From contig JAJNAZ010000001.1 in NCBI GenBank assembly GCA_021155855.1, positions 124,001 through 188,000 on the forward strand: 64,000 nucleotides of DNA, given 5' to 3'. How positions within the stretch are numbered: position 1 is the first letter of the stretch; every line of letters starts with the position of its first letter. Positions 1 through 64,000 of the stretch are shown here, one piece after another. The position numbers and the translations under genes were made by a program. Below the pieces are notes generated by a model, which made no database searches, was not told the origin of the DNA, and worked only from the letters and a program-made list of their open reading frames with translations. The DNA comes from Solirubrobacterales bacterium. Lineage in GTDB: Bacteria; Actinomycetota; Thermoleophilia; Solirubrobacterales; 70-9.

Positions 1-1
1 A

Positions 2-496
2 CCGGGCGGCGAGACCGTGATCACCCGCCTCGGTGACATCCTCGTTATCCAGGCGATCCGGTCGTGGATCGAGACCGATCCGGCGGCACAGACCGGATGG
101 CTCGGAGCCCTCAGGGACCGCCAGATCGGCCGCGCGATCTCACTTATCCACCGCGATCCGGCCCGGGCGTGGACGGTGGCCTCGCTGGCGGACGAGGTGG
201 CGATGTCGCGCTCGGCCTTCGCCCGCCGCTTCACCGAGCTCGTCGGCGAGCCCGCGATGCATTACCTGGCGCGCTGGCGGATGCACCTCGCGCTCGATTC
301 GCTCCGCGAGGACGCCGCCACCGTCGCCGAGCTCGCCAGCCGGCTCGGCTACCGCTCGGAAGCCGCGTTCGCCCGCGCGTTCAAGCGCGTCGTCGGGGTG
401 TCGCCCGGTGCGGTCAGGCGCGGCGCGCAACAGAGCGGAGCCGTCGGGGCGGCGCACATTCGATCCCGATCGACGCCGGTGGAGACGATTCGCTGA
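2..496 (+). CDS. AraC-family transcriptional regulator, C-terminal part
   Basis: The frame is open from the window edge, so the N-terminus (in this family usually a cupin-like sensor domain) lies outside. The visible part ends the sensor domain and then has two helix-turn-helix units. The first is around the segment WTVASLADEVAMSRSAFARR, and the second is around VAELASRLGYRSEAAFARAF followed by the family signature VGVSPGAVRR. It is likely a DNA-binding activator or repressor of a nearby operon. Its ligand and targets cannot be seen. The ATG at 17 is inside the domain and is not the true start. Confidence 0.85.
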   Translation, partial: PGGETVITRLGDILVIQAIRSWIETDPAAQTGWLGALRDRQIGRAISLIHRDPARAWTVASLADEVAMSRSAFARRFTELVGEPAMHYLARWRMHLALDSLREDAATVAELASRLGYRSEAAFARAFKRVVGVSPGAVRRGAQQSGAVGAAHIRSRSTPVETIR

Positions 497-574
497 CCAA
501 CCTCCGGCCTCGTGCGCCCGCGCTACCGAGGTTGGCGCTGAGCCGAGCAGTTGGCTCGGGGCCATCGAGGCGCC

Positions 575-970
575 TCAGTCGACCACCGCACGCTTGGACT
601 TGTCGCGAAGGCAGACGAAGGTCGTCCCCGCGGTTCCCTCCGAGCGCTGCTTGACAATCGCCCGGTAGACGCCCGAGCTCAGCGGGTCGACGATGACCTC
701 CCACTTGCCCTCTTCGTCCGTGTGGGTCTTGCCGAGCAGCTTGCGGCCACCGCTGCGCTTCTTCTTGAACACCTTCACGAGCCGGTTGTCCACGCAGGCC
801 TCGTTATGAGACTTGACCTTGCCGTGGAAGGCGGGGAAGGTCTGGCGCATGATGATCCGGCTGTCGATCTCGACCGTATTCGCGGCCGGCGCGGCGCTGA
901 TCGTCACGCCCGAGAACGCGAGCGCGAGGACCGCGGTGAGGGCCGGCTTTGGGGTGAGCGTGTTGGGCAT
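575..970 (-). CDS. Secreted protein of unknown function
   Basis: This is a 131-residue protein with a clear N-terminal signal peptide (hydrophobic ALTAVLALAFSGVTISAAPAA, cleavage near residues 27-30). The rest is basic and carries two cysteines near residues 59 and 119. The segment around residues 85-105 (GKTHTDEEGKWEV) resembles the Gly/Trp turn of carboxypeptidase-regulatory or Cna-B-like beta-sandwich repeats, so an extracellular beta fold is plausible. I do not recognise the family. It stands alone between the AraC gene and the divergent SnoaL-like gene. Confidence 0.7.
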   Translation of the reverse strand: MPNTLTPKPALTAVLALAFSGVTISAAPAANTVEIDSRIIMRQTFPAFHGKVKSHNEACVDNRLVKVFKKKRSGGRKLLGKTHTDEEGKWEVIVDPLSSGVYRAIVKQRSEGTAGTTFVCLRDKSKRAVVD

Positions 971-1111
971 CGGGCCTCAAACCTCCGTGTTCGGATCGGC
1001 TCCAAACCTATCCCAGGCGACCGCGATTGCAAGCGATGCGACCTGCGCGCAAGGCGGCGCGCCCGGTGTGGGATTGATTCGGACAGAAGCGCGAAAGACC
1101 AGGGCTCGCGG

Positions 1112-1117
1112 GATACT
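1112..1117 (+). promoter_or_regulatory. -10 box GATACT of a near-leaderless promoter
   Basis: GATACT lies exactly 9 bases before the ATG at 1127. The same hexamer at the same distance precedes the SnoaL-like genes at 5414 and 9112. There is no Shine-Dalgarno between box and start, so the transcript should begin at or within about 3 bases of the ATG. Confidence 0.55.
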
Positions 1118-1126
1118 GGGCGGGCG

Positions 1127-1525
1127 ATGTCGCAGGAGAACGTCGACAAGGTCCGAGACTTCATCGACGCCTATAACAGGCGTGACTTCGACGCCGCCAT
1201 CGAGTCGTTCGATCCCGAGATCGACTTCGTGCTTCCGGCGCATCAGAGCGCAGACTCGGGCCGCGGTGCGGACCACGTGATCCGCTTCTTCGAGGGCCTC
1301 GACGAGACCTTCGACGAGGTTCGGCTGCTGCCGCAGGAGTTCGTCGACGGCGGGGACCGCGTCGCGACTCGGCTTCGCCACCACGCGCAGGGCAAGGGGA
1401 GCGGGCTGGCGCTCGACGAGGAGCTGTACCACCAGGTCACGACCTTCCGCAGTGGGAGGATCGTGCGGATCGAGTACTTCGCCGACTGGAACGCCGCCCT
1501 CGAAGCCGCCGGGCTGCCGGAGTAG
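1127..1525 (+). CDS. SnoaL-like (NTF2 fold) protein, MSQENV family
   Basis: This is a 132-residue member of the SnoaL/NTF2-like alpha+beta barrel fold. It starts MSQENVDKVRDFIDAYNRRD and ends EYFADWNAALEAAGLPE, the usual ends of this Thermoleophilia paralogue family. The start was chosen because this N-terminus and the upstream GATACT box are shared with the copies at 5414 and 9112. Such proteins bind small hydrophobic molecules or act as small isomerases or hydrolases, but the substrate is unknown. A broken second copy begins 3 bases after its stop. Confidence 0.85.
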   Translation: MSQENVDKVRDFIDAYNRRDFDAAIESFDPEIDFVLPAHQSADSGRGADHVIRFFEGLDETFDEVRLLPQEFVDGGDRVATRLRHHAQGKGSGLALDEELYHQVTTFRSGRIVRIEYFADWNAALEAAGLPE

Positions 1526-1528
1526 GTC

Positions 1529-1575
1529 ATGTCGCAGGAGAACGTTTGAGGCGGTCAGGCGGGCCAGCGACGCCA
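1529..1575 (+). pseudogene. SnoaL-like gene, 5' fragment only
   Basis: ATG at 1529 starts MSQENV and then hits TGA because of one extra T. Skipping that base restores EAVRRASDA, the normal continuation of the family. Homology stops at about 1575, just where the tRNA-His-derived repeat begins. This is therefore a stub of a gene cut off by the islet boundary. Confidence 0.7.
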
Positions 1576-1582
1576 AGCCGGG

Positions 1583-1653
1583 ATGCGCAGAACCCCGCAT
1601 CAGCGGGGGCTCCCTGAGGGGTGAGCTGGGACTCGAACCCACGACCGCCTGGA
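1583..1653. repeat. Left att-like repeat: copy of the tRNA-His 3' half and its terminator
   Basis: This block matches 4658-4729. It includes a 12-base identity (TGAGGGGTGAGC), then a 2-base deletion relative to the tRNA, then 27 identical bases covering the T-arm to the anticodon stem of tRNA-His. A diverged copy of the tRNA terminator hairpin lies at its left. It is the expected scar of site-specific integration into the 3' end of a tRNA gene. Confidence 0.75.
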
Positions 1654-1701
1654 GACCCGCCACGAAGGCCGGCAGGAGGCCAGCTCTGAAAACTCAGGCA
1701 G

Positions 1702-2868
1702 CTAGTGGCATTTCACGTGCACGCACTGCCGCTTATCCCCGTTCCCTCTGGCCCGGTTGCCGCCGCCGTCGATAACGCCTTTGACCGCCTTGATCCCGAG
1801 GGCCGCGTTGCGCGTCGCCCGGTTCTTCGCCAGCCTCGTCGAGCGGCTCTCGACGTCAAAGCCGTCGTCCTTCGCCCCAGTGGAAACGTTGCGCTTCAGG
1901 ACATAGCTGCCCTTGTGGTTGACCAGGAACCCATCGCCCCCGCTCCTGTTGACCACGTTTCGGCGGACGATGTTGTCGGCCCCGCCGAAATCAGGTCCGT
2001 CGGCAAAGTCGACGCCGAGACTGATGCCCCTCCCGCGAGCGTCAACGACCACGTTGCGGGCAACCAGGTTCTCGCGTCCCGTGGCCGAGATGCTCTCCTG
2101 TGCCCGGGCGACGTGGTTCCGGGCGATCACGTTTCGGTTGCCGGGACCGACGACGATGCCGCCGCCTCGACTGATGCGGTTATCTCGCATCTCGTTGCGG
2201 TTCGCCTCAACCAGGATCGCTGGCCCATTGTCCGACAGGCGGTTCGTCTTGATCAGGTTGTCGGTCGAATCCGCGACGTGGATGCCGGGGCCGGGGTTGT
2301 TCCGGAACGTGTTGTCGACGATCCGGACGTCATGGGAGCCGAACAGGCCGAGGCCGTCGCCCTCGGGAGGGATGTTGTCGCTTCCCGAGCTGTCGCGGAT
2401 CCGGCTGTGGGACACCTCGTTGAATATCAAGCCGAAAGAAGTGTTCTTCTTGGAGGAGATGTCCAGCACCCGGCTGGCGCGGGCCTTGAATACGAACACG
2501 CCGGCGTCGAACTCGCGCACGGAGCCGTCCCTCATCGTGACCCCGTCGTGGCCCCTGTTGAACACCCCGATGTCACAAAACTCCTTCCGGGGGTTGCAGC
2601 CGGCAGCCGGGGTGCCGTCTCCGTCGATCCGGTGCCCGTTCAGATCGAGGGTGATGTCGTCGGCGCCGATCACGATGCCATGGTTCGGGCAGTCGACGAG
2701 GTCGCCGTCGAGCGTCGTGTCGGCGGTGATCGTCTCGCCGCACTTGGGCTGTGTGTTCGCGGCCTCGGCCCCGTTCAACGTCAGAAGGCCGAACACCGTC
2801 AAGGCGAACACCACCACGAGCAAGACCAGCGTCGCCGAGGCGGCGTGGTAGCGAGGCTTGGCTGACAC
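1702..2868 (-). CDS. Right-handed parallel beta-helix repeat protein, exported
   Basis: The protein is 388 residues long. A transmembrane/signal segment lies at about residues 10-35 (LVLLVVVFALTVFGLLTLNG). It is followed by NosD/pectate-lyase-like beta-helix coils: repeated short NxVxxN-type rungs such as RIVDNTFRNNPGPGIHV and NLVARNVVVDARGRGISL. The fold usually binds or cleaves polysaccharides at the cell surface, and no catalytic set is obvious. The GTG start at 2868 was chosen because of the GGGGAGGA Shine-Dalgarno just upstream. A longer frame upstream lacks coding character. It is divergent from the arylsulfotransferase gene. Confidence 0.8.
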   Translation of the reverse strand: MSAKPRYHAASATLVLLVVVFALTVFGLLTLNGAEAANTQPKCGETITADTTLDGDLVDCPNHGIVIGADDITLDLNGHRIDGDGTPAAGCNPRKEFCDIGVFNRGHDGVTMRDGSVREFDAGVFVFKARASRVLDISSKKNTSFGLIFNEVSHSRIRDSSGSDNIPPEGDGLGLFGSHDVRIVDNTFRNNPGPGIHVADSTDNLIKTNRLSDNGPAILVEANRNEMRDNRISRGGGIVVGPGNRNVIARNHVARAQESISATGRENLVARNVVVDARGRGISLGVDFADGPDFGGADNIVRRNVVNRSGGDGFLVNHKGSYVLKRNVSTGAKDDGFDVESRSTRLAKNRATRNAALGIKAVKGVIDGGGNRARGNGDKRQCVHVKCH

Positions 2869-3155
2869 CCTTGTCCTCCCCCCTTGTGTGGGTCGCGCTC
2901 GACGAGGTCGCGCTTCAGGCGAACCTACCCCAAGCGTCCGGTGAGCACAAGTCTCGATTCTGGCGCGGGCCTCGGCGGTTGCTGCTTGATCCGGACCGCA
3001 TGGACCTGGCACCGGCAAAGCCCGCGCTAGAAAAGGTCGGTGGGACGCCAGAGGGGCCGGAGCTTCCGGGCGCGCCGGGCTGAGTCGAACCCGAGCCAGT
3101 CGCGACTTTAGGTACGCTGGCCGTCGTCGGCAAGCGGACAGCGAGGAGGGAACGG

Positions 3156-4571
3156 GTGCACGGTACTCGCATCGCAGCGACCGCGGCGGTGCTCGCTGCC
3201 GGCCTCATCGGTGCCCTGACGGCTCCGAGCGCGGCCGAAGCCAAGATCAAGCTCCGCGGCTCCGGGCTCGAGCCGGGCTTTCGAGCCAAAATTCACGACT
3301 ACACCGTCCCATGCACCGAGAGCACCAGGCTCTTCGTCAAAACAACCGGGGCCACCAAGGCGCGGATTGGTCGCGGCCGCTGGTCTACCAGATCGCGCGA
3401 GCGAACCGTGCAGCTGCGGGAGGGTCAGGCCATCAAGGTGGCAAAGAAGGCACACGGCTCAGCAACCACTTACTCGATCCGCTGCCTGCCCGCTGACTTC
3501 CCCGACTACGAGTTCACCCGGCGACAAGAGCCGCGACACGACTTCTACATCATGACCCCGGACGGTTCCGCCGCCCATTACGTCGTCGTCCTGGATTCGT
3601 GGGGCGTGCCGGTCTGGTGGTACAGGGTCAATCCGACCGTCGCCGCAATCGATGCCAAGGTGCTCGGCAAGCAGATCGTATGGACGAGCGTTTACGGCGG
3701 CATGTTTCTGCCCAACCAAGGCACTCCCTATGAATTTCGCCGGCCCGATGGGACCCTGGTGCGCTCGTTGAAGACCGTCGGAGCGACCACCGACTTCCAC
3801 GATCTCCAGCCGACCAGGGACGGAAACTTCTTGCTGCTCTCCTACCGCCGTCGCTCGGGGGTTGACGTCAGCGCGTACAAGGGCGACGCCGAGGCCGCCG
3901 TGTACGACGGCGTGGTCCAAAAGTTGACCCCGGATGGACAGCTTGTTTGGGAATGGTCTACCGCCGGCCACGTCGGTCTGGATGAGACTGGGCGCTGGTG
4001 GAGCGAACTCGAAGAACCCTATGACCTCGTTCACATCAACGCCGTGGAGCCATTGGCGGGTGGGGACATCCTGATCTCGCTGCGCCACACCGACGCCGTG
4101 TACCGCATCGATGGTGCGACGGGAGAGGTCGAGTGGAAGCTGGGAGGAACCCCGACCGAAAACTCATTGATCGTCCGCAACGATCCGTATGGATCCAATC
4201 CACTGGCCGGCCAACACGACATCCGCCACCTCGGCCGGGGTGTGATCTCGATCTACGACAACGGTACCGGCCTTGGTCGCGCGCCAAGGGCGGTGCGCTA
4301 CCGCATCAAGGGGCACTCCGCCACCCTGATCGATTCGCAGAGCGACTCACATGCCTCAAACTCTTCCTGTTGCGGCTCGGCTCTCTACTCGAAAGGCTAT
4401 TGGCTGGTCTCCTGGGGTGGCCTCCCGCTGATCACCGAGTTCGCTCCGAACAACCGCCGCACCTTCAAGCTCACCCTCACGGCCCTTAGTTACCGGGCCA
4501 TCGGGGTCAACAGTCTCAATATCCACGATTTCCGTGCCGGCATGAACGCCCAGGTCAAGCCGATGCGTTAG
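3156..4571 (+). CDS. Arylsulfotransferase (ASST) family protein, secreted
   Basis: The protein has 471 residues with a signal peptide (AATAAVLAAGLIGALTAPSAAEA). It is followed by a beta-propeller with the ASST features DFHDLQPTRDGNFLLLSYR, HINAVEPLAGGDILISLRH, VEWKLGG and GQHDIRHLGRGVISIYDNG. Family members move sulfate between phenolic compounds, while some relatives are structural. The conserved His-containing DFHD and GQHD motifs are present. The GTG start has a strong GAGGAGGG ribosome binding site 7 bases upstream. It is cargo of the tRNA-His islet. Whether it is active on aryl sulfates is inference from family. Confidence 0.85.
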   Translation: MHGTRIAATAAVLAAGLIGALTAPSAAEAKIKLRGSGLEPGFRAKIHDYTVPCTESTRLFVKTTGATKARIGRGRWSTRSRERTVQLREGQAIKVAKKAHGSATTYSIRCLPADFPDYEFTRRQEPRHDFYIMTPDGSAAHYVVVLDSWGVPVWWYRVNPTVAAIDAKVLGKQIVWTSVYGGMFLPNQGTPYEFRRPDGTLVRSLKTVGATTDFHDLQPTRDGNFLLLSYRRRSGVDVSAYKGDAEAAVYDGVVQKLTPDGQLVWEWSTAGHVGLDETGRWWSELEEPYDLVHINAVEPLAGGDILISLRHTDAVYRIDGATGEVEWKLGGTPTENSLIVRNDPYGSNPLAGQHDIRHLGRGVISIYDNGTGLGRAPRAVRYRIKGHSATLIDSQSDSHASNSSCCGSALYSKGYWLVSWGGLPLITEFAPNNRRTFKLTLTALSYRAIGVNSLNIHDFRAGMNAQVKPMR

Positions 4572-4657
4572 GCACCGCTTGGGGCGGCACGGAGGCTTCA
4601 CCGTCTAGGGCGAACCCGTCGTCGCCGGAGTTAATTCCGACCTGATCGGTCATGTAA

Positions 4658-4729
4658 ATGCGCAAAACCCGCCCAAGCGGGGCTTTCGTGAGGGGTGAGC
4701 GATGGGACTCGAACCCACGACCGCCTGGA
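4658..4729. repeat. Right att-like repeat, 3' half of the intact tRNA-His gene
   Basis: This is the partner of 1583-1653. It runs from the tRNA terminator into the anticodon stem of tRNA-His. Integration kept this copy functional, as is typical of tRNA-targeted elements. Confidence 0.7.
4661..4688 (-). terminator. Rho-independent terminator of tRNA-His
   Basis: Read on the minus strand, CCCCGC-TTGG-GCGGG is followed by TTTTG just after the tRNA 3' end. A diverged copy sits at 1590-1613 as part of the left repeat. Confidence 0.7.
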
Positions 4730-4766
4730 CCACAACCAGGAGCTCTACCAACTGAGCTACGCTCAC
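4694..4766 (-). tRNA. tRNA-His(GTG)
   Basis: The cloverleaf is complete. The acceptor stem is GTGAGCG/CGCTCAC, the D-arm is GCTC...GAGC, the anticodon stem-loop is CCTGG-TTGTGGT-CCAGG with anticodon GTG, and the T-loop is TTCGAGT. The base at 4767 supplies the G(-1) typical of tRNA-His, facing discriminator C. CCA is not encoded. Confidence 0.95.
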
Positions 4767-4924
4767 CGCGCCCGCCCAATGTAGCGGCTGCGGGCGCATA
4801 CCTCTCCCCCTTCCTGCCAGCCCCCGCCGCGGGTTGCGAGGCACGCTGGCGCCGTCAGCCGGGCGGGTCGAACGCGCGCGCTCCGTCCCCGCTCGTAACC
4901 ATGGAAACGAGCGTTCGAAGGTCT

Positions 4925-4948
4925 GTTTTCACGGGTGCGGCCGGGGTA
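4925..4948 (+). promoter_or_regulatory. SigB/SigF-like promoter upstream of the csbD-like gene
   Basis: GTTT at 4925 and GGGTA at 4944 are separated by 15 bases, matching the GTTT-N14-16-GGGTA pattern of actinobacterial SigB/SigF general-stress promoters. It lies 38 bases before the start of a csbD homologue, a known SigB-controlled gene in Bacillus. Confidence 0.55.
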
Positions 4949-4985
4949 GGCGTATGGGGACAGACCCGTTAGGAGGATCCACAAA

Positions 4986-5174
4986 GTGAGCATCACAGAC
5001 AAGATCAGCGGCAAGGCGAAGCAGGTCAAGGGCGACCTCACCGGCGACCCCGAGACCCGCCACAAAGGCCGGCAAGAGGAGCGCAAGGGCGAGAAGAAGG
5101 AGGAGCTCGGCCGCGCCCAGGAGCGCGCCGACCGCAAGGCCGAAGAGGTGGCGGACCTCGAGCGCAGGACCTGA
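4986..5174 (+). CDS. CsbD-family stress protein
   Basis: This is a 62-residue, highly charged, helical protein beginning MSITDKISGKAKQVKGDLTG, the CsbD signature. These small cytoplasmic proteins accumulate under general stress, and their biochemical role is unknown. The GTG start follows AGGAGG by 9 bases. A SigB-like promoter precedes it and a strong terminator follows, so it is probably a single-gene stress-induced unit. It lies between the two tRNA islets. Confidence 0.85.
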   Translation: MSITDKISGKAKQVKGDLTGDPETRHKGRQEERKGEKKEELGRAQERADRKAEEVADLERRT

Positions 5175-5202
5175 CCAGATCACCGGTCGAGAGTGATCGA
5201 GG

Positions 5203-5232
5203 AGCCCGGCAGGATGCCGGGCTCTTTCTTTG
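5203..5232 (+). terminator. Rho-independent terminator after csbD-like gene
   Basis: A perfect 9-bp GAGCCCGGC/GCCGGGCTC-type stem with a short AGGAT loop is followed by TTTCTTT. It is placed 30 bases after the csbD-like stop. Confidence 0.85.
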
Positions 5233-5239
5233 CCGCCCC

Positions 5240-5285
5240 GCAGCGCCCCCGGCAGGATTCGAACCTGCGGCCCGCTGCTTAGAAG
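5240..5285. repeat. Left att of the tRNA-Arg islet, 46-bp perfect repeat
   Basis: It is identical over 46 bases to 10217-10262, which is the 3' half of tRNA-Arg(UCU). One mismatch is then followed by four more matching bases. The sequence left of it resembles no tRNA, so this is a displaced 3' fragment, the typical product of tRNA-targeted integration. Confidence 0.9.
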
Positions 5286-5398
5286 CCAGCAACGGCGCCG
5301 AGGACGGCTGACGACGCAGGACACGAATCCTGCTTGCAGACACGGGTTTCGACCCCTCCGACGCGGCCGACCCGCTGGCGCAGTAGAAGCCGGCGCGA

Positions 5399-5404
5399 GA
5401 TACT
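5399..5404 (+). promoter_or_regulatory. -10 box GATACT of a near-leaderless promoter
   Basis: GATACT is followed by GAGCGGGCG and then ATG (5414). The spacing of 9 matches the copies at 1112 and 9122-9127 (minus). Confidence 0.55.
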
Positions 5405-5413
5405 GAGCGGGCG

Positions 5414-5815
5414 ATGTCGCAGGAGAACGTGGAGGCTCTCCGCCAATCGAACGAGGCCTTTGATCGGCGCGACCGGGTTGCGTGGCTAGCGACCCGTGAT
5501 GATCAGGACTACGAAGTCGTTACCAGCCGCTACTGGCCCGAAGCTGATGCGGTGCGCGGTCGCGAGGCCGCCTGGGAGTTCTACGTCAAGGCCGCTGAGG
5601 CGTTCGAGCGGCTTCCCGTGGACGCCGAACTCGTGGATGCCGGGGCCGACAAGGTCTTGGTCCACTGGCGGCATGATGTGCGCGGAAGGGCAAGCGGCGC
5701 AGAGGTTGAGATCAACTATTGGATCGTCGTCACGTTCCGGGAGGGGAGAATCGTTCGCGACGAGTGGTTCGCGGACCGTGCCGAGGCCCTCGAGGCCGCC
5801 GGGCTGACGGAGTAG
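5414..5815 (+). CDS. SnoaL-like (NTF2 fold) protein, MSQENV family
   Basis: This is a 133-residue NTF2-fold protein starting MSQENVEALRQSNEAFDRRD and ending WFADRAEALEAAGLTE. The charged pocket-forming strand GAEVEINYWIVVTFREGRI is typical of the family. Its ligand and reaction are unknown. It sits just inside the left att of the tRNA-Arg islet under its own GATACT promoter. Three bases after its stop begins a second, broken family member, suggesting that the two were once co-transcribed. Confidence 0.85.
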   Translation: MSQENVEALRQSNEAFDRRDRVAWLATRDDQDYEVVTSRYWPEADAVRGREAAWEFYVKAAEAFERLPVDAELVDAGADKVLVHWRHDVRGRASGAEVEINYWIVVTFREGRIVRDEWFADRAEALEAAGLTE

Positions 5816-5818
5816 GTG

Positions 5819-5980
5819 ATGTCGCAGGAGAACGTCGAGATCGTGCGGAGCTACTTTGAGGGCACCGGCGGTCCGCTCGAAGGCGAATCGCGGTCGACCC
5901 TAGCCAAGGAACACTTCTCGGCGTTGGTCGCCAGATTCTGGGAGGCCGACGGCGACTGGTATCCGGTGTGTAGGGCCTGA
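5819..5980 (+). pseudogene. SnoaL-like gene, N-terminal half (split by inversion)
   Basis: The ATG at 5819 starts MSQENVEIVRSYFEGTGG, and homology runs to ...WEADGDWYPV. The frame then ends after three unrelated codons (CRA, stop). The natural continuation of this subfamily is YPVRKFPEARPCHG. Exactly that C-terminal part, starting VRKFPEVRPCHG, lies on the opposite strand at 9537-9214. Joining the halves gives a full-length protein of about 155 residues. Confidence 0.8.
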
Positions 5981-6102
5981 AAGGGGTTGCCCCCCACCCC
6001 TGGCCGCCGTAGAAAGGGACAGGGCGGAGGCCCGCTACGCCTGACGACGCCGGGCGCCCTGGCCTAACGGACCGATCCTCAGGCGTGGGCCGTATACCTG
6101 AC

Positions 6103-6729
6103 ATGTCCCCTATCCAGATCCCGGTGGCGCTCGTGGTGTCCGGCCTGCTCGCCGTCGCTTCACTCAGCCTCGCGGCGGATCGAGGTGAGTCCACGCCACG
6201 GGGGGACAGGGATGCGGCCACTGAGCCCGAACCCGAGACGGTCCGTCGCTGCAAGACGGCGATCTTCGGCGACCTCATTCCTGGGTGGCGGAAGCGGGCC
6301 GTGGTCGCGGGCCCAGTCGCTTTGGTGCCTGGGGAGCGGAACTTCGGACCCCCGGGTTTGTTCGGGCCGGATGCCGTAATCAAGGTCCTCGCCGTGGTCG
6401 ATGCTCGGGCGAGGGTGACGCTGGCGGTGCCCGAAGCCGAGCGCCAGCGCCTCTCCCTCCTGTACGACTTCGGGCCCGGGCCGAGCCGCGACATTCGGTT
6501 CTCCGACGGCACCTCGTCGGTGCGCTTTCGCGCCTGTTCGCGGTCGGGTGCCGAGTACCCGGGTCCCGGGGGATACCCGGGTCGCGAGACCCAGTTCAAC
6601 GGCCTCTTCTTCGTTCGCGGCGCGCATTGCGCCGCGATTGAGGTCTGGACCGAGGGGCGCACCAACCCCAGGCGCCGCTGGCTCCCCTTCGGCGTCAGCG
6701 AGCGCCGGTGTCCGCCCAGGCGGGCCTGA
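6103..6729 (+). CDS. Secreted protein of unknown function
   Basis: The protein has about 208 residues with a signal peptide (PVALVVSGLLAVASLSLAA) and a basic, arginine-rich mature part. Cysteines lie near residues 50, 140, 164 and 196 and may pair. The run FGDLIPGWRKRAVVAGPVALVPG recalls secreted proteins found widely in Thermoleophilia, but I cannot name a family. ATG 6103 was preferred to GTG 6085 because a TATACC box directly precedes it and the signal peptide then begins normally. It lies at one end of the putative inverted segment. Confidence 0.65.
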   Translation: MSPIQIPVALVVSGLLAVASLSLAADRGESTPRGDRDAATEPEPETVRRCKTAIFGDLIPGWRKRAVVAGPVALVPGERNFGPPGLFGPDAVIKVLAVVDARARVTLAVPEAERQRLSLLYDFGPGPSRDIRFSDGTSSVRFRACSRSGAEYPGPGGYPGRETQFNGLFFVRGAHCAAIEVWTEGRTNPRRRWLPFGVSERRCPPRRA

Positions 6730-6766
6730 TTCGTCCTTGTCTCTTTGCCAAGTCGCAGGTCGCGCT

Positions 6767-7399
6767 TCACACGGTGACCTTTCGCAGCGGCTGCGGCTCG
6801 GGCTTCGGCCGCTCGACCGGCGGCGCGAGGGCGCTCTCGATCAGCGGCAGGAGCTCGCCCAGGGTGTACGGCTCGCCACTCGGCCGCCTGTGGTCGGTAC
6901 CGGTGCGGGCGACTTGCTCGGCGCATAGCGGCCATCGTCGAGCCACCTGCGAAGCGCCCGGACGCGCGCCCGGTCGGCTTCGAGCTCGGCCAGCTTCGTT
7001 GCCGCCTTCCGGCTGCGCTCCCGGCCCTGCTCGCTCTCGTGGTCGAGCTTCGTCGTGTATTCCTCGCAGTGTTCCTCGATCGCCGCCCTGAGGTCGGCCT
7101 CGGCGTCGGCGGCGGCCTGCCCTAGCCCGTCGGCCTTCGCCTCGGCGAGCGCCACGGCCTCGCGGGCTTTCGGGGCAGGCGGCTTCGGATCGGACTTGAG
7201 CTTGCCTCGGGCGCGGTCGGCGAGCGCCTGGCGGTCGGCCTGTTCGGCGTCCTGCACTGCTCTCTTGGCCTCATCCACGGCGGCTGCGGCCGCCGCGGCC
7301 TCGGCGCGCAGGCGCGCCAGCTCCTCGATCTGACGGCTTAGCTTCGGGACGAGGCTGTCGCAGCTCGGCCGGCGGCGTGTCGATGGTGCGGTTATGCAT
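6767..7399 (-). pseudogene. Phage-type coiled-coil protein, frameshifted twice
   Basis: ATG 7399 (GGGAGGA 5 bases upstream) starts MHNRTIDTPPAEL. The frame then shifts near 7360 to a long Ala/Glu-rich coiled coil (open 6841-7278, ...LRRWLDDGRYAPSKSPAP). It shifts again near 6880 to a natural-looking C-terminus (PYTLGELLPLIESALAPP, ending KVTV). Two shifts in one gene indicate decay rather than programmed shifting. The start overlaps the stop of the upstream gene (ATGCATAA), so the pair was translationally coupled. It is probably a phage structural or accessory gene of unknown function. Confidence 0.65.
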
Positions 7400-7863
7400 C
7401 ACGTCCTCCCTGGTTGCCGCGGTTCATGCGGCGGTACTGGTCGATGTCGATCGCCAGATGGCGGATCGCGTCGCGCCGCTCTTCGGGCTGGGCGCGGATC
7501 TGCGACTCAAAGCTGGGCGGCACGGGCGGGGTGCCGCGCGCTCCGCCGCCTAAGCCGCCGGACTGCCGGCCGCGCTGCCTCGCAACCCCCCGTGCGAACT
7601 CCTGAGCGTCGGCCTGGATCTCTTCAACGCTCTCACCCTGGACCCAGCGTCCTGCCTCCAGTGGCAGTCCCTTCCTCGTGCGCGGCGATGGCCTTGAGCA
7701 CGTCGGGGTCGGAGACCCCCGGCTCGGCCTCGGATCCGCTGTGCGGGGACTCGGCCGTGTTCGAGTCGCTCGGCTCAGAGTCCACGCGCGCAGACTGCGT
7801 CGGCGCGTCGGGCGGCTCCTTTCCGGCTGCGGCCCTGATCGCCCGGTTCATCTCGTCGGTCAT
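7392..7863 (-). pseudogene. Phage-type acidic (scaffold-like) protein, frameshifted
   Basis: ATG 7863 has a GAGGAGG ribosome binding site and starts MTDEMNRAIRAAAGKEPPD, an acidic low-complexity N-terminus. Near 7640 the frame runs to a premature stop. The -1 frame continues sensibly (WVQGESVEEIQADAQEFARG...) to ...DIDQYRRMNRGNQGGRDA and a TAA overlapping the next start. The order of acidic head, GESVEEIQADA motif and coupled downstream gene resembles head-scaffold genes of actinobacterial prophages, but this is a tentative match. Confidence 0.6.
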
Positions 7864-8130
7864 CGCGATGCCTCCTCGTCTCGAAGCTGACAACTGATCT
7901 GAGTGCTCGGCATCGCGCCTACGGGGGCGTCGCGCCCCCAGCGCACTGGCGTCCCGGCCCGTCGGCATCGCGCCTCGCGGGCGGCCCGGTCCATATTCGG
8001 ACCATCCCAAGATAGCCGTGAAGGCGGTCGGCTTCGGTGGTGCGGTGGCCGACCAGTGCCGAAAACCCCCGGCCCTCAAGCGTCGCTGCCACCCGAGGCT
8101 GGCGGCTCCGGCGATGAGCACTCGCACGGG
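7864..8130. other. No gene recognised (decayed islet DNA)
   Basis: Open frames cross this stretch on both strands, but none has a start signal, a recognisable motif or consistent composition. It is probably decayed sequence between the phage-type gene and the HNH remnant. Confidence 0.5.
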
Positions 8131-8267
8131 CGCCGTTGTCGCGACTGTGGCCGTTCGGACGTGCGGCTAGAAGTACCACCACGTCAACAGCGACCGACAA
8201 CCGGCTCGCGAATCTGCGCCCGTTGTGCGTCGATTGCCACCGATCGGCGACGTTTCCCGCGACCTAA
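8131..8267 (+). pseudogene. HNH endonuclease remnant
   Basis: Three reading frames together spell a C-terminal HNH domain. The first has the zinc pair RCRDCGRSDVRLEV, the second HHVNSD, and the third DNRLANLRPLCVDCHRSA followed by a stop. This is the CxxC...HH...N...H/CxxC pattern of HNH nucleases, broken by two small indels. The N-terminal part is not recognisable. It is consistent with a decayed phage or homing-type nuclease in the islet. Confidence 0.65.
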
Positions 8268-8614
8268 CTTTCCGTCGCGAGTGCCTTGCACCCACGCTTG
8301 ACGAGGTCGACACACCCTCGCGGCGGGAGTGCCAGCGGGTCGAGGTTCGGGTTCAGCCGCTCGAGCCGATCGACACCAACGCATGTCTTGTCGGCGACGT
8401 CGCTCAGGCCCTCGCCCTCCTTGACGACGTAGTAGCCGGAGTCGACTGCCTTCTCGGCGCCCGGCGTACAGTCGGACGCTCCGGCCGAGGCACCGTTATC
8501 CGAGCCCTCGTCGGAACCGTCAACCGTAACGACGGTGATCCCCGCGACGGCCAGCATCATGACGATCAGGGCGGCAACGGCGAGCACCCTGGCTCGGGCC
8601 CCTGAGAAATCCAT
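8264..8614 (-). CDS. Membrane-anchored LysM-domain protein
   Basis: The protein has 116 residues. A transmembrane segment lies at about residues 9-30 (VLAVAALIVMMLAVAGITVV), followed by an acidic linker. A C-terminal LysM fold (residues 61-105) runs YYVVKEGEGLSDVADKTCVG...LERLNPNLDPLALPPRGCVDL. LysM modules bind N-acetylglucosamine in peptidoglycan, so it probably sits on the outer face of the membrane holding the wall. Two to three cysteines in the LysM part may form a disulfide. The frame is intact despite the decayed surroundings. Confidence 0.8.
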   Translation of the reverse strand: MDFSGARARVLAVAALIVMMLAVAGITVVTVDGSDEGSDNGASAGASDCTPGAEKAVDSGYYVVKEGEGLSDVADKTCVGVDRLERLNPNLDPLALPPRGCVDLVKRGCKALATES

Positions 8615-8707
8615 AGTCGGTGAGTTGTCGCATGGCCTGGCTGGCGTGTCAACGGCGTCTTTGCGCCGCGCGGTCCGAGGGTGAACCGGCGCCCCAGCGC
8701 CAAAAAA

Positions 8708-9112
8708 CTACTCCGACAGCCCGGCGGCTTCGAGGGCTTCGGCTCGGCTGTTATAGGAGTGGAACGCGCAGATTTTGGACCCGCGGATCTCGAGGACCCA
8801 TGCTGCCGGGACGTCCAGCTCGACTCCGCTCGCCTTCCCGCGCCCGCGGAGCCTTCCCGCGACGAGGACCCGGTTCTCCCCGAGGTCACGAAACTCGTCG
8901 GCCTCCACCTTCAGGCCCTCGAAGGCCTCGGACTCGGTCCGCTGCCACTCCTCCAGTCCCTCGTGCCCGCGCAGCGGCCTGGCCTGGGTGCGCCCCTCGA
9001 GGAAGCTCCGAAACTCGACGTCCTCGGTGCCAATGTTCTGCAGGGCCTCGACATCGTGTGTGTTGTAGATCTCGATCGCGCGGCGAGCGAGTCCAACGTT
9101 CTGTTGCGACAT
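8708..9112 (-). CDS. SnoaL-like (NTF2 fold) protein, MSQQNV variant
   Basis: This is a 134-residue NTF2-fold protein starting MSQQNVGLARRAIEIYNTHD and ending SYNSRAEALEAAGLSE, with the family signature RGHEGLEEWQ in the middle. The ATG at 9112 is placed by homology and by the GATACT box 9 bases upstream. A longer frame starting at 9142 would run through that box. The next family fragment lies upstream on the same strand, and similar intergenic sequence follows both, suggesting tandem duplication. Confidence 0.85.
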   Translation of the reverse strand: MSQQNVGLARRAIEIYNTHDVEALQNIGTEDVEFRSFLEGRTQARPLRGHEGLEEWQRTESEAFEGLKVEADEFRDLGENRVLVAGRLRGRGKASGVELDVPAAWVLEIRGSKICAFHSYNSRAEALEAAGLSE

Positions 9113-9121
9113 CGCCCGCTC

Positions 9122-9127
9122 AGTATC
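9122..9127 (-). promoter_or_regulatory. -10 box GATACT of a near-leaderless promoter
   Basis: On the minus strand, GATACT is followed by GAGCGGGCG and ATG (9112). This 9-base spacer is identical to the one at 5405-5413. Confidence 0.55.
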
Positions 9128-9213
9128 TCGCCTGGGGAGCACGGCGTTTTTGGCGGGCGCAGTACGAGGGTGAACGGGGCCGGTCCCTCTAAGAAACCCC
9201 CGGCCCGAGCTGC

Positions 9214-9537
9214 CTACTCCCGCAGCCCGGCGGCTTCGAGGGTTTCGCCGCTCAATCCGAGCGCGTGAAGCGCACCCTTCGCGGTCAGGTGATCCTCAAC
9301 CCTGATTAATCGTCCATGCCGCAGCCAGCAGCAGTGGTAGACGTCGCCTTCCAGCGCCGCGCCGCTCGCGCGTCCCTCGGTCGACATGCGTCCCTGCACA
9401 AGGACGCGATCATCGCCGATCGCCCTCGCGTCCTTGACCACGTATCGGTAAGCGTCCCACGCCCCACGGATCTCGGCGAGGAGGGCCACGATCTCCTCGC
9501 GTCCGTGGCATGGCCTCACCTCCGGGAACTTGCGAAC
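9214..9537 (-). pseudogene. SnoaL-like gene, C-terminal half (split by inversion)
   Basis: Homology starts abruptly at VRKFPEVRPCHGREEI and runs to the normal family end SGETLEAAGLRE. Strands of the NTF2 fold are recognisable (VLVQGRMSTEGRASGAALEG). An in-frame GTG at 9519 could be mistaken for a start, but half the domain is missing. The absent N-terminal half is at 5819-5967 on the other strand. Upstream of the break lies integrase coding sequence. Confidence 0.8.
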
Positions 9538-9973
9538 TTGTCGTCACGCCCCCGCTCGGCCTCGAACGCGCTCAGCCGGCGCGCGATATCGGCGCCCGAG
9601 CCGTCGAGCATCGCGCCGTAATGGCGCTCGATCATCGCAACGCTCGTGCCCATCAAGCGCGCCAGCTCGAAGACCGACACGCTCGCCGCGAGTGCGTTGC
9701 TCGCGAACGTCGAGCGCAGGTCGTAGATGCGGGCCGGGGTCCGCACGCCAGACGCCTCAATCGCGGGCGCCCACTCGCGGGCTCGGAAGCGGTCTAGGAA
9801 CATGAGGTTGCCCCGCACTGAAGGGAACAGCAGGCGCGTGTCGAGCCGCGGCGGCAGCGCGTCGAGCGCGGCGAGCGCCCGGTCCGACAGCGGCACCTGG
9901 CGCTGGCTGCGGGCTGTCTTGCCCAGCTCCACGACCTCGCCGCTCGACACGGTGCGGCGGACGTTCACCATCC
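9516..9973 (-). pseudogene. Tyrosine recombinase/integrase, catalytic-domain fragment
   Basis: Recognisable sequence runs from VNVRRTVSSGEVVELGKTARS to the catalytic motifs RIYDLRSTFASNALAA (Arg-x-x-(Ser), box II), LARLMGTSV and IERHYGAMLDG (catalytic Tyr). The N-terminal half, including the first catalytic Arg, is replaced near 9974 by unrelated sequence. The C-terminus joins the SnoaL break at 9537. Its position next to the intact tRNA-Arg fits the integrase of this element. It should be inactive. Confidence 0.8.
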
Positions 9974-10153
9974 GTACAGAACGCAGAGCGCGACCTGCCA
10001 CCGCCCGAGGACTGGCCGCTCTCGATAGACGAGCTACTGGCCGAGGACAGGGCGCTCTACGAGTTTGCGCGGCGCTCAACCTTCGAGCTGATGGAGATCG
10101 GCCCGCACGATGCCGAGGACTTCCTCGGCGGCGACGACGAGGAAGACCGCTGA
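9974..10153 (+). pseudogene. C-terminal fragment of an unknown acidic protein
   Basis: An open plus-strand frame reads SVQNAERDLPPPEDWPLSI... and ends RRSTFELMEIGPHDAEDFLG plus an acidic tail before TGA at 10151. Composition and codon use look genuine. It begins exactly where the integrase homology on the other strand stops, with no start codon, so it is the 3' end of a gene whose front is lost. I do not recognise the family. Confidence 0.45.
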
Positions 10154-10216
10154 TGCGTTTGGGTCACTACTGGGTCACGTCGCGAGGGGCGCCAAGCGCG
10201 GAAATGGCTCTAACAA

Positions 10217-10262
10217 GCAGCGCCCCCGGCAGGATTCGAACCTGCGGCCCGCTGCTTAGAAG
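10217..10262. repeat. Right att of the tRNA-Arg islet, within the intact tRNA
   Basis: This is the 46-bp perfect partner of 5240-5285, covering the tRNA 3' end to the anticodon loop and four bases beyond the 3' end. Confidence 0.9.
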
Positions 10263-10293
10263 GCAGCCGCTCTGTCCACTGAGCTACGGGGGC
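10221..10293 (-). tRNA. tRNA-Arg(TCT)
   Basis: The cloverleaf is complete. The acceptor stem is GCCCCCG/CGGGGGC with discriminator G, the anticodon stem-loop is GCTGC-CTTCTAA-GCAGC with anticodon TCT, and the T-loop is TTCGAAT. It reads AGA and AGG. CCA is not encoded. It is the attachment site of the 5-kb islet to its left. Confidence 0.95.
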
Positions 10294-10304
10294 GTGCGCC
10301 CAGA

Positions 10305-10646
10305 TTAGACCGCGTCGCCGTCGCCCCTGCGGCCCTCGCGGTTGCGGCGGCCACCGCCCTTGCGTCCGCCGCGCTCGCCGGCGTGCTTGTGCTTGCCACG
10401 CGCCTCGCCACCGATCTTCTCCTCGGCGCGGGCGCGCTCGGCCGGCTCCGCCTCGGCCGCGGGACGCTCGGTCCCTGCCGCGCCCGGATCCTTGATCGCC
10501 GAGGCGGCCGCTTTCGCCTTGTCGGCGAGGCTGCCTTCGCCCTTCGCGATCCGCTTCAGCTCCTCGGCATCCTGCTTCAGCGAGTCGCTGCCGCCCCGCT
10601 TGTCAACCACTTCCTTCGCCCTCTGGCTCAGTCGCTTCAGATCCAT
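10305..10646 (-). CDS. Small basic/acidic helical protein, MT0933-antitoxin-like
   Basis: The protein has 113 residues. The N-terminal ~50 residues (MDLKRLSQRAKEVVDKRGGS...LADKAKAAASAIKDPG) resemble the short repeats of the actinobacterial Rv0909/MT0933 antitoxin-like family. The C-terminus is a Gly/Arg/His-rich tail that could bind nucleic acid. No toxin partner is adjacent, so a role as antitoxin is doubtful and a general stress or DNA-associated role is possible. GGAGGG sits 6 bases before the chosen ATG. A GGGTAC box about 30 bases upstream could be a SigB-type -10. Confidence 0.65.
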   Translation of the reverse strand: MDLKRLSQRAKEVVDKRGGSDSLKQDAEELKRIAKGEGSLADKAKAAASAIKDPGAAGTERPAAEAEPAERARAEEKIGGEARGKHKHAGERGGRKGGGRRNREGRRGDGDAV

Positions 10647-10780
10647 CTCATTCCCTCCATCGGTAGCCCGTCTCGGGACAGTACCCGCGGGACCGCACTT
10701 GACCCCGTTATCCAGGGTCAACTGCGGTCTCGATGATCGAGGCGGCCGCAGCGCCTGGTCCGGCTAGACTCGCTCGCCGC

Positions 10781-10854
10781 CGGGGTGTAGCTCAGCCTGG
10801 TAGAGCATTCGGCCTGGGACCGAAAGGTCGGCGGTTCAAATCCGTCCACCCCGA
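10781..10854 (+). tRNA. tRNA-Pro(TGG) with C33
   Basis: The acceptor stem is CGGGGTG/CACCCCG with discriminator A, the anticodon stem is TTCGG/CCGAA with a seven-base loop CCTGGGA, and the T-loop is TTCAAAT. Counting places TGG as anticodon. Position 33, almost always U, is C here. CCA is not encoded. Confidence 0.9.
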
Positions 10855-11034
10855 TCGCCGTTTCGTGCACCGAGACTGCGCGCGCTTGCGACGCCTCCAC
10901 TCGCTGGCAGCCGTCCTCGGCGGCGACTTCCTAGTCGGCGTCGCGATCGCCGTGCGAGCGCGCCGCCGGAGCGTTTGGTTCGCCGCGCACGCCCGCTCCT
11001 GAACCTTCCGCGGGACGGGTAGGGTCCGCGCCCG

Positions 11035-12288
11035 ATGGCCGAGGTCAGACCGCTCACCGCCCTGCACTACGACCTCGCCGCCGTCCCCTCGCTCGCAGAC
11101 GTGGTCGCGCCGCCCTACGACGTGATCGACGCCGACCGGCGCGCGGAGCTGCTCGCCCACTCGCCCTTCAACGTGGTCGATATCGACCTGCCCGAGGCAC
11201 CCGCCGGCGCCGACCCCTACGAGCACGCCCGCGAGACGCTCGAGGAATGGATCCTGCAGGGCATCCTCACCGCCGACCGTGAGCCGGCGCTCTGGCCGCT
11301 GACCCAGGAGTACGAGGGCCCCGATGGCGCCCGCCATACCCGCCGCGGCCTGCTCTGCTGCGTGCGGGTCACCGACTACGGCGCGGGGCTCGTCCGCCCC
11401 CACGAGCGCACCCAGCCCGGCCCGAAGCGGGACCGGCTGCGGCTCACTGAGGCCACCCGCCACAACCTCTCGCCGATCTTCTCTCTGTACCCCGGCGATG
11501 CCTGGCGCCACCTCGAGGGCTTCACCCGCGCCGATCCCTGGGTCGAGCTCACCGACGACGAGGGCACGCGGCACCGCGTCTGGCGGATCACCGACCCCGA
11601 CGCCCATCGGGCCGTCGCCGCCGAGCTCGCCGAGGCGGAGCTGCTGATCGCCGATGGTCACCACCGCTACGAGACCGCCCGCGCCTACGCGGACGCGGTC
11701 GGAGGCGACGGCCCGCACCGCTACACGCTGATGGCCCTGGTCTCGCTCGAGGACCCGGGCCTGACCGTGTTCGGCTACCACCGGCTGCTCTCCAACCTCG
11801 GCGAAAGTGGCCCCCAGGAGGCGCTCCGCGACGCGATTCGCGCCCTCTTCGAGGTCGAGGAGGTGCCGCTCGAGCGCCTCGATCCCGCCGGCGAGCCCGG
11901 GACCGGGGTCTTCGGCTATGTCGATGCCCACCAGCGCCGGGGCTTCCGGCTGCGCCTCGCCGACCACGCGCCGCTCGCGCGCGCGATGCCCGACGCGTCG
12001 GAGGCCTACCGGACGCTTGACGCCGCGATCCTCGAGACGCTGCTGCTGCGCGACGCGCTCGGGATGAGCGCCGAGGACATCGAGGCCAAGCGCGGGATCG
12101 CCTACACCGCGTCGGCCGAGCAGGCGCTCGCCTCGCTCGACGAGGGGACCGATGCGGTCTTTCTGCTGCGACCGACCCCGGTCGAGCAGGTGCGCGCCGT
12201 GGCGGCGGCCGGTGAGACGATGCCGCCGAAGTCGACCTACTTCTACCCCAAACTGCTCACCGGGATCGTCTTCAACCCGCTGAGCTGA
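11035..12288 (+). CDS. DUF1015 family protein
   Basis: The protein has 417 residues. It has the DUF1015 opening (VRPLTALHYDLAAVPSLADV, VVAPPYDVI) and core motif ELLIADGHHRYETARAY. Members carry a ParB/sulfiredoxin-like nucleotide-binding region, and some archaeal relatives are free-serine kinases. A kinase-like or nucleotide-binding cytoplasmic role is possible but not shown. A TAGGGT box lies about 10 bases before the ATG, without a Shine-Dalgarno. It heads an operon of six closely packed genes. Confidence 0.85.
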   Translation: MAEVRPLTALHYDLAAVPSLADVVAPPYDVIDADRRAELLAHSPFNVVDIDLPEAPAGADPYEHARETLEEWILQGILTADREPALWPLTQEYEGPDGARHTRRGLLCCVRVTDYGAGLVRPHERTQPGPKRDRLRLTEATRHNLSPIFSLYPGDAWRHLEGFTRADPWVELTDDEGTRHRVWRITDPDAHRAVAAELAEAELLIADGHHRYETARAYADAVGGDGPHRYTLMALVSLEDPGLTVFGYHRLLSNLGESGPQEALRDAIRALFEVEEVPLERLDPAGEPGTGVFGYVDAHQRRGFRLRLADHAPLARAMPDASEAYRTLDAAILETLLLRDALGMSAEDIEAKRGIAYTASAEQALASLDEGTDAVFLLRPTPVEQVRAVAAAGETMPPKSTYFYPKLLTGIVFNPLS

Positions 12289-12312
12289 CGCTCGCGCTAG
12301 GGTCGGCGGCGC

Positions 12313-12891
12313 GTGAGCCGGATCTACACCAAGAAGGGCGACGATGGGACGACCTCGCTCTGGTACGGCGGACGCGTGCCGAAATCGGATGCCCGCACCG
12401 AGGCCTACGGCGCCCTCGACGAGGCCGCCTCGCAACTCGGCGCGGCCCGCTCGCTCTGCGGGGCCGCCGAGGCGGAGCTCGCCGCCGACATCCTGCGCCT
12501 GCAGGACGACCTCTTCATCGCCGGCGCCGAGCTCGCCACCGCGCCCGAGGCGGCCGAGCGGCTCACCGATGGCGTCAGCCGGGTGACGGCGGGGATGGCG
12601 GCGGAGCTGGAGCGGGCGATCGACCGCTACATGGACCGGGTCGAGCTGCCGCCGAAGTTCGTCATCCCCGGTGGCACCCGGCTCTCGGCCCAGCTCGACG
12701 TCGCCCGGGCGGTGATCCGCCGCGCCGAGCGGCGCACGGTGGCGCTCGCTCAGGAGGACGGGCTCGCCTCCGAGGAGCTGTTGCGCTTCCTCAACCGGGC
12801 CTCGGACGCCGCCTACGCGATGGCGCGTTTCGCCGATACCGAGCGGCCGGAGCTGTTCGTCGGGCGCGAGCGCGAGGAACCGAAGGCATGA
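12313..12891 (+). CDS. ATP:cob(I)alamin adenosyltransferase, PduO type
   Basis: The protein has 192 residues. It transfers adenosyl from ATP to cob(I)alamin, making adenosylcobalamin. The nucleotide motif YTKKGDDGTTSLWYGGRV lies at residues 4-21, and the conserved helix DVARAVIRRAERRTVAL and FLNRASDAAYAMAR near the end complete the family pattern. The GTG start has a TAGGGT box 9 bases upstream and appears leaderless. Its last four bases overlap the next start (ATGA). Acyl-CoA mutase chemistry elsewhere in the genome would be the likely client. Confidence 0.92.
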   Translation: MSRIYTKKGDDGTTSLWYGGRVPKSDARTEAYGALDEAASQLGAARSLCGAAEAELAADILRLQDDLFIAGAELATAPEAAERLTDGVSRVTAGMAAELERAIDRYMDRVELPPKFVIPGGTRLSAQLDVARAVIRRAERRTVALAQEDGLASEELLRFLNRASDAAYAMARFADTERPELFVGREREEPKA

Positions 12892-13301
12892 AGGCGACCG
12901 CCCGCCGCACCGAGCGCTTCACCCACGAGGTCGAGATCGAGGGCGGGCACTCGCTGGTCATCGACGAGCCGCGCGAGGCGGGCGGCGCCGACGCCGGCCC
13001 CTCGCCCACCCGCTCGGTCGCCGCCGCGCTCGCCGCCTGCACCGCGATCACCTGCGAGATGTACGCGCAGCGCAAGGGATGGGAGCTGGGCGCGGTCGAG
13101 GTCGACGTCGATCTGGACTACGGCGAGAACTCGTCGATCGACCACCTGACCGTCACCCTGCGGGTGCCCGAGCCGCTCGAGGAAGAACAGCAGCAGCGGC
13201 TGCTGGTGATCGCCGGCAAATGTCCGGTGCACCGCGCGCTTGCCGGCGAGACGCCGGTCGCGATCACCGACCGGATCGAGTGCCCGACGCCGGCGAGCTG
13301 A
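12888..13301 (+). CDS. OsmC-family protein
   Basis: The protein has 137 residues and the OsmC/YhfA fold. Both redox cysteines of the family are present, one in the central helix (ALAACTAITCEMYA) and one in GKCPVHRAL. OsmC/Ohr proteins reduce organic hydroperoxides, while the YhfA branch has less clear substrates. The motif PSPTRSVAAALAACTAITCE places it in the broad OsmC group rather than classical Ohr. It is translationally coupled to both neighbours (ATGA at its start, TGATG at its end). Confidence 0.88.
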   Translation: MKATARRTERFTHEVEIEGGHSLVIDEPREAGGADAGPSPTRSVAAALAACTAITCEMYAQRKGWELGAVEVDVDLDYGENSSIDHLTVTLRVPEPLEEEQQQRLLVIAGKCPVHRALAGETPVAITDRIECPTPAS

Positions 13302-14113
13302 TGGACCTCGGCCTGGCCGCGAAAGCGTGCGCGGTCACCGGCGCCAGCCGCGGCATCGGCCGCGAGACGGCGCGGATGCTGGCCGCCGAGGGCGCTTCGG
13401 TGCTGTTGATAGCCCGCGGTGCGGAAGGGCTCGCGGAGGCGGTCGAGGCGTGCCGCTCCGCAGGCGACGCTGCCGGCGCCGAGATCGAGCCGCTGGCACT
13501 CGACGTCGCCGAAGTCGACGCCGGCGAGCGCATCGTGGCCGCCTGCGATGAGCGCTTCGGCAGGCTCGACGCGCTCGTCAACAACGCCGGCACCGCGCGC
13601 TGGCGCGACCTCGACCAGGTGCCCGAAGCCGATTGGTACGAGGCCTGGGAGCTGAACGTGATGGCGCCGCTGCGGGCGATGCGCGCGGCGATTCCCGCCA
13701 TGGCGGCACGCGGATGGGGGCGGATCGTCAACGTCTCCTCGACCGCCGCCAAGCGCCCCTCGGCGCGGATGCCCGAGTACTCGGTGGCGAAGGCGGCCGA
13801 GCTCTCGCTCTCGCGGCTGTTCGCCGACCGCCACGCCGGCGAGGGCGTGCTCGTGAACGCGATCTGCCCCGGTCCGACCAAATCGGAGCTTTGGATGGAC
13901 GCCGGCGGGCTGCTCGATCAGTCGCAGGAGCTTGGCGGGATCGAGACCCGTGATGAGGCGCTGCGGGCGGCGGGCGAGAAGCGGCCGCTCGGCCGCCTCG
14001 CCGAGGTCGAGGAGATCGCGGCGGCGATCGTCTTCTTGTGCTCGGAGCGCGCCTCCTACGTCGCCGGGGCCGCCTGGTCGGTCGACGGCGGCACCGTGCA
14101 GGTGATCATCTGA
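13301..14113 (+). CDS. Short-chain dehydrogenase/reductase
   Basis: This is a 270-residue classical SDR. The cofactor loop is TGASRGIG (residues 12-19), the NNAG motif is in DALVNNAGTAR, and the catalytic Ser is in IVNVSSTAAKR with the Tyr-x-x-x-Lys in YSVAKAAELS. It also has the usual NAICPGPT stretch and a C-terminal VAGAAWSVDGG. It oxidises or reduces a hydroxyl/keto substrate with NAD(P), and the substrate is not predictable. Its start overlaps the OsmC stop by one base and its stop overlaps the next start by one base. Confidence 0.92.
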   Translation: MDLGLAAKACAVTGASRGIGRETARMLAAEGASVLLIARGAEGLAEAVEACRSAGDAAGAEIEPLALDVAEVDAGERIVAACDERFGRLDALVNNAGTARWRDLDQVPEADWYEAWELNVMAPLRAMRAAIPAMAARGWGRIVNVSSTAAKRPSARMPEYSVAKAAELSLSRLFADRHAGEGVLVNAICPGPTKSELWMDAGGLLDQSQELGGIETRDEALRAAGEKRPLGRLAEVEEIAAAIVFLCSERASYVAGAAWSVDGGTVQVII

Positions 14114-15195
14114 TGGCACGGCTGGACCCAGCCGCCTTCGAGCTCCCGGTCGACCGGCTTCGCGACGGCTGGTACACGGACGCCTACTTCAACCACGCCA
14201 AGGCGGTGCTCGAAGCCGAGGGTCTGCACCCGCGCGTGCTGATGCAGGTCTTCCAGCGCCACGACGCGATCCTCGGCGGCATCGACGAGGCGATCGCGGT
14301 GCTGCGGCTGTGCTCCGGCACCCGCCGCGACGACGGCGCCTGGGAGCAGGGCTGGGCGCGGCTCGAGGTCAGAGCGCTGGCGGAGGGCGAGCGGATCGAG
14401 CCGCACGAAACCGTGCTCACGATCGAAGGCGACTACTCGCTGTTCGCCCACCTCGAGACCGCCTACCTCGGGGCCCTCGCCCGGCGTACCCTGGTGATGC
14501 GCAACACCGACGAGGTCGTGGCCGCGGCGGCCGGCAAGCCCGTCCTCCACTTCGGTGCCCGCCACGATCATTGGCTGGTGCAACCCGGCGACGGCCTCGC
14601 CACCCATCTGGCGGGCGCCACCGCCGTGACCACCGACGCCCAGGGCTCGCTCTGGGGCGGGCGCGGGATCGGCACCGTCCCGCACGCGCTGATCGCCGCC
14701 TTCGGCGGGGACACGGTCGCCGCGGCGCGCGCGTTCGCGCGCCGCTACGCGGGCTCGATCGAGATCACCGTCCTGGTCGATTTCGAGAACGACTCGGTCG
14801 CCACCGCGCTCGCGGTCGCCGACGCGCTCGGCGACGAGCTGTGGGGCGTCCGGCTCGACACCGCGGGGTCGCTCGTCGACCGGGCGCTCGCCGACGAGCC
14901 GGGCCCGCGCTCGGAGCGGGTCGGGGTGACCCCGGAGCTGGTCCGACGAGTCCGGGCGGGGCTCGACGACGCCGGGCACGGGCGACTGCGGATCGTGGTC
15001 TCGGGAGGATTCAACGCCGAGCGAATCCGGGCGTTCGAGGACGCGGGCGCCCCGGTCGATGCTTATGGGGTCGGCTCGGCGATGCGCCGGGGCGAGAACG
15101 ACTACACCGCCGACGTCGTCAAGCTCGAGGGCCGCCCGTGCGCCAAGGTCGGTCGGGAGGAAAGGCCGAACGAGCGCCTGCGGCCGGTCACCTGA
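14113..15195 (+). CDS. Nicotinate phosphoribosyltransferase
   Basis: The protein has 360 residues. It joins nicotinate to PRPP to give NaMN, the entry of the Preiss-Handler NAD salvage path. Family features are TDAYFNHAKAVLE near the N-terminus, the histidine-containing FGARHDHWL, the loop TDAQGSLWGGRGIGTVPHAL, and the phosphate-binding end VSGGFNAERI...VDAYGVGSAM. The length matches the short, dimeric-type NAPRTases. It is one-base coupled to the SDR gene and is followed after two bases by the NUDIX gene, suggesting a nucleotide-cofactor operon. Confidence 0.9.
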   Translation: MARLDPAAFELPVDRLRDGWYTDAYFNHAKAVLEAEGLHPRVLMQVFQRHDAILGGIDEAIAVLRLCSGTRRDDGAWEQGWARLEVRALAEGERIEPHETVLTIEGDYSLFAHLETAYLGALARRTLVMRNTDEVVAAAAGKPVLHFGARHDHWLVQPGDGLATHLAGATAVTTDAQGSLWGGRGIGTVPHALIAAFGGDTVAAARAFARRYAGSIEITVLVDFENDSVATALAVADALGDELWGVRLDTAGSLVDRALADEPGPRSERVGVTPELVRRVRAGLDDAGHGRLRIVVSGGFNAERIRAFEDAGAPVDAYGVGSAMRRGENDYTADVVKLEGRPCAKVGREERPNERLRPVT

Positions 15196-15197
15196 GC

Positions 15198-15797
15198 GTG
15201 GACGCGCGCTCGTCGCTGCGCTCCGCCCTGCTCTCACCCGAGGAGGCCGAGGCGATCGATGCGCACGGCCAGACCGAGGCCGCCGTACTGGTCCCGATGT
15301 TCGGCTACCCGGAGCGCCCGGGGCTGGTGTTCACCGAGCGTCGCCACGACCTGCGCCGCCACGCCGGCGAGATCTCGTTTCCGGGCGGGCGCCGTGACCA
15401 TCCCGACGAGGAGCTCTCGGCGACCGCGCTGCGCGAGGCCGAGGAGGAGATCGGCCTCGTTCCGGCGGAGGTGGAGATCGTCGGCGCCCTGCCGCCGATC
15501 GGGACCTTCGTCACCAGCTTCAAGGTGCACCCGTTCGTCGGCCTGATCGGCGACGACCTCCGCTTCGCGCCGAACCCGGCCGAGGTCGAGACGGTGCTCG
15601 CGCTCACACTCCAGGCCCTGCGCGACTCGTTCCAGATGCGGCGCCTGGTCCGCCGCGGGATCCCCTTCCGCACCCCCACCTACGTCGTCGAGGAGCACCT
15701 GATCTGGGGCGCGACGGCGCGTATCCTCGGCGAGCTTATTGGGCGCCTCCCCGGGTCCGTGAACGACGACGAACGACCAGCGAAACCGACTGACTAG
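15198..15797 (+). CDS. NUDIX hydrolase, CoA pyrophosphatase type
   Basis: The protein has 199 residues. The NUDIX box lies in the segment ISFPGGRRDHPDEELSATAL followed by REAEEEIGL. The SFPGG lead-in is characteristic of the CoA-diphosphatase (NudL/YeaB) branch, which cuts CoA to phosphopantetheine and 3',5'-ADP. The GTG start comes two bases after the NAPRTase stop. It overlaps the convergent sulfurtransferase gene by four bases at its end. Confidence 0.88.
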   Translation: MDARSSLRSALLSPEEAEAIDAHGQTEAAVLVPMFGYPERPGLVFTERRHDLRRHAGEISFPGGRRDHPDEELSATALREAEEEIGLVPAEVEIVGALPPIGTFVTSFKVHPFVGLIGDDLRFAPNPAEVETVLALTLQALRDSFQMRRLVRRGIPFRTPTYVVEEHLIWGATARILGELIGRLPGSVNDDERPAKPTD

Positions 15798-16639
15798 ACG
15801 TCCTTCTCGATCGGGACGTCGACCAGGTTCCCCCACTCGGTCCACGAGCCGTCGTAGTTCTTGACGTCGGCCTCGCCGAGCAGCTCGTGGAGCACGAACC
15901 AGGTGTGCGCCGAGCGCTCGCCGATCCGGCAGTACGCGATCACCGGCTTGCCATCCTCGACCACGCCGGCATCGGTGTAGAGCCGGCGCAGCTCGTCGGC
16001 GTCGCGGAAGGTCCCGTCCTCGTTCACCGCCTTCGCCCACGGCACCGAGGCGGCGCCCGGAATGTGCCCGGCGCGCTGCGCCCCCTCCTGCTCGTATCCG
16101 GCCATCGCGATCAGCTCGCCCGAGTACTCCTGCGGGCTGCGCACGTCGACGAGATTGGTCGCGGCGCCGAGCGCCTCGCGGACCTCGTCGCGGCGGGCGC
16201 GGATCGCGTCGTCGCCCGGCTTCGCCTCGAAATTCGCCGGCGAATACGACGGCACATCGGTCGAGGTCTCACGACCCTCGTTGACCCATTTCTCGCGCGG
16301 TCCGTTGACCAGCTTCACCTTGTCGTGGCCGTAGTAGCGGAAGTACCAGTAGGTGTAGGCGGCAAACCAGTTGTTGCGGTCGCCGTAGAGGACGACGGTG
16401 TGATCGTTGGAGATCCCACGGCTGCCCATCAGGGCGCCGAACTCCTCCGGGCTGAGGAAGTCGCGCTTGACCTGATCCTGGAGGTCGGTCTTCCAGTCGA
16501 AGCCGATCGCGCCCGGGATGTGGGCCTCGGCGTAGAGGGCCGGGTTCTCGTCCACCTCGACCATCCGGATCGAGTCGTCGCCGAGATGCTCGGCGACCCA
16601 GTCGGTCGAGACGAGCACGTCGTTGGCGTAGTCGGACAT
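15794..16639 (-). CDS. Thiosulfate/3-mercaptopyruvate sulfurtransferase (two rhodanese domains)
   Basis: The protein has 281 residues with two rhodanese domains, the N-terminal one inactive and the C-terminal one catalytic. The active-site loop is YCRIGERSAH with Cys237, the CRxGxR type typical of thiosulfate sulfurtransferases of the SseA/CysA2 group. The substrate motif HIPGAIGFDWKTDLQD also fits. It transfers sulfane sulfur to cyanide, thiols or proteins. GAGGAGGG is placed just upstream of ATG 16639. It is monocistronic on the minus strand. Confidence 0.93.
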   Translation of the reverse strand: MSDYANDVLVSTDWVAEHLGDDSIRMVEVDENPALYAEAHIPGAIGFDWKTDLQDQVKRDFLSPEEFGALMGSRGISNDHTVVLYGDRNNWFAAYTYWYFRYYGHDKVKLVNGPREKWVNEGRETSTDVPSYSPANFEAKPGDDAIRARRDEVREALGAATNLVDVRSPQEYSGELIAMAGYEQEGAQRAGHIPGAASVPWAKAVNEDGTFRDADELRRLYTDAGVVEDGKPVIAYCRIGERSAHTWFVLHELLGEADVKNYDGSWTEWGNLVDVPIEKDV

Positions 16640-16748
16640 CCGCCCTCCTCTTGATTGGGATGAATCTCGATCCGAGTTTAATCCTTTGCGCGCGCGTGCC
16701 CCCGGCGCCCGCCCAGGGGCGAACCGGCCCAACGCGCCGGGCACGAAG

Positions 16749-17243
16749 CTAGCCGACGCCGATGAGGCGCTCGATCGCGGCCAGCATGGCGGCGCGCCAG
16801 GCGCCGGGCTCGGCCGGGTCCGCGGCGACGAGCTCGTGCGGGATCCGCCAGCGCTCGCCCGCCGCCGCGACGATCGCGGAGCCGCGCTCGAGCAGTGAGG
16901 GCTCGACCGTCCCGCCGGCCTCATAGACGAAGCCCCGGACCGGGGTCTCGACGATCTCCTCCAGCAGGCGCTCGAGCCTCGGCCCGTGGATCGCCGCCAC
17001 CGGGTGGCGGTCGCCGCGTGCCGAGCCGAGCAGCCAGAGGATCATCGTCACGCCCTCGATCTGCTCGAGCACCGTGAGGACGCGATCGGGGTTGGCGATC
17101 ACCGCCTCGATCCCGCTGTCGGCGATCGCCGCGAGGCTTTCCGGGCGGCGGGTGGTGCCGCGCACGGCCCAGTCCGCGGACAGCAGGTCGCGCCCGAGCT
17201 CACGCCCGCGGCATCCGCAGCCGACGATCAACGCACGCGCCAA
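16749..17243 (-). CDS. NAD(P)-binding Rossmann-like protein
   Basis: The protein has 164 residues. An N-terminal dinucleotide-binding strand-loop-helix (ALIVGCGCRGRELGRDLL) has the GxGxxGxxL pattern of extended SDR/NAD-epimerase-like proteins. The rest of a Rossmann fold follows, but there is no catalytic YxxxK. Such short proteins are often annotated as NAD-binding proteins of unknown reaction. It ends 109 bases before the sulfurtransferase start and is preceded by a small membrane-protein gene 14 bases away on the same strand. Confidence 0.7.
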   Translation of the reverse strand: MARALIVGCGCRGRELGRDLLSADWAVRGTTRRPESLAAIADSGIEAVIANPDRVLTVLEQIEGVTMILWLLGSARGDRHPVAAIHGPRLERLLEEIVETPVRGFVYEAGGTVEPSLLERGSAIVAAAGERWRIPHELVAADPAEPGAWRAAMLAAIERLIGVG

Positions 17244-17257
17244 GCTCGATCGGCCCT

Positions 17258-17572
17258 CTAGACCCCTTGCTCTTCCTCGAGACGCCGGTCGCGGGCCTGG
17301 CGGGCGCGATCGCGGATCGCCTCGTCCTCCTTGGCCATCCGTTGGGCGTCGTCCTCGGTCAGCTCGGCCTCGCCGCGCCGGCGGCGGTACTCGTTCTGCG
17401 CTTCGATCATCTGCTGCACGTCGTCGATCTCGAGCTGCGCCTCGACCTCGTGCGAGCGGGTCGGCTTCCAGTCGACCAGATCCGCGCCGCTGCCGGGATA
17501 CGCCCGCGCGAGCAGCACCAAGCAGAGAACGATCAGGCCGACCATCACCAATGAAATGGCGACGAAGTCCAC
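17258..17572 (-). CDS. Small membrane-anchored protein of unknown function
   Basis: The protein has 104 residues. One transmembrane helix lies at residues 4-23 ([19 protein letters not shown]). It is followed by a charged cytoplasmic-looking domain predicted to be helical ([20 protein letters not shown], then [16 protein letters not shown]). No family is recognised. It is divergent from the thiolase gene and probably co-transcribed with the Rossmann-like gene 14 bases downstream. Confidence 0.7.
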
Positions 17573-17611
17573 GTGCCTACATTACGCCCGCCGTGGCATC
17601 ATCGCGCGCCG

Positions 17612-18808
17612 ATGGGCGAGGCGCTGATCATCGACGCCGTGCGGACCCCGATGGGCCGCTACCGCGGCGCGCTCTCAGGCGTGCGGCCCGACGACCTCGC
17701 CGCGCGCTCGATCGCCGCCGCGGTCGAGCGCACCGGGATCGAGCCGGCGGACGTCGTCGACGTCTACTGGGGCGCGGCGAACCAGGCGGGGGAGGACAAC
17801 CGCGACGTTGCCCGGATGGCCGCGCTGCTGGCCGGATTGCCGGTCGAGGTCCCGGGCGTGACCGTCAACCGCCTCTGCGCCTCCGGCCTCGAGGCGGTCA
17901 ACCAGGCCTCGCGGGCGCTGCGCCTGGAGGAGGCCGACCTGTACCTCGCTGGCGGCTCGGAGTCGATGAGCCGGGCCCCCTGGGTGATGCCGAAGCCCGA
18001 GACCGGCCTCCCGCGCGGTGAGCGGACGATGTACGACACGGCGCTCGGCTGGCGGCTGATCAACCCCCGGATGGCGGAGCGGTATTCGACCGAGGCCATG
18101 GGCGAGACGGCCGAGAACGTCGCCGAGCGTCATTCGATCTCGCGCTCGGACCAGGACGCGTTCGCGCTCCGCAGCCACCAGCGGGCGATCGCGGCCCAGG
18201 CGGAGGGAAGGTTCGACGAGCAGCTGGTCGCCGTCGAGGCGCCCGACGGCCGCGGCACGACCGTGGTCGACGCCGATGAGGGGCCGCGTGCGGACACCTC
18301 GCTCGAGCGGCTGGCCTCGCTGCACCCGGTCTTTCGTGACGGCGGCACCGTCACCGCCGGCAACGCCTCGACGCTCAACGACGGCGCCGCCTGCGTCGTG
18401 CTCGGATCCGAGCGCAAGGCCACCGAGCTCGGCGCCGAGCCGCTCGCGCGAGTGGTCGCCACCGGCGTCGCCGGGGTCGATCCGGCGTTCATGGGGATCG
18501 GGCCGGTGCCGGCGATCCGCCGGGCGCTCGCCGCCGCGGGGCTCGAGCTCGAGCAGATCGATTTGATCGAGATCAACGAGGCGTTCGCGGCCCAGGTGCT
18601 CGCCTGCGCGCGGGAGCTCGGAATCGACGAAGAGCGCCTCAACGTGAACGGCGGCGCGATCGCGCTCGGCCACCCGCTCGGCTGCTCGGGCGCGCGACTG
18701 CTGACGACGCTTGCTTGGGAGCTGCGCCGTCGCGGCGGGCGCTACGGGATCGCCTCGCTCTGCGTCGGCGTCGGCCAGGGCCTCGCGACCGTGATCGAGC
18801 GCGGCTGA
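17612..18808 (+). CDS. Acetyl-CoA acetyltransferase (thiolase)
   Basis: The protein has 398 residues. The active-site Cys89 is in [12 protein letters not shown], with the second set EINEAFAAQ (His replaced by Asn-Glu type as usual) and the general-base Cys in [11 protein letters not shown]. It catalyses thiolytic cleavage or condensation of acyl-CoA. ATG 17612 was chosen over an in-frame ATG at 17573 because the family starts here ([17 protein letters not shown]). It leads a plus-strand acyl-CoA oxidation cluster extending to 23283. Confidence 0.95.
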
Positions 18809-18858
18809 CCGCGGTTGCGGAATCGGCGTCGGCAGCCGGGCTCGGATAGCCTCGGCCC

Positions 18859-19659
18859 ATGCCACTCGAAGAGCTGGCCTCCGTCGACGGCCTGATCGCT
18901 GCAACCGACGAAACCACGATCCCCGTCCGCGACGACGGGCTCTATCGCGGGGACGGCGTCTTCGAGGTGATCCGCCTCTACGCCGGGAGGCCGTTCGCGC
19001 TCGCCGAGCACCTCGATCGGCTCGAGCGCTCGGCCGCGGCGATCGAGCTGCCGGTCGAGCGCGAGCTGCTGGAGGCCGAGGCCGCGACGCTGCTCGAGCG
19101 CCACGGCGAGGCCGACGGACAGCTGCGCATCCTGCTCACCCGCGGCGGGCGGCGCATCCTGCTGACCGAGGAGCTGCCGCCGCGCGGGGAGGCGGTCCGC
19201 CTCGCCACCGTCACCTACTCGCCCACCGTGATCCTGACCGGCGTCAAGTCGCTCTCCTACGGCGCCAACATGCAGGCGACCCGGATCGCGAACGCGAGCG
19301 GCGCGGACGAGGCCGTGCTCGTGCGTCCCGACGGGATCGTGCTCGAGGCCCCGACCTCGTCGATCTTCTGGGTCTCGGCCGAAGGGCCGCTGCGCACGCC
19401 GGCCCTGTCGACCGGCATCCTCGAGTCGATCACGCGGTCGAAGGTGATCCGCGAGATGCACGTCGAGGAGGGCGAATTCGAGCTCGACGACCTGCTCGGC
19501 GCGCACGAGGCATTCCTGGCTTCCACGACCCGGGAGGTGCAGGGCGTCTCGGGGCTCGACGGCCGTACGCTTTCGGTGCCGGGACCGCGAACCCGCGAGG
19601 CGGCCGACAATTTCGCTCGCAGGCTCGACCAGGAGCTCGCCTCGCGGACACGCGCGTGA
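18859..19659 (+). CDS. Class IV aminotransferase (branched-chain aminotransferase / aminodeoxychorismate lyase family)
   Basis: The protein has 266 residues and a PLP fold-type IV. It shows the opening VRDDGLYRGDGVFEVIRLY, the catalytic lysine region VKSLSYGANMQATRIAN, and the PLP-phosphate loop DEAVLVRPDGIVLEAPTSSI. The family includes IlvE, D-amino acid aminotransferase and PabC; this sequence alone does not separate them. A TAGCCT box lies six bases before the ATG. It overlaps the acyl-CoA dehydrogenase gene by four bases, an unexpected partner for fatty-acid oxidation unless branched-chain amino acids feed the pathway. Confidence 0.85.
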   Translation: MPLEELASVDGLIAATDETTIPVRDDGLYRGDGVFEVIRLYAGRPFALAEHLDRLERSAAAIELPVERELLEAEAATLLERHGEADGQLRILLTRGGRRILLTEELPPRGEAVRLATVTYSPTVILTGVKSLSYGANMQATRIANASGADEAVLVRPDGIVLEAPTSSIFWVSAEGPLRTPALSTGILESITRSKVIREMHVEEGEFELDDLLGAHEAFLASTTREVQGVSGLDGRTLSVPGPRTREAADNFARRLDQELASRTRA

Positions 19660-20825
19660 TGATCGACGCGGCGCTCAGCGACGAGCAGCGGCTGATCAGG
19701 GAGACCGCACGCGAGTTCGTCGACAACGAGGTCGTCCCGCGCGCCCGCGAGTCCGATCGCGCGGAGCGCTTCGACGCGGAGCTCGCGCGCCGGCTCGGCG
19801 ACATGGGCTACCTGGGCGCCCCGGTCGCCGAGCAGTACGGCGGGCGGGGACTGGACTTCCTCGGTTACGGGCTGATCGTCGAGGAGGTCGGCCGGGGCGA
19901 CTCGGCAATGCGGACAGTGGTCTCGGTGCAGACGTCGCTCGTTTGCGGCTCGATCGAGCGCTGGGGCACGGAGGAGCAGAAGCAGCGCTGGCTGCCGCGG
20001 CTGTGCGCGGGCGAGGCGTTCGGCTGCTTCGGGCTCACCGAGCCCGACACCGGGTCGGACGCCGCCAACCTGCGTACCCGGGCGGAGAAGATCGACGGCG
20101 GCTGGCGGATCTCGGGCCAGAAGATGTGGATCTCGCTCGGCAACGTCGCCGAGGTGGCGCTGATCTTCGCCCAGACCGACCCGGCGCGCAAGCACCGCGG
20201 GCTCGCGTGCTTTTTGGTGCCGACCGCGAGCGACGGCTTCGCCACCCAGGAGATCCACGGCAAGCTCGGCCTGCGCGCCTCAGACACCGCCGAGATCGCG
20301 CTCGACGCGGTCGAGGTCGCCGACGAGGCGTTGCTGGGCGAGGTCGGCGACGGGTTCAAGGTGGCGATGTCGGCGCTCGACTCGGGCCGCTACTCGGTCG
20401 CCGCCGGGTGCGTCGGGATCTGCGAGGGCTGCGTCCAGTCCTCGGTCTCTTACGCGACCGAGCGGCATCAATTCGACGTCCCGATCGCCAGCTTTCAGCT
20501 CGTCCAGGAGATGATCGCGGACATGATCGTGCGCCGCGACGCCGCGCGGATGCTCGTCCGCCGCGCGGCGCTGCTCAAGGACGCGGGCGAGCCCTCGACG
20601 GTCGAGACCTCGGTTGCGAAGCTCTACGCGACCGAATCGGCGGTCGAGTGCGCGAACCTGGCGATCCAGGTCCACGGCGGCTCCGGCTACGTCGACGACT
20701 ACCCGGTGGAGCGCTACCTGCGCGATGCGCGCGTGACGACCCTGTACGAGGGAACGTCGCAGATCCAGAAGCTGATCATTGGGCGGGATGCGACCGGGAT
20801 CAACGCGATGGTGCCGCAGGGATGA
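19656..20825 (+). CDS. Acyl-CoA dehydrogenase
   Basis: The protein has 389 residues. It is FAD-dependent and introduces the alpha-beta double bond into acyl-CoA. It has the signatures CFGLTEPDTGSDAANLRTRA (FAD/substrate contact), QKMWISLGNVAE, and the C-terminal block YLRDARVTTLYEGTSQIQ with the catalytic Glu in YEG. This pattern matches short- or medium-chain acyl-CoA dehydrogenases. It is coupled to the aminotransferase by an ATGA overlap. The next gene starts about 30 bases downstream. Confidence 0.95.
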   Translation: MMIDAALSDEQRLIRETAREFVDNEVVPRARESDRAERFDAELARRLGDMGYLGAPVAEQYGGRGLDFLGYGLIVEEVGRGDSAMRTVVSVQTSLVCGSIERWGTEEQKQRWLPRLCAGEAFGCFGLTEPDTGSDAANLRTRAEKIDGGWRISGQKMWISLGNVAEVALIFAQTDPARKHRGLACFLVPTASDGFATQEIHGKLGLRASDTAEIALDAVEVADEALLGEVGDGFKVAMSALDSGRYSVAAGCVGICEGCVQSSVSYATERHQFDVPIASFQLVQEMIADMIVRRDAARMLVRRAALLKDAGEPSTVETSVAKLYATESAVECANLAIQVHGGSGYVDDYPVERYLRDARVTTLYEGTSQIQKLIIGRDATGINAMVPQG

Positions 20826-20855
20826 GTCGCTCGTTGCTCGTTTGCGCGTTGCCCC

Positions 20856-21641
20856 GTGCCGGCACCGATCGTGACTGAGCTCGTCCGGGCGTCGGTCGAC
20901 GGGCGGGTGGCGCTGTGCCGGCTGCACCGGCCGGAGGCACGGAACGCGCTCTCGCCGGAGCTGATGGAGGCGCTCGCCGATGCGATCGAGCGCTTCGATG
21001 CGGATCCCGAGGTGGGCTGCATCGTGATCGCCGGCTCGGACGAGGTCTTCGCCGCCGGCGCCGACATCGGCGCGCTCGCCCGGCGCGAGTTCCACGAGGC
21101 CGTCCTTCACCCCGCAGCCGCGTTCTGGAGGCGCCTGGCCGAATGCCGGACGCCGATGGTCGCCGCGGTCTCTGGCTTCGCCCTCGGCGGCGGCTGCGAG
21201 CTGGCGCTCGTCTGCGATTTGATCGTCGCCTCGGAGACGGCCGAGTTCGGCCAGCCCGAGATCACACTCGGGATCATTCCGGGCGGCGGCGGGACGCAGC
21301 GGCTCGCGCGGGCCGTGGGCAAGCAGCGGGCGATGGAGCTGGTGCTCACCGGGAGGCGCTTCGGCGCCGAGGAGGCCGAGCGCATCGGGATCGTCAACCG
21401 GGTCGCCAAGAAGCGCGAGTGGCTCGAGGCCGCGATCGAGCTCGCGCGACGGATCGCCTCGCGGCCGCCGATCGCTGCGCGCCTCGCCAAGCAGGCCGTG
21501 CTGGCGGCGGATGAGACGACGATCAGCGCCGGGCTCGAGCAGGAGCGGCGGCTGTACGAGCTCGCGATGGCGACCGAGGACCGGGTCGAGGGCATGCGGG
21601 CATTCCTCGAAAAGCGTCCGCCCGAGTACCGGGGGCGCTGA
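20856..21641 (+). CDS. Enoyl-CoA hydratase
   Basis: The protein has about 261 residues and is a crotonase. The oxyanion-hole segments are FAAGADIGALARR and GFALGGGCELALVCD, and the catalytic glutamates sit around PEITLGIIPGGGGTQRLARA. It hydrates 2-enoyl-CoA to 3-hydroxyacyl-CoA, following the dehydrogenase. The start is uncertain: GTG at 20856 and GTG at 20871 are both in frame and neither has a strong ribosome binding site. The stop overlaps the cupin gene start by one base. Confidence 0.93.
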   Translation: MPAPIVTELVRASVDGRVALCRLHRPEARNALSPELMEALADAIERFDADPEVGCIVIAGSDEVFAAGADIGALARREFHEAVLHPAAAFWRRLAECRTPMVAAVSGFALGGGCELALVCDLIVASETAEFGQPEITLGIIPGGGGTQRLARAVGKQRAMELVLTGRRFGAEEAERIGIVNRVAKKREWLEAAIELARRIASRPPIAARLAKQAVLAADETTISAGLEQERRLYELAMATEDRVEGMRAFLEKRPPEYRGR

Positions 21642-22123
21642 TGGCGAACCTGTTCGAGCCCGAGTTCGACGCCGAGCAGGACCGGCCGGGATTCAGCTGG
21701 CGCCGTGCCCGCCTCGGCCGCCAGGCCGGCGGCGAGCGGCTCGGCGCGAGCCTGTTCGAGCTGCCGCCGGGCCAGGCGGCGTTCCCGCTTCATTTTCATC
21801 TCGCCAACGAGGAGCTGCTGATCGTCATCCGCGGCAGGCCCACGCTGCGCACCCGCGTCGGCGAGCGCGAGCTGGGCGAGGGCGAGGTGGTCGCCTTCCC
21901 GGTCGGTGAGCGCGGCGAGCATCAGCTCGTCAATCGCTCCGCCGAGTCGGTCCGCCTGCTGATCGTCAGCGAGATGAACGCGCCGGAGATCGTCTCCTAT
22001 CCCGACACCGGCAAGATCTTCGCCCGCGACACGCCGCCCGGCGGCGACCCGGTCGAGATCGGCGGCGCGTTTCTGCCGCTCGACGCGATCGACTACTTCG
22101 AGGGCGAGCCCGAGCCCGAATGA
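21641..22123 (+). CDS. Cupin-domain protein
   Basis: The protein has 160 residues with a single conserved cupin barrel. The first metal motif is seen in PLHFHLANEELLIVIRGRP (HxH...E), and the second half carries GERGEHQLVNRSAESV with a His. It is likely a small metal-binding enzyme or sensor, and the substrate is unknown. It is embedded without a gap between enoyl-CoA hydratase and 3-hydroxyacyl-CoA dehydrogenase, so it may act on the same pathway or bind an acyl intermediate (inference). Confidence 0.85.
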   Translation: MANLFEPEFDAEQDRPGFSWRRARLGRQAGGERLGASLFELPPGQAAFPLHFHLANEELLIVIRGRPTLRTRVGERELGEGEVVAFPVGERGEHQLVNRSAESVRLLIVSEMNAPEIVSYPDTGKIFARDTPPGGDPVEIGGAFLPLDAIDYFEGEPEPE

Positions 22124-23283
22124 GGATCGAGCTGCTGGGCGTCGCCGGGGCGGGGACGATGGGCGCCGGGATCGCCCAGCTCGGCTGCCTCGGCGGTTTT
22201 GAGACCCGGCTCTGGGACCCGGCCGGCGCCGCCCTCGCCGCCGGCGCCGAGCGCCTGCGCGCCGACCTCGATCGGGGCGTACAGCGCGGGCGCTGGAGCG
22301 CCGAGGACGCCGAGAGGGCCGCCGCGCGCCTGGTCTCGACAGCATCGCTGGACGCGCTCGACGGATGCGACCTGGTGATCGAGGCCGCGCCCGAGGACCT
22401 GGAGCTGAAGCGGGCCCTCTACGAGCGGCTGGAGGCGGTCTGCGGGCCCGACGCCGTGCTGGCCACGAACACCTCCTCGCTGCCGGTGGGTCGGATCGCC
22501 GCGGGAGCAAAGCACCCCGAGCGGATCTGCGGCATGCACTTCTTCAACCCCCCGGCGCTGATGCGATTGGTCGAGGTGGTCGCCACGGAGACGACCGCCC
22601 AGCCGGCGCTCGCCGCCGCGACCGCGGTCGCCGAGCGCATGGGCCGCACGGCCGTTCGCTGCGCAGACTCGCCCGGGTTCATCGTCAACCGCTGCAACCG
22701 CCCGTTCACGCTCGAATCACTGCGGATCCTCGAGCGGGGGATCGCCGGCCACGACCAGATCGACCGGGTGATCCGTGAGCAGGGCGGCTACCGGATGGGG
22801 CCGTTCGAGCTCATGGACCTGATCGGGATCGACGTCAACCTCGAGGTGGCGCGCTCCTTCTATCGCCAGCGGCCCGAGCCGCGCTGGAAGCCGCATCCGA
22901 TCCAGGAGCGGATGGTGGCCGAGGGGCACCTGGGGCGCAAGACCGGGCGCGGCTTCTATCGGTACCGCGGGGGCAGGCGGGAGCAGGCCGAGGAGACGGC
23001 CGAGCTCCCCGAGCCGGTCCGCCGGGTCGTGCTCGAGCGGGTGGTCGCCCAGCTCGTCAACGAGGCCTGCTTCGCGGCCGAGGAGGGAGTCGCCGAGCCG
23101 GACGACATCGACGCGGCGATGCGCCTCGGGCTCAACCATCCGCGGGGGCCGTTCGGGTGGCTGCGAGCGCTCGGCGCCGAGCGCGTCGAGGAGATCCTCG
23201 ACGCGCTCGCTGCCGAGTCGGATGAGCGCTACCGCGCGGCGCCGCTGCTACGGCGCCTGACGGGTTCGGCTCAGTCGAGCTGA
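22120..23283 (+). CDS. 3-hydroxyacyl-CoA (3-hydroxybutyryl-CoA) dehydrogenase
   Basis: The protein has 387 residues. The NAD site is GVAGAGTMGAGIAQLG at the N-terminus. Further motifs are NTSSLPVGRIA, the catalytic His in GMHFFNPPALMRLVEVV, and SPGFIVNRCNRPFTLES. The second C-terminal helical domain appears duplicated (LMDLIGIDVNLEV, then a 3HCDH-like segment to the end), so it is longer than the 280-residue minimum form. It oxidises 3-hydroxyacyl-CoA to 3-ketoacyl-CoA for the thiolase at 17612. It overlaps the convergent CHRD gene by 13 bases. Confidence 0.94.
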   Translation: MRIELLGVAGAGTMGAGIAQLGCLGGFETRLWDPAGAALAAGAERLRADLDRGVQRGRWSAEDAERAAARLVSTASLDALDGCDLVIEAAPEDLELKRALYERLEAVCGPDAVLATNTSSLPVGRIAAGAKHPERICGMHFFNPPALMRLVEVVATETTAQPALAAATAVAERMGRTAVRCADSPGFIVNRCNRPFTLESLRILERGIAGHDQIDRVIREQGGYRMGPFELMDLIGIDVNLEVARSFYRQRPEPRWKPHPIQERMVAEGHLGRKTGRGFYRYRGGRREQAEETAELPEPVRRVVLERVVAQLVNEACFAAEEGVAEPDDIDAAMRLGLNHPRGPFGWLRALGAERVEEILDALAAESDERYRAAPLLRRLTGSAQSS

Positions 23284-23711
23284 CCCCGGACCGCGCCCTC
23301 GGGGTAGGACTTCGTGGTCACGTCCGCGTAGTGCTGGCCGGGCTTGCGCTTCAGCCGCTTGATCAGCCGGCTGCGGATGTTGTGCTCGCACTGCACCACC
23401 GGGCTGGTCTCCCTGGTGTTGAAGAGGGTGATGATCGGGCGCGCGATCTGTCCTTCGCTTCCCTTGTGGATGAAGGCGCCGGTCACCTTGTCCAGGTTCT
23501 TGAACCTGAGCCGGAAGCAGACCCGCTGCTTCGCCCGGTTGACACGAAGCGTGAGCTTCGCGGTCCCGTCCGGATCGCCGCCGTTCGGGTTGACGACCTG
23601 ACCCCCGTCCATCCTCGCCGTGATCTGGGTCGCGCCGGTGGCGAGCATCGGGATCGCCATCGCCACGACGAGCGTCGCCGCCCCCGCCGTGATTGCCAGT
23701 CGCTTGCGCAT
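23271..23711 (-). CDS. CHRD-domain secreted protein
   Basis: The protein has 146 residues. A signal peptide (LAITAGAATLVVAMAIPMLA) is followed by a CHRD domain: GGQVVNPNGGDPDGTAKLTLRV, GAFIHKGSEGQIARP, and the terminal YPEGAVRGQL. CHRD domains are extracellular beta sandwiches first seen in chordin, and their bacterial role is unknown. The start codon abuts the stop of the EamA gene (TAGATG), so the two are probably one transcript. Confidence 0.88.
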   Translation of the reverse strand: MRKRLAITAGAATLVVAMAIPMLATGATQITARMDGGQVVNPNGGDPDGTAKLTLRVNRAKQRVCFRLRFKNLDKVTGAFIHKGSEGQIARPIITLFNTRETSPVVQCEHNIRSRLIKRLKRKPGQHYADVTTKSYPEGAVRGQLD

Positions 23712-24668
23712 CTATCGCTCCTGTGGTCGTGGGATCGCGCGCGAACGCGCGCGATTGGGCTCATTCGTCGACGCCGGAGGTTCTCCTGCGGGCGGCGGGC
23801 GGGAGAGCGACAGGCGCCCCTCGGCGGCCAGCCACGAGCCGCCCAGGATGAGCGCCAATCCGAGCACCGTCGCCACGGTCACCGCCTCGTCGAGCAACAC
23901 GGCGCCGTAAACGACGGCGAAGCCCGGGGCGAGGTAGGTGACGACGAAGGCGCGCGCCGGGCCGACGTTGGCGATCAGGTCGTAGAAGATCGCGAACGCG
24001 ATCCCGGTGCCGAGGACGCCGAGCACCGCGACCGCTGCGATCGGGCCCAGTCCCGGAACCTCGCTCGGAGCGCCGATGATCGCCGCCGGGATCAGCAGTA
24101 CCGTGGAGGCGACGATCGCCCAGGCGGCGACGCCGATCGAGGGCAGCTCGCCGAGCCTGTGCTTGACGATGAAGCCGCCGACGGCGTATCCGAGGCCGGC
24201 GAGGATGACGGCAAGGCCGCCGAGCAGCTGATCGCCCGAGCCGCCCAGGTCGAGGCCGAGCAGCACCCCGACCCCGGCGACGCCGAGCAGCACGCCGACG
24301 AGCCGCAGGCCCTGCGAGCGCTCCTCGTGATCGATCCAGATCGCCAACAGGGCGGTGAACAGGGGCGCCGAGGTCACCAGGATGCCGGCGAGCGACGAGG
24401 AGATCTCCTGCTCCCCCGCGGAGATCAGCAGGAACGGAGCGGCTACCTGGACGGCCCCGAGCAGAAGCAGGGTGCCGGCCCTGCCGCCGAAACCGCCGAG
24501 CGCACCCCGGGCCGCAGCGATCCCGACCAGCACCAGCGCGGCGAGCGCGATCCGCGCCCAAGCCACCATCCCGGGCGAGATCTCGCGGACCCCGATCTTG
24601 ATGAACATGTAGCTCGCTCCCCAGATCGCGGCGAGGATCAACAGCAGGGTCCAGGCGCGCCGGTTCAC
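23712..24668 (-). CDS. EamA-family (DMT superfamily) transporter
   Basis: The protein has 318 residues with about ten transmembrane helices in two EamA repeats. The first repeat starts LLLILAAIWGASYMFIKIGV, and the second follows the loop near residue 150 (GLGYAVGGFIVKHRL). These carriers export amino acids, sugars or other metabolites, and the substrate cannot be read from sequence. It is directly upstream of the CHRD gene. The C-terminus is an Arg/Pro-rich tail. Confidence 0.9.
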   Translation of the reverse strand: MNRRAWTLLLILAAIWGASYMFIKIGVREISPGMVAWARIALAALVLVGIAAARGALGGFGGRAGTLLLLGAVQVAAPFLLISAGEQEISSSLAGILVTSAPLFTALLAIWIDHEERSQGLRLVGVLLGVAGVGVLLGLDLGGSGDQLLGGLAVILAGLGYAVGGFIVKHRLGELPSIGVAAWAIVASTVLLIPAAIIGAPSEVPGLGPIAAVAVLGVLGTGIAFAIFYDLIANVGPARAFVVTYLAPGFAVVYGAVLLDEAVTVATVLGLALILGGSWLAAEGRLSLSRPPPAGEPPASTNEPNRARSRAIPRPQER

Positions 24669-24746
24669 CCGTCTCAGGTTAGGACCAGATCACCGGTCCA
24701 TCCATAAGAGATCCGCCGGGCTCGGATCGGCCCAGCTTATGCAGGC

Positions 24747-24772
24747 GTTTTGATCACGCCGCAAGGGGGAAT
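24747..24772 (+). promoter_or_regulatory. SigB/SigF-like promoter
   Basis: GTTT at 24747 and GGGAAT at 24767 are spaced by 16 bases. It lies about 75 bases before the 68-residue gene at 24847 and resembles the promoter of the csbD-like gene at 4925. Confidence 0.4.
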
Positions 24773-24846
24773 AGAATGGTCTGCGACGAATGCCTTTCAC
24801 GAAGAAAGGCGTCGTGGAGGGCGGGACCACCGCCCGGAGGTGCACT

Positions 24847-25053
24847 ATGTACGACGTTCTGTATCTGGATCGGGGGGGCTCGGCACTGACCGTCGCCTCG
24901 CATCTCGACCGCGCCAAGGCGGCGGAGCTCGCGCGGACCGAGGCGCACCGTCGCCGCACGGGCCGCATGTTCCTCGCCGGCTCCGAACGGCCCTGCCGCG
25001 GTGACATCGTCGTAATCGTCAACGACAACGACAAGACGCTCCAGATCGGCTAG
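24847..25053 (+). CDS. Small cytoplasmic protein of unknown function
   Basis: The protein has 68 residues, MYDVLYLDRGGSALTVASHL to the end DIVVIVNDNDKTLQIG. It is predicted alpha/beta with no membrane segment or signal. ATG 24847 is preferred to ATG 24790 because GGAGGTG lies 5 bases before it. No family is recognised. With a SigB-like promoter upstream and a single-gene arrangement it may be a stress-induced small protein (inference). Confidence 0.7.
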   Translation: MYDVLYLDRGGSALTVASHLDRAKAAELARTEAHRRRTGRMFLAGSERPCRGDIVVIVNDNDKTLQIG

Positions 25054-25080
25054 CAGCAGCTGCGGGTACCCTCGGCGGGG

Positions 25081-25914
25081 GTGGCGAAGCAGGCGCTCAG
25101 CAGAATCCGGCTCGCGCTTGGGCTCGGGCTCGGTTCGTCGGCCGCTATCGCCCTCGCCTTCACCGTCGCCCCCGCCGGCGGCGAGCCGTCCGCGCTGACA
25201 CCCGACCTGGTCACGCTCGCGATCCAGCAGGAGAGCTTGCTCGTCCAGCCCGACGAGAAGGGCAGGACGGTGCTGCGGCTGTCGAACGAGATCGGCAATC
25301 GCGCCAGCGGGCCGCTGGAGGTGTTCCCGAGCGCGATCTCGGCGGATTGCGACGGCGACGGCGATCTCGCCAACGACCGTGACGCTTCGCAGCGGATCTT
25401 CGCCGACACGAACGGCAGCGGCGGCTACGAGGCCGGGATCGACGCGGTCGAATCCGAGCGCGTTTTCGGTTGTATGCGCTATCACCCCGCCCACGATCAT
25501 TGGCACATGCTCGACGTCGCCCGCTACGAGCTGCGCCGCGAGGCGACCGGCAAGCTGGTCGCCGACTCGCGAAAGGTCGGTTTCTGCCTTACCGACACGC
25601 GACTCGCCTTCCCCACCACGCTCACCCCTCAAGTCGCGACCTACCCGATCGGGTCGGCGAAGCCGACCGGCTGCGACGCGATCTCGACCCAGGGGATCTC
25701 GGCCGGCTGGGCCGATCTCTACGCCTTGGCGCTGCCCGGCCAGAGGCTGCGCGTCGACGGGCTGCGTCGCGGCGGCTACTGTCTCACCTCGCGCGCCGAT
25801 CCGACCGATCTGATCGAGGAGCTCGACGAGGCCAATAACGTGCGCCGCGTGCGCTTGACGCTGCACCCCCGCAAGTTCCTGGTTCGCAGGCGCAACGGGC
25901 CCTGCCGGATCTAG
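25081..25914 (+). CDS. Lysyl-oxidase-like secreted protein
   Basis: The protein has 277 residues. A signal peptide (LALGLGLGSSAAIALAFTV) is followed by a domain with the copper-binding histidine cluster HPAHDHWHMLDVARYEL of bacterial lysyl oxidase homologues, and a terminal beta region ending DEANNVRRVRLTL. Lysyl oxidases deaminate lysine side chains using Cu and a tyrosine-derived cofactor. Several conserved cysteines are present. The GTG start has a TACCCT box eight bases upstream and no Shine-Dalgarno, suggesting a leaderless transcript. Confidence 0.85.
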   Translation: MAKQALSRIRLALGLGLGSSAAIALAFTVAPAGGEPSALTPDLVTLAIQQESLLVQPDEKGRTVLRLSNEIGNRASGPLEVFPSAISADCDGDGDLANDRDASQRIFADTNGSGGYEAGIDAVESERVFGCMRYHPAHDHWHMLDVARYELRREATGKLVADSRKVGFCLTDTRLAFPTTLTPQVATYPIGSAKPTGCDAISTQGISAGWADLYALALPGQRLRVDGLRRGGYCLTSRADPTDLIEELDEANNVRRVRLTLHPRKFLVRRRNGPCRI

Positions 25915-25946
25915 CCGGCGCCCCGCCTCCGCTCCCCGTGTCGACG

Positions 25947-26963
25947 CTACTCGCCGGTGGAGGCGAGCTGTGGCGCAACCTCGACCGGCTCGCCGCCCCT
26001 TTGCCAGTGCGCCTCGGGTGAGGGCGGGGTGTCGCGCAGGTACCACTCGGCGTCGAGCGCGCTCATACAGCCGGTGCCGGCGGCGGTGACCGCCTGGCGG
26101 TACGTGCGGTCGACGAGATCGCCGACCGCGAACACCCCTGCGAGGTTGGTGCGCGTCGAGCGGCCGTCGGTGACCACGTAGCCCTCGTCGTCGACGCGGA
26201 CCTGCTCGGCGACCAGCTCGGAGCGCGGGATGTGGCCGATGGCGACGAAGGCGCCGCCGACCTCAAGCTCCTCGGGCTCGCCGCCGTCGGCGTGGCGCAG
26301 TCGCACCGCGCGCAGCTTGCCGTCGTCTCCGGCGAGGAACTCCTCGGCCACGAACGGGGTCTTGAAGCTGATGTTGTCCTGGTCGCGAGCGCGGTCGAGC
26401 ATGATCTTCGAGGCCCTGAACTCCTCGCGGCGATGGACGACGTCGAGGTCGTCCGCGTACTTGGAGATGAAGATCGCATCTTCCATCGCCGAGTCGCCGC
26501 CACCGATCACCGCCACCTTCGCGCCCTTGAAGAAGGCGCCGTCGCAGACGCCGCAGGTCGAAACGCCGCGGCCCGCGAGCTCCATCTCGCCCGGGATCCC
26601 GAGCCGGCGCGGCTCGGCGCCCATGGCGAGGATGATGCTCCTCGCCGCATACTCCCGATCGCCGATGAAGACGCGCTGGATCCCGCCGTCGCCGAGCTCG
26701 ACGCGATCGGCGTCGTCGGTGACGAAGCGGGTGCCGAAGCGCTCCGCCTGAGCCCGGAACTCGTTCATCATCTCGGGGCCCATGATCCCCTCGGGGTAGC
26801 CGGGGTAGTTCTCGACATCGGTCGTGTTCTGGAGCTGACCGCCCCAGGCGAAGCCCTCGATCACCAGCGGCTCGAGATTGGCGCGCGCGGCATAGAGCGC
26901 CGCCGTGTAACCGGCGGGCCCGCCGCCGAGGACGATCAGGTTCTCAACACGGTTGTCGGTCAT
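25947..26963 (-). CDS. trxB: Thioredoxin reductase
   Basis: The protein has 338 residues. The FAD site is IVLGGGPAGYTAALYAAR, the redox disulfide is Cys137-Gly-Val-Cys140, the NADPH site is VIGGGDSAMEDAIFI, and the C-terminal FAD motif is GVFAVGDLVDRTYRQ. It is the low-molecular-weight bacterial type that reduces thioredoxin with NADPH. No trxA follows directly. The C-terminal 20 residues extend slightly beyond the usual end. Confidence 0.96.
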   Translation of the reverse strand: MTDNRVENLIVLGGGPAGYTAALYAARANLEPLVIEGFAWGGQLQNTTDVENYPGYPEGIMGPEMMNEFRAQAERFGTRFVTDDADRVELGDGGIQRVFIGDREYAARSIILAMGAEPRRLGIPGEMELAGRGVSTCGVCDGAFFKGAKVAVIGGGDSAMEDAIFISKYADDLDVVHRREEFRASKIMLDRARDQDNISFKTPFVAEEFLAGDDGKLRAVRLRHADGGEPEELEVGGAFVAIGHIPRSELVAEQVRVDDEGYVVTDGRSTRTNLAGVFAVGDLVDRTYRQAVTAAGTGCMSALDAEWYLRDTPPSPEAHWQRGGEPVEVAPQLASTGE

Positions 26964-26994
26964 GTCTCCAACAGTCTTCCCGAAGCCGAAGCTA

Positions 26995-28215
26995 TCACAC
27001 TTTACTTTCTGAAGTAATGGTAGCGCCCGGGAGCGACTCGGCAGGCTCGCTGCCGACGCCCGGGCCGGCGCGCTCCTGCTCCCAGCGGCGGACCGTCGTG
27101 CGGAGCTGGAAGAAGGCGATCACCCCCGGCACAAGCGGCAGCCAGAAGGCGATCAACCTGTAGGTGAGCACGGCGGCGAACAGCGTTCCGCCGCCCACCC
27201 CGAGATCGAAGAGGGCGAAGGCGCCGATCATGCCGGCGTCGACGCCGCCGACGCCGCCCGGGAGCGGGATCAGGTTGGCGAACATGCCGACGAAGAATCC
27301 CTGCACGACGACCGCCAGCGGCACCTCGGCGCCGAAGGCGTGGAACGCGGCCCAGAGGATGCCGATCTGCGCCGCCCAGAAGCCGATCGCGCCGACGATC
27401 GCGACTCCTCCCCGGGAGGGCTCGCGAACGAACGCGATCGCGTTGCGGATGCCGACCGAGGCGGTCGAGGGGACGGTCGCCAGGCGGCGGGCCATCCGGC
27501 CCCAGAACTTGTCCTGCGATGCGCTCGAAAAGCGGCGCTCGAGGTCCCTCGGTACCAGCGCGATCAGCAAGACCGCCACGATCACGCCTCCGGCGATCGC
27601 GGCGGGGACGATCGTCAGCCCGGCCGGCGCGGGCCCGGAGAAGACGTCGGCCCGGAGCAGGATCCCGTTGACGAGCAGGGTCAGCATGTACACGGCGTAG
27701 AGCAGGACCAGGAAGGCGACCATCCGCGCGGCCGTCTCTCTGCGTGGCATCCTCGCCTTGCGCAGGGCCCAGTAGGTGAGCACGATGCCGCCCGCGCCTC
27801 CGGCCGAGAACAGCCGCGTAGCGGCCAGCCCCGCCATCGTGATCTCGTAGCTCTCACCCCAGGTCAGGTGCACGCGCGGCCCGACGATGCCGCGGAAGAG
27901 GGCGACGTAGGAAGCGAACATGGCGACCCCGAACGCGAACGCGGCCGCGAGCCAGAGGCGGTTGCCCTCCCCGAGCTTCTCGAGCCCGTCGTCGAACCCG
28001 GCGATCTGGGGGACCAGAAAGTAGATCCCGACGACGACCACGACCACGAACAGTGCCGTCTGGGCGAGCCGCTTCGGGTCCTCGAAGAACCGCGGCTCCT
28101 CGGCTTCTACCTCCTCGTCCTCGAGGCCCTGATCGTCGGTGGACACGGTGGGCCGCTCGACGTCCGGCGCGACCCCGTCCCCCTCTCGCCAATCGCTAGC
28201 TCCAGAGCCCGACAT
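26995..28215 (-). CDS. Flippase-like/lysylphosphatidylglycerol synthase transmembrane-domain protein
   Basis: The protein has 406 residues. An acidic ~45-residue N-terminal tail precedes about eight transmembrane helices of the UPF0104/AglD family. The characteristic segments are TRLFSAGGAGGIVLTYWALR and LIPLPGGVGGVDAGMIGAF. The catalytic aminoacyl-transfer domain of true MprF is absent, so it is more likely a lipid flippase-like protein. The start at ATG 28215 was chosen because sequence further upstream in the same frame is low-complexity antisense. It lies 32 bases upstream of trxB. Confidence 0.87.
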   Translation of the reverse strand: MSGSGASDWREGDGVAPDVERPTVSTDDQGLEDEEVEAEEPRFFEDPKRLAQTALFVVVVVVGIYFLVPQIAGFDDGLEKLGEGNRLWLAAAFAFGVAMFASYVALFRGIVGPRVHLTWGESYEITMAGLAATRLFSAGGAGGIVLTYWALRKARMPRRETAARMVAFLVLLYAVYMLTLLVNGILLRADVFSGPAPAGLTIVPAAIAGGVIVAVLLIALVPRDLERRFSSASQDKFWGRMARRLATVPSTASVGIRNAIAFVREPSRGGVAIVGAIGFWAAQIGILWAAFHAFGAEVPLAVVVQGFFVGMFANLIPLPGGVGGVDAGMIGAFALFDLGVGGGTLFAAVLTYRLIAFWLPLVPGVIAFFQLRTTVRRWEQERAGPGVGSEPAESLPGATITSESKV

Positions 28216-28262
28216 CCCCCGCTTATCCTGGCAAATGCCCCGGTGGCACCCGGGTCCCGGCT

Positions 28263-29264
28263 CTAGGCCGCCGCGATCCGCTCGAGGCGGTGCAGGACCC
28301 GGTTGATCGCGGTAACCGCGGGCTCTGCCAGAGGCTCGCCGCGGCGAACCAGGGCGATCAGCGCTGCGCCGACGAGCAGGTCGGTGACGTAGTGCTCGCC
28401 GAGGTAGACGAGAGCGAAGGCCAGCGCGGCCGTGTATCCGGCCCCCAGCGCTCCGGGAATCGGGCCGATCTCGGCAAGCAGCAGCGCGGCCAGCAACGAG
28501 GTCGCGAAGTGCAGCGACGGCATCGCCGCCCACGGGTTGCCGCCGGCGAGTCCATAGAGCCGATCCCAGGCCGGGCCCCAGACGCCCTCGCCGACATCGA
28601 CCATGATCCGGCGCACCTCGACCGGCGTCCGGGCCGCGGCTTCGGCGGCGACCTCGGTCGGGATCTGCTCCACCGGCTCCTCCATGTACCCCTGTTCGGA
28701 GGCCCACCACGGCGGCGCCGTGGGCACCGCGAAGTAGAGCGCGCAGCCGATGTCGTAGGTGGCCGCCATCTGGCGTGCGGCGCGGGGGAAATGATCGACG
28801 TGGCGCGCCTGGACGAAGAGCAGCGTCAGGTGCGGCTCGAAGAACCAGACCCAGTGGACGATCGACAGCGCCCGGTCGAGCGCTGTGACGCGACCGGGGT
28901 CGCCGAGCGCACGCTGAAAACGGACGTTAGGCAGCTCACCAAGCCCGAGTACGCGGTCGGCAGCGATCGGATAGCGCACCAGAAGCCGCCGCCGCAGGGC
29001 CTCCGGATCGTCGTAAGGAAGCTCGTGCGCAATCGTGAACGCCCACATCTGGAAGGCGAAGAGGACGACGTCGCGTGCCCTTGACCGCGGCCTGAGCACT
29101 GCGATCGCCAGCGGCGCGGCGGCGACCGTCGCGGTGGTCACCGCGGCGGGGATCCGAAAGCGCCGACGCACGAGCGGAACCACGATCGCGGCGGCGACGG
29201 CAGAGCCGGCGAGCGTGCGGACCGTCGCGCGCAGGGCGGGCGATGATCGGCGGCGGCGGCGCAA
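28263..29264 (-). CDS. PAP2-superfamily membrane protein
   Basis: The protein has about 333 residues and several transmembrane helices. The phosphatase signature is reduced to AMPSLHFATSL (PSxH motif) and GEHYVTDLLVG (HxxxD), as in the PAP2/inositol-phosphotransferase-like branch. It probably removes or transfers phosphate on a lipid. The start is uncertain: TTG 29264 is proposed because a TATACT box lies ten bases upstream and no ATG or GTG occurs before the domain. It is divergent from the oxidase-like operon and shares a 70-base promoter region with it. Confidence 0.75.
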   Translation of the reverse strand: MRRRRRSSPALRATVRTLAGSAVAAAIVVPLVRRRFRIPAAVTTATVAAAPLAIAVLRPRSRARDVVLFAFQMWAFTIAHELPYDDPEALRRRLLVRYPIAADRVLGLGELPNVRFQRALGDPGRVTALDRALSIVHWVWFFEPHLTLLFVQARHVDHFPRAARQMAATYDIGCALYFAVPTAPPWWASEQGYMEEPVEQIPTEVAAEAAARTPVEVRRIMVDVGEGVWGPAWDRLYGLAGGNPWAAMPSLHFATSLLAALLLAEIGPIPGALGAGYTAALAFALVYLGEHYVTDLLVGAALIALVRRGEPLAEPAVTAINRVLHRLERIAAA

Positions 29265-29274
29265 GGCGGGCGCG

Positions 29275-29280
29275 AGTATA
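29275..29280 (-). promoter_or_regulatory. -10 box TATACT upstream of the PAP2 gene
   Basis: On the minus strand TATACT ends ten bases before the proposed TTG start at 29264. It is divergent from the box at 29334. Confidence 0.5.
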
Positions 29281-29333
29281 GGAGGCCTCGCCGCGCGCCC
29301 GTCGGCGATCGGCGCTCGCCGAGCGCGAGCACT

Positions 29334-29339
29334 TAGAAT
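29334..29339 (+). promoter_or_regulatory. -10 box TAGAAT upstream of the oxidase-like operon
   Basis: TAGAAT is followed by nine bases and the TTG start at 29349, the same spacing as the SnoaL-gene promoters. A near-leaderless transcript is expected. Confidence 0.5.
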
Positions 29340-29348
29340 GGCGCCGCC

Positions 29349-30302
29349 TTGAGCGGCCGCCCGAGAACCCCCGCGAGGACGATCCTGCTCGCTGCCTCCG
29401 CGATCGTGCTCGCGCTCGCGTGGGCGGGGCCGGCGCATGCGATTTCGATCGCGCCCGAGGAGGCGCATTCGCCCAACGCAGACGCGATCAACACCTCCTA
29501 CTGGGTGATGATCGTCGTCGTCATCGCGGTCATCGTCGTCGTCAACGCGGCGCTGATCGCGGCGGTGCTGCGGTTCCGCGAGCGGCGCGGTCGGGAGCCG
29601 TCCCGGTTCGCCGCCGGACGGGGCGCGCTGAGGCCGGTGGTCGGGTCGCTGTCGGTGCTCGCGCTGGTGATCTTCGTCTACGGCGTGATCATGACCGAGG
29701 ACGTGCGCGAGATCGAGCCGTCGGGGCCGAACGGCCTCGGAGCCGCGCAGACCGCCCAGGTCGGGATCAAGGGGTTGCCGGCGTCGGCCGCGATCGAGGG
29801 CTCGGAATCGGCGACCGGCGAGGAGCCGGTCACCGGCGCCGAACCGACCGAGACGAGCCCGCTCCAGATCGACGCGATCGCCCAGCAGTGGCTGTGGCGG
29901 TTCGAGTATCCGGGTGGCCAACCGGGGCAGCGGACCTTCTCCTACGGGGAGCTGGTGGTGCCGGTCGACACGACCGTGATCCTCGACCTCACCTCGACCG
30001 ACGTGCTCCACAGCTGGTGGGTGCCGGCCCTCGGAGGCCAGGTGCAGGCGGCGTCCGGCGACGTCACCCGGACCTGGTTCAAGGCCGATGAGGAGGGTCG
30101 CTATGCCGGCCGTTCGACGGCCTTCTCGGGCACCGGCTACCCGGTGATGCGCTCCTGGGTCCGGGTCGTCAGCGTGCCCGAGTACCTGGACTACGTCGAG
30201 CAGCTCACCGCCGACTTGAGAGAGGCCCAGGGAATCGTCCAGCGGCGCCAAGCTGAGGAGGCCACGCCCGAGGCGGCGACCGAATCGGAGGGCGCCGAGT
30301 GA
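29349..30302 (+). CDS. Cytochrome oxidase subunit II homologue lacking the CuA site
   Basis: The protein has 317 residues. A signal/transmembrane helix (residues 11-31), two further membrane helices (53-75, 98-115) and a periplasmic cupredoxin domain are present. Aromatic patch residues QQWLWRFEYP and the first CuA His (LHSWWVP, His221) are kept. The main CuA loop, aligned without gaps to CTELCGLGHTTM of the canonical paralogue at 43079, reads STAFSGTGYPVM here. Both cysteines are Ser (256, 260), the Glu is Ala258, His is Tyr264, and only Met267 is kept. It cannot bind CuA. It overlaps the next gene by four bases. Confidence 0.92.
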   Translation: MSGRPRTPARTILLAASAIVLALAWAGPAHAISIAPEEAHSPNADAINTSYWVMIVVVIAVIVVVNAALIAAVLRFRERRGREPSRFAAGRGALRPVVGSLSVLALVIFVYGVIMTEDVREIEPSGPNGLGAAQTAQVGIKGLPASAAIEGSESATGEEPVTGAEPTETSPLQIDAIAQQWLWRFEYPGGQPGQRTFSYGELVVPVDTTVILDLTSTDVLHSWWVPALGGQVQAASGDVTRTWFKADEEGRYAGRSTAFSGTGYPVMRSWVRVVSVPEYLDYVEQLTADLREAQGIVQRRQAEEATPEAATESEGAE

Positions 30303-32095
30303 CGCCGCCGACCGCATCGCAGGTCCGGCCCGAGGTCGTCACGCGCGGCGTCCACGCCCCCGCCAAGCCCTGGGTCGAGCGCGCGACCAGCGCCGATCAC
30401 AAGGCGGTCGGGTTGCTCTACATCGCCACCTCGCTCTCCTTTTTGTCCTTGGCCGCGGTCGAGTTCGCGCTCCTGCGCCTGCAGCTGATCGTTCCCGAGA
30501 ACTCGCTGATCCAGCCTGAGATCTTCAACCGGCTGCTCTCGACCGCGCCGGTGACGCTGGTCGTCTTGGCGGCGATCCCGCTCGCGCTCGGGCTGATCGG
30601 CTACATCGTCCCGCTTCAAATCGGCGCCCGTTCGGTCGCCTTCCCGCGGCTCAACCAGCTCTCGTACTGGCTCTATCTGGTCGGCGGCGTGACCATCTAC
30701 GCGAGCTTCCTCTACACGGCGCCGGAGACCGGCACGATCTCCCTCCCGCCGCTCTCGGACGCGGTGTTCGCACCGACCAACGGCACCGACTCGTGGATCG
30801 CCGGCACCGCCCTGGCGACGCTCGGGTTCGTCTGCTTCGCGATCAACCTCGTCGTCACCCTGAACCGGCTCCGCGCCCCGGGGGTCGCCTGGCGGCGGAT
30901 GCCGCTGTTCGCCTGGGCCGCCACGGTGATCGGCTGGCTGCTGGTGGTGATCGGTCCGGTGATGATCGCCGCCCTGACGATGCTGGAGATCGATCGCCAC
31001 TTCGACGGGGTCTTCTTCGATCCCGGCGAGGGCGGCGCGCCGCTGCTTTACGAGCACCTCGCCTACATCTACTTCACCGGCGCCTATCTGATCGTCTTCT
31101 TGGCCGCCGCGGGCGCGATCTCCGAGATCCTCCCCACCTTCGCCCGCAAGCCGGTCTTCAGCCACCGCGCGGTCGCGGCATCGTTCGTCGCCATCGGCAT
31201 CCTCGGACCGCTCGCCTGGATGCAGAACATGTACGAGGCGCCGCTCAACGAGGGTTGGACGATCATGGCGATGGCGTTCGCGCTCGCCCTGGTGGTCCCG
31301 GTCGGCGTCCTCCTCTACGTCTGGATCGCGACGATCTGGGGCGGAACACTGGACCTGCGGGCGGCAACTTGGTACGCGCTGGGCGCGATCTCGATTATGG
31401 CCTGCGGGCTCGCCGGAGAGCTCAGCTACTCTGTGGTCCCGGTCGGCTGGCTGCTCGACGACACCACGGCGAGCCAGGGCAGCACGCTCTACGTGCTCGT
31501 CGGCGGGGCCGTGATCGGCGGCTTCGCCGCGCTCCACTACTGGTTCCCCAAGGTCTGCGGCCGGCTGCTCGGCGAGGGTCTCGGCAAGGCGGCGCTGGCG
31601 TTGATGTTCATCGGCATCAACCTCTACGTCCTGATGATGTTCATGGCCGGGCTCGAGGGCCAGCCGGTGGACGTCTTTCAGTACTTCGAGGGGACGGGCG
31701 TCGACGGCTACAACCTGGTCGCCTCGCTCGCCGCCTTCTTGCTCGTGGGCGGCATCCTGCTCGAGCTCGGTAACGCCGCCTACAGCTGGAACAACGGGCT
31801 TCGCGCCCGCGGGCACGACCCGTGGCGCGGCGCGACCCTCGAGTGGTTCGCGCTCTCCCCGCCGCCGCCGCACAACTTCGACGCGGTGCCCGACGTCCGC
31901 AGCACCGAGCCCATGCACGATATCCGCGAGTCGATCCGTAGGCGGACGGAGGCCTTCGTCGCACCCGCGGCGCTCGAGCGGCCTCCCAGCCCGGCCCCGA
32001 GGCCCGCGGAACCGGTGCCCGCGACCGCGGAGACCTCCGCGTCCGAGACGACGGATCCCGATGCGGCCGACGGCGGAGGCTCCTCGGTAGCCTGA
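30299..32095 (+). CDS. Heme-copper oxidase subunit I homologue lacking all heme and CuB ligands
   Basis: The protein has 598 residues with the twelve-helix scaffold of subunit I, alignable without gaps around each site to the canonical CtaD at 41111. Ligand positions are all changed. Low-spin heme His (THA) is Ala83 (STAP), CuB His and cross-linked Tyr (SHPAVY) are Thr260 and Leu264, the CuB HH pair is Gln309-Asn310, and the two hemes' AHIHF is Ser395/Leu397. The K-channel Lys is Leu338. Non-ligand landmarks remain (AFPRLNQLSYW, ISEILPTFARKPVF, LHYWFPKVCGR). It has a Pro/Ala-rich tail of about 60 residues. A redox-inactive membrane protein is inferred. Confidence 0.93.
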   Translation: MTPPTASQVRPEVVTRGVHAPAKPWVERATSADHKAVGLLYIATSLSFLSLAAVEFALLRLQLIVPENSLIQPEIFNRLLSTAPVTLVVLAAIPLALGLIGYIVPLQIGARSVAFPRLNQLSYWLYLVGGVTIYASFLYTAPETGTISLPPLSDAVFAPTNGTDSWIAGTALATLGFVCFAINLVVTLNRLRAPGVAWRRMPLFAWAATVIGWLLVVIGPVMIAALTMLEIDRHFDGVFFDPGEGGAPLLYEHLAYIYFTGAYLIVFLAAAGAISEILPTFARKPVFSHRAVAASFVAIGILGPLAWMQNMYEAPLNEGWTIMAMAFALALVVPVGVLLYVWIATIWGGTLDLRAATWYALGAISIMACGLAGELSYSVVPVGWLLDDTTASQGSTLYVLVGGAVIGGFAALHYWFPKVCGRLLGEGLGKAALALMFIGINLYVLMMFMAGLEGQPVDVFQYFEGTGVDGYNLVASLAAFLLVGGILLELGNAAYSWNNGLRARGHDPWRGATLEWFALSPPPPHNFDAVPDVRSTEPMHDIRESIRRRTEAFVAPAALERPPSPAPRPAEPVPATAETSASETTDPDAADGGGSSVA

Positions 32096-32100
32096 CCGGC

Positions 32101-33132
32101 ATGCGTGATCTCGCCGCTCGTGGCGATGGGGACGAGCTGGCGCGCTTTCGCCGCCTCCTCACCCTGACCATCGCCGCCACCCTTGTGCTGATCCTGATCG
32201 GCGGGATCGTCCGCGTCAGCGACTCCGGCCTCGGTTGCGGTCCGGAGGGCAGCGGCACGCACGGCTGGCCATTGTGCGAGGGCGGCGTCCTGCCGGCCGA
32301 CTCGGCGGAGTCGACGATCGAGTTCAGCCATCGGGTCGCGGCCGCGGTCGTCGGCGTGCTGATCGTGTTCGCCGTCTGGCTGGCGTTCCGCCGGCTGCGC
32401 GTCCATCGGTGGATCGTCCGCGGCTCGGTCGGCGCCGGGCTACTGGTGCTCGCCCAAGCCGGCCTCGGCGGGCTCACCGTCGAGCAGGGTCTCGAGGAAG
32501 AACTCGTCGCCGCCCACCTCGGGCTGGCGATGCTGTTGCTGGGGCTGTTGATCGCGCTCCGCCGGGCCGCAGACCCGCAGGCGGTGGCGCTGCGGCCGGA
32601 GAGCATGGGCGGGCTCGGAGTCGCGACCGTGGTCGCCGCGGTGCTCGTGCTGGCGACGATCGTTGCCGGTGGCTACGTCGCCGGCACCGAGAGGGAGGGC
32701 ACGCCCGGCGAGCCGGTCGTCGGCCAGGCGCACGTGGCCTGCGGGACCGGCTACAGCGCCGATACCTTCCCCGCCTGTAACGAGCAGTTCCCGGGGTTCG
32801 GTCAGAGCCGGCTCGCCGACATCCAGCTCGTCCATCGCACGCTCATGTACCTGGCGGCGCTCGCCGTGCTCGCGATGGCGGCGATCGCCCTCGTGCGCCG
32901 CGCCCCCAGCCGTGCCTTCGGCGCCGCCGCGCTGCTGCTGGTGGCCCAGATCGGGCTCGGGATCCTCAACGTCTGGGCGGGCAAGCACGCCGGCCTGATC
33001 CTCGGACACCTGGCGCTCGGCACGGTCCTATGGAGCACCGTCGTCTACGCTGGCGCGACGCTGCTGCCTGCCTCAGAACCCGCAGGTGAGCGGGTTCGCC
33101 GCCGGTCGGTCAGAGGAGCCGTCACCGCCTAG
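32101..33132 (+). CDS. ctaA: Heme A synthase
   Basis: The protein has 343 residues and eight transmembrane helices in two halves, Cox15/CtaA family. It oxidises the methyl group of heme O to the formyl of heme A. Heme-ligand histidines are visible in EFSHRVAA (His77), VAAHLGLAM (His139), LVHRTLMY and LGHLALGT. Cysteine pairs occur in both periplasmic loops (near 46/59, and between the repeats). It follows the ligand-less subunit I by five bases, with a TAGCCT box before the ATG. Confidence 0.93.
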   Translation: MRDLAARGDGDELARFRRLLTLTIAATLVLILIGGIVRVSDSGLGCGPEGSGTHGWPLCEGGVLPADSAESTIEFSHRVAAAVVGVLIVFAVWLAFRRLRVHRWIVRGSVGAGLLVLAQAGLGGLTVEQGLEEELVAAHLGLAMLLLGLLIALRRAADPQAVALRPESMGGLGVATVVAAVLVLATIVAGGYVAGTEREGTPGEPVVGQAHVACGTGYSADTFPACNEQFPGFGQSRLADIQLVHRTLMYLAALAVLAMAAIALVRRAPSRAFGAAALLLVAQIGLGILNVWAGKHAGLILGHLALGTVLWSTVVYAGATLLPASEPAGERVRRRSVRGAVTA

Positions 33133-33135
33133 ACG

Positions 33136-34098
33136 ATGGAGAGCGCGACAACAACCCGACGCCCCGGCCGCGCCGGCCGCCTCGATCGCGACCTCGCCGG
33201 CGCCCTCGAGGTCGGCGGACGTTCCCGAGAACGCCCGCTCCTGGGGACGGTGCGCGACTACATCGCGCTGACCAAGCCGCGCATCATCTCGCTGCTGTTG
33301 CTGACCACGGTGGCGACGATGATCGTCGCCGATCCCGCCGGCCCGGCGCTCGATGCCGTGCTCTGGACGATGCTCGGCGGCTACCTGGCCGCGGGCGGCG
33401 CCGGGGCGATCAACCACTATCTCGATCGCGAACGCGATGCCCGCATGGCCCGTACCCGCGGCCGGCCGTTGGTCTCGGGGCGGATCGAGCCCTGGCACGG
33501 GCTCGTCTTCGGGATCTTGCTCGGTGCGCTGGCGACGATCCAGCTCGCGCTCACCGTCAACCCGCTCTCGGCGGCGCTGGCACTCGCCGGGCTGCTCGGC
33601 TACGTCCTCGTCTACACCGTGTGGCTGAAGCCGCTGACGCCGCAGAACATCGTCATCGGCGGGGCCGCCGGCGCCGTCCCGCCGCTCGTCGGCTGGGCGG
33701 CGGCGACCGGCGGGTTGGCCGTCGACGCGCTGTATCCGTTCGGGATCGTTTTCCTCTGGACGCCGCCCCATTTCTGGGCGCTTTCGCTGCTGATCAAGGA
33801 CGACTACGCCCGCACCGGGGTGCCGATGCTGCCAGTGGTCAAGGGCGAGGCGGCGACCCGCCGCCAGATCCTCGCCTACACCCTGGTCCTCGTCGCCTTC
33901 ACCCTGCTCCCGGTGGCGACCGGCTTTTTCGGCGCGATCTATCTCGTCGCCGCCCTCGTCCTCGGCGGGGCTTTCACGGCGCTCGCGCTTCGCCTGCTGC
34001 GCTCGCCATCGCGACCCGCCGCGCTGCGCCTCTACCTCGCCTCGCTCGCCTACCTCGCCCTGCTCTTCTGCGCGATGGCCGCGGACCGGGTCATCTGA
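33136..34098 (+). CDS. ctaB: Protoheme IX farnesyltransferase (heme O synthase)
   Basis: The protein has 320 residues of the UbiA prenyltransferase superfamily. The first Asp-rich motif lies in the segment NHYLDRERDARMARTRGRPL and the second in LKPLTPQNIVIGGAAGAVPP, with about nine membrane helices. It adds farnesyl to protoheme, giving heme O for CtaA. It starts three bases after ctaA, so the two steps of heme A synthesis are co-expressed. The N-terminal 40 residues are basic and variable. Confidence 0.94.
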   Translation: MESATTTRRPGRAGRLDRDLAGALEVGGRSRERPLLGTVRDYIALTKPRIISLLLLTTVATMIVADPAGPALDAVLWTMLGGYLAAGGAGAINHYLDRERDARMARTRGRPLVSGRIEPWHGLVFGILLGALATIQLALTVNPLSAALALAGLLGYVLVYTVWLKPLTPQNIVIGGAAGAVPPLVGWAAATGGLAVDALYPFGIVFLWTPPHFWALSLLIKDDYARTGVPMLPVVKGEAATRRQILAYTLVLVAFTLLPVATGFFGAIYLVAALVLGGAFTALALRLLRSPSRPAALRLYLASLAYLALLFCAMAADRVI

Positions 34099-34111
34099 TA
34101 GAACCGGCGTC

Positions 34112-34222
34112 GTGGATCGCAAGCGAGCGGCGAGCAACATCGGGGCGGGGCTGCTTGCGGCGTCGGTCGCGTTGGGCGTCTTCGGGCTCTGCTTCTTCGT
34201 CGCGATCGTCTACATCGGCTGA
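34112..34222 (+). CDS. 36-residue single-helix membrane peptide
   Basis: GTG 34112 reads MDRKRAASNIGAGLLAASVA and then a hydrophobic helix (FGLCFFVAIVYIG) to a TGA that overlaps the next ATG (ATGA). A short positive N-terminus and one membrane span are the pattern of small oxidase or assembly subunits. It is placed 13 bases after ctaB. No family is recognised, but the tight coupling on both sides supports a real gene. Confidence 0.6.
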   Translation: MDRKRAASNIGAGLLAASVALGVFGLCFFVAIVYIG

Positions 34223-34485
34223 TGGCGGAGGACCGCCGCGATGGCGAGCCGACCGAGCTCCTCTATTTGCCGGCCCCCTCCTGGCAGCCGGCGCTGCTCG
34301 CCGCCGGCCTCGCCGGGGTGGTGGTCTCGTTGTTCACCTGGTGGCCCTACGGCGTCGTCGGCGCCGTCGTCGCCGTGGTCGCGCTGTTGGCCTGGATCCG
34401 CGACGCGCGCCGGGACTACTCCCGCCTGCCGCGCAACCAGCGGCTCACCTCGGCCGTGATCCCAGCGGTGCCGCTGAAGAGATAA
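34222..34485 (+). CDS. Small two-helix membrane protein (oxidase subunit IV-like position)
   Basis: The protein has 87 residues. Two adjacent membrane helices (PALLAAGLAGVVVSLFTWWP and VVGAVVAVVALLAWI) are followed by a basic tail RDARRDYSRLPRNQRL. Actinobacterial cytochrome oxidases carry small subunit IV proteins of this general form, but sequence identity to CtaF is not evident. It is the last gene of the operon that starts at 29349 and overlaps the 36-residue gene by one base. Confidence 0.75.
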   Translation: MAEDRRDGEPTELLYLPAPSWQPALLAAGLAGVVVSLFTWWPYGVVGAVVAVVALLAWIRDARRDYSRLPRNQRLTSAVIPAVPLKR

Positions 34486-34608
34486 CACCTCCGCCGGGAT
34501 GCTCCGCTTCGCGTCCGCTCGCGCCGGGTTGCGTCTGTTGAGGGACGGAAGGTCGTGAACGGGCAAACCGCCGCTTCGCGGCTATCGCGGGCGAGCGTGT
34601 GGCAACTG

Positions 34609-35019
34609 TTACTCGGTTTCCGGGGGGGTCATGCCGGAGGTCGCGCCCTCGGAGGTCCAGACGCGCACGATGTCGCGCATCGAGAGCACGCCGACCAGCT
34701 CACCGCGCTCGACCACGACCAGGTGGCGGATCTGGCGGCGGGCCATCTCGACCGCGGCGCGCTCGAGGCTCCAGTCGGGCGCGGCGGCGATCACGGTGTC
34801 GCTCATGTGATCGCCGACGCGCTCGGCGTCGGGGTCCTCGCCGCGCCCGAGCGAGTTGAGGACGTCGCGCTCGGAGACGACGCGCGGCCCCGGCGTCTCC
34901 TCGTCGAGGACCACCGCGGCGCCGACGCCCTTCTCGGTCATCCGCTTCGCGGCCTCGCGCAAACTGTGCCCAGGCCCGACCGTAAGCACGACGCTGGACA
35001 TCCCCTCACGAACTTCCAT
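34609..35019 (-). CDS. CBS-domain-pair protein
   Basis: The protein has 136 residues consisting only of two CBS domains. The first spans residues 10-60 (SLREAAKRMTEKGVGAAVVL ... RVVSERDVL), the second 70-122 (IRHLVVVERGELVGVLSMRD). Stand-alone CBS pairs bind adenine nucleotides (AMP, ATP, sometimes S-adenosylmethionine or c-di-AMP) and usually regulate a partner. It is convergent with the oxidase-like operon. The 120 bases between contain no recognisable gene. Confidence 0.92.
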   Translation of the reverse strand: MEVREGMSSVVLTVGPGHSLREAAKRMTEKGVGAAVVLDEETPGPRVVSERDVLNSLGRGEDPDAERVGDHMSDTVIAAAPDWSLERAAVEMARRQIRHLVVVERGELVGVLSMRDIVRVWTSEGATSGMTPPETE

Positions 35020-35127
35020 CCAACCGGTTCCCTCGCTCGGATTCGCTAGTGCAGATCGGCGCGAACCCTATCCGATGGCCGCTCGCAGCGAGTCGGCTCG
35101 CGCGTATCGACAGATAGGATTCGCCGC

Positions 35128-35817
35128 GTGCCGAGACCCCCTCTCCGCAGGCAGGGACGCGCCCGCTTGAGCGTGCTCGCGCTGGCCCTCGGCGGGTTCG
35201 TGTTCATGACCGGCTGCGACGCCTCCGAGGACTCCGACCTCGAGCGCGGCCGCGCCCTGTTCCTGCAGAACTGCGGCACCTGCCACACGCTCGCGGAGGC
35301 CGGGTCGAGCGCCGACGTCGGCCCCGACCTCGACGCCTCCTTCGCCCAGGCGCGGGCTGACGGCATGGACTCCGACACGGTCGAGGGGGTCGTCCAGAAG
35401 CAGATCTCCAATCCGCGCGAGGTCGAGGAGGGCGCCCCCAACTACAGCTCGATCTTCATGCCCGCCGACCTCGTCGTCGGCCAGGACGCCGAGGACGTCG
35501 CCGCCTACGTCGCCAGCGTCGCCGGCATCCCGGGCGCCAAGCCCCCCGAGCTGCCGCCCGATCAGCTGTTCACCGAGCGCTGCGGCAGCTGCCACGCGCT
35601 GCAGGCCGCCGGCACCTCGGGGACCACCGGTCCCGACCTCGACGAGACGCTCGCCGGCAAGAACGCCAAGTACATCGAGCAGCAGATCGTCGACCCGAAC
35701 TCGCAGATCACGCAGGGCTTCGGCCCCGACGTGATGCCGCAGGACTTCGAGAGCTCGCTGACCCCGCAGGACCTGCAGGGCCTGGTCGACTACCTGCTCG
35801 AGAACGTCGGCAGTTAG
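35128..35817 (+). CDS. Diheme c-type cytochrome lipoprotein
   Basis: The protein has 229 residues. A signal peptide ending in lipobox MTGC (Cys30) suggests a lipid anchor outside the membrane. Two cytochrome c domains follow, with heme sites CGTCH (49-53) and CGSCH (152-156) and axial Met candidates in IFMPADL and DVMPQDF. It probably delivers electrons to the canonical oxidase encoded at 39559-43849. A TAGGAT box lies seven bases before the GTG. It overlaps the convergent Usp-like gene by four bases. Confidence 0.93.
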   Translation: MPRPPLRRQGRARLSVLALALGGFVFMTGCDASEDSDLERGRALFLQNCGTCHTLAEAGSSADVGPDLDASFAQARADGMDSDTVEGVVQKQISNPREVEEGAPNYSSIFMPADLVVGQDAEDVAAYVASVAGIPGAKPPELPPDQLFTERCGSCHALQAAGTSGTTGPDLDETLAGKNAKYIEQQIVDPNSQITQGFGPDVMPQDFESSLTPQDLQGLVDYLLENVGS

Positions 35818-36488
35818 CCGACGGGCCCGGCCGAAGCCCGGGTCGCCCCCTCGGCCTCAAGGTCCACCACCACGTGCGTCACCGGGAGCGGAACCTCGCG
35901 CTCGGCCCGTTCGACCACCCCGCGCTCGAGCCACCTCGAGCGCTCCGGCGGGTGGGTCGAGATCACCACCTCGTCGGCGGCGAACTCGCGCAACGCGTCC
36001 TCGATCGCGACGTTGGGGTCGTGGTGGTCTCCGACCTGCCCGCGAGCGCTGAGGCCGGCGCCGCGCATCGCCTCGAGTGAGCGCCCGAGCCGCTCGCGGG
36101 CCTCGGCGATCGCGCGATCGACGTCGTGGGCGAGGTGCTCGAGTCGCGATCCGGGCAGCGCCGGAACGACGACGAAGATCTCGCTCCCACGGCCCTCGCA
36201 ACGACTGCGGATCTCGTCGAGCAGGGCGCGACCGGCGACCGTCTGGTTGGCGACCACGAGCACCCGGTGGGCGTCGTCGCGTGCCTCCGCGACCGCGGCG
36301 GTGTGGGGCTCGGAGCCGCGCGAGCTGCGCCACAGAAGGCCGATCCCGACCCCGATCTCGAGCGCGAGCAGGATCGCGGCATAGACGGGCTCGGTGATCA
36401 GGCCGACCGCGATCACCGGCGCGGCCGCGATCCCGACGATGACGACGACGCGGAACATCTCGGCCTCGGAACGAAGCGGGTTGTGCAC
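35814..36488 (-). CDS. Membrane-anchored universal-stress-like protein
   Basis: The protein has 224 residues. Two N-terminal transmembrane helices (FRVVVIVGIAAAPVIAVGLI and YAAILLALEIGVGIGLLW) are joined to a cytoplasmic Usp/HUP-type alpha-beta domain. That domain contains HRVLVVANQTVAGRALLDEI, FVVVPALP and ADEVVISTHPPERSRWLERG. The last motif is shared with the Usp-like protein at 40185, so both oxidase flanks carry relatives. It may bind a nucleotide, but its role is unknown. Confidence 0.75.
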   Translation of the reverse strand: MHNPLRSEAEMFRVVVIVGIAAAPVIAVGLITEPVYAAILLALEIGVGIGLLWRSSRGSEPHTAAVAEARDDAHRVLVVANQTVAGRALLDEIRSRCEGRGSEIFVVVPALPGSRLEHLAHDVDRAIAEARERLGRSLEAMRGAGLSARGQVGDHHDPNVAIEDALREFAADEVVISTHPPERSRWLERGVVERAEREVPLPVTHVVVDLEAEGATRASAGPVG

Positions 36489-36611
36489 TACGCCTCCCTT
36501 CCGCGATATCTGTGCACAGAACTTAGCGCTCGGCCAAGGCGAGCATGACCGCGCCGAAAATCGAGCTCGATTGCGATCCGGCGTGGGTCGGGCGACTGGT
36601 CCCGACGGGAC

Positions 36612-37031
36612 TCAGTCGCTCCACCAATCCGGCGCCGGCACCACATCCTCGGCCGGGCCGCCCGTGTTCGGCGCCCCGATCGCGAGCAGCTCGGCGCCGT
36701 CGGGCCCGGCCTCGAAGCCGCGCGTAAGCTCCGGCGCGATCCGCACCGCGTCCATCGCCCCGACCTCGACGATCTCCTCGTCGAGCTTCAGCCGTCCACC
36801 CCCGGAGAGGATCACGTAGACCTCCTCCTGCTGTTTGTGGCTGTGCCCGAACGGGATCCTGAACCCCGGCGCGACCCGCTGATAGCTGAGCGCCGACTTC
36901 TTAAGCCCCAGCGCCCCCGCCGCGAAGCGCGCCTCCAGGTTCGGCGCGTAGCCGAACTTGGTCGCCGAGTCTTCGACATCCGACTTCAGGTTCACCTTGG
37001 TATAGCCGGCCACCGGCCGCGACGCTATCAC
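36612..37031 (-). CDS. Cupin-domain protein
   Basis: The protein has 139 residues. The cupin-1 motif is in PFGHSHKQQEEVYVILSGGG (HxH...E...G) and the second strand set is in VGAMDAVRIAPELTRGFEAG. It binds a metal in a small barrel, and the function is unknown. It is a single gene on the minus strand. Its start lies about 120 bases from the divergent SnoaL-like gene. Confidence 0.85.
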   Translation of the reverse strand: MIASRPVAGYTKVNLKSDVEDSATKFGYAPNLEARFAAGALGLKKSALSYQRVAPGFRIPFGHSHKQQEEVYVILSGGGRLKLDEEIVEVGAMDAVRIAPELTRGFEAGPDGAELLAIGAPNTGGPAEDVVPAPDWWSD

Positions 37032-37153
37032 GGCGAAGCCGTCGCGCCGCGGGGGTGAGCGGCGACCATCTCATCGTGGCGCGGTCGCGGCAACCATCGC
37101 GAGCAGCGGCGCGAGTCCGCTCGGGGTCCGGCTGGAATACTGCGCAGCAGGCG

Positions 37154-37582
37154 ATGTCGATCGAGAACGTCAAAGTCTGTCGACGCGTCTTCGATGCACT
37201 CGGCACGCGTCGCAAAACCGAGGCGGCCCTCCCATACATCGATCCCGCGATCGAGCTTCAATCCGCGATTGTCGGGGGAGCCGAGGGCAACACCTACCGC
37301 GGCCACGAAGGCATCCGCAATTGGATGGCCGAAGCCGATGCAATCTGGGCGGAGTTCCGACTCGAACCCGAAGAGTTCCGCGACCTGGGCGACGACGTCT
37401 TGATGATCGGCCGTTTCTATGCCCGCGGAACTGGAAGCGGACTTGAAATCGAGTCTCCGATCGCCTGGCTCTCCAGGGTGCGCGCCGGGAAGATCGTCTG
37501 GTCGCGGGGCTTTCTCGACCCTGAGAAAGCCCTCGAAGCCGTTGACGACCGTGAAGACGATGATCCACATCGTGGCTCGTAG
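37154..37582 (+). CDS. SnoaL-like protein with altered C-terminus
   Basis: The NTF2-fold protein starts MSIENVKVCRRVFDALGTRR, with YRGHEGIRNWM and VRAGKIVWSRGFLDPEKALEA typical of the family. Where relatives end EALEAAGLxE, this one continues VDDREDDDPHRGS into the att-like repeat of the third islet. The last codons have therefore been replaced by inserted DNA. An AATACT box lies upstream. Length is 142 residues against about 133 in relatives. Function is unknown. Confidence 0.8.
   Translation: MSIENVKVCRRVFDALGTRRKTEAALPYIDPAIELQSAIVGGAEGNTYRGHEGIRNWMAEADAIWAEFRLEPEEFRDLGDDVLMIGRFYARGTGSGLEIESPIAWLSRVRAGKIVWSRGFLDPEKALEAVDDREDDDPHRGS
37541..37571. repeat. Left att-like repeat: copy of the ctaE 3' end
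   Basis: 31 bases match 39568-39598 at 29 positions. Read on the minus strand they encode MWIIVFTVV, the tail of CtaE. It marks the left end of an islet. Confidence 0.7.
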
Positions 37583-37958
37583 CTTCAGAAAGCGACGTTT
37601 CGCTTCAAGGCGCAACTCGACCGCTGTGGACCGCTTGCAACCGCCCGAATCGGTGGCTGACTGGCGCACCACTGGCGCACCAGCCTTGCCGAGACTTCGG
37701 TCCTCGACCAGCGGGACGACGGCTACCGGAACTCGTCCGAAGGGGAGCGGGCAGTGACCGCGATACGGTTGTGCCGTGGCGAGTGAGCGCGGGACCGATG
37801 GTCCGAAAGCGCGGCTGTCTTTGAGACTGCCAACGAGCCGCCCGGCAGCGTCGAGTACGCGGAATGGGGAGACGCGGGCGCAATCGGCTTGCGACCTCGA
37901 ATGGGCCGGTCGGACAAGAATTTGGGCTTCTCTGCCCCAGGGGGCATTGAGACGGTGA
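37583..37958. other. Islet left flank; probable 5' part of the cargo gene in another frame
   Basis: No complete gene is present. From 37817 to 37969 one frame reads a plausible protein piece (VFETANEPPGSVEYAEWGDA ... FSAPGGIETVNASE) and ends at TGA 37970. The next frame continues as the large cargo ORF. The tandem TGGCGCACC-type repeat lies at 37658-37681. Confidence 0.5.
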
Positions 37959-39056
37959 ATGCCAGCGAGTGAATCGAGGAAGGAGTTCGTTAACGCTCGC
38001 GGCCGCGTGCTCGTGGCATCAACCGGCAATGACTCCGAGCTGCGAGAGACGATCCCGATCACGGCTCGGTCAGGAGCCAACAAAGCGGTTGCGATGTCGC
38101 TTGGGCCGGGCCGCCGAGCCATCGCGAGCCTTCCCGATCTCGCCCCGGGGGATCGCCTCGAAATTACCGCCGAGGTACAGATGACGACGGACTGCGCGAG
38201 GGCAGGCGCTGGGTGCGTCGGCAACCCTTACAGCTTCGCGCCGACGGTTCGCGCGCGGCTGTTGCTCGCCCGGGACCGCGATGTCATCGAGGTGGCCGAG
38301 GGGCGCGCGCTGCGGCTCTCTGACCGCAGGCAAGAGCGCATCGGCCAGCGCGAGCACCATCGGGTGCTCGTCTTTACCCGAGCCGAAATCCGAATCCCCG
38401 ATCGCGGCCTACCGTGGGGCCATCGTCCAAGCTTTGTCAACCTCGTCCTCGACGCCCACCACCCAGCCGCCGGACGCGGACACGTGCTCCTGATCGGCGA
38501 GAACGAGCCCGATGGGACGGTCGGCACCGACAAGGGCAGGATAAATGCGCTCAGGCTGCGCGGCGACCCACCGCGGCCGGACCCGCTCCGGGCGCGGTCG
38601 GCCGAGCACGGGAAGATCCCGGTCGACCGCGAGCGGCGGACCGTGATTTACTCGCTGCCGCTGGAGCGCCTGGGCGAGGGGGCGCAGCTCGCGGTCCAGG
38701 CGCGTCTCGCGACGAGCTCGGCCCATCTGAGCTTTCCGACTCGGGTCTCCACCCGCCTGATCCTTGCCGACCGTCGCGATCAGACCGATCTCGGCGGCCG
38801 CGCCCGGGAGGTCGCGAGCTTTGGCGGCGAGATCGCCGAGAACAACGGCCTTAACTGCCTTCCCGGCGCGAGCCCGTGCCTCACCCGCAAGGTCGGCGTC
38901 CTGCGAATGAGTAAGCCGGCTAGGCGACGCCTGTTCGTAAACCTGGTGGCCGTGAGCGCGGATCCATTCGGCGGGGGCCGACCAGGCGATGCGGTGCGGG
39001 TGGTCGACGGCGGTGAGCTGGAGGTGGTGCGCTATCCGGCGAGGCTAAAGGGTTGA
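37959..39056 (+). CDS. Islet cargo protein of unknown function (probably 5'-frameshifted)
   Basis: The frame of 365 residues begins MPASESRKEFVNARGRVLVA and appears to contain two similar halves. The pattern of hydrophobic strands with RARLLLARDRDVIE in the first half and STRLILADRRDQTDL in the second suggests duplicated beta domains. No signal peptide is visible, but the preceding stretch (37817-37969) reads as its missing N-terminal part one frame away. The true gene is therefore likely longer and broken. Family not recognised. Confidence 0.6.
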   Translation: MPASESRKEFVNARGRVLVASTGNDSELRETIPITARSGANKAVAMSLGPGRRAIASLPDLAPGDRLEITAEVQMTTDCARAGAGCVGNPYSFAPTVRARLLLARDRDVIEVAEGRALRLSDRRQERIGQREHHRVLVFTRAEIRIPDRGLPWGHRPSFVNLVLDAHHPAAGRGHVLLIGENEPDGTVGTDKGRINALRLRGDPPRPDPLRARSAEHGKIPVDRERRTVIYSLPLERLGEGAQLAVQARLATSSAHLSFPTRVSTRLILADRRDQTDLGGRAREVASFGGEIAENNGLNCLPGASPCLTRKVGVLRMSKPARRRLFVNLVAVSADPFGGGRPGDAVRVVDGGELEVVRYPARLKG

Positions 39057-39463
39057 GCGGGTCCCCGAGCTCCGACTCGGTGGTCCCGGTCGTAGAGGAC
39101 GATCGCGCGATCTGGGCGACGGCGATGTATGCGGGCCTCCGGCTCGGGGAGCTGCGGGCGCCTCGCGTCGAGGACGTCGACCTCGCTCGCGTGGTGATCC
39201 ACGTGGCGCGCGGCTGGGATCCGAGCGCGGGGGCGATCGCTGAAGTCGCGGGCCGGGCGGCGCAAGATGCCGATCGCCGCCGCCCCACGCCCGGCGCCAC
39301 ACGTTCGCCTCGCTGATGATCGCCGCAGGCGTGAACGCGAAGGGCGCTCTCGACCTTCATGGGGCACGCGAAGATCGCGATTCCTCTCGACCGCGATGGG
39401 CACCGGATGCCGGGCTCTGAGAGGAGGCCGCGGGCGCTGCTCGACACCTATCTCTCGGCGTAG
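39053..39463 (+). pseudogene. Tyrosine recombinase/integrase remnant
   Basis: The first part reads DRAIWATAMYAGLRLGELRA and VEDVDLARVVIHVARGWD, the box around the first catalytic Arg. After about 100 bases the frame shifts and HTFASLMIAAGVNA, then pieces of FMGHAKIA and a degraded LDRxGHxMPG segment follow, ending in LLDTYLSA and a stop. The middle of the catalytic domain is missing. At least two frameshifts make it inactive. Its place beside the right repeat fits the integrase of this islet. Confidence 0.8.
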
Positions 39464-39558
39464 CACAAGCGGGCTGAGGAGAGCGGCCCCGCGGCTGGCA
39501 GCGTGCTGACTGGCACCGCTGGCGCACTGAAGCGCTGCCCCGCTTGATCAAGCGGTTT

Positions 39559-40185
39559 CTAGAGGATGTAGACGACCGTGAACACGATGATCCACATCAC
39601 GTCGACGAAGTGCCAGTAGATGCCCGGCACCTCGACGCCGAGATGGTCCTTTGCCTTGGGGCCGAAGTGGCCACGCCAGGCGCGGATGTTGGCGAAGCTG
39701 AGCAGGAGCAGCCCGACCAAGACGTGGGCGCCATGGAGGCCGGTGAGGCCGTAGAAGATCGAGCCGAAGGCGCCGTCGCGGCCGCTGAAGCCGATGTGGA
39801 TGTACTCGTTGATCTGGATGAAGAGGAAGGTCGAGCCGAGCAGCCAGGTGGTCATCAGCCCCATCTGCATGCCGCGGCGGTTGCCCTTCCGCGTCGCCTC
39901 GAGCGCCCAATGGACGGTGAAGCTGGACGAGATCAGGATCGCCGTGTTGACTCCGGCGACCGCGACCGGCAGCTCGAAACCCTCCGGGGGCCAGGGACCC
40001 TCGTTGGAGACCACGCGGAGGAAAAAGTAGGAGGCGAAGAACGCCCCGAACAGCATCGCCTCGGTGACGATGAACAGCAGGATGCCGAGGGTCTGGCGGT
40101 CGATGCGCGAGCTCTGATGAGCCTCCGGCGGGCCATGGTGCTCGTGCGGCTCTGCTTGCCCGACGGCTACGGAGGCGCTTTCCAT
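39559..40185 (-). CDS. ctaE: Cytochrome c oxidase subunit III
   Basis: The protein has 208 residues and five transmembrane helices, the short form usual in actinobacteria. Conserved parts are LGILLFIVTEAMLFGAFFAS, the segment GLTGLHGAHVLVGL, and the terminal HFVDVMWIIVFTVV. It stabilises the catalytic core and helps proton uptake. Its start overlaps the stop of the Usp-like gene by one base. The 3' end served as the integration site of the small islet downstream. Confidence 0.95.
   Translation of the reverse strand: MESASVAVGQAEPHEHHGPPEAHQSSRIDRQTLGILLFIVTEAMLFGAFFASYFFLRVVSNEGPWPPEGFELPVAVAGVNTAILISSSFTVHWALEATRKGNRRGMQMGLMTTWLLGSTFLFIQINEYIHIGFSGRDGAFGSIFYGLTGLHGAHVLVGLLLLSFANIRAWRGHFGPKAKDHLGVEVPGIYWHFVDVMWIIVFTVVYIL
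39568..39598. repeat. Right att-like repeat within ctaE 3' end
   Basis: This is the partner of 37541-37571. It encodes the C-terminal codons of the intact ctaE. Confidence 0.7.
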
Positions 40186-41114
40186 CAGGTTCTGACCCCG
40201 GCGCTCTCGGCGCTCGGCGCTCGCTGCTCAGTCCGCGACCCCGAGCTCGCTTCGTAGTGATTCACCGGCTTATCGGTGATCTCCCTGACCTTCTCCAGCA
40301 GGCCCTGCTCGAGCCACTTCGACTGCTCGCCGGCAAGCGTCGAGATGATGATGTCGTCGATCCGGTAGTGCTCGATCGCGTTCTCGATCGCCGCGAACGG
40401 CTCCGGGCTCATCGGCTGTCCGATCGCGTCGATCTCGGCGCGATAGAGCTCGGCGACCGTGCGTGCCAGGCGCTCGACCACCTCTTCGCGGCTGAGGTCC
40501 CCCGAGCGTGGGCAGATGATCGTGTAGCGGTGCGGCGTCTCGGCGGCGCGGGCCTTCAACGACTCGATCAGCTCGGGGCTGGCGATCGTCTGCGTGCCGA
40601 CCACCAGGGTATGGGTGACGTCCCAGCGCACCGCGTCGTCGTCGACGCGCACGGGTATGTGGGTGACCGGGATCTCGAACCGGTCCTTGGCCCACTCGAC
40701 AAGGTCGCGGCGCAAGAGGCCGAAGCGGGCCTCATAGAGGGACGAGAGCAGCACCTCGCGCGGGGCGAAGGCGCGCACGGCGTCGTCGAGCGCCAGCGAG
40801 GGCTCGGGATCCATGACCGCGCCCGAGGCCTCGATCCCGAACTCGGCCAGCACCGACTGGGTCACCTCGACTCGGCTCAGCGCCGCCTCCCGAATCTCGT
40901 CGCGGTCGACGATCTGGCCGACGACCGGCTGGTTCTGGGGCGCCGCAACCGCGACCGCATCGGCACCGGCGTCGACGCGCTCGCGAAGCGCCTCGAGCAG
41001 CCGGCGGCCGCCGGCGACCTCGTTGACGAAGGCGAGCACCGTGCCGCCGTCGCTCCAGTCGACGCTGGAGCGCGGGTCGTCGACCGGGTAGCTGGCGAGC
41101 TCTGCCTCGGTCAT
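40185..41114 (-). CDS. Tandem universal-stress-protein-like protein inside the oxidase operon
   Basis: The protein has 309 residues with two Usp/HUP-like halves. The first is VLAFVNEVAGGRRLLEALRE ... APREVLLSSLYEARFGLL, and the second is HTLVVGTQTIASPELIESLK ... DIIISTLAGEQSKWLEQGL. No membrane segment is seen. It overlaps ctaD by four bases and ctaE by one base, so it is translated with the oxidase. It may sense nucleotides or stress and tune oxidase level or activity (inference). Confidence 0.8.
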   Translation of the reverse strand: MTEAELASYPVDDPRSSVDWSDGGTVLAFVNEVAGGRRLLEALRERVDAGADAVAVAAPQNQPVVGQIVDRDEIREAALSRVEVTQSVLAEFGIEASGAVMDPEPSLALDDAVRAFAPREVLLSSLYEARFGLLRRDLVEWAKDRFEIPVTHIPVRVDDDAVRWDVTHTLVVGTQTIASPELIESLKARAAETPHRYTIICPRSGDLSREEVVERLARTVAELYRAEIDAIGQPMSPEPFAAIENAIEHYRIDDIIISTLAGEQSKWLEQGLLEKVREITDKPVNHYEASSGSRTEQRAPSAESAGVRT

Positions 41115-43057
41115 GGTCCACCTCGCTCGCCCGGCGACCCGCCGCCGCCACCGCCGGCGGCGCCGACCACCGCGGGCTCGGGCTTGCGCACCTCCGCCTC
41201 CTCACCGCCCATGATCGCGTGCCGGGCGCCGGGGACGCCGAACTCGTAGGGCCCGCCGACGACCCGCGGGATCTCGTCGAAGTTGAAGATCGGCGGGGGT
41301 GAGGAGACCTGCCACTCGATCGTCTTCGCTCGCCACGGGTTCGCGGTCGCTCGCGGGCCCCACTTCCAGGAGACGATCATGTTGTAGAGGAACACCAGCT
41401 GGGCGATCCCGAGCAGGAACGAGGAGATCGAGATCATCAGGTTCCAGTCGCCGAACTGGGCCGCGTAATCGGCCACCCGGCGGGGCATCCCCTCCATCCC
41501 GACCCAGTGCATGGGGATGAAGGTGCCGAGCATCCCGACCAGGGTGAGGTAGAAGTGCACCCGCCCGAGCTTCTCGTCGTACATCCGCCCGGTCATCTTC
41601 GGGAACCAGTGGTAGATGCCGGCGAAGATCGTGAACACCGAGCCGCCGAAGAGCACGAAATGGATGTGGGCGACGATGAAGTAGGTGTCCGACACGTGGA
41701 TGTCGATCGGCACCATGCCGAGCATCACGCCGGAGATCCCGCCGATCGTGAACGTGGTGACGAAGCCGAGCGCGAACAGCATTGCGGTCGATCTCAGGTG
41801 CAGGACGCTGTTGAACAGGGTCGCCAGCCAGGAGAAGATCTTGATCCCGGTGGGCACCGCGATCAGCAGGGTGGTGATCATCATCGGCACCCGCAGCCAG
41901 GCGAACATGCCGCTGACGAACATGTGGTGCGCCCAGACGGTGTAGGAGAGGACGACGATCCCGATCAGCGCCAGGGCCATCAGCCGGTAGCCGAAGATCG
42001 GCTTGCGGGCGTGGGTCGAGATGACCTCGGAGATGATCCCGAACCCGGGCAGCATCATGATGTAGACGGCCGGGTGCGAGTAGAACCAGAAGATGTGCTG
42101 GTAGCTGAGCACGTCGCCGCCGAACGCCGCCTGGAAGAAGTTGGTGTGCAGGACGCGGTCGAAGAGGACCATGAACTGGACCCCGGCGATGAACGGCGTC
42201 GCCGCGACGACCAGCAGCGAGGTCGAGAGGTTGGCCCAGACCAGCAGCGGCATGCGCCAAAAGGTCATCCCCGGCGCTCGCATGGTGACGATCGTGACCA
42301 GGAAGTTGAGCGCCGTGGCCACCGATGAGGCGCCGGCGAACTGCACCCCGAGGTTGAAGAACGACTGCCCCAGCGGCGCCCCGGTGGAGAGCGGCGCGTA
42401 GCCGGTCCAGCCGGCGTCGAAGGCGCCGCCGGGGACGAGGAAGCTGGAGAGGAAGAGGATGCCCGCGATCGGCAGCATCCAGAACGAGAGCGCGTTGAGG
42501 CGCGGGAAGGCCATGTCCGGCGCGCCGATCATCAGCGGCAGGACGTAGTTGGCGATCCCGGCGAACACCGGGATCACGAAGACGAAGATCATGATCGCGG
42601 CGTGGGTGGAGAAGAGCCCGTTGTAGACCCCGGGGTCGACGATCTGCGTCCCCGGCTGCGCGAGCTCGGCCCGGATCAGCATCGCGATCAGCCCACCGAC
42701 GAGGAAGAAGAAGAAGGTGGTGACGATGTACTGGATCCCGATCACCTTGTGATCGGTGTTGAACTTGAAGTAGTCGCGCCAGGACTTGGCCCCGTGCTGG
42801 GAATGGTCCTCTGGGATCGTCGGCCTGCCCGCTGCCCAGCGGAACCAGTAGTCGAACGCGCCGAGCCCGACCAGGAAGCCGAGCGGGCCGGTGATCGCGG
42901 GGACGACCAGGTGCGGGTAGCCGGTCTGCTCGGTCTGAAAGATCTCGAGCCCGGAGATCGCGCGCAGGGCGACGACGAGCCCGAACCCGAACGCCGAGCC
43001 GACTATGAACCCGAGCGCCCCGCGCGCCAGGCCTGGTTGCTTGATTGCCACTGCCAC
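41111..43057 (-). CDS. ctaD: Cytochrome c oxidase subunit I (canonical)
   Basis: The protein has 648 residues, A-type heme-copper oxidase. All ligands are present: FSTHAAIMIF (low-spin heme), WFYSHPAVYIMMLPG (CuB His and cross-linked Tyr), VWAHHMFVSG (CuB pair), and VAHIHFVLFGG (heme a and a3). The K-channel Lys is in GIKIFSWLAT. It has an unusual N-terminal extension of about 95 residues with two extra membrane segments before the core (DHKVIGIQYI) and a Gly-rich tail. It reduces O2 to water and pumps protons. Confidence 0.97.
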   Translation of the reverse strand: MAVAIKQPGLARGALGFIVGSAFGFGLVVALRAISGLEIFQTEQTGYPHLVVPAITGPLGFLVGLGAFDYWFRWAAGRPTIPEDHSQHGAKSWRDYFKFNTDHKVIGIQYIVTTFFFFLVGGLIAMLIRAELAQPGTQIVDPGVYNGLFSTHAAIMIFVFVIPVFAGIANYVLPLMIGAPDMAFPRLNALSFWMLPIAGILFLSSFLVPGGAFDAGWTGYAPLSTGAPLGQSFFNLGVQFAGASSVATALNFLVTIVTMRAPGMTFWRMPLLVWANLSTSLLVVAATPFIAGVQFMVLFDRVLHTNFFQAAFGGDVLSYQHIFWFYSHPAVYIMMLPGFGIISEVISTHARKPIFGYRLMALALIGIVVLSYTVWAHHMFVSGMFAWLRVPMMITTLLIAVPTGIKIFSWLATLFNSVLHLRSTAMLFALGFVTTFTIGGISGVMLGMVPIDIHVSDTYFIVAHIHFVLFGGSVFTIFAGIYHWFPKMTGRMYDEKLGRVHFYLTLVGMLGTFIPMHWVGMEGMPRRVADYAAQFGDWNLMISISSFLLGIAQLVFLYNMIVSWKWGPRATANPWRAKTIEWQVSSPPPIFNFDEIPRVVGGPYEFGVPGARHAIMGGEEAEVRKPEPAVVGAAGGGGGGSPGERGGP

Positions 43058-43078
43058 GTTCGTCCTACCTCCCGAATC

Positions 43079-43849
43079 CTAGGTCCCGCCGGCGGCCGAG
43101 GATCCGCCGCCCGCCCCGGCCTCGGCCTGTGCCTGGTCGTCGAGCCACTGGTCGAACTCCTCCTGCGACTCGACCACTACCGTCGCCCGCATCGTCGTGT
43201 GCCCGAGGCCGCAGAGCTCGGTGCAGACGAGGCTGAAGGTGCCCTCCTCGTTCGGCGTGACCACGAACTCGTCGTCGATCTCGTCGCCGCCCTCGCCGGC
43301 CGGCACCAGGTCGCGCTTGATCCGCCACTCGGGCACCCAGAATGAGTGCACGACGTCGAGCGCCTCGAGCTGGACGTCGAGCTGGCGGTCGACCGGAACG
43401 TGCAGCTCGTCGGACCTCAGCCCGTCGGCCTCCGGGTACTCGAACGTCCACTTGAACTGCTGCGCGGTGACCTTCAGCGGCATCGCGTCGTCCGCCCTCG
43501 CCTCGATGTCGTCGAGGACGATCCACGAGTAGCCGGCGCCGAAGAGGACGATGATCGTCGGGATCACGGTCCAGGCGATTTCGAGCTTGGTGTTCCCGTG
43601 GATCGGCGCGCCGTCCGACTCGTCGCCGGGCCTGGCGCGGAACTTCCAGATCGCGTAGCCGAACATCACCATCACGATCGAGAAGACGAAGGTCGAGAGC
43701 ACGACCATCACGTCGAAGAGGGTGTCGATCGGCGGCGCCTCCTCGGAGGCCGCGTCGCCGAACCAGTCGAACTGCACCAGCACGACCGAGCCGACGACCG
43801 TGAGCGCCAGCATCGCGCCGATCAGACGTAGAAGCGTTGGCCGGTTCAC
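43079..43849 (-). CDS. ctaC: Cytochrome c oxidase subunit II (canonical)
   Basis: The protein has 256 residues. An N-terminal hydrophobic segment, a second membrane helix pair and a CuA domain are present: VVHSFWVPEWR (first His) and SLVCTELCGLGHTTMRA with both cysteines, Glu, His and Met. The aromatic patch QQFKWTFEYPEAD accepts electrons from cytochrome c. It starts the operon ctaC-ctaD-usp-ctaE, 21 bases before ctaD. No lipobox is seen. The C-terminus is Gly/Ala-rich. Confidence 0.96.
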   Translation of the reverse strand: MNRPTLLRLIGAMLALTVVGSVVLVQFDWFGDAASEEAPPIDTLFDVMVVLSTFVFSIVMVMFGYAIWKFRARPGDESDGAPIHGNTKLEIAWTVIPTIIVLFGAGYSWIVLDDIEARADDAMPLKVTAQQFKWTFEYPEADGLRSDELHVPVDRQLDVQLEALDVVHSFWVPEWRIKRDLVPAGEGGDEIDDEFVVTPNEEGTFSLVCTELCGLGHTTMRATVVVESQEEFDQWLDDQAQAEAGAGGGSSAAGGT

Positions 43850-43917
43850 CGGGCGACGATTCTATTGGTCGCGGCGACCGTGTCGGAACGCCCGCAATCG
43901 GGCTAGTTTCAAGCGTC

Positions 43918-45456
43918 TCAATCCTCGTGCGGCACCGGGAGGCCGTCGAGCTCGCCTTGGGCCGCGGCAAGCACCGTGCCGGCGACGCCCCGCCAGCTCC
44001 AGAGACGCTCGCAGGTCCCCCGCAGCGACTCGCTCGCGGCCACGCGCTCGGGCTGCGGAAGCGCAAGCCAGCCGTTCACGCGGCTGGCGATCGCCTGCAC
44101 CGCATCGTCGCCGAGCGCGAACGAGACCAGGCCGGCGGCCGCGCCAGGCAGGTCGGCGGCGAGCTCGCGGCTGACCTCGGCGGCGCCCGAGTGATGGGCC
44201 GAGACCGGCAGCGCCCCGGTCGCCGCCGCCTCGGCGGCGACCATGCCGAAGGCCTCGGGAAAGGTGCTCGGGAAGACGAGCGAGTCCGACGCGGCGATCG
44301 GGGTCGCGACCTCGTCGTGCTCGAGGCGTCCAGAGAAGGCGACCGAACCCGCGGCGGCCCGGGCGGCTTCCTCGTAGCCGGGCGGTAGCGCGGCGAGAAA
44401 GGTCGAAAGCATCTCGAGGCGCTCGTCGGCGCCGTCCTCGAGCCCGCGCCCCCGCTCGGCGAGCTCGCGCAGCGAACCGAGGTCGCCGCTCGCGAGGCCG
44501 TCCCAGACGCCGCGCAGCACCGGATCGAGCGTTCCGAATCCGACGATCAGCAGTCGGGCCCCCGGATTGGCGGCGGTGATCAGGGGCCATGACGCCAGCA
44601 GCAGGTCGACGCCCTTGGAGACGATCAGCTTGCCGACGTAGATCACCCGCGGCCCGTTCGCATCGGCGAACCAGTCGACCGCGTCGGCCGCCTGCTCAAC
44701 GTCGCGATCCCACGCCGTCGCCGGCGGGTTGGGCGCTGCTTGCGTCTCATCGACGCGATTTCCGCCCAACCCCTCTCCCGCGCCCAGCCTCAACCCGGCC
44801 GCGAGCTCGCGCAGGCGCTCGGCTCGCGCCTCGACCTCCAGCGGCGCGAACCGCTCGGTGTCGACTCCCGGCGGCCCGAGCCGGACCTTGGCGTTGGTGA
44901 CCGGGTCGTCGACCGCTCGGCGCAGGCGCGCCGCGATGTGGCCGGAGCCGACCAGGATCCCCGCGGCGCCGTCGCAGGCCTCGCGAGCGTAGGGGCCGAA
45001 GCGGCCGAGATCGGGGATCACCGTGTAGGAGAGATCGGAGCCGTGGACCTTGATCGCGTAGTGCAGGCCCGCGCGGGCGAGGATCACGGGGCCCATCACC
45101 AGGTGGTTGGCCAGCGCCGCGTCGACGCCTCCGAGCGAGTCGACGAGATCGCGCACGGCGGTTACGTTGGACTCGAGGTAGATCTCGAGCTCGGCGTCGG
45201 TGAGCTCGGCGAACGTCTTCACCTCGAAGCCCTCGTAGGTGTCGTGCACATAGACCGGCAGGAGCCCGCCGATGTCGGGCCGGTGCACCGTCACCGACCC
45301 CGGCGCCCCCGGCGGCGCGAGCGCGGGCGGCTCACGGTCCTGGCAGACGAGGTGGACCTCGTGCCCGAGCCCGGCGAGCGCCGCGGCGAGGCTGGCGTTG
45401 TAGACGTTGGACCCGGTGCCACGCAGCAGATAGCCGTGGAAGATCAACACCTTCAT
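43918..45456 (-). CDS. Family 4 glycosyltransferase
   Basis: The protein has 512 residues and the GT-B fold. The N-terminal domain begins MKVLIFHGYLLRGTGSNVYN, and the C-terminal domain has VIYVGKLIVSKGVDLLLASW and FPSTFPEAFGMVAAEAAATG, containing the EX7E catalytic signature. An insertion of about 60 residues near 225-260 separates the domains. It transfers a sugar to a lipid, cell-wall or small-molecule acceptor, which is unknown. ATG 45456 is preferred to GTG 45465 because the conserved KVLIFHGYL begins there. Confidence 0.9.
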   Translation of the reverse strand: MKVLIFHGYLLRGTGSNVYNASLAAALAGLGHEVHLVCQDREPPALAPPGAPGSVTVHRPDIGGLLPVYVHDTYEGFEVKTFAELTDAELEIYLESNVTAVRDLVDSLGGVDAALANHLVMGPVILARAGLHYAIKVHGSDLSYTVIPDLGRFGPYAREACDGAAGILVGSGHIAARLRRAVDDPVTNAKVRLGPPGVDTERFAPLEVEARAERLRELAAGLRLGAGEGLGGNRVDETQAAPNPPATAWDRDVEQAADAVDWFADANGPRVIYVGKLIVSKGVDLLLASWPLITAANPGARLLIVGFGTLDPVLRGVWDGLASGDLGSLRELAERGRGLEDGADERLEMLSTFLAALPPGYEEAARAAAGSVAFSGRLEHDEVATPIAASDSLVFPSTFPEAFGMVAAEAAATGALPVSAHHSGAAEVSRELAADLPGAAAGLVSFALGDDAVQAIASRVNGWLALPQPERVAASESLRGTCERLWSWRGVAGTVLAAAQGELDGLPVPHED

Positions 45457-45499
45457 GCGCGGCACCCTACGCTGCCGACCGGCCGTCGGAGCGGATATC

Positions 45500-45787
45500 T
45501 TGCGTGCCTTGCAGAACCCGCGGCAGAAATACCGGCTGCGCGCCCGCGCCTCGGGTCGCGAGGCTTTCGCGGTCGCCGAGGCGGACGGGGTCTACGTGGA
45601 CCGCGAGACCGGCGAGGAGATGGAGCCGGTGACCCGGACCCTGCCGCTCGCCCCCTCGGAGTCGGCGCTGTTGCGCACGCCGGAGAACTTGCGCGAGTGC
45701 CGGCGCTGCGACCAGCTGATCGGCCTCGACGTCAGCGACTGCCCCTACTGCGGCCTTCGCCAGCCGGCGCTCGACCAGACGAGGTGA
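45500..45787 (+). CDS. Small zinc-ribbon protein
   Basis: The protein has about 95 residues. A C-terminal zinc ribbon (CRRCDQLIGLDVSDCPYCGL, two CxxC pairs) is preceded by a basic segment. Start is uncertain: TTG 45500 is proposed because GGAGCGG lies just upstream. An ATG at 45455 is possible but would overlap the divergent glycosyltransferase start. The role is not predictable; zinc ribbons often bind nucleic acid or protein partners. Its stop overlaps the next start (GTGA). Confidence 0.65.
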   Translation: MRALQNPRQKYRLRARASGREAFAVAEADGVYVDRETGEEMEPVTRTLPLAPSESALLRTPENLRECRRCDQLIGLDVSDCPYCGLRQPALDQTR

Positions 45788-46209
45788 ACGCCAGCGCCAG
45801 GTCAGGGGGCGCGGTGGCGGTCGCGCTCACGATCGCCGCCTGCGCCGGGCTCGCCGCCTGCGGCGAGGACGCCGACGAGCCCGCGACCACGCCGGCGGCC
45901 AGCACCACCATCACGGACGAGCTCGAGACCACCACGGCGGAAACCACCGGGGCGGAAACCACCACGACGACCACGACGACGGAGCCCGAGCCTCCCGAGG
46001 ACGAAGGCTCGGGCGGCACCGCGCCGCCCGTGGTCTCCGACGAGGGGCACGAGGGTGGCGGCCCGGATCCCGGGACCGAGGAGGCCGAGGCTGCGGAGGA
46101 GAACGGCGGCGGCGGGGGCGGCGGGACGCCGGAGGGTGGCTCGGGCGGCCAGAGCCCGCCAGACGCGTTCGAGCAGTTCTGCGAGCAGAACCCGCGTGCC
46201 TGCGAGTAG
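45784..46209 (+). CDS. Low-complexity acidic lipoprotein
   Basis: The protein has 141 residues. A signal peptide ending in lipobox GLAACG (Cys26) is followed by Thr/Glu-, Glu/Pro- and Gly-rich runs. These include a stretch of eight threonines at about 63-70 and poly-Gly near 108, ending in FCEQNPRACE with two cysteines. It is likely a surface-exposed lipoprotein with an extended stalk. No catalytic domain is seen. It is coupled to the zinc-ribbon gene by a four-base overlap. Confidence 0.75.
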   Translation: MNASARSGGAVAVALTIAACAGLAACGEDADEPATTPAASTTITDELETTTAETTGAETTTTTTTTEPEPPEDEGSGGTAPPVVSDEGHEGGGPDPGTEEAEAAEENGGGGGGGTPEGGSGGQSPPDAFEQFCEQNPRACE

Positions 46210-46271
46210 CGGGCCGGGCCGGGGAATCAGCCGGCGGTGTTGATCAGCGCCCCGGGGCTGGCGGGTGCCAA

Positions 46272-47036
46272 TCAGCGCCGCTCGAGGAAGGCGCGGTAGA
46301 GGATCCGCGCACCCTCGTATGTGCAGTCGTAGGCGCGCTTGCCGCCGACCTTCTGCTGCGGACGGCTGCGCTGCAGCAGATCCTGCTCGTTGAGGCACTC
46401 GCCGCGCTCGCGGCTCGCACGCCAGGCGTCGGAGTTGTTGGCGCCGTAGTCGGCGAGGTTCGAGAGCCAGGTCGGCGTGGTCAGGGCGATGATCATCCCC
46501 TTGCGGACCCGGAGCGGATCGTTGAGCGTGAACACCGGCCGGTTGCCCAGAACCGAGGCGAGCTTGACCACCGGACTCTGCTTGACCAGCTTGAACCGGC
46601 CCTTACCCTTCGGCTTCAGAATCGAGAGCCGGGCGCTCGGGGGGCCGCTCTTGGAGAGCGCGTTCTCGAAGAACTTGCGCTCCTTCTTCGTCGGCTTCGA
46701 CACATCCACCGACCAGGCGACGATCGTCCCCGGCTTGCGCACCTTGTAGGGGTTTCGCCGCCCGTCGGCCATCGTCTGGAAGCCGGTCACGCGGCCCATC
46801 GCCTGGCAGGCGCGGTCGGCGGGGACGTTGCCCCCGCCAGGGGTCGGGCAGTTGGGCTTCGGCGTGATCGGCGTCTGACCGATCACGGCCGCCTTGGCAG
46901 CCGCGGCACCGGCCCGATCCGATCCGACGATCACCGTGACCGCGGCCAGGATGCACGCGCATCCGGTCGCGAAGGCGACCGCGAGGAGGCGGCGAGGTGT
47001 GCCGTTTGCGGGCATCGGAGAAGCTGAAACACCCAT
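46272..47036 (-). CDS. Secreted protein of unknown function
   Basis: The protein has about 254 residues. The signal peptide is ALAVAFATGCACILAAVTVIV-like, with the cleavage near the Ala-rich AGAAAAKAA segment. The mature part is basic, with regularly placed Trp and Cys residues (NCPTPGGG, DRACQAMGRVTGFQ, RAYDCTYEGARILYRAF). It resembles a group of exported hypothetical proteins of Thermoleophilia rather than any named family. The start is uncertain among ATGs at 47036 and 47015. It is divergent from the ABC transporter genes. Confidence 0.65.
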   Translation of the reverse strand: MGVSASPMPANGTPRRLLAVAFATGCACILAAVTVIVGSDRAGAAAAKAAVIGQTPITPKPNCPTPGGGNVPADRACQAMGRVTGFQTMADGRRNPYKVRKPGTIVAWSVDVSKPTKKERKFFENALSKSGPPSARLSILKPKGKGRFKLVKQSPVVKLASVLGNRPVFTLNDPLRVRKGMIIALTTPTWLSNLADYGANNSDAWRASRERGECLNEQDLLQRSRPQQKVGGKRAYDCTYEGARILYRAFLERR

Positions 47037-47111
47037 TCGTGGACAGGGTTTCGGTTCGGTCAGCGACGCATAGCTTAGGCTCCCCAACCGCCGCCGGTAC
47101 ATTCCCTCGCC

Positions 47112-48080
47112 GTGCGTGCAATCGAGGTATCAGGACTCGAGCGCGAGTTCGAGGGCGCGATCCGCGCCGTGGACGGCGTCGACCTCGAGGTGGCCGAAGG
47201 GGAGATCTATGCCTTCCTCGGCCCCAACGGCGCCGGCAAGACGACCACCGTGCGGATGCTGACCACGCTTCTGCGTCCGACCGGCGGCAGGGCGCTGGTC
47301 GCCGGCCACGACGTCGTCGACGAGGCGGCCGAGGTGCGCCGCGCGATCGGGGTCGCCCTGCAGGAGGCGGCGCTGGACCCGCTGATGACCGGCCGCGAGT
47401 TGATCGCGCTCCAGGCGACGCTGCACGGCCTCGTCGGCGCCGAGGCGACCCGCCGCGGCGACGCGTTGCTGGCGCGGGTCGGGCTCGCTCAGGCGGCCGA
47501 CAGGCGGGTGGGCACATACTCGGGTGGGATGCGGCGCCGGCTCGATCTGGCCTCGGCGCTCGTGCATGAGCCTCGGGTCCTGTTCCTCGACGAGCCGACG
47601 ACCGGACTGGACCCGGTGAGCCGCAAGGCGATCTGGGAGGAGGTCGCGGCGCTAAATCGCGAGGGCACGACGGTCTTTCTGACCACCCAGTACCTCGAGG
47701 AGGCCGACAACCTCGCCGATCGCGTGGGGATCATCGCCAAGGGCAAGATCGTTGCCGAGGGCACGCCCGCCTCGCTCAAGGCCGAGGTCGGCAAACCGCA
47801 CCTGGAGATCGGCCTGGCTGACGGGTCAGCCGCCCAGGCGGAACGGGTCTGCACCGCCTTCGGCCGCCGGCTGCCCGAGAAGGAAGGCAAGGTCCTGGTC
47901 GAGCTTGAGGGCGGGGCGGCGGAGGTGGCCAAGGTGGTGCGCGCGCTCGACGACGCCGGAATCGCGGTCGAGTCGTTGGACCTGGTGGAACCGACGCTCG
48001 ACGACGTCTTCGTCGCCAAGACCGGCGAGCACCTCGAGGGGGACATCGAGCAGGCGCCCGCCGCCGCCGAGGCCGGCTGA
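47112..48080 (+). CDS. ABC transporter ATP-binding protein, DrrA type
   Basis: The protein has 322 residues. It shows Walker A GPNGAGKTTT, the ABC signature YSGGMRRRLDLA, Walker B VLFLDEPTTGLD, and the C-terminal domain of daunorubicin-resistance exporters (VESLDLVEPTLDDVFVAKTG). It powers efflux of a hydrophobic compound with two permeases downstream. The GTG start has a TACATT box eight bases upstream and no ribosome binding site. It is separated from the permease gene by two bases. Confidence 0.93.
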   Translation: MRAIEVSGLEREFEGAIRAVDGVDLEVAEGEIYAFLGPNGAGKTTTVRMLTTLLRPTGGRALVAGHDVVDEAAEVRRAIGVALQEAALDPLMTGRELIALQATLHGLVGAEATRRGDALLARVGLAQAADRRVGTYSGGMRRRLDLASALVHEPRVLFLDEPTTGLDPVSRKAIWEEVAALNREGTTVFLTTQYLEEADNLADRVGIIAKGKIVAEGTPASLKAEVGKPHLEIGLADGSAAQAERVCTAFGRRLPEKEGKVLVELEGGAAEVAKVVRALDDAGIAVESLDLVEPTLDDVFVAKTGEHLEGDIEQAPAAAEAG

Positions 48081-48082
48081 GC

Positions 48083-48871
48083 TTGAACCGGCTGGGGGTC
48101 AACCTGCGGGTGGTCGCCGCGCTCGGCCGCCGCTCGGTGCGCCAGACCTTCCGCCGCCCGCAGCTGTTCGCGCCGATCCTCGTCTTCCCCACCCTGCTGC
48201 TCGCGATCCAGACCGGGGGCGCGGGCGGCGCAATCGAGCTCGAGGGATTTCCGCAGGTCAACGGCTTCCTCGACTTCATGCTCGCCGGGGCGATGGTCCA
48301 GGCCTGCCTGCTGGCCGGTAACAGCGGCGGAATCGCGCTCGCAGTCGATCTCGAGATGGGGTTCACCGACCGTCTGTTCGCGGCGCCGATCTCGCGCTTT
48401 GCGATCGTCGCCGGGCGTCTCGCCGGCACCGCCGCCCTCGGGGCGGTGACCGCGGTCTGGTTCATCGCCATCGGGCTGATCTTCGGCGCCACGATCGAGG
48501 GCGGGGTCGCCGGGGCGATCCTTGTCCTCGCCCTGGTGGCGCTCTCGGCGATGGCCTTCGGCGGAATCGGCGCGGCCGTCGCGCTCTACGCCGGCCGGGC
48601 CTCCGTGGTCCAGGGACTGTTCCCACTGGTGTTCGTGATCCTCTTCCTCTCCGACGCCTTCTTCCCGGCGAACCTGATGCTGGAGCCGGCGGGGACGATC
48701 GCCGAGTACAACCCGCTCTCCTTGATCGTTGACGGGATCCGCGAACTGGTGGTCGGCGGGCTCGACGCGGGGGCGGTGGCCGAGGCGCTGGCGGCGATCG
48801 CGCTGATCGGGGGGCTCTCGATCGCGCTCAGCGCGGTCGCCTTGCGGCGGCGGCTGAGGCTGGGAGCATGA
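48083..48871 (+). CDS. ABC-2 type permease, DrrB-like
   Basis: The protein has 262 residues and six membrane helices of the ABC2/DrrB family, with the conserved region LEMGFTDRLFAAPISRFAIV and PLVFVILFLSDAFFPANLM. It forms the export channel with the second permease. The TTG start comes two bases after the ATPase stop. It overlaps the following gene by four bases. Substrate unknown. Confidence 0.9.
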   Translation: MNRLGVNLRVVAALGRRSVRQTFRRPQLFAPILVFPTLLLAIQTGGAGGAIELEGFPQVNGFLDFMLAGAMVQACLLAGNSGGIALAVDLEMGFTDRLFAAPISRFAIVAGRLAGTAALGAVTAVWFIAIGLIFGATIEGGVAGAILVLALVALSAMAFGGIGAAVALYAGRASVVQGLFPLVFVILFLSDAFFPANLMLEPAGTIAEYNPLSLIVDGIRELVVGGLDAGAVAEALAAIALIGGLSIALSAVALRRRLRLGA

Positions 48872-49674
48872 CCGGACGGGTCGAGGTCGCCGAGCGCCGG
48901 TTCAGCCTGCGCGGCGACATGGCCACCGTCGGCCTGCTGGTCCGCCGGGCGACGAACGAGATCCTGCGCGTCCCCGGGGCCGCGATTCCCGGAGTCCTGG
49001 CGCCGACGATCTTTTTCCTCGGCCTGACTGCGGTCTTCGGCGGCCTCACCCAGCTTCCCGGCTTCACCGCCGACGAGTACCAGAGCTTCATCATCCCGAT
49101 CAGCCTGCTCCAGGGCGCGGGATTCACCGGGGCGGCGACCGGCGTCAACCTCGCTCGCGACATCGAGCAGGGATGGTTCGATCGGTTGCTCGTCTCCCCC
49201 GCCCCGCGACCGGTGCTGCTCGCGGGCATGGTGGCGTCGGCGAGTTTGCGCTCCCTGATCCCGGCGACGTTCCTGCTCGTAGTCGGGTTCGCGGTCGGGG
49301 TCTCGTGGCCCGGCATCGGCGGGCTCCTGCTCGCCTACTTCTTCGTCATGGGCACGGGGGCGCTGGCCGCCTGCTGGGGGTCGGTGATCGCGCTCAAGTT
49401 CAAGACTCAGGGCGCGGCACCGCTGATGCAGGCCGGGATGTTCGTGCTCATCCTGACCACGACGGCGTACGCGCCGCTGGAGCTGCTCCAGGGTTGGCTC
49501 GCCGACATCGCCCGGATCAACCCGGTGACCCAGATCGTCGAGGCGATCCGCCAGGGCTTCACCACCGGCACGATCACCTGGGGCGAGACCTGGCCCGGGC
49601 TGGTGGCGATGCTGGCCCTGTTGATCGTCCTCGGCGGCCTCGCGCTCCGGGGGATGAACAAGACGGCGGAATGA
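48868..49674 (+). CDS. ABC-2 type permease, second subunit
   Basis: The protein has 268 residues and six helices of the same family as its neighbour: IEQGWFDRLLVSPAPRPVLL and INPVTQIVEAIRQGFTTG, typical of DrrB/ABC2 permeases. A heterodimeric exporter with the first permease and the DrrA-like ATPase is likely. It is coupled at both ends by ATGA overlaps, and its stop overlaps the glycoside-hydrolase start. Confidence 0.9.
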   Translation: MTGRVEVAERRFSLRGDMATVGLLVRRATNEILRVPGAAIPGVLAPTIFFLGLTAVFGGLTQLPGFTADEYQSFIIPISLLQGAGFTGAATGVNLARDIEQGWFDRLLVSPAPRPVLLAGMVASASLRSLIPATFLLVVGFAVGVSWPGIGGLLLAYFFVMGTGALAACWGSVIALKFKTQGAAPLMQAGMFVLILTTTAYAPLELLQGWLADIARINPVTQIVEAIRQGFTTGTITWGETWPGLVAMLALLIVLGGLALRGMNKTAE

Positions 49675-50852
49675 CGCTGCCCGGGGTCCTCGGTGACCTC
49701 TGCCGGGGGGTGCTCGAGGCAAGCTGGGCCGAGGGTCAGCGGCGGGGGGTGCGGTTTGCGTATACGCGCCCGAGCCCGTCGCGGTATCCGTGGCAGTGGT
49801 ACTGGGACTCGTGCTTCGCCGCGATCTCCTGGCGGCGGTTCGAGCCTCGTCGCTCGCGGATCGAGCTCGAGACACTGCTCGCCGCAATGCGCGACGACGG
49901 CTTCATCGGCCACGTGGTGTTCTGGGATCGGCCGATCTCGCTCTGGCGGCTGACCTACTACAACGTCAGCTCGCGCCGGGCCGAGATGACCGCGACGATC
50001 CAGCCCCCGTTGCTGGCCTGGGCGTGGAGGATCGCGGTCGGCGACCCGGCGGCAGAGCCCCGGATCGCGCGTCATCACCGATGGCTGCGAGCGAACCGGG
50101 ACCTCGACGGCGACGGGTTGCTGTGGATCGTGCAGCCGGATGAGTCCGGACTCGACGCGTCGCCCAAGTTCGACCCGGTCTGGGGCCCGCGCTCGCAGGC
50201 GGGCTGGGGATTTCCGCTGCTGGTCGCACGCAACCGACGCCTCGGCTGGGACGCGCGCCGGATTCGCGACCGCGGCCACCCGGTGCTCTGCGAGGTGCTC
50301 ACGAACGTGCTCTGGGGGCTGGCGCGGATCGCAGCCGGAGAGCCGTCGATCACCCCGGCGCTGGTCGACCGGCTCTGGGACGAGCGCCACGGCCTCTTCC
50401 TCGACGAGGTGCAGCCCGGCGGCGCCCGGCCGCTGGTCTCGACCTGGGCCGCGCTCTCCCCGCTCGCGCTACCCGACCTCCCCGAACGGATCGGGCGGCG
50501 AATCATCGAAGAGCACCTGCTCGATCCGGCCCGCTACTGGCTCGCGGTGCCCCCGTGCTCGGTCTCGGCGCAGGAGCCGAGCTTCGAGCCCAATCGGGCC
50601 CGGGGCTGGAAGCTCCTCTACTGGCGCGGCCCGACTTGGGTCAACGCCGCCTGGCTGCTGTGGCTCGGGCTGCGCCGGCTCGGCTACGACGACGAGGCGG
50701 GCCGGCTCGCCGACCGCCTCGCCCCGGTGGTGGCGCGGGAGGGGCTGCGCGAGTACTACGACCCCCGAAACGGTGAGGGCCTGGGTGCCCGCGACTTCGC
50801 CTGGACGAGCCTGATCATGGAGCTCGCCGATCCGGATCCGCCCGGCCCGTGA
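49671..50852 (+). CDS. (alpha/alpha)6-barrel glycoside hydrolase, GH63/MGH1-like
   Basis: The protein has 393 residues. Signature stretches are the N-terminal YPWQWYWDSCFAAISWRRFE (WDS with catalytic-type Asp) and the C-terminal YWRGPTWVNAAWLLWLGLRR and WTSLIMELADP. This pattern belongs to the GH63 mannosylglycerate-hydrolase/amylo-alpha-glucosidase-like group. No signal peptide is visible, so it acts in the cytoplasm, perhaps on a compatible-solute or storage glycoside. Coupling to the exporter genes is tight (ATGA). Confidence 0.85.
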   Translation: MTLPGVLGDLCRGVLEASWAEGQRRGVRFAYTRPSPSRYPWQWYWDSCFAAISWRRFEPRRSRIELETLLAAMRDDGFIGHVVFWDRPISLWRLTYYNVSSRRAEMTATIQPPLLAWAWRIAVGDPAAEPRIARHHRWLRANRDLDGDGLLWIVQPDESGLDASPKFDPVWGPRSQAGWGFPLLVARNRRLGWDARRIRDRGHPVLCEVLTNVLWGLARIAAGEPSITPALVDRLWDERHGLFLDEVQPGGARPLVSTWAALSPLALPDLPERIGRRIIEEHLLDPARYWLAVPPCSVSAQEPSFEPNRARGWKLLYWRGPTWVNAAWLLWLGLRRLGYDDEAGRLADRLAPVVAREGLREYYDPRNGEGLGARDFAWTSLIMELADPDPPGP

Positions 50853-50906
50853 GGTGGTCGCCCGAGCGCTCCGCGGCTTGCCGGCGGCCTTCACCGGCCG
50901 CGGCCC

Positions 50907-51125
50907 TCACTTGTAGCGGTAGGTGATTCGGCCGCGGTCGAGGTCGTAGGGCGAGAGCTCGATCTTCACCCGATCGCCCGGAAGGATGCGGATATAGTGG
51001 CGGCGCATCTTGCCCGAGATGTGCCCGAGGACCTCATGGTCGTTGTCGAGCTTGACCTTGAACATCGTGTTCGGCAGGGCCTCGGTGACCTCGCCCTCCA
51101 TCTCGATCTTCTCTTCCTTTGGCAT
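50907..51125 (-). CDS. infA: Translation initiation factor IF-1
   Basis: The protein has 72 residues, an S1/OB-fold with the family motif [39 protein letters not shown] and the end GRITYRYK. It binds the ribosomal A site and helps IF-2 and IF-3 in initiation. In most bacteria it lies in the alpha operon near rpmJ. Here it stands between a hydrolase and enoyl-CoA hydratase, so it may be a relocated or second copy. Confidence 0.96.
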
Positions 51126-51143
51126 GCGAGCGGTGAGGGTAGC

Positions 51144-51932
51144 TCACCGACCCTCGAAGGTGGCCTTGCCGGGGCCCTCGGAGATGAACGACGCGACCCC
51201 GTTGCGAAGGTCCTCGGTCGCGAACAATTCCGCGAATTGCGTGGGTGTGACCTCGTCGGCGCCGTCGACGCCGCCCTCGCGGTAGGCGCGCACGATCCGC
51301 TTCGTCGCCGCATGGGCGCGGGTCGGACCGGCGGCCAGGCGCTGGGCGAAGCGCAGGCCCTTCTCGTGCACGGTGCCGTCCTCCACGACCCGGTTGACGA
51401 CTCCCCAGCGCTCGAGCGTGGAGGCGTCGTAGAGGCCGCCGGTGAACACGAACTCGCGCGCCCGGGCGGGGCCCGCGCGCTCAGCCATCCGCTGGGTTCC
51501 GCCCGCTCCCGGGGTCAGCCCGAGCACCGCCTCGACCAGACCGAACCGCGACGATTCCTCGGCCCAGATCAGATCGCAGCCGAGCGCCACCTCGAGCCCG
51601 GCCGTGAGGCAGAGGTCATGGACGAGCGCCAGGCTGGGAATCTCGAGCGCCTCGAGCCTGCGGACCGCCTCGATCAGCGGCGCCGCGGACCGATCCACCT
51701 GCCCGGGGCCGGCGTCGAGGACGCGCTGGAAGGCGTTCACGTCGACGCCGCCGGTGAAGATGTCGCCCGTCGAGCGCCAGACGACCGCCCGCGCGCTGGA
51801 GCCCTCGACTTGCTCGATGCACGCCAAGAGCTCGTCGAAGGCGGTGTCGGTGAACAGATTCAGCGGCGGATTCGCGAGCACGATCGCCGCCACGGCGCCA
51901 TCGCGCTCGAGCGTGATCGTGCGCTCCGCCAT
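51144..51932 (-). CDS. Enoyl-CoA hydratase/isomerase family protein
   Basis: The protein has 262 residues and the crotonase fold: FTGGVDVNAFQRVLD (oxyanion hole), HDLCLTAGLEVALGCDLIWA and FGLVEAVLGLTPGAGGTQRM with one catalytic Glu, the second position being less typical. It is a second crotonase distinct from the copy at 20856. The ATG at 51932 overlaps the HIT gene stop by one base. An apparent longer N-terminus to 52001 is antisense-like and rejected. Confidence 0.9.
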   Translation of the reverse strand: MAERTITLERDGAVAAIVLANPPLNLFTDTAFDELLACIEQVEGSSARAVVWRSTGDIFTGGVDVNAFQRVLDAGPGQVDRSAAPLIEAVRRLEALEIPSLALVHDLCLTAGLEVALGCDLIWAEESSRFGLVEAVLGLTPGAGGTQRMAERAGPARAREFVFTGGLYDASTLERWGVVNRVVEDGTVHEKGLRFAQRLAAGPTRAHAATKRIVRAYREGGVDGADEVTPTQFAELFATEDLRNGVASFISEGPGKATFEGR

Positions 51933-52348
51933 CAGCCCTCGCCTCGGATCTCCGCCGCGACCCGGGCGATCGCCGCCATGTCCGCCCCGCGCGGGATCCA
52001 TGGGAGCTTCAGCGGATCGTCCTCGTAGCGCGGGATCACGTGCAGGTGGTAGTGAAAGACGGTCTGCCAGGCGGCGGACCGGCAGGCGTTGATGACGTTG
52101 AAGCCCGCCGGCTGAAGCGTCTCGTCCATGCGCGCCGCGAGGCGGCGCGCAGCCAGGTTGGTGCGCTCGAGGTCCTCGTCGGCGATCTCCATCAGGTCGG
52201 CCGAGTGGACTTTCGGGATAACCAGCGCATGCCCCCGGGTCGCCGGGTTGATGTCCATGAACGCGACCGTGTGCCGGTCGGAGTCGACGATCTCCGCCGG
52301 CGCGTTGCCCGAGGCGATCGCGCAGAAGATGCAGTTCTCGTCCGCCAT
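51932..52348 (-). CDS. HIT-family nucleotide hydrolase
   Basis: The protein has 138 residues. The triad motif HYHLHVIP (HxHxHxx) is near residue 95, and the zinc-like N-terminal CIFCAIASG is present. It resembles the HinT/HINT branch, which cleaves AMP-lysine or other adenosine phosphoramidates. It is coupled to enoyl-CoA hydratase downstream and to the tRNA nucleotidyltransferase gene upstream, which is 16 bases away. Confidence 0.93.
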   Translation of the reverse strand: MADENCIFCAIASGNAPAEIVDSDRHTVAFMDINPATRGHALVIPKVHSADLMEIADEDLERTNLAARRLAARMDETLQPAGFNVINACRSAAWQTVFHYHLHVIPRYEDDPLKLPWIPRGADMAAIARVAAEIRGEG

Positions 52349-52364
52349 GGCGGCAGGGTATTGG

Positions 52365-53807
52365 TTAGGAGAGCGCGCGCCGCCTCGCCAGCGCCACGGC
52401 GTCGTCGGCCGTCTCGACCTCGCCGGTGAACACGCCGGCTTCGATCTCGCCGATCAGCCGGCCGAGCTCGGGACCCGGCTCGATCCCGAGCGCGGTGGCG
52501 AGCTCGTCGCCTGGGATCGGCGAACGTGGGGGCCCGTCGCGATGCCAGGCGATCGCCTCCGGCAAAACCTCGCGCGCGAGCTCCAGGTGCGCCTCGATCA
52601 TCCGCGCGGACGCGGTCGGGCCGCTGCCGCGTGCGGAGAGCCGGTCGGCGACCGTCAGCAGGGTCACGTCCGCGGCGACGGGCGCGGTCCGGCGCAGGTA
52701 GTCGTAGAGCCGCCCTCGCGTCACCGGGCGCTCGGCGGCCATGAAGCCGAGGCGGAGATGGTGGACGGTGAGCTGCTCGAGATGGCGCGTGAGCGCCCTG
52801 CTCGTCTTCAGCCGCGCGCACGCCGCGCGCACCAACGCGGCACCCTCACGATCGTGCCCGATGAAGGAGATGAGACCGCCGTCGTGCTCCCGGCGGGTCG
52901 CGGGCTTGCCGACGTCGTGGAGGATGGCACCGAAGCGCAGCGCCCCGCCTCGGGTGAACTCGTCGGCGAGCGGCTCGGCGAGCAGGGCGCGCAGTGCCGG
53001 GGCGGCGTCGCCGGCATAGCGGTCAAGCTCCCGCTCGACCTCGAGCAGGCGGCGGAGGACCTCGATCGTGTGAGCGTGAACGTCGAGGTGGTGGTTCGGG
53101 TTCTGCTCGACGCCGTGCAGCGCGGCGAGCTCGGGCAGCACCCCCGCGGTCCCGCCGAGCTCGTCGAGCAGCGCGAGGCCGCGCAGCGGATCGGGCCCCG
53201 TGACGAGTGACCGCAGCTCCGCGAGTTGGCGCTCGCCCGCGGGCTCACCCGCACGCGACGCCGAGGCCTGCGCCAGGCGAACCGTCTCGGGCTCGAGCTC
53301 GAAGCCGAGCTGGGCGCCGAGCCGCGCCGCGCGCAGGATCCGCAGCGGATCGTCGGCGAAGCTACGCGAAGAGACCGCCCGAAGCAGCCGCGCCTCGACA
53401 TCCGCACCGCCCCGATACGGGTCCAGCGGCTCGGCCTCGGGCTCGGCGAGCGGAACCGCGATCGCGTTGACGGTGAAGTCGCGCAGCGCGAGGTCGGCCC
53501 CGATCCGCGGGCCGCGGATCCTGGTCACGTCGACGTGCCACTCGCGACCCCGCGCCAGCGCCCGCCAGGTGCGGAACTCGGCCGAGAGCTCAAACGCGAC
53601 GCCGCCCGCGGCCGCCGCGATCCGCCGAGCGGAGCCCCCCTCGTCGCCGGCCACGGCGAGATCGAGGCTGGTCACCTCGCGCCCGGCGAGCGCGTCGCGG
53701 ATGGCACCGCCGACGATCCACGCCCGCTCGTCGCCGGCAAGCGCCTCGCGGGTGGCCACGGTGGCCGGGGCGGCCAGCAGCTTCGACCCCAGGTTCACTG
53801 CGCTCAC
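52365..53807 (-). CDS. CCA tRNA nucleotidyltransferase / poly(A) polymerase family, with HD domain
   Basis: The protein has about 480 residues. The class II nucleotidyltransferase head has VGGAIRDALAGREVTSLDLA and RDFTVNAIAVPLAEPEAEPL with the metal aspartates. The RNA-binding part is seen around DPLRILRAARLGAQLGF, and an HD phosphohydrolase motif occurs in FGAILHDVGKPATRREHDGG. It adds or repairs the CCA end, fitting the absence of encoded CCA in the tRNAs here. GTG 53807 overlaps the alr stop by four bases. The second GTG at 53798 is also possible. Confidence 0.9.
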   Translation of the reverse strand: MSAVNLGSKLLAAPATVATREALAGDERAWIVGGAIRDALAGREVTSLDLAVAGDEGGSARRIAAAAGGVAFELSAEFRTWRALARGREWHVDVTRIRGPRIGADLALRDFTVNAIAVPLAEPEAEPLDPYRGGADVEARLLRAVSSRSFADDPLRILRAARLGAQLGFELEPETVRLAQASASRAGEPAGERQLAELRSLVTGPDPLRGLALLDELGGTAGVLPELAALHGVEQNPNHHLDVHAHTIEVLRRLLEVERELDRYAGDAAPALRALLAEPLADEFTRGGALRFGAILHDVGKPATRREHDGGLISFIGHDREGAALVRAACARLKTSRALTRHLEQLTVHHLRLGFMAAERPVTRGRLYDYLRRTAPVAADVTLLTVADRLSARGSGPTASARMIEAHLELAREVLPEAIAWHRDGPPRSPIPGDELATALGIEPGPELGRLIGEIEAGVFTGEVETADDAVALARRRALS

Positions 53808-54949
53808 CGCAGATACTCGCGCGGCACTCGGGGCGAGATCCCGCAGGTCACCTCGTAGTTGATCGTCGCCAGGCGTCTGGCGACCTCCTCGGCGAGGATC
53901 CGGTCGTCGCCCTGGGCGCCGATCAGGACGGCGGGCGCGCCGCGCTCGACGTCGGGCTCGGGGCCGAGATCGATCGTCAGGTTGTCCATCGAGATCGTGC
54001 CGATCACGGGTCGCCGCCGCCCGCCGACGAGCACCTCGGCGTTGTTGGTCAGCGCTCGACGAATCCCGTCGCCGTAGCCGATCGGCAGGACCCCGACGTG
54101 GGTGGCCTCGGTGGCGCGCCACTTTCGCCCATAGCCGGCGCTGGCCCCGGGCTCGAACGGCTTGACGTCGGCGACGTAGGAGCGCAGCTCGAGCGCCGGG
54201 CGCAGGTCGCGCTGTCCCGGATCCTCGCCGAACGGGTCGAGCCCGTAGACGGCGATCCCGCAGCGGACCATGTCCAGGTGCGAGGAGGGCTCGCGCAGGG
54301 TCGCGGCGCTGTTGGCCGCGTGCAGGAGCAGGCCCGGACGCCGCTCGCGCAGAGGCAGCCCGAGCTCGCGAAAGCGACCGAGCTGCTGATCGAAGAATCG
54401 CGACCCGGGTTCGTCTGCGGTCGCGAAGTGTGTCCAGAGGCCGACCAGCTCGGCTCCCGGGCCGGCGGCGGTCTCGTCGACGAGCGAGGTGACGGCGCCC
54501 GGGTCGCGCTCGCCGAGGCGGCCCATGCCGGTGTCGTACTTGACGTGCACCCGGGGCCGCCTGCCGAGCGCCTCGCCACGACTGCGCACGAGCGCGAGGA
54601 AGTCGGGCTTCCAGACCGTGATGTCGGCATCGGCGCCGAGGGCGAGATCGAGCTCGGCGGGCGTCAGCGCGCCGAGCACCAAGAGCCTCGCGCCGGGGAG
54701 CTCGGCGCGCAGCTCGGCCGCCTCGGCGGCCGCGGCAACGGCGAGCCAGGTGGCGCCGCCCGCGAGCGCAGCGCGCGCGGCCTCGGCTGCGCCGTGGCCG
54801 TAGCCGTCGGCCTTGACCACGGCGCAAAGGGCCGCCCCGCCGGTGAGCTCGGCGGCGAGGCGGGCGCAGTTGCGCTCGATCGCCTTGACGTCGATCGTCG
54901 CGGTCGCCCTCGAGATCGAGGCATGCCGCCGCCCGGTCGCGGCGCTCAT
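53804..54949 (-). CDS. alr: Alanine racemase
   Basis: The protein has 381 residues. The PLP lysine is in AVVKADGYGHGAAEAARA and the catalytic tyrosine-containing strand is near GASAGYGRKWRATEATHVGV, with VIGTISMDNLTIDLG in the C-terminal domain. It makes D-alanine for peptidoglycan. ATG 54949 was chosen because the stop of the upstream nnr gene overlaps it by one base. The longer upstream frame is not homologous. Confidence 0.95.
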   Translation of the reverse strand: MSAATGRRHASISRATATIDVKAIERNCARLAAELTGGAALCAVVKADGYGHGAAEAARAALAGGATWLAVAAAAEAAELRAELPGARLLVLGALTPAELDLALGADADITVWKPDFLALVRSRGEALGRRPRVHVKYDTGMGRLGERDPGAVTSLVDETAAGPGAELVGLWTHFATADEPGSRFFDQQLGRFRELGLPLRERRPGLLLHAANSAATLREPSSHLDMVRCGIAVYGLDPFGEDPGQRDLRPALELRSYVADVKPFEPGASAGYGRKWRATEATHVGVLPIGYGDGIRRALTNNAEVLVGGRRRPVIGTISMDNLTIDLGPEPDVERGAPAVLIGAQGDDRILAEEVARRLATINYEVTCGISPRVPREYLR

Positions 54950-56475
54950 CACGCGCCCTCCCGCAGCAAGCCCGTGGGTACCTCGGCGATCACGTCCGTC
55001 GCCACCACCGAGTCGGCGGTGCCCACCCGGTCGGCCGCACGCCGGCCGGCGCGGGCGTGCGCGTAGACCGCCGCGCACGCAGCCGCCCGGGGCTCGAGTC
55101 CCCGCGCCAGCAGCGCGGCGATGACTCCTGTGAGCACGTCGCCGGTGCCGGCCGTCGCCAGGCCGGGGCTCGCGAGCCCGTTCACCGCGGGGCGGCCGTC
55201 GGGGCCGACGACGATCGTGTCGTCGCCCTTGAGCACCACGATCGCGCCCGATCGTTCCGCGGCCGCGCGAGCGCCCGCCAGCCGCGCGGCCGCGATGGCG
55301 CCCGAGTCGATGCCGAGCAAGCGCCCGAGCTCACCCGCATGGGGCGTGAGCACGGTCGCGGCGTCGCGATCGGCAAGCGACTCGAGCCGGCCGGCAATCG
55401 CGTTCAGCCCGTCGGCGTCGATCACCAGCGGCGCCTCGATGCCGCCGGCGAGCTCGCCGACGAGCTCCGCGGCACCGTCGTGGCGTCCCAGCCCGGGACC
55501 GACGACGACGGCCGCTGCCCGCTCCGCCGCGGCGGTGATCGGGGTGGCCGCGGCGGGGTCGAGGGCGCCGCCACGGCTCGGGCAGCCGATCGTCATCACC
55601 TCGGTGAGCTTTACCTCGAAGATCTGCTCGAGCTCGGCCGGGACGGCGACCGTCGCATAGCCGGCGCCCGCCCTGCACGCAGCTTCGGCGCTCATGCAGA
55701 CGGCACCGGTGAGCCCGCGTGAGCCCCCCGCGATCAGCACCTGGCCGGAGCTGAACTTGGTCGAGTCCGCTCCACGGGGGGGCGCCAGATCGAGGACCCC
55801 GGTCCCGATCAGCCCTCCGGGAGCCTCGGCGGGGGCGCCATCGCCGATCCCGATCGGGGCCACGCGCAGCTCGCCCGTGTGGCGCTTGCCGGGCGCGAGC
55901 CAGTGGCCGATCTTGGGGGCGTGAAAGCTGACGGTGAGATCCGCGTTCACCGCGGCGCCCTCGACCTCCCCGGTCGAGGCATCGACGCCGGAGGCGATAT
56001 CGGCGGCGACCACCGGTGCCCGACCGTGGTTGATCGCCTCGACTGCGGCCGCCGCCGGGTCGCGGGGGGCGCCTGAGAAGCCGGTGCCGAAGATCGCGTC
56101 GACGACGACCCCCGAATCGTCGAGCGCCTCCGGGCGCGTGCCCGGCTCATGCACCGTGGCGGCCCCCCTGAGGCGCTCGAGGTTCGCGGCGGCGTCGGCG
56201 GAAAGCTCGGAGGCGGGCCAGAGCAGCAGCACCTCGACCTCGAGGCCGGTCGCCGCCAGGTGCCGCGCGGCGACGAGCCCGTCGCCACCGTTGTTGCCCT
56301 TGCCGCAGACGACCCGGGCGCGGCCGGTGGCGGCAATCTCGACCGCGGCATCGGCGACCGCGCGCCCCGCGGCCTCCATCAACTCGAGCGACGGAACGCC
56401 CCGCTCCTCGATCGCCCAGGCGTCGGTGGCACGCATGCTGGCGGCGTCGTGCAGGGGCTGAAGCCAGGATTCCAT
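54949..56475 (-). CDS. nnr: Bifunctional NAD(P)H-hydrate repair enzyme (epimerase + dehydratase)
   Basis: The protein has 508 residues. The N-terminal YjeF epimerase domain (residues 1-210) contains VVCGKGNNGGDGLVAARHLA. The C-terminal ADP/ATP-dependent dehydratase domain has VIDADGLNAIAG, VLTPHAGELGRLLG and GTGDVLTGVIAALLARG. It repairs damaged, hydrated NAD(P)H. Both domains are fused in the order epimerase-dehydratase as in many bacteria. It abuts acpS by one base. Confidence 0.96.
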   Translation of the reverse strand: MESWLQPLHDAASMRATDAWAIEERGVPSLELMEAAGRAVADAAVEIAATGRARVVCGKGNNGGDGLVAARHLAATGLEVEVLLLWPASELSADAAANLERLRGAATVHEPGTRPEALDDSGVVVDAIFGTGFSGAPRDPAAAAVEAINHGRAPVVAADIASGVDASTGEVEGAAVNADLTVSFHAPKIGHWLAPGKRHTGELRVAPIGIGDGAPAEAPGGLIGTGVLDLAPPRGADSTKFSSGQVLIAGGSRGLTGAVCMSAEAACRAGAGYATVAVPAELEQIFEVKLTEVMTIGCPSRGGALDPAAATPITAAAERAAAVVVGPGLGRHDGAAELVGELAGGIEAPLVIDADGLNAIAGRLESLADRDAATVLTPHAGELGRLLGIDSGAIAAARLAGARAAAERSGAIVVLKGDDTIVVGPDGRPAVNGLASPGLATAGTGDVLTGVIAALLARGLEPRAAACAAVYAHARAGRRAADRVGTADSVVATDVIAEVPTGLLREGA

Positions 56476-56868
56476 CTAGTCGGCGCGCGGCGCGCGGCGC
56501 GCGGTGCTCGTCATCACCACCGCTGTGGCGAGATCTCGCGAGTGGCTGAGTGAGAGGGAGAGCTCGATCCCGTGACGGTCGGCGAATTCGGCGGCGCTGC
56601 CGTGCAGTTCCAGGCGCGGGGGCGCGTCGCCGCCGCCGAGCACCTCGACCTCGTGCAGGCGCAGGCCGCCGATGCCGAGGCACTTGAGCGCCGCCTCCTT
56701 GGCGGCGAAGCGGGCCGCGAGGTGGCGGGCAGGCCGGCGGCGGTGCGCCGAAGCCGCGATCTCACCCTCGGTGAAGACCCGCTCGAGCAGCCGAGGGCGG
56801 CGCTCGAGGGCGCACTCTAGGCGCTCGATCTCGATCAGGTCGATGCCGATCCCCGGCGCGGGCTCCAT
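56476..56868 (-). CDS. acpS: Holo-[acyl-carrier-protein] synthase
   Basis: The protein has 130 residues. The metal-binding motif GIGIDLIEIERLE is at the N-terminus and RFAAKEAALKCLG holds the second. It transfers phosphopantetheine from CoA to acyl carrier protein. The gap to nnr is nil, and the last residues end in a basic tail. It belongs to a conserved cell-envelope cluster (glmM-glmS-...-acpS-nnr-alr). Confidence 0.94.
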   Translation of the reverse strand: MEPAPGIGIDLIEIERLECALERRPRLLERVFTEGEIAASAHRRRPARHLAARFAAKEAALKCLGIGGLRLHEVEVLGGGDAPPRLELHGSAAEFADRHGIELSLSLSHSRDLATAVVMTSTARRAPRAD

Positions 56869-56887
56869 GGCGGGTAAAGCTAGCCGG

Positions 56888-58453
56888 TCAGTCGACGAGT
56901 GAGACCGTCAGCCGGGTGAGCGCAAGCCCGTCCTCGGCCCGTGTGCCCGCGGCCAGCGATTCGAACGCCTCGAGATACGGGATCGCCGCCTGATAGTCGG
57001 GATCCGAGGCCGACCCACTCTGCTCGGCGACCTCGAAGAGCGACTCCAGCCGGACGTAGAGCCCGGGCGAGAACTCCTCGCCGAGCGACTCGACTGTCGC
57101 CTCGTAGCCGGGATCATCGCCGAGCCTGGTGTGCGGCTCGAGCGCCTCGGCGACGGTGCCGCCGGCCACGGCGACGAGGCTGTCACCGATGAGGCCGGCC
57201 TCGGCGCCACCGCCGAGCCCCGGGAGGCCGAGCGAGAACCCGTGGTCGGCTCCGTCGGGGGGCGCGGCCGAGCGCAGGCCGGACTCGCGCTCGGCGGAGT
57301 TTTGAGCCCGCTCGAGCAGCTTCCGCGGGCCCCTGGGATCGGTCGTCTCGGCGATCAGCCCGGCGGTGAGGCGGGGCGCCGAGGTGCCCTCGACGAAGGC
57401 CGCGGCATCCCCGAGCCAGTCGAACGAGTCGGCCCGCGGATCGAACCCGGTCGCATCCCGGATCGTCTCCCGGATCGTGCGCGCCCCCGGCAGGCCGCCG
57501 TTCGCGAGCTGGTCGAGCGCGCGTTCGAGCGCGGCGCCCAAATCCGGCGCCCCGACGGCGAACCATGAGCCGCCGGGAAGCCGCTCGATCAGCGACACGT
57601 CGGTGGCGATGTCCTCCTCCCCCTCGAGCGTTGAGACCAGGTCGAGTCGCGCCGCGGCGGGGGTCGCGGAGAGCCCGATCGCGAGCGGATCCGAGAGCGG
57701 CCCGCCGAGCAGCGGGTTCAGTAACCGGGCGTCGGCTTGGTTCACGTCCTCGGAGGCGAACGCCGCCTCGATCGCGGCGCCCGGTTCCAGATAGGCGGTG
57801 GCGAGCAGGTCGTCGTCGCCCAGCGCCTCGGTTCTCTGCGTGAACTCCTCGCTCTCGGCCAGCGACTCGCCGTCGGCGGCATCGACGGCGACCTTGAACG
57901 CGTCCTCGGGGCCGACCGTGAGGATGTCGTCGATCAGCCCGATCGCGGTGCCCTCGTCGTCGAGCCGGTAGTCGACCCCGCCGTAGCTGTGCTCCTCCCC
58001 GCCGCCCTCGGTGTTCCCAGCGGCGGCCAGGTCGATGAACTCCAGCGCAGCCCCGGGGTCGTCGACCTCCGCCATCAGCGCGACATCCGGCGTCATCGCG
58101 GAGGCGTTGGAACGCTCGAACGAGCGCACGAAGAGAGCTCCGCGCTCGCCGAGCCAGGGCTCGATGTCGTCGGAGTAGGTGGCGTCGATGTCGCCGTCGG
58201 CGAGCGACGCGTCAAGCTTGGCGACGATCGCCGCGGCGGGGTCCTCGAAGCCGGCGACGCGCTCGGCGAACGCCTCGATCGCCTCGGCCTGTTCGTCCCC
58301 GGGGCGAAGCGCGACCTCGGCGTAGAAGGGTGCATCGGGTGGCGCCAGCGAGGCGAGCTCGGCGCCGTCGCCGTCCCCGCAAGCGGCGATCGCGAGCGCG
58401 ATGCTCGCGGCAAGGGCGAGCGCACCCCCTGTCTTTCCCACGCGTCCGTGCAA
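56888..58453 (-). CDS. DUF3352-like lipoprotein
   Basis: The protein has 521 residues. A signal peptide with lipobox IAACG (Cys25) is followed by a long acidic domain containing repeats of the style DAPFYAEVALRPGD, LGERGALFVRSFE and PGGSWFAVGAPDLGAALERA, seen in DUF3352 proteins. No catalytic motif is visible. It is probably an abundant extracytoplasmic lipoprotein of unknown role. It lies between acpS and glmS on the same strand, with 19 and 60 bases on its sides. Confidence 0.8.
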   Translation of the reverse strand: MHGRVGKTGGALALAASIALAIAACGDGDGAELASLAPPDAPFYAEVALRPGDEQAEAIEAFAERVAGFEDPAAAIVAKLDASLADGDIDATYSDDIEPWLGERGALFVRSFERSNASAMTPDVALMAEVDDPGAALEFIDLAAAGNTEGGGEEHSYGGVDYRLDDEGTAIGLIDDILTVGPEDAFKVAVDAADGESLAESEEFTQRTEALGDDDLLATAYLEPGAAIEAAFASEDVNQADARLLNPLLGGPLSDPLAIGLSATPAAARLDLVSTLEGEEDIATDVSLIERLPGGSWFAVGAPDLGAALERALDQLANGGLPGARTIRETIRDATGFDPRADSFDWLGDAAAFVEGTSAPRLTAGLIAETTDPRGPRKLLERAQNSAERESGLRSAAPPDGADHGFSLGLPGLGGGAEAGLIGDSLVAVAGGTVAEALEPHTRLGDDPGYEATVESLGEEFSPGLYVRLESLFEVAEQSGSASDPDYQAAIPYLEAFESLAAGTRAEDGLALTRLTVSLVD

Positions 58454-58513
58454 GGCGGACGATGCTAGCGACCCCCTTCGGCCTGCCTCACGGATCGAGC
58501 GGGCGGCGTGCCG

Positions 58514-60382
58514 CTACTCGACGGTGACCGTCTTCGCCAGGTTTCGCGGCTGATCCACGTTGAGGCCGTTTAGCCTCGCGATGTAGTAGGCCAGCAGCTG
58601 CAGCGGCAGTACGGCCACGATCGGCTGCAGGATCCAGTCGGTTCGCGGAACGAACAGGGTCTGGTCGGACGACTCGGCGACCTGCTCGCGGCCCTCGGTG
58701 GCGACCGCGATCACGTCGGCGCCGCGAGCGCGGACCTCGGCGACGTTGGAGAGCACCTTCTCGAGCACCGGGCTGTCGGTCGCAACGGTGACCACCGGGG
58801 TGTTCTCGTCGAGCAGGGCGATCGGCCCGTGCTTCATCTCACCGGCGGCGTAGGCGTCGGCGGGGATGTAGGAGATCTCCTTCAGCTTCAGCGCTCCCTC
58901 GAGGCAGACGGGGAGGCCGATGTTGCGACCCAGATAGAGGAAGAATCGGCGCTGGTGGTAGCTGCGCGCGATCGCCTTCACCGGCTCCTCCACCGAGACC
59001 AGGGTCTCCTGGATCCGGCTCGGAAGCCGCTTCAGCTCGGCAATCAGCTCGACGATGCGGTGCTCGCCGAGCGTGTCTCGGATCTGCGCGATCCAGAGCC
59101 CGAGCAGGTACATGCTCGCGACCTGGGCGGTGAAGGTCTTGGTCGCCGCGACGCCGATCTCCAGCCCGGCGCGGTTGAAGAGCACTGAGTCGGCGTCGCG
59201 AGTCGCCTGACTGCCCATCACGTTGGTGACCGCGATCACGGTTGCCCCGCGGCTGCGCGCCAACCGCATCGCCGCCAGGGTGTCGGCGGTCTCGCCCGAC
59301 TGGGTGATCCCGATCACCAGGTCGCCGGGGCCGACGACCGGGTCGCGGTAGCGGTACTCGGAGGCGATATCCATCTCGACCGGGACCCGTGCCCATTGCT
59401 CGATCGCGTAGCGGCCGACGAGGCCCGCGTGATAGCTGGTGCCGCAGGCAACGATCACGATCCTGTGCACCTCGGCGATGAACTCCGTGGAGAGCTCGAG
59501 CTCGGACAGATCGACGGCGTTGAGCCCGGGCAGGCGGTCGGTGATCGTCTCCGCCACCGCGTCGGCCTGCTCGTGGATCTCCTTCAGGGTGAATGTCTCG
59601 TATCCGGCCTTCTCGGCAGTGTCCTCATCCCAGGTGACCTCGATCACGTCGCGCGTCACCGGCTGCCCGTCGGCGTCGATGATTCGCGCCCCCTCGGGGT
59701 CGACGGTGACGATCTCTCCGTTCTTGAGCCCGAGGGCGGTGCGGGTCTGGGCCAGGAACGCGGGGATCGCGGAGGCGACGAAGGTCTCACCCTCACCGAG
59801 GCCGACGATCAGCGGGCACTCCTGGCGTGCTGCGACGAGGCTGTCGGGATGCTCGGCGTGCATGGCGACGAAGGCGTAATGGCCGCGGAGCTCGCCGAAG
59901 GCGGCGCGGACCGCGTCGGTCAGGTCGCCGCCGTAGTGCTTCTCGATCAGGTGAGCGACGATCTCGGCATCGGTGTCGGAGCTGAATCCGTGGCCCTCGG
60001 CCACGAGCTGGCGCCGCAGCTCCGCGTGGTTCTCGACGATCCCGTTGAGCACGATGTGGACCTGGTCGCCGCAGTCGCCGTGCGGGTGCGCATTCTCCTG
60101 GGTGACCCTCCCGTGCGTCGCCCAGCGCGTGTGGCCGAGGCCGGTGGTCGCCGGCGGCGCGGCGACCGCGATCGAGCCGGTGCCAACCGGCCGTTCGGCG
60201 TCCAGACCGAGCTCGGCCCGCAGGTTGGCGAGGTTGCCGACCGCGCGCACAGATTCGATCCGCCCCTCCTCGAGCAGCGAGATGCCGGCCGAGTCGTAGC
60301 CGCGGTACTCGAGCTTCTCGAGCCCGCCGACCAGCAGATCCCGGCAGGGACGCGTACCGACGTATCCGACGATGCCGCACAC
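58514..60382 (-). CDS. glmS: Glutamine-fructose-6-phosphate aminotransferase (isomerizing)
   Basis: The protein has 622 residues. The mature N-terminal nucleophile is Cys2 in MCGIVGYVG. The glutaminase domain has HTRWATHGRV and LNGIVENHAELRRQL, and two SIS sugar-isomerase domains follow (VACGTSYHAGLVGRYAIEQW, GITQSGETADTLAAM, GRNIGLPVCLEGALKLKEIS). It makes glucosamine-6-P for peptidoglycan. Only 56 bases separate it from glmM, which leaves no room for a glmS ribozyme. Confidence 0.97.
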   Translation of the reverse strand: MCGIVGYVGTRPCRDLLVGGLEKLEYRGYDSAGISLLEEGRIESVRAVGNLANLRAELGLDAERPVGTGSIAVAAPPATTGLGHTRWATHGRVTQENAHPHGDCGDQVHIVLNGIVENHAELRRQLVAEGHGFSSDTDAEIVAHLIEKHYGGDLTDAVRAAFGELRGHYAFVAMHAEHPDSLVAARQECPLIVGLGEGETFVASAIPAFLAQTRTALGLKNGEIVTVDPEGARIIDADGQPVTRDVIEVTWDEDTAEKAGYETFTLKEIHEQADAVAETITDRLPGLNAVDLSELELSTEFIAEVHRIVIVACGTSYHAGLVGRYAIEQWARVPVEMDIASEYRYRDPVVGPGDLVIGITQSGETADTLAAMRLARSRGATVIAVTNVMGSQATRDADSVLFNRAGLEIGVAATKTFTAQVASMYLLGLWIAQIRDTLGEHRIVELIAELKRLPSRIQETLVSVEEPVKAIARSYHQRRFFLYLGRNIGLPVCLEGALKLKEISYIPADAYAAGEMKHGPIALLDENTPVVTVATDSPVLEKVLSNVAEVRARGADVIAVATEGREQVAESSDQTLFVPRTDWILQPIVAVLPLQLLAYYIARLNGLNVDQPRNLAKTVTVE

Positions 60383-60438
60383 AGGAGGCGTACAGGGTAG
60401 AGCGCCCGGAGCGCGAGTCGCCCGAACGCGCCCCGGCT

Positions 60439-61800
60439 CTACGATCCCTGGGAGACCCGAGCCGAACCGGCGAGCTCACGGACCACCGTGACCAGCCGGG
60501 CGCAGATCGTCTCCGCCTCCTCGCGCTCGGGCGCCTCGACCATGACCCGAATCAACGGTTCGGTGCCGGACGGTCGCACCAGGACCCGTCCGCGGCCGTC
60601 GAGGGCGCCGTGCTCGCGCTCGACCGCCTTCCACAGCGCGGGTGCGTCCTCGACCGCGGCACGATCTGGGACCTCGACGTTCTCGAGCACCTGCGGCAGG
60701 CGCTGCATCGGCCGCACCCGCGCAAGATCGCGGCCCTCGAGCGCGGCGATCACGAGCAGGGCGGCGGCGATCCCGTCGCCCGTGGGAGCGAACTCGGTCC
60801 AGATCAAGTGGCCCGACTGCTCGCCGCCGAGCGCCCAATCGCGACGCTCGAGCTCAGCCGAGACGCTGCGGTCGCCGACCGGGGTCGTCGCCACGTCGAT
60901 CCCGGCGGCCTCCATCGCGCCGTGCAATCCGTAATTGCTCATCACCGTCACCGCGACGCCGCCATCGAGCCGACCCTGCCGGCGCAGATGCTCGGCGACC
61001 AGCGCGATCAGCTCGTCCCCATCGCGTGGGGTCCCGCTCGAGTCGACTGCGACGACCCGGTCGCCGTCGCCGTCGAAGGCAAAGCCCAGCGCCGCCCCGC
61101 CGGTGACCACTCGCTCGCAGAGCAGCTCGGGATGGGTCGAGCCGCAGCCGTCGTTGATGTTGCGGCCGTTGGGCTCGTCGGCGATCACCTCGACTTCGGC
61201 ACCGAGCCGCTCGAAGATCGCGGGCGCCGCACGGTAGGCGGCGCCATTGGCGCAGTCGAGGACGACCCGAAGGCCCGAGAGGTCGAGCCGAAAGGCCGAG
61301 GAGAGCTCGCGCAGGTAGTCGTCCAGCGCGCCCTCGAGCACGCGCACGCGGCCGACCTCCGGGCCACTTCCCGCCCCGGCCGGGTCGTCGAGGATTCGAC
61401 CGACCGCCGCCTCGATCCGAGACTCGGCCTCGTCAGCGAGCTTGCGGCCATCGGCGGCGAAGAACTTGATCCCGTTGTCGCGCCAGGGATTGTGGGATGC
61501 CGAAATCACGGCCGCGAGGTCGAGCCCGAGGCGCCGGACGAGGATCGAGGCCGCCGGGGTCGGCAGCACCCCGGCGCAGAACGCGTCGCCGCCGGCTTGC
61601 GCGACCCCGGCGGCGAGCGCCGACTCGAGCATCGGCCCCGAGTCGCGCGTGTCCCGGACGATCAGCACCTGCGGTCGCGGCGCCGCGCAGCCGGCGGCCG
61701 CAGCATGGCCGAGCGCCAACGCGAGCTCGGCGGTCAAGAGCTCGCCGGCGACCCCGCGCACCCCGTCGGTTCCGAACAATTTCTTGGGAGCCGCACTCAT
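60439..61800 (-). CDS. glmM: Phosphoglucosamine mutase
   Basis: The protein has about 453 residues. The phosphoserine is Ser102 in AVISASHNPWRDNGIKFF, the metal loop is GFAFDGDGDRVVAVD, and the phosphate-binding end is VRPSGTEPLIRVMVE. It converts glucosamine-6-P to glucosamine-1-P. ATG 61800 is preferred to TTG 61803. The 175 bases upstream hold a long hairpin that could regulate it. It follows rpsI on the minus strand as in Streptomyces. Confidence 0.96.
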   Translation of the reverse strand: MSAAPKKLFGTDGVRGVAGELLTAELALALGHAAAAGCAAPRPQVLIVRDTRDSGPMLESALAAGVAQAGGDAFCAGVLPTPAASILVRRLGLDLAAVISASHNPWRDNGIKFFAADGRKLADEAESRIEAAVGRILDDPAGAGSGPEVGRVRVLEGALDDYLRELSSAFRLDLSGLRVVLDCANGAAYRAAPAIFERLGAEVEVIADEPNGRNINDGCGSTHPELLCERVVTGGAALGFAFDGDGDRVVAVDSSGTPRDGDELIALVAEHLRRQGRLDGGVAVTVMSNYGLHGAMEAAGIDVATTPVGDRSVSAELERRDWALGGEQSGHLIWTEFAPTGDGIAAALLVIAALEGRDLARVRPMQRLPQVLENVEVPDRAAVEDAPALWKAVEREHGALDGRGRVLVRPSGTEPLIRVMVEAPEREEAETICARLVTVVRELAGSARVSQGS

Positions 61801-61848
61801 CAACGGCCCTGGGACGGCGGATTCTGTCGGATCGGGATCATCAGCGAA

Positions 61849-61980
61849 GGCCCTGAGGGCGCGAAAACCGAGTCTGGCAAGGACGCAGGGAGGGCGCCGA
61901 AGCGAGCGTAGCGACGACCTACGTGAGCGAGGCGCCCGACCGAGGACACAGCCAGACGAAGGTTTGCAGGGCCCTCAGCG
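61849..61980 (-). promoter_or_regulatory. Long imperfect hairpin between rpsI and glmM
   Basis: The left arm 61849-61898 and right arm 61931-61980 pair over about 50 bases. The blocks are CTGAGGGC/GCCCTCAG, AAACC/GGTTT, GTCTGGC/GCCAGAC and GGGCGCC/GGCGCCC. The loop itself can form CGTAG-CGACGAC-CTACG. The stem includes the rpsI stop codon. There is no trailing U-tract, so it is not an ordinary terminator. Confidence 0.6.
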
Positions 61981-62799
61981 TTTGGAGAATTGGGGCCGCT
62001 TGCGGGCTTTCTTCAGCCCCGCCTTGCGACGCTCCTTCTTGCGCGCGTCCCGGGTCAGCAGCCCGCGGCGCTTGAGCTCCGGTCGCAGCTCGGGGTCGAC
62101 CTCGCACAACGCCCGCGCGACACCGTGGCGGACGGCGCCGGCTTGGCCGGTGATCCCGCCGCCGTGGACGCGGACCTGGACGTTGACGCTCGACTCGTAC
62201 CCGGCCGTGAGCAGTGGCTGGCGCGCGACGGCGCGCAGGTACTGGCGCGGGAAGTACTCGTCGAGGGAGCGGCTGTTGACCTCGAAGCCGCCGTCGCCGG
62301 GACGCAGGATCACCCGGGCGATCGAGCTCTTGCGCTTGCCCGTCGCCTGGATCTGCTGGCCCGCAGGGATCTCGACCTGGGGGCCGCTGCGTGCGACCGG
62401 CTCATCGCCGGCATCCTCCTCGGCCTCGAGCCGGGCTCGCTCCTCCTCCTCGGCCTCGAGCCGGGCTCGCTCCTCGGCGCTCAGCTCGCGTTCGGGCTCG
62501 ATCGCGATCGGCTCCAGCTCGGCTCCGGGCGGCTGGTCCTTGGCCTTGGGCTTCTCGCCGCTCGGCGTCGCGGCCGGGGGCTGATCGGCGGCGGGCTGCT
62601 CGGCCTGCTCGGGCTCGGCCTGCTCGGGCTCGGCCTGCTCAGCCTCCGGCTCCGGGTCACCTTCCGGTGGCGGCTCGTGCTGCTCGGCGGCAGGCTGCTC
62701 GGGCTCGGGCTGCTCGGCGGCGGGGACGTCACCCTCGGGCTGCGCCTCAGGCTCCGTCGCCTCGGGCTGCTCGTTGGTCTCGTTCGGCTCGTCGGTCAT
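61975..62799 (-). CDS. rpsI: 30S ribosomal protein uS9 with long acidic N-terminal extension
   Basis: The protein has 274 residues. Residues 148-274 are a normal uS9 ([20 protein letters not shown] ... the basic tail [14 protein letters not shown] that reaches the P-site tRNA). Residues 1-147 are Glu/Pro/Gln/Ala-rich, with repeats EQAEPEQAE and a doubled [10 protein letters not shown]-type unit. Bacterial uS9 is normally about 130 residues. ATG 62799 overlaps the rplM stop by one base, so translation of the extension is likely. Confidence 0.93.
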
Positions 62800-63233
62800 C
62801 AGGTTTCGATCTCCATCGGCTTCGGCTTTTGGGCGGCGTGCGGGTGCTCGGGCCCGGCGTAGATCTTGAGCTTGCCGAGCTGCTGACGGGCGAGGCGATT
62901 GCGGGGCAGCATTCCACGCACGGCCTTGCGGATCACATCTTCGGGCCGGCGGTCGAGCATCTCGCCCAGGGTCCGAGAGCGAACGCCGCCCGGGTGGCCG
63001 GTGTGACGGTAATAGACCTTGTCGGCGCGCTTGTTCCCCGTCACCGCGATCTTCTCGGCGTTGACGACGACGACGAAGTCCCCGGTGTCGCAGTGCGGGG
63101 TGTACTCGGGCTTGCGCTTGCCGCGCAGGGTGTCGGCGATCTGCGTCGCCAGCCGGCCGAGCGTCTTGCCCTCGGCGTCGATCAGATGCCAGTCGCGCTG
63201 GCGGTTCGCGGGTGTGGCGACGTAGGTCTTCAT
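62799..63233 (-). CDS. rplM: 50S ribosomal protein uL13
   Basis: The protein has 144 residues. Family motifs are [48 protein letters not shown] and [20 protein letters not shown]. It is an early-assembly 50S protein. It is the first gene of the rplM-rpsI pair. A TATCAT box on the minus strand (63299-63294) about 60 bases before the start may be its promoter. Confidence 0.97.
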
Positions 63234-63353
63234 CTTCGGAGTGCGGCGCGCGAAAGCCGCGCTGCGGCAGGCGCCGGCACGCGCGGCCGGCTGATGATAG
63301 ATGACTGTCGGCGATGTGTTCGCGCGCTGAAGCGCGCACGCCTGGCCCGCGGT

Positions 63354-63359
63354 TATACT
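63354..63359 (+). promoter_or_regulatory. -10 box TATACT upstream of the c-di-AMP riboswitch
   Basis: TATACT is placed about 20-25 bases before the first riboswitch helix, on the plus strand. A GCGCGC-TGAA-GCGCGC palindrome lies 17 bases upstream. Confidence 0.55.
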
Positions 63360-63377
63360 GCCGCCCGCAAGATCCTG

Positions 63378-63532
63378 CCTAATTCCGCGTCGCTCGGCGC
63401 GGAAGCGGGGGAACCGATGGGACGGTGTCGAAGACCGTCCCAGGGGCGAATCGGGCCCCAGCATCTCGGCCCGTAGCGCCGCTCTTTCGGCGCGAGCCCG
63501 TCAGCTAACTCCGCAGGCTCGAGAAAGAGAGG
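63378..63532 (+). promoter_or_regulatory. Cyclic di-AMP riboswitch (ydaO/yuaA class)
   Basis: The conserved blocks of the class occur in order. They are GCGGGGGAACCGATGGG, then GGGGCGAATCGGGC after a variable hairpin (GACGGTGTCGAAGACCGTC), then CGAGCCCGTCAGCTAACTCC, and the closing GCAGGCTCGAGAAAGAGAG. The class binds c-di-AMP and typically turns off wall-hydrolase and osmotic genes. Here it ends about 12 bases before an exported protein gene. Confidence 0.88.
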
Positions 63533-63543
63533 CTCGTACCCGG

Positions 63544-64000
63544 ATGCAGCCGACAACGCCCGCGGGGCGCGGATGGCGAAGACTGATTGCGACTGCCGCC
63601 GGCGCGGGGGCGATCTGCTTCGGAGCCGGGATCGCGTCGGCCAGCGGCGGCGGCGGCGTCAACGTGGCCGACCCGCCGCGACTCTCCGACGTGATCTGCG
63701 TCCAGACCTGCGCGGGCGCGCGCCGGGCGACCGTTGGCTCCCGGGTCCGGCTCGAGGGCCGGCATCTCGAGGCCGTCCAGGAGGTTCGGTTCGCAGGCGG
63801 CGGCGGGCGCATCGGCGTCGCGCCGGCCGCGGTCGGCGCCGGAGCGGTGGAGGCGATGGTTCCGAGTGGCGCGGTCACCGGCACCGTCGCCGTTGACGCG
63901 TACGGAAGCGAGGCCGAGACACCCGTTGCGCTCGAGATCGTCTCCGCTGGAGCAATGCCCGAGGGCTCAGACTTCAAGCTCACCTCGGCCGCGGCGAAGC
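63544..64000 (+). CDS. Secreted protein with IPT/TIG-like domain, cut by the window end
   Basis: ATG 63544 reads MQPTTPAGRGWRRLIATAAG, with a signal peptide (AGAGAICFGAGIASAS). A beta-rich domain follows: DVICVQTCAGARRATVGSRV, LEGRHLEAVQEVRFAG and AVEAMVPSGAVTGTVAVDAY. These are the strands of an IPT/TIG-type Ig fold with two cysteines. The frame is open to the end of the window (152 residues seen). Genes under this riboswitch in actinobacteria often encode peptidoglycan hydrolases, so a catalytic domain further on is plausible but unseen. Confidence 0.8.
   Translation, partial: MQPTTPAGRGWRRLIATAAGAGAICFGAGIASASGGGGVNVADPPRLSDVICVQTCAGARRATVGSRVRLEGRHLEAVQEVRFAGGGGRIGVAPAAVGAGAVEAMVPSGAVTGTVAVDAYGSEAETPVALEIVSAGAMPEGSDFKLTSAAAK

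What the first reader, a model, noticed from the sequence alone, without database searches (positions are those of the whole stretch)
29349..32095. Paired cytochrome-oxidase subunits I and II from which the cofactor ligands are missing
Subunit I at 30299 aligns without gaps to the canonical subunit I in the same window (41111) around every metal site, yet all six His ligands are replaced (Ala83, Thr260, Gln309, Asn310, Ser395, Leu397), as are the cross-linked Tyr (Leu264) and the K-channel Lys (Leu338). Subunit II at 29349 aligns without gaps to CTELCGLGHTTM but reads STAFSGTGYPVM. Frames are intact, coupled by a four-base overlap, and non-ligand landmarks are conserved. This argues for a maintained, redox-inactive oxidase-shaped membrane complex rather than a pseudogene. 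I know of no established function for such a pair. An assembly scaffold, regulator of the true oxidase, quinone or ion channel, or heme-handling protein are all inference.
Basis: partly seen in the sequence, partly recalled or inferred. Interest (0 to 1): 0.93.

Follow-up and report, generated by a model that had tools for sequence, protein, structure and literature searches.

The report
Oxidase shell without heme or copper
A whole family of soil actinobacteria keeps, in the place where its relatives have a working cytochrome oxidase, a pair of genes for an oxidase-shaped membrane complex that has lost the residues for holding heme and copper yet is still protected by selection, so this famous energy machine seems to have been turned into something else.

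Summary
Confirmed and extended. Subunit I (30299-32095) lacks all six His ligands, the cross-linked Tyr, the K-channel Lys, the D-channel Asp and Glu, and the two propionate Arg. Subunit II (29349-30302) lacks both CuA Cys and one CuA His.

It is not an oddity of one genome. Orthologous ligand-less subunit I genes occur in 48 of 50 genomes of the same uncultured Solirubrobacterales family, without internal stops. The two exceptions are a 54%-complete genome and a probable assembly gap. At the identical locus, sister families carry a fully ligated A1-type oxidase; no intermediates were seen. The ligand-less genes form one clade (support 100) nested in that A1 radiation: one origin, then deep divergence (to 40% identity) at the pace of neighbouring intact genes. 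They gained near-invariant residues of their own: Gln-Asn at the CuB His-His position, Glu374, Asp458. The cytoplasmic tail is the best-kept part. AlphaFold2 gives the full 12-helix fold (Z 45.6 to R. sphaeroides subunit I).

Best reading: a redox-dead pseudo-complex IV, kept as a structural or assembly partner in a respiratory chain driven by the adjacent competent A2 oxidase. Redox-dead and maintained: near certain. Scaffold role: inference. No published description found.

The parts
29349..30302 (+). Ligand-less subunit II (pseudo-CtaC): signal peptide, 2 TM helices, cupredoxin domain; CuA Cys to Ser256 and Ser260, His to Tyr264; His221 and Met267 kept
30299..32095 (+). Ligand-less subunit I (pseudo-CtaD), 12 TM helices; all six His, Tyr244, Lys319, Asp91, Glu242, Thr316, Arg438 and Arg439 equivalents (bovine numbers) lost; near-invariant Gln309-Asn310, Glu374, Asp458 gained
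31223..31672 (+). Stretch of subunit I from Gln309 to Asp458 holding the gained residues at the former CuB/heme a3 site (Q309, N310, L371, E374) and at the former propionate Arg (D458)
   Evidence: that bovine G352 and G355 contact heme a3 is recalled, not measured
31796..31933 (+). Conserved cytoplasmic C-tail (residues 500-545: DPWxxxTLEWxxxSPPPxHNFDxxPDVRSxxPxxDIR), the best-retained element
32101..33132 (+). CtaA-like heme A synthase, next gene
33136..34098 (+). CtaB heme O synthase
34109..34222 (+). Small single-TM protein (37 aa), conserved in the locus
34222..34485 (+). Subunit IV (CtaF)-like two-TM protein; PF12270 E = 3e-4, below the family cut-off; present beside both the ligand-less and the A1 oxidases
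41111..43057 (-). Competent A2-type CtaD (all ligands), the working oxidase beside the locus
43079..43849 (-). CtaC of the A2 oxidase, CuA motif intact
39559..40185 (-). CtaE (COX3), the only COX3 found in the genome

Best explanation
Shown: the pair descends from the A1-type cytochrome oxidase that sister families still carry at the same locus. In the ancestor of this family it lost the ligands of heme a3, CuB and CuA, most of the heme a site and both proton channels, and it has since been kept under purifying selection with the oxidase fold intact (as predicted). Inferred: it is a redox-dead pseudo-complex IV. It assembles with its CtaF-like and small TM subunits and serves as a structural or assembly module of the respiratory chain, docking through its conserved cytoplasmic tail to the bc complex and/or the adjacent A2 oxidase, which does the oxygen reduction. 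The former active site is probably plugged by side chains (Gln309-Asn310, Leu371, Glu374), which would let the protein fold without cofactors.
For: Same-locus orthology: TrxB-LPGs-PAP2-coxII-coxI-ctaB-IVlike-CBS in both groups. Single clade, support 100, nested in A1. 48 of 50 genomes without internal stops. The two without are 54% complete, or lack CtaB and the LPG-synthase orthologue too, i.e. a probable gap. dN/dS 0.40, like intact neighbours; mean distance 1.11, like LPGs 1.14 and PAP2 1.11. Neutral simulation expects 4 stops at 73% identity. Only 2 of 16 named functional positions are kept by at least half of copies, against 108 of 174 other A1-invariant positions, P = 2e-4. The C-tail keeps 17 of 28 A1-invariant residues against 35 of 133 in the TM helices, P = 7e-4. 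Near-invariant gains. AF2 pTM 0.80, Z 45.6 over 490 residues to 3omi_A. A competent A2 oxidase was read in 37 of 38 further family genomes. The CtaF-like gene is kept beside it; in M. smegmatis CtaE and CtaF mediate III-IV contacts (PMC8361435).
Against: No partner has been shown. The evolutionary-rate correlation with A2 subunit I is weak and lower than with a flanking lipid enzyme. The CtaF match is below the Pfam cut-off. Conserved polar residues inside the membrane (Q309, N310, E374) could mean a new ligand or transport site rather than a plug. CtaA/CtaB adjacency is inherited and says nothing about function.
Confidence: 0.5

Rival explanations
1. Repurposed pocket: the former binuclear site, now lined by Gln309, Asn310, Glu374 (and Asp458 near the old propionate site), binds or conducts a small ligand or ion, making the pair a transporter, channel or membrane sensor.
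For: Gains conserved at 95-100% across the clade at positions that were His, His, Gly and Arg. The Q-N pair is kept in 43 of 43 distinct copies of the main set and 39 of 40 in the second, more than a simple filler would need.
Against: Both proton channels are lost. No coordinates could be examined to see whether these residues meet. Buried Gln/Asn/Glu may only satisfy each other where the cofactor was. TM helices are no better conserved than loops.
Confidence: 0.2
2. Cofactor-delivery or assembly chaperone: the pair holds nascent A2 subunits or hands heme O/A from CtaB/CtaA to the A2 oxidase.
For: Sits directly before ctaA-ctaB with tight gene spacing in the window. CuA-site His221 and Met267 are kept in 40 of 40 copies. 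In 25 of 40 relatives the two heme a ligand positions are Tyr and His, a pair known from a heme carrier (HasA, recalled).
Against: The ctaB adjacency is ancestral to the working A1 operon. ctaA is not next to it in most of the family. The propionate Arg pair is gone in all copies, and the window copy has Ala and Leu at the two heme a positions.
Confidence: 0.17
3. A slowly decaying relic, or a frame kept only so that downstream ctaA-ctaB are transcribed and translated.
For: Subunit I evolves 2.4 times faster than the A2 subunit I, and dN/dS is higher than in catalytic oxidases.
Against: 48 of 50 genomes carry it without stops; family-specific invariant residues; dN/dS 0.40, like intact neighbours. 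Polarity alone would not conserve amino acids.
Confidence: 0.05
4. Partly loaded oxidase derivative: the larger subclade still binds one heme through His/Tyr at the heme a site, and the window lineage lost it secondarily.
For: Whenever the heme a His (bovine 378) is kept, the partner position is Tyr: 25 of 25.
Against: Arg438 and Arg439 are lost everywhere. Three relatives have Tyr with Ser, and the window copy has neither ligand.
Confidence: 0.08

Closest known systems
A1-type aa3 cytochrome c oxidase CtaC-CtaD (heme-copper oxidase superfamily, type A), as in Solirubrobacteraceae and Thermoleophilaceae
   Same: Homologous and at the same locus; same 12-TM subunit I and cupredoxin subunit II; same ctaB and CtaF-like neighbours; about 40-44% identity
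   Different: All six His ligands (window copy), Tyr, both proton channels, the propionate Arg pair and both CuA Cys are absent; a single accelerated stem branch (1.29 substitutions per site) leads to the ligand-less clade
Cytochrome bo3 / aa3-600 quinol oxidases (CyoA, QoxA)
   Same: Subunit II without the CuA centre
   Different: Quinol oxidases keep all subunit I ligands (established knowledge); this pair keeps none in the window copy
CydAA' of Archaea (pseudo-half of a cytochrome bd-type oxidase, recalled)
   Same: Loss of heme ligands in one oxidase-like subunit that is still maintained
   Different: Different superfamily; there the dead subunit is a paralogue beside a live one in one complex, here both core subunits are dead and the live oxidase is a different type (A2)
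Core proteins of mitochondrial complex III (inactive processing-peptidase homologues, recalled)
   Same: A former enzyme kept as a structural part of a respiratory complex
   Different: Soluble protease fold; here the oxidase core itself is the dead part, and a structural role is not shown

Membership tests
Heme-copper oxidase superfamily | Homologous 12-TM subunit I | tested here: met
   COX1 E = 2e-88; AF2 fold Z 45.6, rmsd 2.2 over 490 residues
Heme-copper oxidase superfamily | Six conserved His ligands of heme a, heme a3 and CuB (definition from PMC8361435; PMC3084760 discards sequences without them) | tested here: not met
   0 of 6 in the window; at most 1 of 6 in 43 distinct relatives
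Heme-copper oxidase superfamily, type A | D- and K-channel residues and cross-linked Tyr | tested here: not met
   D91, E242, T316, K319, Y244 equivalents retained in 0% of copies
Cytochrome c oxidase subunit II | CuA ligands: 2 Cys, 2 His, Met (plus a Glu backbone carbonyl) | tested here: not met
   Both Cys and one His replaced; one His and the Met kept
Quinol oxidase (bo3 / aa3-600) | CuA-less subunit II with a fully ligated subunit I | tested here: not met
   Subunit I lacks all ligands; QoxB/CyoB scores far below cut-off
Pseudogene | Disrupted frames, neutral substitution | tested here: not met
   48 of 50 genomes without stops; dN/dS 0.40; simulation expects 4 stops
Pseudoenzyme with a structural or regulatory role | Catalytic residues lost, fold and selection kept | tested here: met
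Pseudoenzyme with a structural or regulatory role | Binds or regulates an active partner | tested here: inconclusive
   Rate correlation with A2 subunit I uninformative; no binding data

The most novel reading that the evidence does not exclude
The heme-copper oxidase fold has been converted, once and family-wide, into a cofactor-free membrane complex with a new molecular function (a ligand- or ion-handling site built from Gln309, Asn310 and Glu374 where the oxygen-reducing centre was), not merely a passive scaffold.
Probability: 0.25. Interest if true: 0.95.

Novelty: new variant of a known kind. Interest (0 to 1): 0.87.

Why it matters
[quoted passage not shown] Here a whole bacterial family keeps both core subunits without a usable redox centre, at the locus where sister families keep the working enzyme. 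That separates what selection keeps in an oxidase for electron transfer from what it keeps for folding, assembly and contacts. It gives a natural experiment on the debated purpose of respiratory supercomplexes. It also warns that COX1 and COX2 annotations and gene counts overstate the number of functional oxidases in metagenomes.

Tried and rejected
Evolutionary-rate correlation between the pair and the A2 oxidase (26 genomes): partial r 0.37, but 0.73 with the flanking lipid enzyme, so no evidence of a partner. Pseudogene and polarity relic: rejected. Extra paralogue: rejected by synteny and tree. Quinol oxidase: rejected (subunit I ligands). Horizontal spread: no ligand-less copy seen outside the family. 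In 299 class genomes the strongest non-family matches, and every one read, are fully ligated; in 396 phylum genomes nine non-family matches passed the threshold, and the six read are fully ligated. Only matches fetched as sequence were read. An extra gene between PAP2 and coxII in sister families looked like a lost COX3 but reads like an enoyl-CoA hydratase (by eye). G029, the one near-complete genome without the pair, also lacks CtaB and the LPG-synthase orthologue, so a gap is likelier than loss. NG86 dN/dS for distant pairs is inflated by saturation at 92% GC3 and is not used. Literature searches for an inactive or ligand-less heme-copper oxidase gave nothing. The Mg-site positions aligned poorly and are not used.

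Full report
OBSERVATION. The two frames exist as described: subunit II at 29349-30302 and subunit I at 30299-32095, overlapping by GTGA. They are unmistakable homologues of COX2 and COX1 (E 1.6e-13 and 2e-88). Aligned to the window's canonical subunit I there are no local gaps at the metal sites, and A83, T260, Q309, N310, S395, L397, L264 and L338 stand where the six His, the cross-linked Tyr and the K-channel Lys should be. I add that the D-channel Asp, the TM6 Glu (relative to A1-type enzymes), the K-channel Thr and the propionate-binding Arg pair are gone as well. In subunit II both CuA Cys are Ser and one His is Tyr; the other His and the Met are kept in all 40 relatives.

NOT A SINGLE-GENOME ACCIDENT. 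A search of 299 class genomes found the same protein in nearly every sampled member of the window's family. A search of all 50 held family genomes found it in 48 (one as a contig-edge fragment), with no internal stop in any. Subunit II hits lie just upstream in most. The two exceptions are a 54%-complete genome and G029, which also lacks the heme O synthase and the orthologous LPG synthase next door, so an assembly gap is likelier than loss. Named relatives include Solirubrobacterales bacteria 67-14 and 70-9; the GTDB family is probably f__67-14 (my knowledge, not tested). Among distinct sequences there are 43 ligand-less, 50 A1 and 35 A2 subunit I genes, and not one intermediate.

ORIGIN. The gene order TrxB, LPG synthase, PAP2, coxII, coxI, (ctaA), ctaB, small TM gene, CtaF-like gene, CBS gene is shared between this family and Solirubrobacteraceae/Thermoleophilaceae. 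In the latter the coxII-coxI pair is a fully ligated A1-type oxidase (HPEVYI, CxxxCxxxH), often followed by an A2-type oxidase. In the tree of 65 proteins the ligand-less genes are one clade (support 100), nested among A1 genes, on a stem of 1.29 substitutions per site (a quick tree with some long branches). So the pair is the positional orthologue of an ancestral working oxidase that lost its cofactors once. The A2 oxidase remains as the working enzyme: of 38 further subunit I copies read from family genomes 37 are A2-type with all ligands, and the 38th is A1-like with all six His. Even in sister genomes with two oxidases there is usually only one strong COX3, so the ancestral A1 pair probably lacked its own.

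SELECTION. Against the other member of the window's genus, subunit I has dN 0.17, dS 0.43 (ratio 0.40) and subunit II 0.45, the same as the intact neighbours CtaA (0.40) and the CtaF-like gene (0.37); CtaB is 0.24. Across 26 genomes subunit I evolves at the pace of the flanking LPG synthase and PAP2 genes, 2.4 times faster than the A2 subunit I. Neutral drift to the observed 73% identity would leave about 4 stops (2% chance of none). Because GC3 is 92%, dS saturates and dN/dS values are upper estimates; the closest pairs give 0.04-0.53.

WHAT WAS LOST AND GAINED. Of 16 named functional positions only 2 are retained by half or more of the copies, against 108 of 174 other A1-invariant positions (P = 2e-4). 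New near-invariant residues appear: Gln309-Asn310 (former CuB His-His; Q-N in all but one copy, which has R-N), Leu371, Glu374 and Asp458. Bovine Gly352 and Gly355, the positions of Leu371 and Glu374 by my alignment, lie against heme a3 in known structures (recalled), so these look like plugs of the heme pocket; this was not measured. The best-kept element is the cytoplasmic tail: 17 of 28 A1-invariant residues kept, against 35 of 133 in the membrane helices (P = 7e-4). AlphaFold2 predicts the full fold for subunit I (pTM 0.80; Z 45.6 to 3omi_A) and the TM hairpin plus cupredoxin for subunit II (pTM 0.65; Z 16 to bo3 subunit II).

MECHANISM. Shown: the ligands for heme a3, CuB and CuA are absent, no proton-channel residues remain, and the pair is kept by selection. 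Inferred: it is a pseudo-complex IV whose value lies in contacts. Its conserved tail and the CtaF-like neighbour (PF12270 E 3e-4, below cut-off) point to docking in the respiratory chain; in Mycobacterium smegmatis CtaE and CtaF mediate the III-IV contact (PMC8361435), and a bc-type cytochrome b gene is present in the genome, as is a bd oxidase gene. A repurposed polar pocket is the main rival. A heme-carrier role is less likely: the ctaB adjacency is inherited, and the propionate arginines are gone. In a large subclade the heme a positions are Tyr and His in 25 of 40 copies, so one heme there is not excluded.

KNOWN OR NEW. The superfamily is defined by the six His (PMC8361435), and a survey that built its classifier threw out sequences lacking them (PMC3084760). 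My literature searches found no description of a ligand-less pair, though only open-licence papers were searched. By its defining feature this is not a heme-copper oxidase; it is a pseudoenzyme derived from one, with both core subunits dead and a whole family of bacteria keeping it.

Noticed in passing
window 40185-41114 (minus strand): A 309-aa gene lies between the A2 coxA and COX3 in this family and (31-41% identity) in Solirubrobacteraceae; no Pfam match over cut-off and no convincing PDB match. It looks like two tandem Usp-like repeats by eye; an uncharacterised part of the A2 oxidase operon.
   Followed up: partly
L060-L110 and genomes: Solirubrobacterales genomes with both A1 and A2 oxidases usually have only one strong COX3, beside the A2 genes; the A1 oxidase seems to have no COX3 of its own.
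   Followed up: partly
Relatives L012-L016, L018, L019, L022-L027, L029: The heme a ligand His378 is kept only in copies whose other heme a position is Tyr (25 of 25): a possible His/Tyr heme site in that subclade.
   Followed up: partly
window 32101-33132 against L036-L059: ctaA lies between coxI and ctaB in the window's subclade, but in most of the family it is absent there and a divergent CtaA-like gene (27-38%) lies after the diheme cytochrome c.
   Followed up: no
window 34609-35019 and 35814-36488 (minus strand): A two-CBS-domain protein and a second Usp-like gene (by eye) are found beside the locus in relatives.
   Followed up: no
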